Positions 1 to 32,237 of a stretch of 32,237 nt of DNA are shown one piece after another. The DNA is taken from positions 1 through 32,237 of the forward strand of contig JALOTF010000025.1 in NCBI GenBank assembly GCA_025458025.1, given 5' to 3'. The position numbers were made by a program, and so were the translations under genes. The notes beneath the pieces are model-generated. The model ran no database searches and was not told where the DNA came from. It worked only from the letters and a program-made list of their open reading frames with translations. How positions within the stretch are numbered: position 1 is the stretch's first letter; each line of letters opens with the position of its first letter. The stretch is from Beijerinckiaceae bacterium. GTDB lineage: Bacteria > Pseudomonadota > Alphaproteobacteria > Rhizobiales > Beijerinckiaceae.

Positions 1-2
1 CC

Positions 3-578
3 CTGCTGGCGGAGGATGATGGGATCGTCGTCTCCGCGAGCATCGAGCCGGGGCAGGTGCTGGCCGCCGGGCAGCCCGCCCTGCGGCTCGCCAAGGATGG
101 CGCCCGCGAGGCGCTTGTCGCCATCCCGGAACAGGAGATGGACGATATCCGCAAGGCTCGCGCCGAGGCGAGCCTCTGGACCGATCCGGGCAAGGCTTAT
201 CCGGCGAAGCTGCGCGAACTCTCGCCTTCGGCGGATCCACTCACGCGCACCTTCCAGGCGCGGTTTACACTCGACGGCCTGCCGGCGGATGCGCCGCTCG
301 GCATGTCGGTGTCGCTGGCCGTCCGCCCGGCGGAGGAAGTGCGCGTGGCGCGCCTGCCGCTTGCGGCCATCCTCAATGAGGGCAAGGGCACGGAAGTCTA
401 TGTCGTCGAGGCCAACGGCGAATTGAAGCGCAAGGCGGTGCAGGTCACCGCCTATGAGGCCAAAGACGCGCTGATTTCCGGCGGTCTCGCCGATGGCGAT
501 GCGGTGGTCGTGCTCGGCATCCACAAGCTCAAGCCCGGCCTCAAGGTGCGGCCGGTTGCCGAACTGCGTCTTGGGTGA
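3..578 (+). CDS. RND efflux periplasmic adaptor (membrane fusion protein), C-terminal part
   Basis: The gene enters from the left edge; the open frame runs from base 3 to the TGA at 576-578, giving about 191 residues. The visible part starts in the lipoyl/barrel-sandwich half (GIVVSASIEPGQVLAAGQPALRLA, split here as GIVVSASIEPG then QVLAAGQPALRLA), followed by a beta-barrel with the usual PLTRTFQARFTL segment, and ends in the membrane-proximal domain (GLADGDAVVVLGIHKLKPGLKV). Such adaptors link an inner-membrane RND pump to an outer-membrane TolC-type channel. The pump gene starts 11 bases after this stop, so the two are clearly one operon. The N-terminal lipid or signal anchor and hairpin are outside the window. 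Family identity is secure; the substrate cannot be told. Confidence 0.93.
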   Translation: MLAEDDGIVVSASIEPGQVLAAGQPALRLAKDGAREALVAIPEQEMDDIRKARAEASLWTDPGKAYPAKLRELSPSADPLTRTFQARFTLDGLPADAPLGMSVSLAVRPAEEVRVARLPLAAILNEGKGTEVYVVEANGELKRKAVQVTAYEAKDALISGGLADGDAVVVLGIHKLKPGLKVRPVAELRLG

Positions 579-589
579 GGAGCGGAGCC

Positions 590-3500
590 ATGAAGGGCGG
601 CATCAATCTCTCGGCCTGGGCGGTTCGGCATCAGGCTCTGGTTCTGTTTCTCATCCTCGTCGTCACGGCGGCGGGTCTGATCTCCTACATGCGCCTCGGG
701 CGCGCGGAAGACCCCTCCTTCACCATCAAGGTCGCGACCATCACGGTTGTCTGGCCCGGCGCCACCGCGCAGGAAATGCAGGAGCAGGTGACCGAGAAGA
801 TCGAGAAGAAACTTCAGGAACTGCCCTATTTCAACCGGGCCATCACCTATTCCAAGCCCGGCTTCTCCGCGACCCAGATGGAGTTCAAGGATTACACGCC
901 GGCGAAGCAGGTGCCGGAACTCTTCTACCAGTTGCGCAAGAAGCTGGGCGACCTGCGCAGCGATTTGCCTGCCGGCATCATCGGCCCGAACGTCAATGAC
1001 GAGTTTGGCGATGTCGATTCCATCCTGCTGATGATCACCGGCGACGGCGCGGATTACGCGAAGCTCAAGGGCGTCGCGGAAGACCTTAAGCGCGCCATGC
1101 TGCGCGTGCCGGATGTGGTGAAGGTGAACCTCTACGGCACGCAGGATGAGCGCATCTTCGTGGAATTCAGCCATGTGAAGCTCGCGACGCTCGGCGTGCC
1201 CGTGACGGCCATTTTCGATGCCATCGCACGCCAGAATGCCGTGAACCCTGCGGGCACGTTCGAAACGAGCGCCCAGCGCATTCCACTGCGTGTCTCAGGC
1301 GCGCTCGATGGTGCGGCGGCGGTGGCGGCCATCCCGATCGAGGCCGGGGGACGTACCTTCCGGCTCGGCGACATCGCCAATGTGACGCGCGACTTCAAGG
1401 ACCCGCCGGATTTCCTCATTCGCCAGAACGGCAAACCCGCCGTGGGCGTCGGCGTCGTGATGCTCAAGGGCGCGAATATCGTGACCCTCGGCGAGGCGGT
1501 GGATCAGGCGCTGTCGGCCTTCAAGGAAAAGCTCCCCATCGGCATCGAGATCGACCAGATCGCGAACCAGCCGCAGGTGGTGCAGACCTCGGTGCGCGAA
1601 TTCGTGCGCTCCTTCGTGGAAGCTTTGCTGATCGTGCTTGCCGTATCGTTCCTCTCGCTCGGCTGGCGCACGGGCATCGTGGTGGCGCTCTCCGTGCCGC
1701 TGGTGCTGACAATCGTGTTCGTCCTCATGGATGCGATGGGCATCGACCTGCACCGCATTTCGCTCGGCGCGCTGATCATCGCGCTCGGCCTGCTCGTCGA
1801 TGACGCGATCATCGCGGTCGAGATGATGATGGTGAAGCTCGAAGAGGGCTGGGACCGGCTGAAGGCCGCGGCCTTCGCCTGGGAATCCACCGCTTTCCCC
1901 ATGCTGACCGGCACGCTGGTGACCGCCGCTGGCTTCCTGCCGATCGGCCTCGCGAATTCGGCCGTGGGCGAATACACGGGCACGCTCTTCATCGTGGTCG
2001 GGCTCGCGCTTGTGGCCTCCTGGTTCGTGGCCGTGGTGTTCACGCCCTATCTCGGCGTGAAGCTGCTGCCGGAAATGAAGGTTGAGCGCGACGAGACCGG
2101 TCGCCCCATCCTCCATCACGGCCATGCGGCGATGTATGACACGCCGATGTATTCCCGCCTGCGCCGCATCGTGGCGTGGTGCGTGGAGCATCGCGGCAAG
2201 GTGATCATCGCGACGGTGGGCATTTTCGCGCTTTCCATCGTGGCGTTCGGTCGCGTGCAGCAGCAATTCTTCCCGCTCTCCGAGCGCCCGGAACTCTTCC
2301 TTGAAATGCGCCTGCCGGAAGGCTCGGCCATCGGGGCCACGAAGAAGGTCGCGGAAGAGGCGCAGAGCCTGCTCTCGGGTGACCCCGACGTCATCCATGC
2401 CACGACCTATATCGGCCAGGGTTCGCCGCGTTTCTGGCTCGGCCTGAACCTTGTGCTGCCGAACGAAGCCTTCGCGCAAACCGTGATCCTCACTAAGGAT
2501 GTGAAGGCGCGCGAGCGCATCAAGGCGCGGCTCGAAAAGGCCATCGCCGAGGGCGCGCTGGCAGCGGCCCGCGTGCGCGTGGACCGGTTCAACTTTGGAC
2601 CGCCTGTGGGCTTCCCCGTGCAGTTCCGTGTCGTGGGTGCTGATCCCATCGAGGTTCGCCGCATCGCCTATCAGGTGCGCGAGACCATGAGTCAGAACGC
2701 GAAGACCCGCGACCCGCATCTCGACTGGAACGAGATGATGCCGTCGATCCGCCTCATCGTGGATCAGGATCGCGCCCGCGCCTTCGGGCTCGACCCGACG
2801 GCCATCGCGCAGACCTTGCAGACCCTCGTCTCCGGCGCGCCGATCACCGCCGTGCGTGACCGCACCGAGACCGTGCAGGTCGTGGCGCGCGCCGTGCCCG
2901 GCGAGCGGCTCGACCCCACGCGCCTCGCGGATTTCACCCTCATCGCCCGCAACGGCGTGCCGGTGCCGCTCGCGCAGGTCGCGCGGATCGCCTACGAGCA
3001 TGAGGAGCCGATCCTGTGGCGGCGCAACCGCGACATGTCGATCACCGTGCGTTCGGACATTATCGACGGCGTGCAGGCACCGGACGTGACGAACGAGGTG
3101 TGGAAGGCGCTGCAGCCGGTTCGCGATGCGATCCCGCAAGGCTATCGTCTCGAAATCGGCGGCGCCATTGAGGAATCGGCCAAGGCCAATGCCTCGATCT
3201 TCAAGCTCTTCCCCGTGATGTTCATGGTGATGCTCACGCTGCTGATGTTCCAGCTCCAGAGCTTCTCGAAGCTGTTCCTCGTGTTTTCGACCGCGCCTTT
3301 GGGGCTGATCGGGGCCTCTTTGGCGCTGAACCTTTCGAACAAGCCTTTCGGCTTCGTGGCACTCCTTGGGCTCATCGCACTCGCGGGCATGATCATGCGC
3401 AACACGGTCATCCTCGTGGACCAGATCGACCACGATCTCGATTCAGGGCTTCCCCTCCGCGAAGCCATCGCCGAAGCCACTGTCCGCCGTGCGCGGCCCG

Positions 3501-3751
3501 TGGTGCTCACGGCGCTCGCGGCCATCCTCGCCATGGTGCCGCTCTCGGGTTCGGCCTTCTGGGGACCGATGGCGTTTACGATCATGGGCGGGCTGTTCGT
3601 CGCGACCTTCCTCACCCTGCTGTTCCTGCCGGCGCTCTACGCCCTGTGGTTCCGCAAGAAGCTGAAGGCCGATGACCTCCGCGCCAAGGCTCAACCGGCG
3701 GAACCCACTGCTCCGGCCGCACCGCCGGCTCTGGCGACGGCAGCGGAGTAA
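590..3751 (+). CDS. RND efflux transporter permease, TriC-like
   Basis: This is a 1053-residue inner-membrane proton-driven pump of the AcrB/HAE fold. I chose ATG 590, which has GAGGAGCGG just upstream; a GTG at 575 is possible but overlaps the adaptor stop. The order is TM1 (residues about 15-35), a first periplasmic loop, TM2-6, a central cytoplasmic stretch, TM7, a second periplasmic loop and TM8-12. The paired aspartates of the proton relay are present in LGLLVDDAIIAVEMM of TM4. The N-terminus (NLSAWAVRHQ, LGRAEDPSFTIK) resembles, from memory, the TriC/MexK-type branch that exports triclosan and other biocides rather than the metal-exporting CzcA branch. The tail is Ala/Pro-rich. It is co-transcribed with the adaptor; no outer-membrane factor gene is in view. 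The substrate is inferred only. Confidence 0.95.
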   Translation: MKGGINLSAWAVRHQALVLFLILVVTAAGLISYMRLGRAEDPSFTIKVATITVVWPGATAQEMQEQVTEKIEKKLQELPYFNRAITYSKPGFSATQMEFKDYTPAKQVPELFYQLRKKLGDLRSDLPAGIIGPNVNDEFGDVDSILLMITGDGADYAKLKGVAEDLKRAMLRVPDVVKVNLYGTQDERIFVEFSHVKLATLGVPVTAIFDAIARQNAVNPAGTFETSAQRIPLRVSGALDGAAAVAAIPIEAGGRTFRLGDIANVTRDFKDPPDFLIRQNGKPAVGVGVVMLKGANIVTLGEAVDQALSAFKEKLPIGIEIDQIANQPQVVQTSVREFVRSFVEALLIVLAVSFLSLGWRTGIVVALSVPLVLTIVFVLMDAMGIDLHRISLGALIIALGLLVDDAIIAVEMMMVKLEEGWDRLKAAAFAWESTAFPMLTGTLVTAAGFLPIGLANSAVGEYTGTLFIVVGLALVASWFVAVVFTPYLGVKLLPEMKVERDETGRPILHHGHAAMYDTPMYSRLRRIVAWCVEHRGKVIIATVGIFALSIVAFGRVQQQFFPLSERPELFLEMRLPEGSAIGATKKVAEEAQSLLSGDPDVIHATTYIGQGSPRFWLGLNLVLPNEAFAQTVILTKDVKARERIKARLEKAIAEGALAAARVRVDRFNFGPPVGFPVQFRVVGADPIEVRRIAYQVRETMSQNAKTRDPHLDWNEMMPSIRLIVDQDRARAFGLDPTAIAQTLQTLVSGAPITAVRDRTETVQVVARAVPGERLDPTRLADFTLIARNGVPVPLAQVARIAYEHEEPILWRRNRDMSITVRSDIIDGVQAPDVTNEVWKALQPVRDAIPQGYRLEIGGAIEESAKANASIFKLFPVMFMVMLTLLMFQLQSFSKLFLVFSTAPLGLIGASLALNLSNKPFGFVALLGLIALAGMIMRNTVILVDQIDHDLDSGLPLREAIAEATVRRARPVVLTALAAILAMVPLSGSAFWGPMAFTIMGGLFVATFLTLLFLPALYALWFRKKLKADDLRAKAQPAEPTAPAAPPALATAAE

Positions 3752-3786
3752 ACTCGGCCCTTGAGGCGCTTCCCGCCACGGCCTAA

Positions 3787-3813
3787 CCTGCCGGTCAAAA
3801 CAAGACCGGCAGG
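3787..3813 (+). promoter_or_regulatory. Perfect 10-bp hairpin next to the GMC gene ribosome binding site
   Basis: Arms CCTGCCGGTC (3787-3796) and GACCGGCAGG (3804-3813) are fully complementary around a 7-base loop AAAACAA. There is no U-tract after it, so it is a poor intrinsic terminator for the RND operon. Its 3' arm ends where the purine-rich Shine-Dalgarno stretch of the next gene begins (AGGAGAGGG, 3811-3819; start at 3829), so folding would partly hide the ribosome site. Confidence 0.6.
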
Positions 3814-3828
3814 AGAGGGCGGAACGGC

Positions 3829-5469
3829 ATGAGCGGGCAGGAGCAGCCGGTAGCAGCAGGCGAGTTCGATTTCATCATCGTCGGTGGCGGCACCGCGGGC
3901 TGCCTGCTCGCCAATCGTCTGAGTGCGGACCCGAAAAATCGCGTGCTGCTGCTCGAGGCGGGCGGGCGCGACAATTACATCTGGTTCCACATTCCGGTTG
4001 GGTATCTCTTCCTGATCGGCAATCCGCGCGCGGACTGGATGTTCCGCACCAAGCCCTCGCCCGCCCTCAACAACCGATCGCTGCTCTATCCGCGCGGGCG
4101 CGTGCTCGGCGGCTGTTCCGCCATCAACGGCATGATCTACATGCGCGGGCAGGCGACGGATTACGATCAATGGGCGCAGATGGGCCTGCCGGGCTGGTCA
4201 TGGTCTGATTGCCTGCCTTATTTCCTGCGCCACGAGGACCATTACGCCGGCTCGAACGAGCTGCACCGGCAGGGCGGTGAATGGCGCGTGGAGGAGATGC
4301 GCCTGCGCTGGGAAATCCTCGATGCCTTCCGCGATGCGGCGGCGGAAGCCGGCATTCCCAAGGTGCCGGATTTCAATCGCGGCGACAATTTCGGCTCCGC
4401 CTATTTCCAGGTGAACCAGAAGAAAGGCCTGCGCTGGAGCGCGGCGCGCGGCTTCCTTGATCCCGCTAAAGGGCGCCCCAATCTCGAGATCCGCACCGAT
4501 TCTGAAGCGATGCGCGTGGCTTTCGAAGGCAAGCGTGCCACGGGCATTGTCTACCGGCGAGGCGGGCGCGTGGAGATCGCCAAGGGACGGCGCATTGTGC
4601 TCTCGGCGGGTGCGGTGCAGACGCCGAAGCTGCTCATGCATTCCGGCCTCGGGCCTGCCGTACATCTCGCCGAGTTCGGCATTGAGACGCGGCTTGAACG
4701 GCCCGGTATCGGCGCGAACCTTCAGGATCACCTGCAACTTCGCCCGGTCTACAAGGTCTCGGGCGTGCGCACGCTGAACACGGATTACGCGAACCTGCTG
4801 AAGCGTGGCTGGATGGGCGTGGAATTCGCGCTGTTCCGGCGCGGGCCACTCACCATGGCGCCCTCGCAGCTCGGGCTTTTCGCGAGATCCGATCCGCGTT
4901 TTGCCACCGCGAATGTGCAATTCCATGTGCAGCCGCTCTCGCTCAATAAATTCGGCGAGCCGCTGGACCCGTTTCCCGCCTTCACGGCGTCGGTCTGCAA
5001 TCTCCGGCCCACGAGCCGGGGCACGATCCGCTTGTCTTCTGCTGATCCTTTCGCAGCGCCGGAGATCGACCCGAATTACCTCTCTACTGAGGACGATCGG
5101 CAGGTGGCCGTGGATTCCCTGAGGCTTGTGCGAAAAATCGTGGGGCAGCAGGCCCTCCAGCGCTACAAGCCCGAGGAATACCGGCCCGGCCCTTCGCTGC
5201 AGAGCGATGAGGACCTCACGCGTGCGGCGGGCGAGATCGGCACGACGATTTTCCACCCGGTCGGCACGGCCCGCATGGGCCTCGCGGATGACCCGATGGC
5301 CGTGGTCGATTCCCGCCTCTCGGTGATCGGCTGTGAGGGTTTGACCATCGCCGATGCTTCGGTGATGCCCACGATCACCTCGGGCAACACGAATTCCCCC
5401 GTGCTGATGATCGCGGAAAAGGCGGCGGAATTCCTGCTTTCCGCCGACCGGAAGGCGCTCGCAGCCTGA
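3829..5469 (+). CDS. GMC family oxidoreductase (choline dehydrogenase-like)
   Basis: This 546-residue flavoprotein oxidises an alcohol, passing electrons from FAD to a quinone or oxygen. An FAD-binding Rossmann motif lies near residues 15-36 (FIIVGGGTAGCLLANRL), followed by LLLEAGG and the GMC signature PRGRVLGGCSAINGMIYMRG near residue 90. The catalytic histidine is in TTIFHPVGTARMG and the second His/Asn position is Asn in TSGNTNSPVLMIAEKAA. Length is normal for the choline/alcohol dehydrogenase branch. ATG 3829 follows GAGAGGG. There are no bet genes (betB, betI) next to it, so I do not call it betA. Its stop overlaps the start of mmcB by one base (TGATG), suggesting coupled translation of two functionally unrelated proteins. 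The substrate is unknown. Confidence 0.93.
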   Translation: MSGQEQPVAAGEFDFIIVGGGTAGCLLANRLSADPKNRVLLLEAGGRDNYIWFHIPVGYLFLIGNPRADWMFRTKPSPALNNRSLLYPRGRVLGGCSAINGMIYMRGQATDYDQWAQMGLPGWSWSDCLPYFLRHEDHYAGSNELHRQGGEWRVEEMRLRWEILDAFRDAAAEAGIPKVPDFNRGDNFGSAYFQVNQKKGLRWSAARGFLDPAKGRPNLEIRTDSEAMRVAFEGKRATGIVYRRGGRVEIAKGRRIVLSAGAVQTPKLLMHSGLGPAVHLAEFGIETRLERPGIGANLQDHLQLRPVYKVSGVRTLNTDYANLLKRGWMGVEFALFRRGPLTMAPSQLGLFARSDPRFATANVQFHVQPLSLNKFGEPLDPFPAFTASVCNLRPTSRGTIRLSSADPFAAPEIDPNYLSTEDDRQVAVDSLRLVRKIVGQQALQRYKPEEYRPGPSLQSDEDLTRAAGEIGTTIFHPVGTARMGLADDPMAVVDSRLSVIGCEGLTIADASVMPTITSGNTNSPVLMIAEKAAEFLLSADRKALAA

Positions 5470-5930
5470 TGGAACCGGCACGCGCCCCGCGCGAAAGCCT
5501 CGCGCCGGTTCTCGCGCGCGGGCTGACGCGGCATCTCTTCCAGCGCGGTTTGCTGGCCCTGCCGGAAGTGAGCCTGCCCAACGGGCGGCGTGCCGACCTC
5601 ATGGCCTTCTCCCGCACCGGCGAATTGTGGATCGTCGAGATCAAGTCCTCGGTCGAGGATTTCCGGTCGGACCAGAAATGGCGAGAATACCGGCCCTATT
5701 GCGATCGCTTCTACTTCGCGAGCCATGAGGGCGTGCCCACGGGCATTTTCCCGGAAGAAGCCGGCCTGTTCCTTGCTGATGGTTTCGATGCCGAGATGAT
5801 CCGGCATTGTGCGATTCCCGGGGCGATCCACGCCTCGACGCGCAAGAGCCTCATCCTGCAACTTGGATGGATTGCCGGGCAGCGATGGCTCGGAGCAAGC
5901 GACCCCGACGCCCTGAGGCCGGATCGCTAA
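5469..5930 (+). CDS. mmcB: MmcB family DNA repair protein
   Basis: A 153-residue protein with the pattern of a PD-(D/E)XK nuclease-like fold: D43 in RRADLMAF, then E57 and K59 in LWIVEIKSS, followed by the family hallmark SVEDFRSDQKW and YRPYCDRFYFA. This matches the alphaproteobacterial MmcB (DUF1052) family, described in Caulobacter as needed for resistance to mitomycin C damage and linked to the ImuABC/DnaE2 lesion-bypass pathway. ATG at 5469 shares its A with the TGA of the upstream GMC gene, so expression is probably coupled. No LexA-type box is evident just upstream, as there is no separate promoter space. Only 15 bases separate it from the convergent regA stop. Confidence 0.9.
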   Translation: MEPARAPRESLAPVLARGLTRHLFQRGLLALPEVSLPNGRRADLMAFSRTGELWIVEIKSSVEDFRSDQKWREYRPYCDRFYFASHEGVPTGIFPEEAGLFLADGFDAEMIRHCAIPGAIHASTRKSLILQLGWIAGQRWLGASDPDALRPDR

Positions 5931-5945
5931 ACGATTTTTGCTGAA

Positions 5946-6521
5946 TTACTTCGGCGCGCGCTTGGCGAGGATGCGCTGCAAGGTGCGGCGATGCATGTTG
6001 AGACGACGCGCCGTTTCGGAGACGTTCCGACCGCACATTTCATAGATGCGCTGGATATGCTCCCAGCGTACGCGATCCGCCGACATCAGCTGTTCGGGCA
6101 GGACGGGCTTCTCGCCCATGCCGCCATGCAGTGCTGCATCGATCTCGTCGGCATCCGCGGGCTTGGCGAGGTAATCGAAGGCGCCACGCTTGATCGCGGA
6201 AACCGCGCTCGCAATGTTGCCGTAGCCCGTCAGCACAAGAGACTTGGTGTCCGGATGGCGCTTCTTGATCTCGGCCACGACATCGAGGCCATTTCCGTCG
6301 CCGAGGCGCACATCAATGACTGCGTAATCCGGCGCGAAGCTCGAAATGGCGATGAGGCCCTCATCGACACTGGAGGCGGTCGTCACGCGATAGCCGCGTG
6401 TTTCCATGGCCTTGGCGAGGCGTGCGAGGAAGGGGCGGTCGTCATCGAGAATCAGCAGACTGGGGTTCCCGCCGATGGCAGGTGAATGGAGATCATCCCG
6501 GATGGTGGTCTGAACGTCCAT
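5946..6521 (-). CDS. regA: Response regulator RegA/PrrA/ActR family
   Basis: This 191-residue global redox response regulator is paired with the sensor just upstream. The receiver domain spans residues about 21-135: acidic residues D26-D28 (LLILDDD), phospho-acceptor D70 (YAVIDVRLGDGNG), T98 in VLTGYG and K120 in LAKP. A Fis-type helix-turn-helix occupies residues about 160-190 (NVSETARRLNMHRRTLQRIL), the nearly invariant C-terminus of RegA orthologues. The ATG has CAGAGG six bases upstream. It lies 21 bases downstream of the kinase gene, so the two are one operon. In relatives RegA controls photosynthesis, carbon and nitrogen fixation, respiration and acid tolerance genes; ActR is the usual name in rhizobia. 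Confidence 0.96.
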   Translation of the reverse strand: MDVQTTIRDDLHSPAIGGNPSLLILDDDRPFLARLAKAMETRGYRVTTASSVDEGLIAISSFAPDYAVIDVRLGDGNGLDVVAEIKKRHPDTKSLVLTGYGNIASAVSAIKRGAFDYLAKPADADEIDAALHGGMGEKPVLPEQLMSADRVRWEHIQRIYEMCGRNVSETARRLNMHRRTLQRILAKRAPK

Positions 6522-6542
6522 TTCGAACCTCTGATCCCCTTA

Positions 6543-7958
6543 TTACCCGGATTTTGCCTTCCCGGAAAGCTCTTTTGCCTGTTTTAGGCTCGAACTAATT
6601 CCGGACGCTTTCAGAAGCGGATCGATCTTCTGGTTTTCCAATTGTGTGTTACGGGCCAATTCGTCGAACAGATGGCGTGGCCAAGTCAGACGAATTGTCG
6701 CACCAACCTCCGGCTCGGCCTGGTTTTCAGCCAAAAGGCTGGCCCCGGAGCGCTCCAGCAGCACTTTGGCGATGAAAAGCCCGAGGCCCATCCCACCGCC
6801 GGGGCCAGAATCCGCGCTGCTCTCATCCCATGGCCGCGAGGTGAGATAGGGCTCGCCGAGCCGCTCCAGCACGAAGCCGGGAATGCCCGGGCCGTCATCG
6901 CGGATGTCGATGGTCACGTCGCGCTCGTCCCACCGCACGCGGATCTCGACAGCGCTCGCCGCGAATTCCGCAGCGTTTTGAACGAGATTGCCGATGCCGT
7001 AGAGCAATCCGGGATTGCGCAGGCAGCGCGGCTCCGGATCGACGCCATCGCGCAGAAGCGAGATCGGCGCACCACGATCACGGTAGCGCGCGACCACCTC
7101 CGCCACGAGGCCTGACACGGTGACCGTGCGGAAGGGCGCGGCATTGGGCTCGCCCAAAGTGGTGATCTGCGCGAGAATCTGCCGGCAGCGGGCAGATTGC
7201 TCCTTGATGAGCAGGAGGTCCGCCTTCAGGGCCTCATCCTTGATCGGCGCATGGAGCAGCTCCCCGGCCACCACGGCGATGGTTGCCAGCGGCGTGCCGA
7301 GTTCATGCGCGGCGGCTGCCGCAAGGCCATCGAGATCGGAAATATGCTGCTCGCGCTCCAGCAGCAGTTCGGTCATCGCGAGGGCCTGCGCGAGCTGGCG
7401 GGCTTCCTCCGCGATGCGCCAAGCATAGAGCCCCACGAAGATGATCGCACCCTGAAGGGCGAGCCAGAGCCAGAGCGAGAAGGAGGGCCCTGCGATGATG
7501 CCGCCGTCCTGGCTGCGCAAAGGCTCGTGGTAGGGCAGGATGAAGGTGGTAGCCGCCATGGCGAGCACGCCGAGCACGATGGTGCGTTGCGGTGGCAGCG
7601 CCATCGCCGAGATCAGCACGGGTGCGAGGAAGAAGATCGAGAACGGGTTGGTCACCCCGCCCGCAAAGTAAAGCAGGGCCGCCAGCTGAAGAATATCCGC
7701 ACCCAGCAGCACGAAGGCTGCGGATTCCTCCATGCGATAGCCGGCTGGCGCGCGCACATGCAGAGCCATGTTGAGCGCGATCGCGAAGGCGAGCACCAGC
7801 GCGATGCTGACCAGCGGCAGATCCAATCCCACCAGGAATTGCCCCACGAGAATGAGGCAGGCCTGCATGATGACCGAATACCAGCGCAGTCGCAGCAGCG
7901 TTTCGAGACGCAGCAGGCGATGATCCCGCGGGAGCTTGGAACGCAGCCGTCTTGGCAT
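6543..7958 (-). CDS. regB: Redox-sensing histidine kinase RegB/PrrB/ActS family
   Basis: A 471-residue membrane sensor kinase when started at ATG 7958 (GGAGAGGGCGAGGG upstream). A frame-open ATG at 8057 would add 33 residues that look unlike the family. About six membrane segments occupy residues 25-185. The quinone-binding signature GGVTNPF is at 100-106. The H-box AAAAHELGTPLATI carries the phosphorylated H218, and the redox-active cysteine known from RegB is present as C258 in SARCRQIL. The N-box (NLVQNAAEFA), DDGPGIPG and GGGMGLGLF nucleotide motifs complete the kinase. All sensing residues are therefore intact. The RegA partner follows after 21 bases. The gene is divergent from the PHB depolymerase, with a shared upstream region of about 280 bases. 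Confidence 0.95.
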   Translation of the reverse strand: MPRRLRSKLPRDHRLLRLETLLRLRWYSVIMQACLILVGQFLVGLDLPLVSIALVLAFAIALNMALHVRAPAGYRMEESAAFVLLGADILQLAALLYFAGGVTNPFSIFFLAPVLISAMALPPQRTIVLGVLAMAATTFILPYHEPLRSQDGGIIAGPSFSLWLWLALQGAIIFVGLYAWRIAEEARQLAQALAMTELLLEREQHISDLDGLAAAAAHELGTPLATIAVVAGELLHAPIKDEALKADLLLIKEQSARCRQILAQITTLGEPNAAPFRTVTVSGLVAEVVARYRDRGAPISLLRDGVDPEPRCLRNPGLLYGIGNLVQNAAEFAASAVEIRVRWDERDVTIDIRDDGPGIPGFVLERLGEPYLTSRPWDESSADSGPGGGMGLGLFIAKVLLERSGASLLAENQAEPEVGATIRLTWPRHLFDELARNTQLENQKIDPLLKASGISSSLKQAKELSGKAKSG

Positions 7959-7998
7959 GGTCTTCACCCTCGCCCTCTCCAGTGAGATGCCGGCACGT

Positions 7999-8012
7999 CC
8001 GATCGCGATCGG
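7999..8012. promoter_or_regulatory. 14-bp perfect palindrome upstream of regB
   Basis: CCGATCGCGATCGG reads identically on both strands and lies about 40 bases before the chosen regB start. It could be an operator for the sensor-kinase operon. If translation really began at 8057 the palindrome would be inside coding sequence. No regulator can be assigned from the sequence alone. Confidence 0.4.
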
Positions 8013-8137
8013 GCAAGACGTGAGTCGATCATAGTCTTCTTTCTGTCTCCCGGCCATACGCGTTGGCTTGGCCTAGCGGATTTCACTAATGGGAAAGCAG
8101 TTGCGGAAAAATCGTCACAGGTCTAAGCCCTTGAGGG

Positions 8138-8159
8138 CGAATATTTCGAAAGTCGAATA
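8138..8159. promoter_or_regulatory. Candidate operator with CGAATA direct repeats and a TTCGA/TCGAA dyad
   Basis: CGAATA occurs at 8138-8143 and again at 8154-8159, so the repeats are 16 bases apart. TTCGA (8145-8149) and TCGAA (8153-8157) form a perfect dyad around AAG. The cluster is AT-richer than its surroundings and lies about 80 bases before phaZ in the regB-phaZ divergent region. This arrangement is expected of a transcription factor site; the factor is unknown. Confidence 0.4.
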
Positions 8160-8239
8160 GGAACTTCACGATCCTCCCGACATTCTCCGGGATACCGCGC
8201 CGGAGCACGTTGTGACCGTCGCTGAAGGAGTCCGCCCCG

Positions 8240-9532
8240 ATGATGAGACAATCCGGCTACATGTTCTTCGAGATGGCGCATGCCGTGCTTGGCCCGGCGC
8301 GCGCGGCGAGCGATGCCATGCGGCTGTTCTACCGAAACCCGCTCAACCCGCTCACGCATACAGTTTATGGCCGCTCCGTTTCGGCGGCCTGCGAATTGTT
8401 CGAGCGCGTCACGCGGCGCTACGGCAAGCCAGCCTTCATGCTGCCGCAGACGAAGGTGAACGGGCAAACGGTTGATGTCATCGAGCGTGTCATCTGGCGT
8501 GCCCCGTTCTGCAATCTTGTCCATTTCGATCGCGCGATGCCGGTGAAAACCGCGCCGCAGCCGCGCCTTTTGATTGTCGCGCCGATGTCCGGCCATTTCG
8601 CCACGCTTTTGCGCGGCACGGTGGAAGCCTTCCTGCCCACGCATGAAGTCTACATCACCGATTGGGTGGATGCGCGCATGGTGCCTCTGGCGCAGGGCAA
8701 GTTCGACCTCGACGATTACGTCGATTACGTGCGCGACATGATCACCCTGCTCGGGCCGGATGTACATGTCATGGCCGTCTGCCAGCCTTCGGTGCCGGTC
8801 ATCGCCGCCATCGCGCTGATGGAAGAGGATAACGATCCGGCCATTCCGCGTTCCATGACGCTGATGGGCGGCCCGATCGATACCCGTCGCAGCCCGACGG
8901 AAGTGAACAAGCTGGCGCAGAAGCGCGGTATCGACTGGTTCCGCGCGAACTGCATCGCCCGCGTGCCCTTCCCGCATCCGGGTATCATGCGCGAGGTCTA
9001 TCCGGGCTATCTCCAGCTCTCCGGCTTCATGGCGATGAACATCGACCGGCACCTCACGGCGCATTGGGACATGTTCAACCACCTCGTGAGCAACGATGGC
9101 GATTCGGCCGAGAAGCATCGCGATTTCTACGACGAATACCTCGCCGTGATGGACCTTACGGCCGAATTCTACCTGCAGACGGTGGATACGGTCTTCGTGC
9201 GCCACGCCCTGCCGAAGGGCGAGATGATGCATCGCGGTCGCAAGGTGGACCTCACGGCCATCCGCCGTTGCGGCCTGATGACGGTCGAGGGCGAGAAGGA
9301 CGACATTTCCGGCGTCGGCCAGACCAAGGCCGCGCATGATCTCTGCGTGAACCTTCCGAAGGAGCGCCAGCTCTACCACCTCCAGAAGGAGGTGGGGCAT
9401 TACGGCGTGTTCAACGGCTCGCGGTTCCGCCGCGATATCGCGCCGGCCATTGCGGGCTTCATGGATCATTGCGCCGGGCTCGCGGCCAAGGAAGCGGCGA
9501 CGCCACCGGCCAAGCTACGTGCGGTGCGCTGA
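8240..9532 (+). CDS. phaZ: Intracellular polyhydroxybutyrate depolymerase
   Basis: This 430-residue alpha/beta hydrolase mobilises stored PHB granules, releasing hydroxybutyrate oligomers or monomers in the cytoplasm. It lacks a signal peptide, as expected for the intracellular PhaZ family. The nucleophile is a cysteine in a lipase-box-like VCQPS (C181), with D355 in GEKDDISG and H387 in EVGHYGVFNG. These positions agree closely with the Cys-Asp-His triad described for Ralstonia PhaZa1. The N-terminal YRNPLNPLTHT and MSGHFATLLRGTVEAF segments are typical. ATG 8240 follows AAGGAG (8225-8230) at good spacing. It is divergent from regB and ends in a strong terminator, so it is monocistronic. No phaC, phaP or phaR gene is in view. 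Confidence 0.95.
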   Translation: MMRQSGYMFFEMAHAVLGPARAASDAMRLFYRNPLNPLTHTVYGRSVSAACELFERVTRRYGKPAFMLPQTKVNGQTVDVIERVIWRAPFCNLVHFDRAMPVKTAPQPRLLIVAPMSGHFATLLRGTVEAFLPTHEVYITDWVDARMVPLAQGKFDLDDYVDYVRDMITLLGPDVHVMAVCQPSVPVIAAIALMEEDNDPAIPRSMTLMGGPIDTRRSPTEVNKLAQKRGIDWFRANCIARVPFPHPGIMREVYPGYLQLSGFMAMNIDRHLTAHWDMFNHLVSNDGDSAEKHRDFYDEYLAVMDLTAEFYLQTVDTVFVRHALPKGEMMHRGRKVDLTAIRRCGLMTVEGEKDDISGVGQTKAAHDLCVNLPKERQLYHLQKEVGHYGVFNGSRFRRDIAPAIAGFMDHCAGLAAKEAATPPAKLRAVR

Positions 9533-9555
9533 ACTTTTGTAAATCCGGCTAGAAT

Positions 9556-9588
9556 GGGGCTCTCGAAGATGATTCGGAGCCCCTTTTT
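9556..9588 (+). terminator. Intrinsic terminator after phaZ
   Basis: A stem with arms GGGGCTC (9556-9562) and GAGCCCC (9577-9583) is extended inward by CGAA/TTCG around a GATGA loop, with one bulged T, and is followed directly by TTTTT (9584-9588). It lies 24 bases after the phaZ stop. It is the clearest factor-independent terminator in the window. Confidence 0.88.
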
Positions 9589-9589
9589 C

Positions 9590-10360
9590 ATGGCGCCCTC
9601 GCGTCTCGTTGAATGGCTGATCCCCCCGCGTTTGCGCAAGGCCCCGGCTCCGCCGAGCCCGATCCGCATCGAGACGCGCGATGGCCCGCGCGACATCGCC
9701 ATCGTCGTGCGTGCCGCTGCCCGCCGGATGATCCTGCGCATCGACCGGCGCACGGGCGGGGCCACCCTCACCCTGCCGCGTGGCGTGGCGCGTTATCGCG
9801 CGGAAGCCTTCGTGATGTCGCAGACCGGCTGGCTGGAAGCGCGGCTCAAGGCGTTGCCGCCGCGCGTGGCCTTCGCCGATGGCGCTATCCTGCCGATCCG
9901 AGGCGTCGCGCATCGCATCTGCCATGCTGGCACGAGCCGTGGCGCGACACGGATCGAACAGGGCCCGGATGGGCCGGTGCTGCTTGTGCATGGCACGCCG
10001 GAAGCCCTGCCGGGCCGGGTGCTGCGGTTCCTGAAGGCCGAGGCTTTGGCCGATCTCACCGCGTCCTCGCGCCGTCACGCCGCGACCCTCGGCGTGACCA
10101 TTGGCAAGATCAGCATCAAGGATACGGTGAGCCGCTGGGGCTCCTGCTCCTCGCGGGGTGATCTCGCCTATTCCTGGCGGCTTATTCTCGCGCCGGCTTT
10201 CGTGCTCGACTATCTTGCAGCCCATGAAGTGGCGCATCGGCTGGAAATGAATCATTCCGCGCGCTATTGGCGCAATGTCCGCACGCTGATCCCGGATTTC
10301 CGGCTGGCGGAAGACTGGCTGAACCGCCATGGTCCGGCCTTGCATCACTACGGTCCCTGA
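9590..10360 (+). CDS. YgjP-like zinc metallopeptidase (DUF45/SprT-like)
   Basis: A 256-residue protein of the YgjP-like M48-related family. The zinc motif HEVAH is at residues 212-216, with the third ligand probably the His of NHSARYW near 222. It is preceded by the family hallmark SRWGSCSSRGDLAYSWRLILAP. An ATG at 9554 would place the phaZ terminator inside the coding region and has no Shine-Dalgarno. I therefore prefer ATG 9590, immediately after the T-run, with GGAG at 9576-9579 as a possible ribosome site. Function is poorly known; members are thought to be housekeeping peptidases. It is followed 56 bases later by an MFS exporter on the same strand. The start is the weakest part of the call. 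Confidence 0.88.
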   Translation: MAPSRLVEWLIPPRLRKAPAPPSPIRIETRDGPRDIAIVVRAAARRMILRIDRRTGGATLTLPRGVARYRAEAFVMSQTGWLEARLKALPPRVAFADGAILPIRGVAHRICHAGTSRGATRIEQGPDGPVLLVHGTPEALPGRVLRFLKAEALADLTASSRRHAATLGVTIGKISIKDTVSRWGSCSSRGDLAYSWRLILAPAFVLDYLAAHEVAHRLEMNHSARYWRNVRTLIPDFRLAEDWLNRHGPALHHYGP

Positions 10361-10416
10361 GCCTTTCTGCCGGCGCAGTCCGTCTTCATTGCCCATGAAT
10401 GGGCGAGGCCCGCATC

Positions 10417-11613
10417 ATGGCGCATCTGAAATCCGGCACGCTCGGCATCACGATCCTTCTCGGATTGCTGACGGCGATCGGGCCGCTCTCCACCGATATG
10501 TATCTGCCCTCGCTGCCGAGCATCCAGCGGCATTTCGAGGCGACGACCGGCCACGCGCAATGGACGCTCTCGGCCTATCTCCTCGGCTTCGCGCTGGGGC
10601 AGGTCTTCTACGGCCCGCTCTCGGACCGCCGCGGGCGCAAGCGGGTGATGCTCGTCGGCCTCACGCTCTATGCGCTGGCCAATTTCGCCTCGGCCTTTGC
10701 CCCCAGCCTTGAGGTGCTGATTTCAGCCCGCTTCATGCAGGGCGTGGGAGCGGCGGGGCCGCTGGTGCTGGCGCGCGCCATCGTGCGCGATCTCTATGAG
10801 GGCCGCGAAGCAGGCCAGCAACTGGCGCGCATGGGCACGATCATGGGTATCGTTCCGGCTCTTGCGCCCGTGCTCGGGGCGGGTCTCGAGATCCTCGCGG
10901 GGTGGCGGATGAACTTCCTGGCAGTGGTGTTTCTGGCCATCGCGCTCGGCATTGCCGTTGTGCGTCAGCTGCCTGAAACCCTGAAACAACCGCTCCCGTC
11001 GCCCTTCTCCCTGCGCGAGATCACGCGTGGTTATGGCGCCCTCATGCGTGACAGCCGTTTCACGGCCTTTGCCCTGCTGAGTGCGGCGACCTATGCCGGT
11101 CTTTTCGCCTTCATTTCCGGCTCCAGCTTCGTGATGCAGGGGCATTTCGGCCTGTCGCCCGCGGGCTTCGCCGGAACCTTTGGCGTGATGGTGCTGGGCT
11201 ACATTATGGGCACGGTTATCGCGCAGAAAATCGTGGCGACGAAGGGCAGCCTCAAGGCCATCGAGATCGGCACCGTGCTCCAAGCGGTCGCGGGCCTTGC
11301 GCTGCTCGGCTTCTCGCTGGCCATGCCGCATTGGCTGCCGGGCCTCGCGGTGCCCATGGCTTTCTATGCGATGGGCGTGGGCTTCACGCTGCCGCAATCC
11401 GCCGCCGGGGCGCTGATGCCGTTTCCGGATCGCGCAGGCAGCGTTTCCTCGCTGCTGGGCATCACGCAAATGAGTTTCGCGGCTGTGGTCGGAGCGCTTG
11501 TCGGCGCTTTCGTGGCCAAGAGCCCCGTGGCACTCACAGCCACCACCGCACTGATGGGTCTTGTCGGACTTGCGGCTCTGCCGCGCATCCGGCGGGTCAG
11601 CCCGTTTTCCTGA
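10417..11613 (+). CDS. Bcr/CflA family multidrug exporter (MFS)
   Basis: A 398-residue, 12-TM major facilitator. TM1 ends in the Bcr/CflA hallmark PLSTDMYLPSLPSI, and loop 2-3 carries the MFS motif A (GPLSDRRGRKRVM). TM5 contains the drug-proton antiporter type motif (GIVPALAPVLGA). ATG 10417 is preferred because GGGCGAGG lies 8 bases upstream; an in-frame ATG at 10399 would place the start inside a small inverted repeat (GCCCAT/ATGGGC, 10391-10404) and has no ribosome site. Such proteins export bicyclomycin, chloramphenicol-type drugs or peptides; the natural substrate is not predictable. It converges on the penicillin-binding protein gene with only 3 bases between the stop codons. Confidence 0.93.
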   Translation: MAHLKSGTLGITILLGLLTAIGPLSTDMYLPSLPSIQRHFEATTGHAQWTLSAYLLGFALGQVFYGPLSDRRGRKRVMLVGLTLYALANFASAFAPSLEVLISARFMQGVGAAGPLVLARAIVRDLYEGREAGQQLARMGTIMGIVPALAPVLGAGLEILAGWRMNFLAVVFLAIALGIAVVRQLPETLKQPLPSPFSLREITRGYGALMRDSRFTAFALLSAATYAGLFAFISGSSFVMQGHFGLSPAGFAGTFGVMVLGYIMGTVIAQKIVATKGSLKAIEIGTVLQAVAGLALLGFSLAMPHWLPGLAVPMAFYAMGVGFTLPQSAAGALMPFPDRAGSVSSLLGITQMSFAAVVGALVGAFVAKSPVALTATTALMGLVGLAALPRIRRVSPFS

Positions 11614-11616
11614 GGA

Positions 11617-13737
11617 TCAGCGTCCGAAGAGGCGCGAGAGCAGGCTGCGATCCTGCGCAGACGGGCCGTCGAGCCGCATGGGGGAATCGCCCACCGGCGC
11701 GGGCGGACGATTGCCCGGCTGCGCCACCGGCGTGCCATTGCCGCTGCCGAGCCACCCGCCTTCATTGAGGCCGGGCAGGGGCTGCGGGGCCACCTTGTTA
11801 TGCGCCTCGCGCATGAAGCTGGCCCAGAGTTCAGCCGGAAGCCCGGAGCCCGTGACCTTCTTCATCGGCTCGCCTTCGTCGTTGCCGACCCAGACGCTCG
11901 CGACGAGATGCACGGTATAGCCCACGAACCAGGCGTCCTTGTGCTCCTGCGTGGTGCCGGTCTTGCCGGCGGCCTGCCAGCCCGGCAGGTCCGACTTGCG
12001 AGCGGTTCCCGAAACAAGCGTCTCCCGCATCATGCGATTGAGCGTGCCAATAATCGCCGGCTCGGCCACCTGCCCGAGGGTTTGCGGCTGGCGCCGGTAG
12101 ATCAGCGTGCCATCCGTCGCCTTCACTTCGATGATCGCATGCGGAATGACCCCCGTGCCGCCATTCGCGAACGCGGCATAAGCGGTAGTCATTTCCATGG
12201 GCGTGACTTCCGATGTGCCCAGCGCCAGCGAGGCATCCGCCCGAAGCCCGGAGGAAATGCCGAGCCTCTGCGCTGTGCGCACCACCGTGCGCGGGCCCAT
12301 CTCCATGATGAGCTTGGCCGGAATGGTGTTCAGCGACATCGCCAGCGCTTGCTGAAGCGTGACATTGCCGAAATATTCGCGCGTGTAGTTCTCCGGCTTC
12401 CAGCCCTTGATATTCACCGGCCCATCCTCGCGGATCGTATCCGGCGTCAGGCCTTTCTCGAGGGCCGCGAGATAGACGAATGGCTTGAAGCTGGAGCCCG
12501 GCTGGCGGCGCGCCATCACCGCGCGGTTGAACTGGCTCTGCGCATAATCGCGCCCGCCCACCAGCGCGCGCACCGAACCATCGGGGCTCATCGCGACCAT
12601 GGCGATTTGGTCGACATTGAGCTTCAGGCGCTTCTGCTCGAATTCGGTGGCGACCACCTTTTCCGCCAAGTTTTGCAGGCGCGGATCGATTGTGGTTTTC
12701 ACCACGATATCCTTGTCGATGGTGCCGATATGGTCGTCGAGGACGTCCATCACCCAATCGGCGACGTAGTTGCCCGCACCGGGCCGGGCGCGGCGCCGCG
12801 CCTCGGTAGTGTTGGTCTTGGCGAGCTTCACCATATCCGGCGTCGCATGGCCGAGTTCCACCATGCGATTGAGCACGAGGGCCGCGCGCTCGGCTGCACC
12901 TTCGGGGTTGCGGTTCGGCGCAAGGCGCGAGGGGCTTTGCACGAGGCCCGCGAGCACGGCCGCCTCGCCGAGGGTGAGCGCCCGCGCTGACTTGCCGAAA
13001 TAGCGCTGCGAGGCCGCCTCCACACCATAGGCGCCGGAGCCGAAATAGACGCGGTTCATGTAGAGTTCGAGGATCTGGTCCTTCGAATAGTTCCGCTCCA
13101 GCCAGAGCGAGAGCAGGGCTTCCTGGATCTTGCGGGAGAGCGTGCGCTCCTGCGTGAGGAAGAGGTTCTTTGCGAGCTGCTGCGTGAGGGTGGAGCCCCC
13201 TTCCGCCGCCCGGCCAGAACTCGCGTTGCGCACCACCGCGCGGGCGAGGCCCACGGGATCGATCCCGAAATGCGAGTAGAAGCGATGATCCTCAATCGAA
13301 ACGAAGGCCATCGGCAGGTAGCGCGGCAATTCGCCGAAGGGCACATTCGCGCCGCCCGTCTCGCCCCGATTGGCGATCAGCGTGCCATCCGCCGCGAGGA
13401 TCGCGACATTCGGCGGCCGTTTGGGCACCGCGAGCTGGTCGATTGGCGGCAATTTCATCGCGAAATAGCCGATGACACCGGCCAGCGCGATGGCCCCCCA
13501 GAGCGCGAGCGTCAGGCTCCAGTAGAAGATCGTGCCGAAAAAGCCGCGTCTCCCCTTGCCCCGGCGATGCCGGTCACGGCCTCTGCGCGGTGGCGGGTCA
13601 TCGGGCTCCGGCTCCGGGCGACGGCTTGTGCGGCGGCCACGATCCTCCGGCGCGAGACGGATCTCGCCCGAGGCATAGCCGCCCTCATCGTCGAATCGCG
13701 GTTCGCGCCGCGATCCGCCTGCCCGCCCTTTGGTCAT
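11617..13737 (-). CDS. Class A penicillin-binding protein (PBP1A family)
   Basis: A 706-residue bifunctional peptidoglycan synthase. The cytoplasmic N-terminus (residues 1-65) is very basic and Arg/Pro-rich, followed by one membrane anchor (about 68-93). The GT51 transglycosylase domain holds catalytic E149 in SIEDHRFYSHFGID and the GGSTLTQQLAKNLFL motif (180-194). The transpeptidase domain has nucleophile S415 in the SSFK box, SLN at 468-470 and KTG at 592-594. The Gly/Pro-rich tail after 655 looks disordered. It is shorter than typical rhizobial mrcA products and lacks an obvious OB insert, so it is one of the shorter PBP1A paralogues. A TTAA-N7-TTAA box 80 bases upstream suggests cell-cycle control by CtrA. 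Confidence 0.95.
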   Translation of the reverse strand: MTKGRAGGSRREPRFDDEGGYASGEIRLAPEDRGRRTSRRPEPEPDDPPPRRGRDRHRRGKGRRGFFGTIFYWSLTLALWGAIALAGVIGYFAMKLPPIDQLAVPKRPPNVAILAADGTLIANRGETGGANVPFGELPRYLPMAFVSIEDHRFYSHFGIDPVGLARAVVRNASSGRAAEGGSTLTQQLAKNLFLTQERTLSRKIQEALLSLWLERNYSKDQILELYMNRVYFGSGAYGVEAASQRYFGKSARALTLGEAAVLAGLVQSPSRLAPNRNPEGAAERAALVLNRMVELGHATPDMVKLAKTNTTEARRRARPGAGNYVADWVMDVLDDHIGTIDKDIVVKTTIDPRLQNLAEKVVATEFEQKRLKLNVDQIAMVAMSPDGSVRALVGGRDYAQSQFNRAVMARRQPGSSFKPFVYLAALEKGLTPDTIREDGPVNIKGWKPENYTREYFGNVTLQQALAMSLNTIPAKLIMEMGPRTVVRTAQRLGISSGLRADASLALGTSEVTPMEMTTAYAAFANGGTGVIPHAIIEVKATDGTLIYRRQPQTLGQVAEPAIIGTLNRMMRETLVSGTARKSDLPGWQAAGKTGTTQEHKDAWFVGYTVHLVASVWVGNDEGEPMKKVTGSGLPAELWASFMREAHNKVAPQPLPGLNEGGWLGSGNGTPVAQPGNRPPAPVGDSPMRLDGPSAQDRSLLSRLFGR

Positions 13738-13816
13738 ATCCGGACCTTGAGCCCCCGCCTTCCAAGCCTCAACAAACGGGAAGAGGCCACCAAGCCGTCA
13801 TGTTGCGGCAATCGGC

Positions 13817-13831
13817 TTAACCTCTCGTTAA
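13817..13831. promoter_or_regulatory. CtrA-type binding motif TTAA-N7-TTAA
   Basis: TTAA at 13817-13820 and TTAA at 13828-13831 are separated by exactly seven bases (CCTCTCG). They lie 80-94 bases before the start of the penicillin-binding protein gene and about 70 bases after the ThDP enzyme stop. TTAA is rare in this GC-rich DNA. The spacing matches the published consensus of the alphaproteobacterial cell-cycle regulator CtrA. The flanking base of the extended consensus (TTAAC) is matched in only one half. Confidence 0.6.
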
Positions 13832-13900
13832 TCCCGAGGAATTCCCGCCCTTCTGGGCGCGAATTGCGGCCTTTTCGCGAGCGATGGCCCAGATTTTGTC

Positions 13901-15568
13901 TCAGCGCGGGCGGTTGCGGATGGCGGTGATGGTGGTGGTCGGCGTGATCGCCTCGGGGTCGATCAGGAGGTGCAGGATCGCCGGCTTGCCGGAGGCGCGG
14001 GCGCGCTCGAAAGCCGGAATGAACTCCTCCGTGCGCTCCACGCGCTCGCCATGTCCGCCGAAGGCCCGGGCATAGGCCGAGAAATCCGGGTTTTTCAATT
14101 CCGTCGCCGAGACGCGACCCGGGAATTCCCGCTCCTGATGCATGCGGATGGTGCCATACATCCGGTTGTCGATCACGAGCACGATGATCGGAAGATCATA
14201 TTGCACGGCGGTCGCGAAATCCTGCCCGTTCATCAGGAAACAGCCATCGCCCGCGAAGGCGACCACCGTCTTGTCCGGGAAGGCGCGTTTCACGCCCACC
14301 GCCGCCGGCACGCCATAGCCCATGGAGCCCGAGGTGGGCGCGGCCTGCGTCGCATAGCCGTTGAACATGTAATAGCGGTGGAGCCAGGTCGCGTAGTTCC
14401 CCGCGCCGTTGCAGAGCACGGAATCTGCCGGGAGGTGATCGCGCAGGTAAGCCATCACCGGGCCCATCTGCAGCGAGCCGGGGATGTTCGTCGGAACCTC
14501 GGTCCATTTGCGATATTCCGCATGGAGCGCGGTGCGCGCCTCGGCCCAGGGCTTCTCCTTCGGCGGCTGGAGCGTCTGCAGGGCAGCCGCGAAGCCTTCC
14601 ATGCTGGCATGGATCGGCAGGTTCGAGGCATAGACGCGCCCCAGCTCCTCATCGCCCGCATGGACATGGATGAGCCGCTCGCCATCGCCCGGAATATCGA
14701 GCAGCGAATAGCCCTGGCTCGGCATTTCGCCGATCCGCGCGCCAATCGCGAGGATGAGATCCGCCTCCTGGATGTATTTCACCAGCGGCGGATTGGGTCC
14801 GATGCCGAGATTGCCGACATATTGGCCGTGCCGCTCGGGGAAAATCATCTGACGGCGGAAGGAGTTCGAGACCGGAAGGTCAAAGGCTTCCGCGAAGCGC
14901 ACGAGGCGATCCACCGCCTGCTGGCTCCAGCCGGTGCCTCCGGCGATCACGATCGGCTTCTTCGCGGCCCAGAGGCGCTTCTGGAGTTGCGCCATCTGCG
15001 AGAGCGAGGGATGCGTTTCCAGCGGCTCCACGAAGGGTGCATCGGCCACGGCCGCCATTTCGGTCAGCATGTCCTCCGGCAACGCGATCACCACCGGACC
15101 CTTGCGACCGGACATTGCGACATGGAAGGCGCGATGGATGATCTCGGGGATGCGCGCGGCATCATCGATTTCCGTTGTCCATTTCGTCATGGAGCCGAAC
15201 ACATCGCGATAATCGAGTTCCTGAAACGCGCCGCGCTCGCGCGCCTTGCGCTCGATCTGCCCCACGAACAGAATGAGCGGGATCGAATCCTGGTGCGCGA
15301 TATGGATGGCCGGGGCGGCATTGAGCGCGCCCGGCCCGCGCGTGACAAAGCAGATGCCGGGCCGTCCCGTGAGGCGCCCCACCGCATCCGCCATCATGCA
15401 GGCGCCACCCTCCTGCCGGCAGACGGTGACGCGGATGGACGCATCATGCAGGCTGTCGAGCACCGCGAGATAGCTCTCGCCGGGCACGCAGAAAATGTCG
15501 GTGACCTGCTGGCGAATGAGTTGCGCCACGAGAATGTCAGCAGCGCGGCGGGGAGTGTTGGCGGTCAT
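13901..15568 (-). CDS. ThDP-dependent enzyme, acetolactate synthase-like, substrate unknown
   Basis: A 555-residue enzyme of the ALS/POX/oxalyl-CoA decarboxylase superfamily. The N-terminal pyrimidine-binding domain has the essential glutamate E53 (CRQEGGACMMADA) and ends near residue 170. The central domain follows (about 190-330), then the pyrophosphate-binding domain with GDG (440-442) leading to IDN at 467-469, the metal/ThDP motif. It lacks an ilvN regulatory subunit gene next door, so it is unlikely to be the biosynthetic acetolactate synthase. It starts two bases after the stop of a CoA-transferase gene, with AAAGAGGGC as ribosome site inside that gene. The context suggests a C-C lyase or decarboxylase acting on a CoA thioester or 2-keto acid, but this is inference. 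Confidence 0.88.
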   Translation of the reverse strand: MTANTPRRAADILVAQLIRQQVTDIFCVPGESYLAVLDSLHDASIRVTVCRQEGGACMMADAVGRLTGRPGICFVTRGPGALNAAPAIHIAHQDSIPLILFVGQIERKARERGAFQELDYRDVFGSMTKWTTEIDDAARIPEIIHRAFHVAMSGRKGPVVIALPEDMLTEMAAVADAPFVEPLETHPSLSQMAQLQKRLWAAKKPIVIAGGTGWSQQAVDRLVRFAEAFDLPVSNSFRRQMIFPERHGQYVGNLGIGPNPPLVKYIQEADLILAIGARIGEMPSQGYSLLDIPGDGERLIHVHAGDEELGRVYASNLPIHASMEGFAAALQTLQPPKEKPWAEARTALHAEYRKWTEVPTNIPGSLQMGPVMAYLRDHLPADSVLCNGAGNYATWLHRYYMFNGYATQAAPTSGSMGYGVPAAVGVKRAFPDKTVVAFAGDGCFLMNGQDFATAVQYDLPIIVLVIDNRMYGTIRMHQEREFPGRVSATELKNPDFSAYARAFGGHGERVERTEEFIPAFERARASGKPAILHLLIDPEAITPTTTITAIRNRPR

Positions 15569-15570
15569 AA

Positions 15571-16758
15571 TCAGCCCTCTTTCCGGGGATTCCAGTTCGG
15601 ATCAGCAAGAATTTCAGCATTGTGTTGCCCGAGGCCCGGCGCATGGCGCGGCGAGACCTGCGCCTCGCCATCGAGCACGATGGCGGAACGCACGGTGGGC
15701 ACGAAGCCCGCTTCGGCCTCGGGGTTCGGAAGGTTCACGCGTACGCCGCGATGGATGACCTGCGGATCGGCGAAAACCTCGCCGACATCGTTGATCGGAC
15801 CGGCGGGCACGCCCGCCGCTTCGAGCCGCGCGAGGATCTCGACCTTGGGGATCTTCGCGGTCAGCGCGGAGAGAGCCGGCACGAGGATCGCACGCTTTTC
15901 CACGCGCCCGCGGTTGGTGGCGTAATCCGGGTTCGCGGCAAGATCATCCCCGCCAATCGCCGCGCAAAGCTTGCGATATTGCCCGTCATTACCGCTCGCG
16001 ATGATGATGTAGCCATCGGCGACCGGGAACACCTCGTAGGGCACGATATTCGGATGCGCATTGCCCAGGCGCTTCGGGGTCTTGCCCGAAACGAGATAGT
16101 TCAGTGCCTGATTGCCGAGCACCGCGATCTGGCTGTCTAGCAGCGCGCAATCAATCGTAGCGCCCTCGCCTGTGGCATCGCGGCGGCGAAGCGCCGCGAG
16201 AATGGCCACGCTCGCATACATCCCGGTGAAGATATCGGCGGTCGCATAGCCCGCCTTCGTGGGCTGGCCATCCGGTTGCCCGGTGATGTCCATCGCGCCG
16301 GCCATGCCCTGGATGAGAAAGTCATAGCCCGCGCGGGCGGCATAGGGGCCGTCCTGCCCGAAGCCGGTGATGGAGGTGTAGATCAGCGAGGGCTTCAGCT
16401 TGCGCAAGGATTCCGCATCAAGCCCGTATTTTGCGAGCCCGCCGACCTTGAAATTCTCCACCACGACATCCGCCGCCAGAACGAGATCGCGGATCATCGC
16501 GATATCCTCGGCGCTTTCGAAATCGGCCTCGATGGAGCGTTTCCCGCGATTGCAGGCGTGAAAATACGCTGCGCCGAGATCACCGCCGCCTGCTTTCGTC
16601 ACGAAAGGCGGGCCCCATGTGCGCGTATCGTCGCCCGCGCCCTTGCGCTCGACCTTCACGACATCCGCGCCGAGATCGGCCAAGGTCTGCCCGACCCATG
16701 GCCCCGCGAGGATGCGCGCGAGTTCGAGAACCTTCAGTCCCTCAAGCGGCTTAGTCAT
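15571..16758 (-). CDS. CaiB/BaiF (class III) CoA-transferase
   Basis: A 395-residue family III CoA-transferase that moves CoA between organic acids. It begins MTKPLEGLKVLELARILAGP, the standard opening of the family (LADLGADVVKVERKG follows). RAGYDFLIQGMAGAMDITG contains D146, the expected position of the aspartate that carries the acyl anhydride and thioester. C-terminal EAAGVPAGPINDVGEVFADPQ is also typical. The open frame extends upstream to 17037, but that part is antisense-like and overlaps the previous gene in another frame. ATG 16758 sits 8 bases inside the end of the TraX-like gene, with GGGGA upstream, implying coupling. Paired with a ThDP enzyme it recalls the frc-oxc oxalate module, but neither partner shows enough Frc/Oxc-specific sequence to claim that. 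Confidence 0.92.
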   Translation of the reverse strand: MTKPLEGLKVLELARILAGPWVGQTLADLGADVVKVERKGAGDDTRTWGPPFVTKAGGGDLGAAYFHACNRGKRSIEADFESAEDIAMIRDLVLAADVVVENFKVGGLAKYGLDAESLRKLKPSLIYTSITGFGQDGPYAARAGYDFLIQGMAGAMDITGQPDGQPTKAGYATADIFTGMYASVAILAALRRRDATGEGATIDCALLDSQIAVLGNQALNYLVSGKTPKRLGNAHPNIVPYEVFPVADGYIIIASGNDGQYRKLCAAIGGDDLAANPDYATNRGRVEKRAILVPALSALTAKIPKVEILARLEAAGVPAGPINDVGEVFADPQVIHRGVRVNLPNPEAEAGFVPTVRSAIVLDGEAQVSPRHAPGLGQHNAEILADPNWNPRKEG

Positions 16759-17551
16759 CGGCATCCCCGGTTTCGGTGTTGTCGCCGTGGGTGGACCACA
16801 AGGTGCCCAAAGCTGCAAGCAGCACGATCTGCGCCGCATAGATTTCGAGGCTGTGCTGCCCGCAGAAGCGCAAGGCGCGCCGCAGGCCCGATGGCGGCTG
16901 GAAGATCGAATCCTCGCGCCGGAAATCGCGCAGCAGCATCGCGATGCCCGCAAGGCCCAGCACGAGCAAAGCTGTGTTCGGGACGCTGAATTTGTAATCC
17001 CGTTGTTCCACGATCGCATAGACCGCGAAGGCGACAAACCCGGCTAAATCGCGCAACGCAAGGGTGGAATTGTCCGCAATCGCCTTGCGATGCATCAGCC
17101 CAAGCACCGCGAAGAGCCAGCCTTCAGCCCCATATTCAAGCCATGGATTGATGAAGGGCATCACCAGCACGCAAGCGAGCAGCACAAGCATAAGCGGCAG
17201 GATGTGACGTTCGAGAAACCGCTCAAGATATGGCAAAGCGAGGCGAATGAGCGCGAAATTGAAGAGGATGTTGAGCTGCGTTGCCGCCAGCGTTCCATTC
17301 CACAGGTAATCCACCCCCGTGAGGAGCATGCCGAGCGCCAGCCAGCGCCACGGAATATCCCGCGTGCGGGCAAAGCCAATGAGGAAGAAGAAAATCGGCA
17401 CGCCGAGCCGGCCAATCACGCGCAGGATCGGCCAGTCATCCGCGAGGAAATGCCCGATATGATCCACGAGGATGAGCAGAAGCGCGAAGGCCTTCAGCGC
17501 ATCGGTCGTCGTCACCGGCGGGGCAGGAAGGCGGGGTTCGGCCGTGGTCAC
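16751..17551 (-). CDS. TraX-like polytopic membrane protein (acyltransferase-related)
   Basis: A hydrophobic protein of about 266 residues with roughly eight membrane segments. Its start, TTTDALKAFALLLILVDHIG, with a following RLGVPIFFFLIGFA, matches the TraX/acyltransferase-3-like pattern in which a membrane His/Asp pair follows TM1. TraX of the F plasmid acetylates pilin, but chromosomal homologues are common and uncharacterised. The start is unclear: GTG 17551 is my choice, TTG 17614 and GTG 17515 are alternatives, and none has a strong ribosome site. Its last codons overlap the CoA-transferase start (ATGACTAA), so it is the first gene of a three-gene operon. A surface-acylation role supplied by acyl-CoA chemistry is conceivable but unproven. 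No conjugation genes are nearby. Confidence 0.72.
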   Translation of the reverse strand: MTTAEPRLPAPPVTTTDALKAFALLLILVDHIGHFLADDWPILRVIGRLGVPIFFFLIGFARTRDIPWRWLALGMLLTGVDYLWNGTLAATQLNILFNFALIRLALPYLERFLERHILPLMLVLLACVLVMPFINPWLEYGAEGWLFAVLGLMHRKAIADNSTLALRDLAGFVAFAVYAIVEQRDYKFSVPNTALLVLGLAGIAMLLRDFRREDSIFQPPSGLRRALRFCGQHSLEIYAAQIVLLAALGTLWSTHGDNTETGDADD

Positions 17552-17638
17552 GCGCGCTTTTCCGAAAAAACTCGCTCGAAAGAGCCCAGCCGCCTGCCCC
17601 GTGTCAAATAACAAAGCGGAATGAACCCATCATCACGC

Positions 17639-17674
17639 GTTTGTCACGCAGGCCTCGTCGAGACGTGATCAAAC
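17639..17674. promoter_or_regulatory. Imperfect dyad in the divergent promoter region
   Basis: GTTTGTCACG (17639-17648) faces CGTGATCAAAC (17664-17674) across 15 bases; the arms match apart from one inserted base. It lies between the TraX-like operon and the divergent membrane-protein gene, where both promoters must be. It could be an operator for either side. Confidence 0.35.
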
Positions 17675-17756
17675 GTGGTTTCCCGGCACGGGCCAGCTTG
17701 GCGCATGTTCCGTCACGAGGGCGGGGCAAGGGGCTAACCGCCGAGGGGGCATTTCA

Positions 17757-18392
17757 ATGACGATGATGGAGCATTCCGCGCCGAGGCTCGCTATTCCTTC
17801 GACGCGCACGATCATCAATCTCGCGATCGGTGGCGCGGTGGGGCTGGCGATCTGGGAAATCTGGGCGCGCGTCTTCACGAAATGGGTTCTGGGCTATCCG
17901 CTGGAGCCGGCGGGGCTGATCGATGCCATCGCGCAGCACCAATTGGGGCTTTCCGTGCCCTATCTCCTGCGCGAGGCGCTGCATTATGCCGTCGGCATTC
18001 TGGGATATCCCATTGCCTACTGGATCATCTCGCGCTTCATCCCGCGCTGGAGCCTCACGCTTGATGCGATCGTGTTCGTCACCTTCACGGCAGGCGCAGT
18101 GGTCTATGCGATGCGCGGACAGGCGACCTTCGGCACGCTGATGTTCTGGATTATCGCGAGCGGCTTCATCGCCACGCGCTTCATCAATCCGAACGAGCGC
18201 CTGCGCGACAGCCTCGCCTGGGGCACCTTCACCTGGTTGAATGCCTTGGGCATCATGGCGCCGATTGGCGGGCTCTCGTTCTATCTGCTCGGCGAGGGCG
18301 GAGCCTTGTCCTTCATGAGCTTTGTCGGCCACGTGATTTATGGTGCAGTGGCCGCCTGGATTTTCGAGGCGCGGGAGAACAAGGCGGCGTGA
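17757..18392 (+). CDS. Unidentified inner-membrane protein
   Basis: A 211-residue protein that I do not recognise at family level. It shows about five to six hydrophobic segments: residues 18-38, 70-95 (VGILGYPIAYWIISRF), 103-118, 128-143, 158-178 and 185-200. A short amphipathic stretch EPAGLIDAIAQHQLG precedes the second segment. There is no signal peptide, cysteine motif or charged active-site cluster, so it is more likely a small permease-like or accessory protein than an enzyme. ATG 17757 follows GAGGGGG, about nine bases upstream. It is divergent from the TraX-like operon and convergent with the ALDH7 gene, so it is probably monocistronic. No function is proposed. Confidence 0.8.
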   Translation: MTMMEHSAPRLAIPSTRTIINLAIGGAVGLAIWEIWARVFTKWVLGYPLEPAGLIDAIAQHQLGLSVPYLLREALHYAVGILGYPIAYWIISRFIPRWSLTLDAIVFVTFTAGAVVYAMRGQATFGTLMFWIIASGFIATRFINPNERLRDSLAWGTFTWLNALGIMAPIGGLSFYLLGEGGALSFMSFVGHVIYGAVAAWIFEARENKAA

Positions 18393-18399
18393 CGCCGCC
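18383..18399. terminator. GC-rich hairpin between convergent genes (possible bidirectional terminator)
   Basis: GGCGGCGT (18383-18390) and ACGCCGCC (18392-18399) are fully complementary around a single central G. The stop codon of the membrane-protein gene (18390-18392) lies at the hairpin apex. The ALDH7 gene ends 6 bases further on. There is no T-run on either side, so it may act as a strong pause or mRNA 3'-end stabiliser rather than an autonomous terminator. Confidence 0.4.
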
Positions 18400-18404
18400 T
18401 CGCC

Positions 18405-19979
18405 TTACTCCGAGATGTCGAAGCTCACGCCCTGCGCAAGAGGCAGGGCGTTGCCGTAATTGATGGTGTTGGTCGCCCGCCGCATATAGGCGCGCCAGCT
18501 GTCTGAGCCCGCCTCGCGACCGCCGCCAGTTTCCTTCTCGCCGCCAAAAGCGCCGCCAATCTCGGCACCCGAGGGGCCGATATTCACGTTCGCGATGCCG
18601 CAATCCGAGCCCGTGGACGAAACAAACAGCTCCGCCTCGCGCATGTCACGCGTGAAACAGGAGGAGGAGAGCCCCGCGCCCACCGCATTGTTGAGCGCGA
18701 TGGCTTCCGCGAAATCATCATATGGCATCACATAGAGGATCGGCGCGAAGGTCTCGCGCATCACAGGGCCTTCCTGTGCCTTCATCTCCACAAGAGCGGG
18801 CCGGGCATAGAAAGCCTTGGCGGGCATCCCGCTGGCCAAGCCGCCGCCTGTGATTTCCGCACCCAGCGCACGCGCATCCACGAGGGCCGCTTCCATCGCG
18901 CGATAGGCCGCCTCATCGATGAGCGGGCCGATCAGCGTACCGGCTGCGCGCGGATCGCCGATGCTCGCGGAACCCCAGACCTTCTTCAGGCGCGGCACGA
19001 GCGTGTCATAGACCGAGCGATGCACAAACAACCGCCGCAGGGTGGTGCAGCGCTGGCCGGCCGTGCCCATGGCGGCGAAGGCCACGCCGCGCAGCACGAG
19101 ATCGAGATCCGCCGTCGGCGTGATGATCGCGGCATTATTGCCGCCGAGTTCCAGCAAAGCCCGGCCAAAGCGCTCGGCAACCTTGGGGCCGACCTTCTTC
19201 CCCATGGCCGTGGAGCCCGTCGCCGAGATGAGCGGCACACGATGATCCGCGACCAGAATCTCGCCGATCCGCCCGTCGCCAATCAGCAATTCGGAGAGGC
19301 CATCGGGAATTTCGCCGTTGCCGGCTTCCTCGTAGGCCGCCGCCGCACGCATCAGGATCGCCTGCACGGCAAGTGCTGTCAGCGGGGTCTTCTCCGAGGG
19401 CTTCCAGATGACGCTGTCACCGCAGACAAAGGCGAGCGCCGCATTCCAGCTCCAGACAGCGACGGGGAAGTTGAAGGCGGAGATCACGCCCACCGGCCCG
19501 AGCGGGTGCCATGTCTCCATCATCCTGTGGTTGGGGCGTTCGGTGGCGATGGTCAGGCCATGGAGCTGGCGGGAGAGACCGACCGCGAAATCGCAGATAT
19601 CGATCATTTCCTGCACTTCGCCCAAGCCCTCGGAGGTGATCTTGCCTGCCTCGAGCGTCACGAGGCGGCCCAGTTCGGCCTTGGCCATGCGCAATTCCTG
19701 CCCGAGCAGGCGCACGAATTCGCCGCGCTTCGGCGCGGGCACCTGCCGCCAGGCGTGAAAGGCCTTCACGGAGCGCGCGATGGCCGCATGCGCTTCATCG
19801 GGCGTGGTGTCTCGCAACTGGGCGATCTCTTCCCCCGTGATGGGCGAACGCACAATGCGGCTGCCCCCCGTGATGGCATCGCGCGGGACGCCGAAGCCTT
19901 CGAGAAGGGTGATGGCTTCCTCTTGCGGCGTCGAGAGAATCGACGCGAAAGTCTTTCCGAGCAGGTTCATCGGCTTCAT
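18405..19979 (-). CDS. amaB: ALDH7-type aldehyde dehydrogenase (piperidine-6-carboxylate dehydrogenase-like)
   Basis: A 524-residue NAD-dependent aldehyde dehydrogenase. Nucleophile C311 lies in MGTAGQRCTTLRRLFVH, the general base is E277 in LELGGNN, and K193 (WKPSEKTPL) and N170 (ISAFNFPV) complete the site. The GNNAAIITPTADLDLVLRG block and the C-terminal IANVNIGPSGAEIGGAFGGE are typical of the ALDH7/antiquitin branch, which oxidises alpha-aminoadipic semialdehyde (piperidine-6-carboxylate) to aminoadipate in lysine and pipecolate breakdown. ATG 19979 is my choice; ATG 19970 is an alternative, and neither ribosome site is strong. It is divergent from a FAD amine-oxidase-like gene, echoing the amaA/amaB pair of Pseudomonas. 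The family is sure; the exact substrate is inferred. Confidence 0.9.
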   Translation of the reverse strand: MKPMNLLGKTFASILSTPQEEAITLLEGFGVPRDAITGGSRIVRSPITGEEIAQLRDTTPDEAHAAIARSVKAFHAWRQVPAPKRGEFVRLLGQELRMAKAELGRLVTLEAGKITSEGLGEVQEMIDICDFAVGLSRQLHGLTIATERPNHRMMETWHPLGPVGVISAFNFPVAVWSWNAALAFVCGDSVIWKPSEKTPLTALAVQAILMRAAAAYEEAGNGEIPDGLSELLIGDGRIGEILVADHRVPLISATGSTAMGKKVGPKVAERFGRALLELGGNNAAIITPTADLDLVLRGVAFAAMGTAGQRCTTLRRLFVHRSVYDTLVPRLKKVWGSASIGDPRAAGTLIGPLIDEAAYRAMEAALVDARALGAEITGGGLASGMPAKAFYARPALVEMKAQEGPVMRETFAPILYVMPYDDFAEAIALNNAVGAGLSSSCFTRDMREAELFVSSTGSDCGIANVNIGPSGAEIGGAFGGEKETGGGREAGSDSWRAYMRRATNTINYGNALPLAQGVSFDISE

Positions 19980-20028
19980 TCCGTGGATGCGCGCACCGAT
20001 CCTCGGGCGCAAAGCAGGGTTGACCGGT

Positions 20029-20043
20029 AAGCTAGCGAAGCTT
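20029..20043. promoter_or_regulatory. AAGCT-N5-AGCTT dyad between the ALDH7 and FAD oxidase genes
   Basis: AAGCT (20029-20033) and AGCTT (20039-20043) form a perfect dyad around AGCGA, in the 95-base divergent region. A short palindrome GCTAGC overlaps it. It is well placed to act on both promoters, 31 bases before the FAD oxidase start and 49 before the ALDH7 start. The regulator is unknown. Confidence 0.35.
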
Positions 20044-20074
20044 TGTGGCGGTTGCGAGGGTAGCGGGCAGGGGA

Positions 20075-21259
20075 ATGGCAGAGAATTTCGACGTGGTTAT
20101 CGCGGGAGGTGCGGTGATCGGCTCCTCCATCGCCTGGCACCTGGCCGCGCATCCCGGATTTTCCGGCCGCATCCTCGTGGTCGAGCCGGATATGACCTAC
20201 CAGCGTTCGGCCTCGGCTTTGTCGGCAGGGTCCATCCGCCAGCAATTCAGCCAACCCGTGAACATCGCGATTTCGCTCTACGGAATCGGGTTTTTGCGTT
20301 CGATCGGCGAGATTCTGGCGGTTGAGGGGGATCGCCCCATCGTAGGCCTTCACGAGGGCGGCTACCTTTATCTCGGCGAGGAGAGCCATCGCGAAGGCTT
20401 TGCGGCCAACAACGCGATCCAGCGCCAGATGGGCGCGGAGATCGACCTGCTGGATGCGCCGGGCCTGAAGGAGGCCTTCCCTTGGCTTGAAACATCCGAT
20501 CTCGCGATCGGTTCCTTTGGCGTTTCCGGCGAGGGCTGGTTCGACGGCTACGGCCTGATGCAGGCCTTCCGCGCGAAAGCACGCTCGCTCGAGGTCGCAT
20601 ATCGCCAGGGTCGCGTGACAGGCGTGGAGCGCGCGGATGGTCGCGTGACAGGCGTGACTCTGGAGGATGGCACGCGCATCGGCTGCGGTGCGCTGGTGAA
20701 TGCCGCTGGTGCCTCCGGCGCGCGGGTGCTCTCGGCCGCGATGGGCTTTGCCGTGCCGGTCTACGCGAAAAAGCGCAGCGTTTTCAGCTTCTCCTGCAAG
20801 GAGGCGCTTCCGCGCCACCCGCTGATCATCGACAAGACCGGCGTCTGGTGGCGGCCCGAGGGCGAGGGCTACATCACGGGCTATTCGCCGGATGATCTCG
20901 ATGAAACCGATCACGGAAGCGATTTCGAGGTCGATTGGGCGCTCTTCGAGGAGGTGATCTGGCCGGCGCTGGCGACGCGCATCCCCGCTTTCGAGGCCAT
21001 CCGGCCCGGACGCGCCTGGGCCGGGCATTACGACATGAACCTGCTTGATCACAATGCGCTGGTGGGGCGCGTGCCGGGCCTCGCGAATGGCTTCATCGCC
21101 TGCGGCTTTTCCGGCCATGGCCTGCAGCAATCGCCCGCCGTGGGGCGTGGTTTGGCAGAACTCATCACGGAGGGGCGTTATATCAGCCTCGACCTTGCGG
21201 ATTTGTCGCCGGAGCGGGTGCTGAGCAACACGCCGCTGCTCGAACGCAACGTGATCTAG
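20075..21259 (+). CDS. FAD-dependent oxidoreductase, DAO family
   Basis: A 394-residue flavoprotein of the D-amino acid oxidase/sarcosine oxidase superfamily. The dinucleotide motif is [18 protein letters not shown] at the N-terminus, and the substrate domain runs about 85-280. The C-terminal FAD-contact segment is [27 protein letters not shown]. The [16 protein letters not shown] segment resembles the FOXRED1/sarcosine-dehydrogenase branch. ATG 20075 follows GCAGGGGA; the frame is open to 20045, but those codons lack a ribosome site. Beside the ALDH7 gene it could oxidise pipecolate or another secondary or amino acid to the imine. An exact 18-base direct repeat (20609-20626, 20639-20656) encodes two GRVTGV copies. 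It ends in CTAG, shared with glpK. Confidence 0.9.
20609..20656 (+). repeat. 18-base exact direct repeat inside the FAD oxidoreductase gene
   Basis: GGTCGCGTGACAGGCGTG occurs at 20609-20626 and at 20639-20656, a period of 30 bases that keeps the frame. Both copies encode GRVTGV. The protein family often has a G-x-V-T-G-V repeat at this beta-hairpin, so the protein repeat is expected; the identity at DNA level is not. Confidence 0.8.
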
Positions 21260-22749
21260 GCCGTCAGAGTCCGCCGCACGGCATCCTTCCATAGGGCGAT
21301 GCGCTTCTGGCGCGTCTCCTGCGGCATGGCGGGCGTGAAGCGGCGTTCCAACGCCCAGCTTTTCGCGAATTCCGCCGGCTCCGGATAGATTCCGCTTGCG
21401 AGCCCCGCGAGATAGGCGGCACCCAAGGCCGTGGTTTCCAGCACCTTCGGGCGATCGACCGCTGCCCCGAGCAGATCCGCGAGGCGCTGCATGGTCCAGT
21501 CGCTGGCAGTCATGCCGCCATCGACACGCAGGACCGTCTCCGCCCCCCGGCCCGCCCAATCCGCATGCATGGCTTCCAGCAGATCGTTGGTCTGGAAAGC
21601 CACACTTTCCAGCGCCGCGCGCGCGAATTCCGCCGGGCCGGAATTGCGCGTGAGGCCGTAGATCGCGCCGCGCGCCTCCGCATCCCAATAGGGCGCGCCG
21701 AGGCCCACGAAAGCAGGCACGAGGATCACATCCTGCGTGTCATCCGCCTCAGCCGCGAGGCGGCCGGTTTCGCCCGCGCTCCGGATGATTTTCAGGCCAT
21801 CGCGCAGCCATTGCACCGCTGCACCGGCAATGAAGATCGAGCCTTCGAGCGCATAATGGCGCTTGCCGCCGAGCTGGTAGGCAACCGTCGTCAGCAGGCG
21901 ATTGCGTGAGGGAACCGGCTCCGTGCCGGTGTTCAGAAGCGCGAAGCAGCCCGTGCCATAGGTCGATTTCATCATACCCGGCGAGAAGCAGGCCTGCCCC
22001 ACGAGGGCTGCCTGCTGATCGCCCGCGACGCCCCGGATGGGCACGGCCCGCCCGAGGATCGCGGGGTCGGTTTCGCCGAAATCGCCGGCGCAATCACGGA
22101 TCTCCGGCAGGAGGCTTTCGGGGATGTTGAAGAGCTTCAGCATCTCCGCGTCCCACTGGCCGGTGCGGAGGTCCATCAGCAGCGTTCTCGATGCGTTTGT
22201 TGCATCGGTGGCGTGAACCTTGCCGCCTGTGAGTCGCCAGATAAGAAAGCAGTCGATTGTGCCGCAAGCGAGCTTGCCGGCCTCTGCCAGCGCGCGCACA
22301 CCCGGCACGTTCTCGAGCATCCACGCGATTTTCGTGGCGGAGAAATAGGGGTCGAGCCGGAGGCCGGTGCGATTGGAGACCAGCGGCTCAAGGCCCTTGG
22401 CCCGCAGATCGGCGCATATCTCCGCCGTGCGGCGATCCTGCCAGACCAGCGCGTTATGAAACGGCTTCCCGGTTTCCCGGTCCCAAATCACGATAGTTTC
22501 ACGCTGATTCGTGATGCCGATAGCCGCGGGATGGGCCCCGCCCTTCGCGATGGCCTCGCGCATGGTGGCGAGAACGGATTGCCAGATTTCCTCGGCATCA
22601 TGCTCCACATGGCCCGAGGCGGGGAAGATCTGGCGGAATTCCTGCTGGCCCGTGGCCACGGGTTTCAGCTGGGAATCGAAGAGAATCGCCCGGCTTGAAG
22701 TCGTGCCCTGGTCGATCGCAAGCACATGCCCTTTCGGCTGGCCGGTCAT
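21256..22749 (-). CDS. glpK: Glycerol kinase
   Basis: A 497-residue FGGY kinase that phosphorylates glycerol to glycerol-3-phosphate in the cytoplasm. The phosphate-1 loop [15 protein letters not shown] is at the N-terminus. [30 protein letters not shown] is the classical glycerol-binding block (its residues contact glycerol). [35 protein letters not shown] and [14 protein letters not shown] complete the signature. ATG 22749 has GGGGGAAG just upstream; ATG 22770 is open but less likely. No glpF, glpD or glpR lies beside it, so it is a stand-alone unit divergent from pyruvate carboxylase. Its TAG stop shares the CTAG tetranucleotide with the convergent FAD oxidase gene. Confidence 0.96.
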
Positions 22750-22935
22750 GGTCTTCCCCCGTCGGTCCATCTGTTTTGGATAGAGAAGCCGCTTGCCGCG
22801 GAGAGATCAAGCGAGGTCTGAAAATCAAGTCATGCCGCTTGTTTTCGCATGGGGGTGCTGCGCAAAAGACATGGCAAGGTGGATCGACTCTTCGCTTCGC
22901 TTCCCGGATGACCGAGGGGTGGGGCCTGCGGTTTT

Positions 22936-22952
22936 GCTGGCAAAAGGCCAGC
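22936..22952 (+). promoter_or_regulatory. Small hairpin in the glpK-pyc intergenic region
   Basis: GCTGGC (22936-22941) pairs with GCCAGC (22947-22952) around AAAAG. The hairpin is bracketed by two copies of GCCTGCGG (22924-22931 and 22951-22958). It lies 44 bases before the pyc start and is probably in its leader or promoter. There is no T-run. Confidence 0.35.
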
Positions 22953-22966
22953 CTGCGGGGGGAGTA

Positions 22967-22978
22967 GTTTTCGAAAAC
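22967..22978. promoter_or_regulatory. 12-bp perfect palindrome upstream of pyc
   Basis: GTTTTCGAAAAC is a perfect palindrome, AT-rich in a GC-rich setting, centred 24 bases before the pyruvate carboxylase ATG. Position and symmetry suggest a repressor site close to or over the transcription start. The factor is unknown. Confidence 0.45.
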
Positions 22979-22995
22979 GTTGCGGGGTTCAACCG

Positions 22996-25900
22996 ATGCC
23001 CATTCGTCGCCTTCTGGTCGCCAATCGCAGCGAGATCGCCATCCGGGTTTTCCGGGCCGCGACGGAACTCGGCATCCGCACCATCGCGATCTACGCGGAG
23101 GAGGACAAGCTCTCCCTCCACCGCTTCAAGGCGGATGAAGCCTATCTCATCGGGCGAGGGCCGCATCTTCCGAAGCCGCTCGGGCCGCTGGAGGCCTATC
23201 TCTCTATTTCGGAGGTGATCCGCGTCGCGAAGGAAGCGGGCGCGGATGCCATCCATCCCGGCTATGGATTCCTCTCGGAGAGCCCGGAATTCGCCGAGGC
23301 CTGCGCCGAAGCGGGCATCACCTTCATCGGCCCCTCGCCGGAAACCCTGCGCGCGTTGGGCAACAAGGTCGATGCGCGCAATCTCGCAGCCTCCGTGAGT
23401 GTCCCGGTCATGCCGGCGACGCCGCCGCTGCCGGATGACGCCGACGAGGTGAAGCGCCTCGCAGCCGAGATCGGCTACCCCGTGATGCTCAAGGCGAGCT
23501 GGGGTGGCGGTGGGCGCGGCATGCGCGCCATCGAGAACGAAGAGCAGCTCCTCGATGCCGTGTTCACCGCGAAGCGCGAGGCCCGCGCTGCCTTCGGCAA
23601 GGACGAGGTCTATCTCGAAAAGCTGGTGCGGCGCGCGCGCCACGTCGAAGTGCAAATCCTCGGGGATCGCCACGGCACGATCGTGCATCTCTTCGAGCGC
23701 GATTGCTCCATCCAGCGGCGCAACCAGAAGGTCATCGAGCGGGCACCCGCGCCCTATCTCACGCCCGAACAGCGCGAGGCCTTCTGCCAGGCGGCTTTGC
23801 GCATCGGCCATGCCACGAATTATGTCGGTGCCGGAACGGTCGAGTTCCTGATGGATGCCGATACCGGCAAGTTCTACTTCATCGAGGTCAATCCGCGCAT
23901 TCAGGTCGAGCATACGGTGACGGAAGTCGTGACCGGCCTCGATCTCGTGAAAGCGCAAATCCGCATCCTCGATGGCGCGGCCATCGGCAAGCGCGAGGCG
24001 GATGGCACCTTGCGTTCCGGCATTCCATCGCAGCCCGAAATCACGCTGAACGGTCACGCACTGCAGTGCCGCATCACCACCGAAAACCCGGAGAACAATT
24101 TCATTCCGGATTACGGGCGCATCACGGCCTATCGTGGTGCGATGGGCTTCGGCATCCGCGTCGATGGCGGAACGGCCTATTCCGGCGCGGTGGTGACACG
24201 CTTCTATGATCCCATGCTCGAGAAGGTGATCGCCTGGGCTTCAACCCCCGGCGAGGCCATCGCTCGCATGGACCGCGCCTTGCGCGAATATCGCATTCGC
24301 GGCGTGGCAACGAACCTTACCTTCCTCGAGGCGGTGCTTTCGCATCCCAAATTCCACTCCAACGAATACACCACGCGCTTCATCGACGAGACGCCGGAGC
24401 TTTTCCAACAGCCACGCCGGAAAGACCGAGCGACAAAGCTCCTGACCTACATCGCGGATGTCACCGTCAACGGCCATCCGGAAACGCGCGAGCGGCCGAA
24501 GCCGCCGGCCCATGCCCGCGAGCCCGTGCCGCCGCTCTTCACGGCGGAGCCGGTTCTGGGCACGCGCCAGAAGCTCGATCAGCTCGGCCCCGAGGGTTTC
24601 GCGGAATGGATGCGCGGCGAGCGGCGCGTGCTCCTGACCGACACGACCATGCGTGATGCGCACCAGAGCCTGCTCGCCACGCGCATGCGCACGCATGATC
24701 TTGCGGCGATTGCACCGGCCTATGCCCACGGCCTGCCGCAGCTTTTCAGCCTTGAATGCTGGGGTGGCGCGACCTTCGACGTCTCCATGCGCTTCCTGCA
24801 AGAAGACCCCTGGGAGCGCCTGCGGCTCATCCGCGAGCGCGTTCCGAACATCCTGCTGCAGATGCTGCTGCGCGGCGCCAATGGCGTGGGCTACACGAAC
24901 TATCCCGATAACGTAGTGCGCGATTTCATCGATCGCGCCGCCGAGAACGGGGTCGATCTCTTCCGCATCTTCGATTGCCTGAACTGGGTCGACAACATGC
25001 GCGTGGCGATCGATCAGGTTCGCCGCGCGGGCAAGCTCGCCGAGGGCGCAATCTGCTATACCGGCGACATTCTCGACCCGACCCGCGCGAAATATCCGCT
25101 GAAATATTATGTCGATCTCGCCCGTCAGCTGGAAAAGGCGGGGTGCCACATCCTCGGCATCAAGGATATGGCGGGCCTGCTGAAGCCCGCCGCCGCGCGC
25201 CTGCTCGTGAAGACGCTGAAGGAAGAAATCGGCCTGCCGATCCATTTCCACACGCATGATACCTCGGGCATCGGCGCGGCCTCGATCCTCGCGGCGGTGG
25301 AAGCGGGTGTGGATGCCGTGGACTGCGCGATGGACGCGATGAGCGGCACGACCTCGCAGGTCTGCCTTGGCTCGATCGTGGAAGCCCTCGCGATGACCAC
25401 GCGCGGCACGGGGCTCGACCCCGAGGCGATCCGCCAGATCTCCTTCTACTGGGAGGCCGTGCGCACCCAGTATGCCGCTTTCGAGAGCGACCTGAAATGC
25501 GGCGCCTCGGAAGTCTATCTGCATGAAATGCCGGGGGGGCAGTTTACGAACCTCAAGGAGCAGGCGCGCAGCCTCGGCCTCGAAACGCGCTGGCACGAGG
25601 TCGCCAAGGCCTATCGCGCCGCGAACGACCTTTTCGGCGACATCGTGAAGGTCACGCCCTCCTCGAAGGTCGTGGGCGATCTCGCGCTGATGATGGTGAG
25701 CCAGGGGCTCTCGGCGCAGGATATTCTCGATCCCCAGCGCGAGGTGGCCTTCCCGGCTTCCGCCATCGAGATGCTGCGCGGCGATCTGGGGCAGCCGCCC
25801 GGCGGTTGGCCGGCAGCCCTGCAGAAGAAGGCGCTGAAGGGTGAGAAACCCATTACCGTGCGCCCCGGCTCGCTGATCGAGCCCGTCGATCTCGATCAGG

Positions 25901-26469
25901 CCAAGCGCGAGATCGAGAAGAAGCTCGGGCGGAGCATCACCGACGAGGAACTCGCCTCAGCGCTGATGTATCCCAAGGTTTTCGCGGATTTCGCTTTGGT
26001 GAGCGAGAAATACGGCCCCGTTTCCGTGCTTCCCACGCCCGTCTTCTTCTACGGCATGGAGCCGGGCGACGAAATCACGCTGGAAATCGAGCGCGGCAAG
26101 GCCATCGTCATCCGCCTCCAGACCATCGGCGCCACCGATGACGACGGCAATGTGAAGGTGTTCTTCGAAATCAACGGCCAGCCGCGCATCGTAAAGGTGC
26201 CGAACCGCGCCATGGCCGGCCGCATCGTCACGCGCCGCAAGGCGGAGGAGGGCAACGCGAAACATGTCGCGGCGCCCATGCCGGGCTCGGTCTCCTCCAT
26301 CGCGGTGGCCGAGGGCCAACCAGTGAAGGCGGGCGACGTGCTGCTGACGCTGGAAGCCATGAAGATGGAAACCGCGATCCACGCCGCGCAGGATTGCACG
26401 ATTGGTGAGATCGCCGTGAAACCCGGCGCGCAGGTGGATGCGAAAGACCTCCTCATCGTGCTGGCATAA
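22996..26469 (+). CDS. pyc: Pyruvate carboxylase
   Basis: An 1157-residue biotin enzyme that carboxylates pyruvate to oxaloacetate, the main anaplerotic step in many alphaproteobacteria. The biotin carboxylase domain covers residues about 1-455, with the ATP-grasp loop KASWGGGGRGMR and the signature FIEVNPRIQVEHTVTE. The carboxyltransferase domain runs about 535-810 (LLTDTTMRDAHQSLLATRMR at its start, HFHTHDTSG for metal binding). The PC-tetramerisation region follows, and the C-terminal biotinyl domain carries EAMKMET with biotin on K1123. It is full length with all motifs intact. ATG 22996 has only a weak GGGG ribosome site. It is divergent from glpK and preceded by a palindrome and hairpin. 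Confidence 0.98.
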   Translation: MPIRRLLVANRSEIAIRVFRAATELGIRTIAIYAEEDKLSLHRFKADEAYLIGRGPHLPKPLGPLEAYLSISEVIRVAKEAGADAIHPGYGFLSESPEFAEACAEAGITFIGPSPETLRALGNKVDARNLAASVSVPVMPATPPLPDDADEVKRLAAEIGYPVMLKASWGGGGRGMRAIENEEQLLDAVFTAKREARAAFGKDEVYLEKLVRRARHVEVQILGDRHGTIVHLFERDCSIQRRNQKVIERAPAPYLTPEQREAFCQAALRIGHATNYVGAGTVEFLMDADTGKFYFIEVNPRIQVEHTVTEVVTGLDLVKAQIRILDGAAIGKREADGTLRSGIPSQPEITLNGHALQCRITTENPENNFIPDYGRITAYRGAMGFGIRVDGGTAYSGAVVTRFYDPMLEKVIAWASTPGEAIARMDRALREYRIRGVATNLTFLEAVLSHPKFHSNEYTTRFIDETPELFQQPRRKDRATKLLTYIADVTVNGHPETRERPKPPAHAREPVPPLFTAEPVLGTRQKLDQLGPEGFAEWMRGERRVLLTDTTMRDAHQSLLATRMRTHDLAAIAPAYAHGLPQLFSLECWGGATFDVSMRFLQEDPWERLRLIRERVPNILLQMLLRGANGVGYTNYPDNVVRDFIDRAAENGVDLFRIFDCLNWVDNMRVAIDQVRRAGKLAEGAICYTGDILDPTRAKYPLKYYVDLARQLEKAGCHILGIKDMAGLLKPAAARLLVKTLKEEIGLPIHFHTHDTSGIGAASILAAVEAGVDAVDCAMDAMSGTTSQVCLGSIVEALAMTTRGTGLDPEAIRQISFYWEAVRTQYAAFESDLKCGASEVYLHEMPGGQFTNLKEQARSLGLETRWHEVAKAYRAANDLFGDIVKVTPSSKVVGDLALMMVSQGLSAQDILDPQREVAFPASAIEMLRGDLGQPPGGWPAALQKKALKGEKPITVRPGSLIEPVDLDQAKREIEKKLGRSITDEELASALMYPKVFADFALVSEKYGPVSVLPTPVFFYGMEPGDEITLEIERGKAIVIRLQTIGATDDDGNVKVFFEINGQPRIVKVPNRAMAGRIVTRRKAEEGNAKHVAAPMPGSVSSIAVAEGQPVKAGDVLLTLEAMKMETAIHAAQDCTIGEIAVKPGAQVDAKDLLIVLA

Positions 26470-26479
26470 GGCGTCTTTT

Positions 26480-26506
26480 CCGGTTGACATCACTGCCTGA
26501 AACCGG
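26480..26506. promoter_or_regulatory. CCGGTT-N15-AACCGG dyad before the SAF oxidoreductase gene
   Basis: CCGGTT (26480-26485) and AACCGG (26501-26506) form a perfect inverted repeat, 15 bases apart, between pyc and the next gene. TTGACA (26484-26489) overlaps the left arm and could be a -35 element, though no clear -10 follows. This suggests that the SAF oxidoreductase-TSUP pair has its own regulated promoter. Confidence 0.4.
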
Positions 26507-26545
26507 TCCCTCCCTCGGGGGAAACGGTGAAGGGACGGAGACGAT

Positions 26546-27868
26546 ATGGCCATCGTGGCGCGAGGTTTGGCGGCGGATCTGGCGCGCCGCGAGGCGGAGG
26601 GCCGTCCGGTCCGCGTTGCAGTCATCGGTTGCGGCGAAATGGGCACCGATCTCGTCACGCAGATCGCGCGGATGAAGGGCATCCGCGTCGCGGGCATCGC
26701 GGATCGCAGTGGCACGAATGCCATCGAGGCCATTCGCATCGCGCGCCTTCCCGCCGAAATGGCCGCTCCCGTGAACGGCCTTCCCGCGCTCGATGCCGCG
26801 ATTGAAGCAGGCCGCATCGGCATCGTGGATGATGCGCATCTGCTGCTGCGCTCCGGCCAGATCGACGTTGTGATCGACGCGACGGGTCGCCCCACGGCGG
26901 GCGCCGAGATCGGCCTTGCGACCATCCGCGCCGGCAAGCATCTCGTGATGATGAATGTCGAGGCCGATGTAACCATCGGGCCCTATCTGCGCCGCGAGGC
27001 CGATAAAGCCGGGCTTGTTTACACCATCGGCGCGGGCGACGAGCCCACAGCCACGATGGAACTCATCGAATTCTGCACCGCACTCGGCTTTCCCATCATC
27101 GCGGCAGGCAAGGGCAAGAACAACGCCTTCAATCCCTATGCCGTGCCCGATGATTACCGCGCCGAGGCCGAGCGGCGGAACATGAACCCGCGCATGCTCG
27201 TAGAATTCGTCGATGGCTCGAAGACCATGGTGGAGATGGCGACCATCGCCAATGCCACCGGCCTCGTGATCGACAAGCCGGGCATGCATGGCCCGATGGC
27301 GACGCTGGAGACGTTGGCGGATGTATTCCGCCCCATGGGCGAGGGCGGTATTCTCACCCGCAAGGGCGTGGTGGATTTCACCCTCGGCAAGGGCGTCGCG
27401 CCGGGCGTCTTCGTGGTGGTGGAACTCGATCACCCCCGCCTGTGCGAGCGCATGCATGACCTGAAAATGGGTGGCGAGGGGCCGTATTATTCTTTCTATC
27501 GCCCGCATCACCTCACCAGCCTCGAAGTGCCGCTTTCGGCTGCGCGCGCGGTCATCCACGGCACAGCGGATATGGTGCCGCTCGACCGGCCCATGGTGGA
27601 GGTCTGCGCATTGGCGAAGCGCGACCTGAAGCCCGGCGACCGCCTCGATGCCATTGGCGAGACCTGTTACCGCTCCTATGCCGTGATGGCGGAAGAGGCC
27701 CGCTCCTTACGCGCCTGGCCGGTGGGATTGCTCGACAAGGGCGTCGTGACCGCGCCGATCGCCAAGGACACGCTGATCACGCGCGATGCGGTCGAGATTG
27801 ACGGTACGACAACTCTCGCCCGCCTGCGGCACGAGATGGAAATCGGCCTCTGGGGAGCCCCGGCATGA
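26546..27868 (+). CDS. Homoserine-dehydrogenase-like NAD(P) oxidoreductase with C-terminal SAF domain
   Basis: A 440-residue protein of the COG4091 type. Residues 22-140 form a Rossmann fold (VRVAVIGCGEMGTDLVTQIA, then VVIDATGRPTAG and GKHLVMMNVEADVTIGP). The middle part (about 140-340) resembles the homoserine dehydrogenase catalytic region (TIGAGDEPTATMELIEF, AAGKGKNNAFNP). The C-terminus (about 345-440) looks like an SAF domain (VCALAKRDLKPGDRLDAIG, APIAKDTLITRDAV). True homoserine dehydrogenases lack that domain, and biochemical roles in this family are largely unassigned; related proteins sit in sugar-acid clusters. ATG 26546 follows GGACGGAG. It overlaps the TSUP permease gene by four bases (ATGA), so enzyme and transporter are probably made together. 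Confidence 0.88.
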   Translation: MAIVARGLAADLARREAEGRPVRVAVIGCGEMGTDLVTQIARMKGIRVAGIADRSGTNAIEAIRIARLPAEMAAPVNGLPALDAAIEAGRIGIVDDAHLLLRSGQIDVVIDATGRPTAGAEIGLATIRAGKHLVMMNVEADVTIGPYLRREADKAGLVYTIGAGDEPTATMELIEFCTALGFPIIAAGKGKNNAFNPYAVPDDYRAEAERRNMNPRMLVEFVDGSKTMVEMATIANATGLVIDKPGMHGPMATLETLADVFRPMGEGGILTRKGVVDFTLGKGVAPGVFVVVELDHPRLCERMHDLKMGGEGPYYSFYRPHHLTSLEVPLSAARAVIHGTADMVPLDRPMVEVCALAKRDLKPGDRLDAIGETCYRSYAVMAEEARSLRAWPVGLLDKGVVTAPIAKDTLITRDAVEIDGTTTLARLRHEMEIGLWGAPA

Positions 27869-28626
27869 TGTTCCTGCCGCCGGGCGTGGATGCCTTCACC
27901 GCCACGCTGCTGATCGTGATTTCGTTCTTCACCTCGGCCATGACGGCCGCTTTCGGCATTGGCGGTGGCGTGGCGATGCTCGGCGCGCTCGCCGGCACGG
28001 TGCCGCCCGCGGTGATCGTCGCGGTGCATGGCCTCGTGCAACTTGGCTCGAATATGGGCCGCGCCTTCATCCAGAAGGATCACGCGAACTGGCGGCTTTT
28101 CTGGCTGTTCATGGTGGGCGCAGTGATCGGCGTGGCCTTCGGGGCGTGGCTGTTCCGCGCCATGCCGGAGAACGTTCTGCTCGCGATGCTCGGGCTGTTC
28201 ATCCTCGTCATGGTCTGGGTGCCGAAACCGAAGATTCCGGGGCTGGATCGCGCGGGCATGGTGCTCGGCGGAGGCATATCCTCGGTGCTCACCATGTTTG
28301 TGGGCGCGACCGGCCCGTTCATCCAGTCCCTGCTCGTGCCGCTAGGGCTGGATCGCAAGCAGATCGTGGCGACGCAGGCCGTGATGATGACCGCGCAGCA
28401 CGCGCTGAAGGTCGTGGCTTTTGGCTTCATCGGCATCGCCCTCGTGCCGTGGCTGCCACTCATCGCTGCGATGGTCGTCTCCGGCTTCATCGGCACGGTG
28501 ATGGGCACGAAGCTGCTGGATCGCATGTCCGAGCGCTTTTTCCAGATCACCCTCAAGATCGTGCTGACGATTGTCGCGCTCGATCTCCTGCGCCGTGCGG
28601 CGGGGATCACGATCCCCGGAATGTAA
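27865..28626 (+). CDS. TSUP (TauE/SafE) family permease
   Basis: A 253-residue polytopic membrane protein with about eight segments. The TSUP pattern is present: FFTSAMTAAFGIGGGVAMLGALAG at the N-terminal half and the matching GGGISSVLTMFVGATGPFIQSLLVPLGLDRKQIVAT in the second half, the usual internal duplication. Members move sulfite, sulfoacetate, taurine-derived products or small organic acids, as exporters or importers. The start codon overlaps the stop of the SAF oxidoreductase gene (ATGA), which ties its cargo to that enzyme. No sulfonate enzyme is nearby, so an organosulfur cargo is not indicated. Its TAA directly abuts the stop of the convergent DsbA-like gene (TAATTA). Confidence 0.92.
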   Translation: MMFLPPGVDAFTATLLIVISFFTSAMTAAFGIGGGVAMLGALAGTVPPAVIVAVHGLVQLGSNMGRAFIQKDHANWRLFWLFMVGAVIGVAFGAWLFRAMPENVLLAMLGLFILVMVWVPKPKIPGLDRAGMVLGGGISSVLTMFVGATGPFIQSLLVPLGLDRKQIVATQAVMMTAQHALKVVAFGFIGIALVPWLPLIAAMVVSGFIGTVMGTKLLDRMSERFFQITLKIVLTIVALDLLRRAAGITIPGM

Positions 28627-29271
28627 TTAGCCGCAACTTGTCTTCTCGCATTGGCGGAAGGCGCGAATGGCCGCGCGCTTCTGCTCCAGCGTGAGCGCGC
28701 CGGAGAAGCCCTCGCGGCCCACGAGGAACGACGGCGTCGCCTGAAAGGCGAAGCTTTCGCCGAGCCGCGCGGACGCCTTCATGGCCTCGGTAACGGCTTC
28801 GGAATCCGCATCCGCGATCAACCGTGAGCGATCCGCGCCGAGTTTCGTCGCCACCGCCAGCGCCATCTCGGCATCGCGCAGGCCGCCTTGCGCAAACATC
28901 TGCTCGTGGAAATCGAGATAGCGATCCGCTTTCTGTCGCGAAAAGGCCAGGGCCACGCGCGTGGCCATCACCGAGGGAATGCCGAGCACGGCGTAATTCA
29001 CCAGCATGAAGCGCAGGTTCTGTTCGCTTTGCAGCAGCGGACGGACATCACGCGCGGTGCGACGGCAGAAACCGCAATTGTAATCGAAGAACTCGACAAT
29101 CGTGACATCCGGATTGCGCGAGCCCAGCGACACGCGCCCGTTGAGCCGCTCGAGGCCCTCCAGCAACTCCACCGGGATGGGGTAGAATTCGGGCCGTCCT
29201 TGCGCGCTGGCGGGGCTGGCAAATGCGCTTGCAGCAAGGCTGGACAGCACGAAACGGCGGGAAAAAAACAT
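28627..29271 (-). CDS. DsbA family thiol-disulfide oxidoreductase, probably periplasmic
   Basis: A 214-residue thioredoxin-fold protein. The leader contains SRRFVLSSLAASAFASPASA, with a twin-arginine pair and an AxA site cleaving after about residue 23, so export by Tat is plausible, although a Sec route cannot be excluded. The active site is C66-G-F-C69 in FFDYNCGFCRR, and the cis-proline loop is QATPSFLVG. Two more cysteines lie at the very C-terminus (QCEKTSCG). The helical insert is of the DsbA/Com1-like type. ATG 29271 has GGAGG five bases upstream; the TTG before it is not the start. It sits downstream of fabI on the same strand with 87 bases between, so it may have its own promoter. 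The client proteins are unknown. Confidence 0.92.
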   Translation of the reverse strand: MFFSRRFVLSSLAASAFASPASAQGRPEFYPIPVELLEGLERLNGRVSLGSRNPDVTIVEFFDYNCGFCRRTARDVRPLLQSEQNLRFMLVNYAVLGIPSVMATRVALAFSRQKADRYLDFHEQMFAQGGLRDAEMALAVATKLGADRSRLIADADSEAVTEAMKASARLGESFAFQATPSFLVGREGFSGALTLEQKRAAIRAFRQCEKTSCG

Positions 29272-29358
29272 CAAAACCTCCGGATGATTCCGGCGGGTTA
29301 TCGGGCACGCGCTGGGCTGCGGCCAGTCACAAGCGCGCGAGGAAGGGCCACGCGAGGA

Positions 29359-30165
29359 TCAGGTCTCCTCGCTGCCCTTCACTTCCGAGGCGCGCGGCAT
29401 CTTCATGATGGAATAGCCGCTATCGACATAGTGGATCTCGCCCGTCACCCCGCCCGAGAGCGAGGAGAGCAGGTAAAGCGCCGAGCCGCCGAGTTCCTCG
29501 AGCGTGATCGGGCGCCCCAGCGGCGAATGCTTCGTCTGCCAGGCATAGGTGAAGCGCGCATCAGTGATGCCCGCGCCGGCGAGCGTGCGCACGGGGCCAG
29601 CGGAAATCGCATTCACGCGGATGTTCTCGCGACCGAAATCCGCCGCGAGGTAACGCACGGAGCTTTCCAGCGCGGCCTTTGCCACGCCCATCACGTTGTA
29701 ATTCGGCGAAACGCGGTTCGCGCCACCATAGGTGAGGGTGAGCAGCGAGCCGCCATCGGGCATGATCGCGGCGGCGCGCTTCGCGATCTCCGTGAAGGAG
29801 AAGCAGGAAATCACCATGGTGCGGGTGAAATTCTCGCGCGTCGTATCCGCGTAGCGGCCCCTCAGCTCGTTTTTGTCCGAGAAGCCGATGGCATGGACCA
29901 CGAAATCGAGCTTGCCCCAGACGCGTCCGAGTTCGGCAAACACCGCATCAACCGACGCGATATCCTCGACATCGCAGGGGATGACGAGTGAGGAACCCAC
30001 GCTCTCCGCCAGCGGCTTCACGCGCTTGCCGAGCGCCTCGCCCTGATAGGTGAAGGCGAGCTCGGCCCCATGCGCCGCGAGCATCTGCGCAATGCCCCAG
30101 GCGATCGAATTCTGGTTCGCGACGCCCATGATGAGGCCGCGCTTGCCCTGCATCAAACCCTGCAT
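29359..30165 (-). CDS. fabI: Enoyl-[acyl-carrier-protein] reductase [NADH]
   Basis: A 268-residue short-chain dehydrogenase-like enzyme that reduces trans-2-enoyl-ACP in the last step of each fatty acid elongation cycle. The cofactor region is LIMGVANQNSIAWGIAQ. The active-site residues Y146, Y156 and K163 (TLTYGGANRVSPNYNVMGVAK) coincide with the E. coli FabI numbering. It is the target of triclosan and isoniazid-type drugs in relatives; a TriC-like pump gene is at the other end of this window, but there is no evidence that the two are connected. ATG 30165 has GGTGG at correct spacing. It is the third gene of fabA-fabB-fabI, separated from fabB by two hairpins, so its level may be set separately. 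Confidence 0.96.
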   Translation of the reverse strand: MQGLMQGKRGLIMGVANQNSIAWGIAQMLAAHGAELAFTYQGEALGKRVKPLAESVGSSLVIPCDVEDIASVDAVFAELGRVWGKLDFVVHAIGFSDKNELRGRYADTTRENFTRTMVISCFSFTEIAKRAAAIMPDGGSLLTLTYGGANRVSPNYNVMGVAKAALESSVRYLAADFGRENIRVNAISAGPVRTLAGAGITDARFTYAWQTKHSPLGRPITLEELGGSALYLLSSLSGGVTGEIHYVDSGYSIMKMPRASEVKGSEET

Positions 30166-30183
30166 GAAAAACCACCAAAACTA

Positions 30184-30195
30184 GCCCGAACGGGC
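30184..30195 (-). terminator. Weak hairpin plus T-rich tract just before fabI
   Basis: Read on the minus strand, GCCCG-TT-CGGGC is followed by TAGTTTTGGTGGTTTTTC and then the fabI ATG. The hairpin and T-rich tail resemble a weak terminator or attenuator, and the fabI ribosome site lies within the tail. The stem is short, so strength is doubtful. Confidence 0.35.
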
Positions 30196-30217
30196 GTCCG
30201 AGCTTATGCGAGGGAAC

Positions 30218-30236
30218 GAGGGCCCGCTGGGCCCTC
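30218..30236 (-). terminator. GC-rich hairpin after fabB
   Basis: The minus strand has GAGGGCCC, a three-base loop AGC, and GGGCCCTC, a perfect 8-bp stem six bases after the fabB stop. There is no direct T-run; the T-rich stretch follows a second hairpin closer to fabI. It could protect the fabAB mRNA 3' end or reduce read-through into fabI. Confidence 0.5.
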
Positions 30237-30242
30237 AAGGAT

Positions 30243-31463
30243 TCAAGCTTCCGGGTGCTTCAGCACAATCGTGGCGTTCGTGCCGCCGAAGCCGAAGGAA
30301 TTCGACATCACATGGCCGAGCTTGGCGCCATCCACGCGTTTGCGCAGGATGTTCATATCCGCCATGGCGGGGTCGATTTCGGTGATGTGCGCGCTCTCGC
30401 AGATGAAGCCGTTCTGCATCATGATGAGCGAGTAGATCGCCTCCTGCACGCCGGTCGCGCCGAGCGAATGGCCCGTGAGCGACTTGGTGGCCGAGATCGG
30501 GATGCTCGTGGCCTTGGCGCCGAACACTTCGCGCACGGCCTCGATTTCCTTGATGTCGCCCACGGGCGTCGATGTGCCATGCGGGTTGATGTAGTCGATC
30601 GGAGCCTTGATGCCGGCAAGCGCCTGCCGCATGCAGCGCACCGCGCCCTCGCCCGAGGGGGCGACCATGTCGTAACCGTCAGAGGTCGCGCCATAGCCTA
30701 CGATTTCGGCGAGGATCTTGGCGCCGCGCGCCTTCGCCATCTCGTATTCCTCGAGCACGATGACGCCCGCGCCGCCCGCGATCACGAAGCCGTCGCGGTT
30801 CTTGTCATAGGCGCGCGAGGCGGTGGAATCGTTGTAGCTCGTGGACATCGCGCCCATGGCGTCAAACAGCACGGAGAGCGACCAGTCGAGCTCTTCGCAG
30901 CCGCCCGCGAACACGCGATCCTGCTTGCCCCACTGGATCAGCTCATAGGCATTGCCGATGCAATGGTTCGAGGTCGCGCAGGCCGAGGAAATCGAATAGT
31001 TCACGCCCTTGATCTTGAACCAGGTCGCGAGCGTGGCCGAGGCGGTGGACGACATCGCCTTTGGCACCGCGAAGGGACCAACGCGCTTGGAATTGCCGCT
31101 CTCACGGGCCTTGTCGATGGCCTCAACCAGCGTGCGGGTCGAGGGGCCGCCGGAGCCCATCACGATGCCGGTGCGCTCGTTGGAAATCTCGGCTTCCTCG
31201 AGGCCGGCATGGCGGATGGCCTGTTCCATCGCCACCTGATTCCAGGCCGAGCCGCCGCCATGGAAACGCATCGCGCGGCGATCCAGAACGGTGGCGGGGT
31301 CGAGGCTCGGCATGCCGTAGACGCGGCTGCGGAAGCCATGTTCCTCGAAGGAAGGGGAATAGCTGATGCCGGATTTGGCCTCGTACAGGGAGGTGGTGAC
31401 CTCCTGAACATCATTGCCGATCGACGAGACGATGCCCATCCCGGTCACGACGACGCGCCTCAT
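30243..31463 (-). CDS. fabB: 3-oxoacyl-[acyl-carrier-protein] synthase I
   Basis: A 406-residue condensing enzyme, the same length as E. coli FabB, which elongates the cis-unsaturated intermediate made by FabA. The Cys-His-His triad is intact: C162 in [12 protein letters not shown]295 in [10 protein letters not shown] and H332 in [10 protein letters not shown], with K327 nearby. The C-terminal [11 protein letters not shown] glycine loop is present. The open frame extends upstream to 31637, but ATG 31463 ([14 protein letters not shown]) is the family start and has GGAG nine bases upstream. It lies 97 bases after fabA. Together the two genes define the classical anaerobic unsaturated fatty acid pathway. 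Confidence 0.97.
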
Positions 31464-31560
31464 GGCTTCGCGCTCCATGCCTGATTTCGTTGGCCCCGAC
31501 ATGGACCGGGACGCGCCCGGGTGCAAGGAGAATGTGCAAGAAGAGGCCTCGCGCGGCCCC

Positions 31561-32082
31561 TCAGGTCGGCTGGAACAGCCCGACGCGCATATCCGTGGTG
31601 GTGTAGATGCGCTTTCCGTCAGCTTCGAGCCAGCCATCGGCGATGCCGAGAACCAGCTTGCCCTTGAAGACGCGCTTCACATCCACGCCGTAGACCACCT
31701 TCTTGACGCTCGGCAGCACCTGGTCAGCGAACTTCACCTCGCCAACCCCCAGCGCACGGCCGCGACCCGGCAGGCCCAGCCAGCCGAGGAAGAAGCCCGT
31801 AAGCTGCCAGAGCGCATCGAGCCCAAGGCAGCCTGGCATGACCGGATCGCCCTTGAAATGGCAGGGGAAGAACCAGAGGTCAGGCCGGACATCGAGTTCG
31901 GCGCGCACATGGCCCTTGCCGTTCGGGCCACCATCCTCGGAGATTTCGGTGATGCGATCGAACATCAGCATCGGCGGCATCGGCAACTGGGCATTGCCCA
32001 TTCCGAACAATTCGCCCCGGCCGCAAGCCAGAAGATCCTCGTAGGAAAAACTCGATTGCCGCACCGCCCCATCCGCATTCAT
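31561..32082 (-). CDS. fabA: 3-hydroxydecanoyl-[acyl-carrier-protein] dehydratase/isomerase
   Basis: A 173-residue hot-dog-fold enzyme, near the E. coli length of 172. It dehydrates 3-hydroxydecanoyl-ACP and isomerises the trans-2 double bond to cis-3, starting unsaturated fatty acid synthesis. Catalytic H75 ([14 protein letters not shown]) and D89 ([10 protein letters not shown]) are both present, as are the diagnostic [13 protein letters not shown] and [11 protein letters not shown] segments. I chose ATG 32082 because GGACGGA lies upstream and the protein then begins close to its relatives; ATG 32112 is also open. It is the first gene of the fab cluster. The 125-base region upstream must hold its promoter and perhaps a divergent one. 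Confidence 0.97.
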
Positions 32083-32193
32083 CGTCGTTCCGTCCGTTAT
32101 CATCGAGAGCATCGCTGATCGCCCGTTTAGAGCATGCGCAACAAGAGCGGTAACAGAATTTGCACAAGATCAACGATTTTTCGGTGCGCCTGC

Positions 32194-32203
32194 TATCATG
32201 ATA
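32194..32203. promoter_or_regulatory. 10-bp palindrome TATCATGATA in the fabA upstream region
   Basis: TATCATGATA is a perfect, AT-rich palindrome 112 bases before the fabA start and five bases before an ATG on the plus strand at 32208. It could be an operator, or by chance part of a -10 element. The window ends too soon to judge. Confidence 0.3.
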
Positions 32204-32207
32204 CGGA

Positions 32208-32237
32208 ATGGGAGTGCGCGGGCTTGTCGAAGCAAGG
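32208..32237 (+). CDS. Possible start of a divergent gene, cut by the window edge
   Basis: ATG 32208 with TACGGA before it opens a frame that stays open for the ten codons left (MGVRGLVEAR). A second ATG at 32198, in another frame, is also open to the edge. From memory, the iron-response regulator gene irr is often divergent from fabA in Rhizobiales, so irr is a possible identity, but these codons show nothing specific. Treat this only as a hint that a gene may begin here. Confidence 0.2.
   Translation, partial: MGVRGLVEAR

Follow-up and report, generated by a model that had tools for sequence, protein, structure and literature searches.

A CoA-transferase and ThDP enzyme gene pair as a candidate glutarate-forming and glutarate-activating arm of lysine breakdown in Alphaproteobacteria

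Beyond 2-oxoadipate, lysine breakdown proceeds through a dehydrogenase complex in animals, or through HglS in plants and some bacteria. The conversion of glutarate to its CoA ester is known from the succinyl-CoA:glutarate CoA-transferases; CaiB of Agrobacterium (Atu2127), GcdG of Pseudomonas putida and human SUGCT belong to class III, like the CoA-transferase described below, with which they share NF052585 as the best model. In the GcdH-GcdG module fed by 5-aminovalerate through DavT and DavD, the genes of glutaryl-CoA dehydrogenase (GcdH) and the CoA-transferase are adjacent, as in some of the loci considered here. In the Frc-Oxc pair, too, a ThDP enzyme accompanies a class III CoA-transferase, and 5-guanidino-2-oxopentanoate decarboxylase (AruI; NF005712) is an acetolactate synthase-like ThDP enzyme for a long 2-oxoacid derived from an amino acid, in a different pathway. 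In Agrobacterium, CaiB converts glutarate to glutaryl-CoA and is needed for biotin, which resting cells can form when given lysine, 2-oxoadipate or glutarate; the available portion of that report names no enzyme for the step from 2-oxoadipate to glutarate (PMC7645780). Among the papers listed in our literature search, none named a bacterial 2-oxoadipate decarboxylase in its title or the opening of its abstract.

We analysed a window of 32,237 nucleotides from a Beijerinckiaceae bacterium (contig JALOTF010000025.1 of assembly GCA_025458025.1), in which a class III CoA-transferase gene and a ThDP enzyme gene lie close to a gene of lysine breakdown. The features concerned are the following.

17551-16751, minus strand: TraX-like gene with a GTG start, encoding a TraX/acyltransferase-3-like membrane protein (PF05857), accessory
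16758-15571, minus strand: class III CoA-transferase gene, proposed succinyl-CoA:glutarate CoA-transferase (SUGCT/CaiB/GcdG-like)
15568-13901, minus strand: ThDP enzyme gene of the NF006052 (PRK08199) subfamily, proposed 2-oxoadipate decarboxylase
13737-11617, minus strand: class A penicillin-binding protein, encoded by the first gene to follow the ThDP gene on this strand
17757..18392, plus strand: small membrane protein, divergent from the operon; its DUF6789 match is weak and below the cut-off
18405..20012, minus strand: AASADH (AmaB, L-piperidine-6-carboxylate/aminoadipate semialdehyde dehydrogenase; NF050084)
20045..21259, plus strand: FAD-dependent oxidoreductase of the DAO family (PF01266, 167 bits)

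The first three genes are coupled on the minus strand as an earlier note on this DNA had described: the TraX-like and CoA-transferase genes overlap by 8 bases (16751-16758), and 2 bases (15569-15570) separate the CoA-transferase gene from the ThDP gene. The TraX-like frame stays open from a TTG at 17614, upstream of the GTG start. The observation that the ThDP enzyme is unaccompanied by ilvN also held, as no gene for an ilvN-type small subunit follows it in the window, where the penicillin-binding protein gene comes next on that strand. No aminotransferase gene was found beside the operon and no GcdH gene within the window, the GcdH of this genome being encoded on another contig (G000:C38).

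The ThDP protein has the three TPP enzyme domains in a Pfam profile search and, with 876.3 bits against a curated cut-off of 539, is a member of NF006052 (PRK08199), a family with no assigned function in NCBIfam; six relatives scored 823-922 bits, and our literature search found no paper on PRK08199 or Atu2126. The protein remains below the cut-offs of the models for biosynthetic acetohydroxyacid synthase (AHAS; TIGR00118, 328 bits against 538.35), catabolic acetolactate synthase AlsS (TIGR02418, 253.6 against 551.1) and pyruvate oxidase (NF006377, a weak 270.9 against 742), and far below that of 5-guanidino-2-oxopentanoate decarboxylase (245.8 against 500). The true acetolactate synthase of the genome, at C35, exceeded the TIGR00118 cut-off with 812 bits. 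The closest solved structure was 9zgl (220 bits), labelled 'ancestral acetolactate synthase, catabolic', whereas the best 2-hydroxyacyl-CoA lyase (HACL) or oxalyl-CoA decarboxylase structure reached 139 bits, and no Oxc model was among the best 25 NCBIfam matches. The previously suggested kinship to Oxc and HACL is therefore not borne out. A grouping with catabolic acetolactate synthases, named earlier as a refuting outcome, agrees with the closest structure but not with the TIGR02418 score or the placement in another NCBIfam subfamily; AlsS lay outside our tree.

We took the substrate residues of AHAS to be the Arg of the FDDR motif and the Trp of the RQWQ motif. The Arg is present in none of the 94 aligned rows of the ThDP family (93 different sequences, since L040 and G082/L128 share one that is in both sets), and the position of the Trp is occupied by His477 in all 94, although E. 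coli IlvB, with Gln at that position, lacks the Trp too. Glu31, Arg77, His89, Arg112, Arg238, Arg398 and His477 are invariant in 94/94 rows and absent from the three AHAS rows, which argues for one reaction in the family. Our tree of the ThDP proteins was built quickly, and very long branches lead to its E. coli rows, so we drew from it only that the family holds together and where the linked loci fall; loci with lysine-linked genes are scattered across it, the first split included (support 85-88). Of the 150 genomes of the order, 118 have a match to the ThDP gene (E <= 1e-100).

The CoA-transferase matches CoA_transf_3 (PF02515) with 403.6 bits and the structures PDB 4ed9 and 9br6 with 451 and 321 bits, respectively. 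Its top NCBIfam model, NF052585 (succinate--glutarate CoA-transferase), gave 545 bits, below the cut-off of 750, as did the L136 protein with 549 bits; two paired Rhizobium CoA-transferases passed this cut-off (L070, 766 bits; L155, 794 bits). The window copy thus differs from the succinyl-CoA:glutarate CoA-transferases in its position below the equivalog cut-off and in its partner, a ThDP gene, which the available parts of the literature on them do not mention. The CoA-transferase gene lies within 3 kb of GcdH on the same strand in 33 of the 150 genomes of the order (the window's own included), and 26 of these have no ThDP gene adjoining it, which suggests that the transferase acts alone as a glutarate enzyme.

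The order of all three genes, whose loss in relatives the earlier note had named as a refutation, is not conserved, but that of two of them is: the CoA-transferase/ThDP order is kept in 17 of 80 related loci, and the TraX-like gene is found in 6. These counts are of tblastn matches above chosen limits (CoA-transferase 250, AASADH 450, GcdH 400, DAO 250, TraX 60 and small membrane protein 80 bits). Tests of co-occurrence covered nine combinations of bit thresholds, set after the data had been seen, by Fisher's test, which ignores kinship; loci L128-L139 and L142 were picked for their adjacent genes and serve as illustrations, not as a sample. In 13 of 150 genomes across the order (the window's own included), the two genes share a strand and lie no more than 1 kb apart. 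We also sampled 101 genomes from the family of G136, which is Rhizobiaceae as judged from its tree position alongside two Rhizobium loci. The ThDP gene was present in 60 (E <= 1e-190), the CoA-transferase gene in 58 (E <= 1e-150) and both in 52; at these thresholds, six had the CoA-transferase without the ThDP gene and eight the reverse. The genes are adjacent in 43 of the 52, with the CoA-transferase upstream every time and gaps of -7 to 232 bases, and apart in nine. Forty-three recurrences in a constant order indicate that the pair is more than chance.

In view of its low frequency among the loci, a part of the TraX-like protein in the route is not supported, and the surface acylation that had been suggested for it was set aside. 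It matches the wider Pfam TraX family (PF05857, 51.1 bits, cut-off 25) and Acyl_transf_3 (PF01757, 36.6 bits, cut-off 31), but not the TraX pilin acetylase model TIGR02755 (27.6 bits, cut-off 149.35).

The window AASADH qualifies as an L-piperidine-6-carboxylate dehydrogenase (NF050084, 787.1 bits against a curated cut-off of 730); its true start may be downstream of 20012. AASADH exceeds the cut-off in 50 of the 150 genomes, and it is encoded near the ThDP gene in 17 of the 80 loci, as counted with a Bosea query. In Bosea sp. Leaf344 (L048), the genes run AASADH-GcdH-CoA-transferase-ThDP, all on one strand, and the four also share a strand in G010, G044, G045 and G085 (L129-L132). ThDP and GcdH genes lie within 3 kb of each other in 8 of the 150 genomes (the window's own included). 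At L056 and L058, the ThDP gene adjoins AASADH and no CoA-transferase was found, and in G149 it is beside GcdH, with no CoA-transferase match at E <= 1e-80; these cases indicate that the link is to the pathway, and not to the transferase only. CoA-transferase, AASADH and GcdH are all missing near the ThDP gene in 60 of the 80 loci, 25 of the 80 having less than 5 kb of sequence on one side, and the family may thus act on other 2-oxoacids. On a Pseudosulfitobacter plasmid, a 46% relative has a TRAP transporter, LarB and an FAD oxidoreductase as neighbours.

HglS (PF07063) was not found in the genome of the window and is present in 4 of 150 genomes; in G023 and G136 it lies no more than 2 kb from AASADH, and in G103 it is equally close to an AASADH fragment. 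G023 and G136 carry the CoA-transferase/ThDP pair as well, so one does not strictly exclude the other. HglS acts on 2-oxoadipate, as we propose for the ThDP enzyme, but its product is 2-hydroxyglutarate, as described in the available part of the report (PMC7286885), and not glutarate. The saccharopine route was considered for the window genome and rejected on a PF16653 search: the single match (L125 2335-3771) has an Orn/DAP/Arg decarboxylase family gene as its neighbour and looks like a polyamine gene.

Judging from family membership, gene order, conservation and the presence of the other genes, which are the computed part of this reading, we think it probable that the pair constitutes the glutarate-forming and glutarate-activating arm of lysine (pipecolate/2-aminoadipate) breakdown. 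AASADH would yield 2-aminoadipate, from which an aminotransferase encoded elsewhere would form 2-oxoadipate. The ThDP enzyme would decarboxylate 2-oxoadipate to glutarate semialdehyde, which an aldehyde dehydrogenase, perhaps AASADH itself, may oxidize to glutarate; no dedicated glutarate semialdehyde dehydrogenase gene was found regularly in the cluster, and at L047 a second aldehyde dehydrogenase gene is directly downstream of the ThDP gene. The CoA-transferase would then produce glutaryl-CoA, and GcdH would convert it to crotonyl-CoA. AASADH and the ThDP enzyme would thereby replace DavT and DavD of the 5-aminovalerate route. In Rhizobiaceae, where the loci examined contain neither AASADH nor GcdH, the pair would feed glutaryl-CoA to BioZ-type biotin synthesis. 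BioZ was also sought in the window genome (97% complete) and dismissed, its single PF08541 protein being taken as FabH.

The broader proposition, for which we see the chances as evenly balanced, is that the PRK08199 family, widespread in Alphaproteobacteria, is dedicated to the ThDP-dependent decarboxylation of 2-oxoadipate (or to its oxidation to glutarate). It would define a lysine branch that passes through free glutarate and relies on a CoA-transferase, separate from HglS as well as from the 2-oxoadipate dehydrogenase complex, and in Rhizobiaceae it would give the glutarate starting BioZ-type biotin synthesis. If true, this would provide a function for a large family whose present annotation is 'thiamine pyrophosphate-binding protein' or the like, and would fill a step of lysine breakdown and, in some relatives, of biotin synthesis for which the available portions of the literature name no enzyme. 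In keeping its place beside the transferase gene, the ThDP gene is a concrete and easily tested candidate for the conversion of 2-oxoadipate to glutarate.

The scheme of the earlier note, in which the CoA-transferase activates an acid and an Oxc/HACL-like ThDP enzyme then decarboxylates or cleaves the CoA ester, draws on the tight coupling of the genes and on the precedent of Frc-Oxc pairs, frc and oxc being adjacent in E. coli. We consider it very unlikely, given the structural scores (139 against 220 bits) and the lack of an Oxc model among the best 25 matches, the loci with the ThDP gene beside AASADH or GcdH but no CoA-transferase gene (L056, L058 and L139), and the 26 genomes in which the transferase gene accompanies GcdH without an adjacent ThDP gene. 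A module that acts on a small acid and on the corresponding CoA ester remains supported by the conserved pair without ilvN; it is the order of steps that changes, as the AASADH and GcdH neighbours fit decarboxylation of a free 2-oxoacid followed by CoA transfer, the reverse of Frc-Oxc, and the context is lysine, not oxalate. That the enzyme is an acetolactate synthase, catabolic or biosynthetic, whose tie to lysine genes is coincidental or has some other cause, is highly improbable: although such enzymes are its closest solved relatives, headed by the ancestral catabolic one, it scores below the cut-offs of the acetolactate synthase models among its best 25, lacks the AHAS Arg and Trp in 94/94 rows (the Trp being absent from E. 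coli IlvB too), coexists with the true synthase at C35 and is repeatedly linked to GcdH, CoA-transferase and AASADH genes.

A pyruvate oxidase-like 2-oxoadipate oxidase, dependent on quinone or O2, would release free glutarate in one step and require no semialdehyde dehydrogenase, in line with the weak NF006377 match and with R. leguminosarum L155, where the annotation of the displayed stretch includes no aldehyde dehydrogenase. We regard this as unlikely, since the window protein is without a PoxB-like C-terminal extension, its best solved matches are acetolactate synthases, AASADH, a possible semialdehyde acceptor, is nearby in 17/80 loci, and L070 has an aldehyde dehydrogenase cluster member about 5.5 kb off on the other strand. 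Comparably doubtful is a lysine-pathway ThDP enzyme that uses 2-oxoglutarate or another 2-oxoacid, or carboligates glutarate semialdehyde. Its gene context would be identical, and the family extends beyond the lysine loci, but the invariant residues in 94/94 rows argue for one reaction, and 2-oxoadipate to glutarate is the carbon-losing step left between AASADH and free glutarate.

Further neighbours vary among the loci. On a plasmid of S. medicae, an acyl-CoA dehydrogenase gene, taken as GcdH, adjoins the CoA-transferase gene in a stretch without a ThDP gene, and SSADH and GABA transaminase genes are 4.4 kb and 6.0 kb away, respectively. The DAO-family oxidoreductase of the window gave no match (E <= 1e-3) to the AmaA model for pipecolate oxidase; a member of this family is encoded in 12 of the 80 loci, and in L129 and L131 its gene adjoins the ThDP gene in the same orientation. 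The small membrane protein gene occupies a window-like position in 8 of the 80.

The coordinates of the window bear out the operon proposed in the earlier note as far as its three genes, their strand, the 8-base overlap of the TraX-like and CoA-transferase genes and the 2-base gap between the CoA-transferase and thiamine-dependent (ThDP) enzyme genes are concerned; Pfam confirmed the families. The genes and two of their neighbors are as follows.

17551-16751, minus strand: TraX/acyltransferase-3-like gene (Pfam)
16758-15571, minus strand: class III CoA-transferase (Pfam)
15568-13901, minus strand: ThDP enzyme (Pfam)
17757-18392, plus strand: small membrane protein (weak DUF6789), divergent from the operon
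20045-21259, plus strand: FAD-dependent oxidoreductase (DAO), divergent from AASADH

AASADH, an L-piperidine-6-carboxylate dehydrogenase (NF050084, 787 bits against a cut-off of 730), is encoded upstream of the operon, beyond the small membrane protein. The operon thus adjoins a lysine/pipecolate breakdown gene, which was absent from the earlier note. Elsewhere in the window, positions 8240-9532 (plus strand) encode a protein that matches PF06850, the C-terminal domain of PHB depolymerases, at 327 bits.

To assess gene-order conservation, we used the best 80 of 474 loci with a close ThDP relative. Near the ThDP gene, CoA-transferase and AASADH genes were each found in 17 loci, DAO in 12, TraX in 6 and glutaryl-CoA dehydrogenase (GcdH) in 3; none of CoA-transferase, AASADH and GcdH was detected in 60 of the 80 loci (25 of the 80 have less than 5 kb of sequence on one side). 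The small membrane protein and DAO genes lay beside lysine genes in 8 and 12 loci, respectively. In Bosea sp. Leaf344 (L048), AASADH, GcdH, CoA-transferase and ThDP genes follow one another on one strand; this GcdH was identified by its similarity to solved glutaryl-CoA dehydrogenases (630 bits), its score being 223 against a cut-off of 470 for the sole glutaryl-CoA dehydrogenase model among the NCBIfam matches listed. Among 150 genomes of the window's order, its own included, 13 had ThDP and CoA-transferase genes no more than 1 kb apart on the same strand. GcdH lay within 3 kb of ThDP in 8 genomes and of the CoA-transferase in 33, in 26 of which the transferase had no adjoining ThDP gene. All four genes clustered in four genomes (G010, G044, G045 and G085), with a DAO gene directly after ThDP on the same strand in G010 and G045. 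In two loci (L056 and L058) AASADH immediately precedes ThDP and no CoA-transferase was found; in genome G149 GcdH adjoins ThDP, with no CoA-transferase match at E <= 1e-80.

The CoA-transferase and ThDP genes are a real, conserved two-gene module, and this part of the proposed operon stands. The TraX-like gene is shared by the window's closest relatives (L035-L039) and one remoter locus (L046), where it lies between GcdH and CoA-transferase, and was undetected in the other 74 of the 80 loci. Its protein is an accessory member; counting it as the third gene was probably a misreading, as was the chemistry suggested, and with 6 of 80 loci carrying the gene, the idea of surface acylation gains no support.

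The top NCBIfam model for the window's CoA-transferase was succinate--glutarate CoA-transferase, at 545 bits, below its cut-off of 750, which two Rhizobium copies from CoA-transferase-ThDP pairs passed (L070, 766; L155, 794). The best solved relatives of the window's protein were 4ed9, a CaiB/BaiF protein (451 bits, the highest), and 9br6, a succinate--hydroxymethylglutarate CoA-transferase (321 bits); one structure named formyl-CoA transferase (10uh) scored 291 bits, and the classical ones did not exceed about 146 bits. The ThDP enzyme falls within PRK08199 (876 bits, cut-off 539), named in NCBIfam just 'thiamine pyrophosphate protein', and did not reach the cut-off of any acetolactate synthase model among the NCBIfam matches listed. 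Acetolactate synthases headed its solved relatives, the top match being an ancestral catabolic enzyme (220 bits); structures of 2-hydroxyacyl-CoA lyase and oxalyl-CoA decarboxylase scored 139 bits at most. In the alignment, all 94 family rows lacked the Arg and had His477 in place of the Trp of acetohydroxyacid synthase (AHAS), which we take to be AHAS substrate residues. Glu31, Arg77, His89, Arg112, Arg238, Arg398 and His477 were invariant in the 94 rows, and none was shared with the three AHAS rows. A genuine acetolactate synthase is encoded in the genome on contig C35 (TIGR00118, 812 bits).

The pair very probably has its role in glutarate/lysine metabolism, and we predict, with a moderate degree of confidence, that its ThDP enzyme acts as a 2-oxoadipate decarboxylase. 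AASADH would yield 2-aminoadipate, to be transaminated to 2-oxoadipate; the ThDP enzyme would remove CO2 to give glutarate semialdehyde, the CoA-transferase would form glutaryl-CoA, and GcdH would convert this to crotonyl-CoA. Less probably, the ThDP step is an oxidation giving glutarate directly. It speaks against the preferred scheme that no dedicated glutarate semialdehyde dehydrogenase recurred across the clusters; a second aldehyde dehydrogenase lay immediately downstream in one locus (L047). The 2-oxoadipate dehydrogenase complex yields a CoA ester directly. In Agrobacterium, resting cells make biotin from lysine, 2-oxoadipate or glutarate (PMC7645780); its CaiB works on free glutarate and is required for biotin, so this complex would be no easy explanation of the use of 2-oxoadipate. 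The enzyme taking 2-oxoadipate to glutarate is not named in the available part of that paper. With decarboxylation as the preferred reading, the module would be a new form of glutaryl-CoA-type lysine breakdown and its ThDP enzyme a good candidate for that unnamed enzyme. Lysine breakdown via pipecolate and 2-aminoadipate is described for Phaeobacter inhibens in PMC5653290.

The window's genome encodes AASADH, ThDP, CoA-transferase and GcdH (the last on contig C38, 84% identical to the Bosea protein), has no match to HglS, another 2-oxoadipate enzyme, and has one PF08541 protein; lysine breakdown is therefore favored over BioZ biotin synthesis in this organism. Several observations count against the proposed function. 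The ThDP family is broader than the lysine genes, since a ThDP match (E <= 1e-100) was present in 118 of the 150 genomes and AASADH above its cut-off in 50. The two co-occurred more than expected (for example, ThDP at a 600-bit threshold in 36 of 50 AASADH genomes versus 37 of 100 others), a count that ignores kinship and leaves 14 AASADH genomes without such a ThDP gene. A 46% identical ThDP relative on a Pseudosulfitobacter plasmid (L150, 3045-9795) has another context, with a TRAP transporter and an FAD-binding oxidoreductase, and LarB nearby, which suggests a 2-hydroxyacid oxidation/decarboxylation cassette. Two genomes, G023 and G136, carry HglS as well as the pair, which in G136 is located away from the HglS locus. 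On one strand, that locus (L140, G136:C1:3126000-3138000) combines AASADH and an aminotransferase with an AmaA-like pipecolate oxidase that scores 440 bits against a cut-off of 600.

G136 groups in the ThDP tree with two Rhizobium loci, from which its family was judged to be Rhizobiaceae, and we sampled 101 genomes of this family. ThDP (E <= 1e-190) was found in 60, CoA-transferase (E <= 1e-150) in 58 and both in 52; in 43 of the 52 the genes were adjacent, always with the transferase upstream (43/43) and with gaps of -7 to 232 bases. They lay apart in 9, and 6 genomes had the transferase alone and 8 ThDP alone. The six loci examined from this group (L070, L084, L133, L134, L138 and L142) yielded no AASADH or GcdH. 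In contrast, an S. medicae plasmid stretch has CoA-transferase and an acyl-CoA dehydrogenase (taken as GcdH) but no ThDP gene; a succinate-semialdehyde dehydrogenase gene lies 4.4 kb off and a GABA transaminase gene 6.0 kb off, as would be expected if glutarate there derives from 5-aminovalerate.

On R. leguminosarum plasmid pSK03 (L155) the pair is annotated as 'CaiB/BaiF CoA-transferase family protein' and 'thiamine pyrophosphate-binding protein', and a convergent RidA-family gene follows it directly (9903-10247). RidA proteins handle reactive enamines, a role that might be in keeping with the breakdown of an amino acid at this locus. Another plasmid, pMaq22A_1p of Methylobacterium aquaticum (L149, 1.57 Mb), carries the CoA-transferase/ThDP pair at 61% and 66% identity. 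At locus L129, two genes (12463-14916) are divergent from an AASADH-GcdH-CoA-transferase-ThDP-DAO cluster. One encodes a LysR regulator; the other encodes a BhcA-like class V aminotransferase (615.5 bits, cut-off 650), a possible candidate for the 2-aminoadipate aminotransferase.
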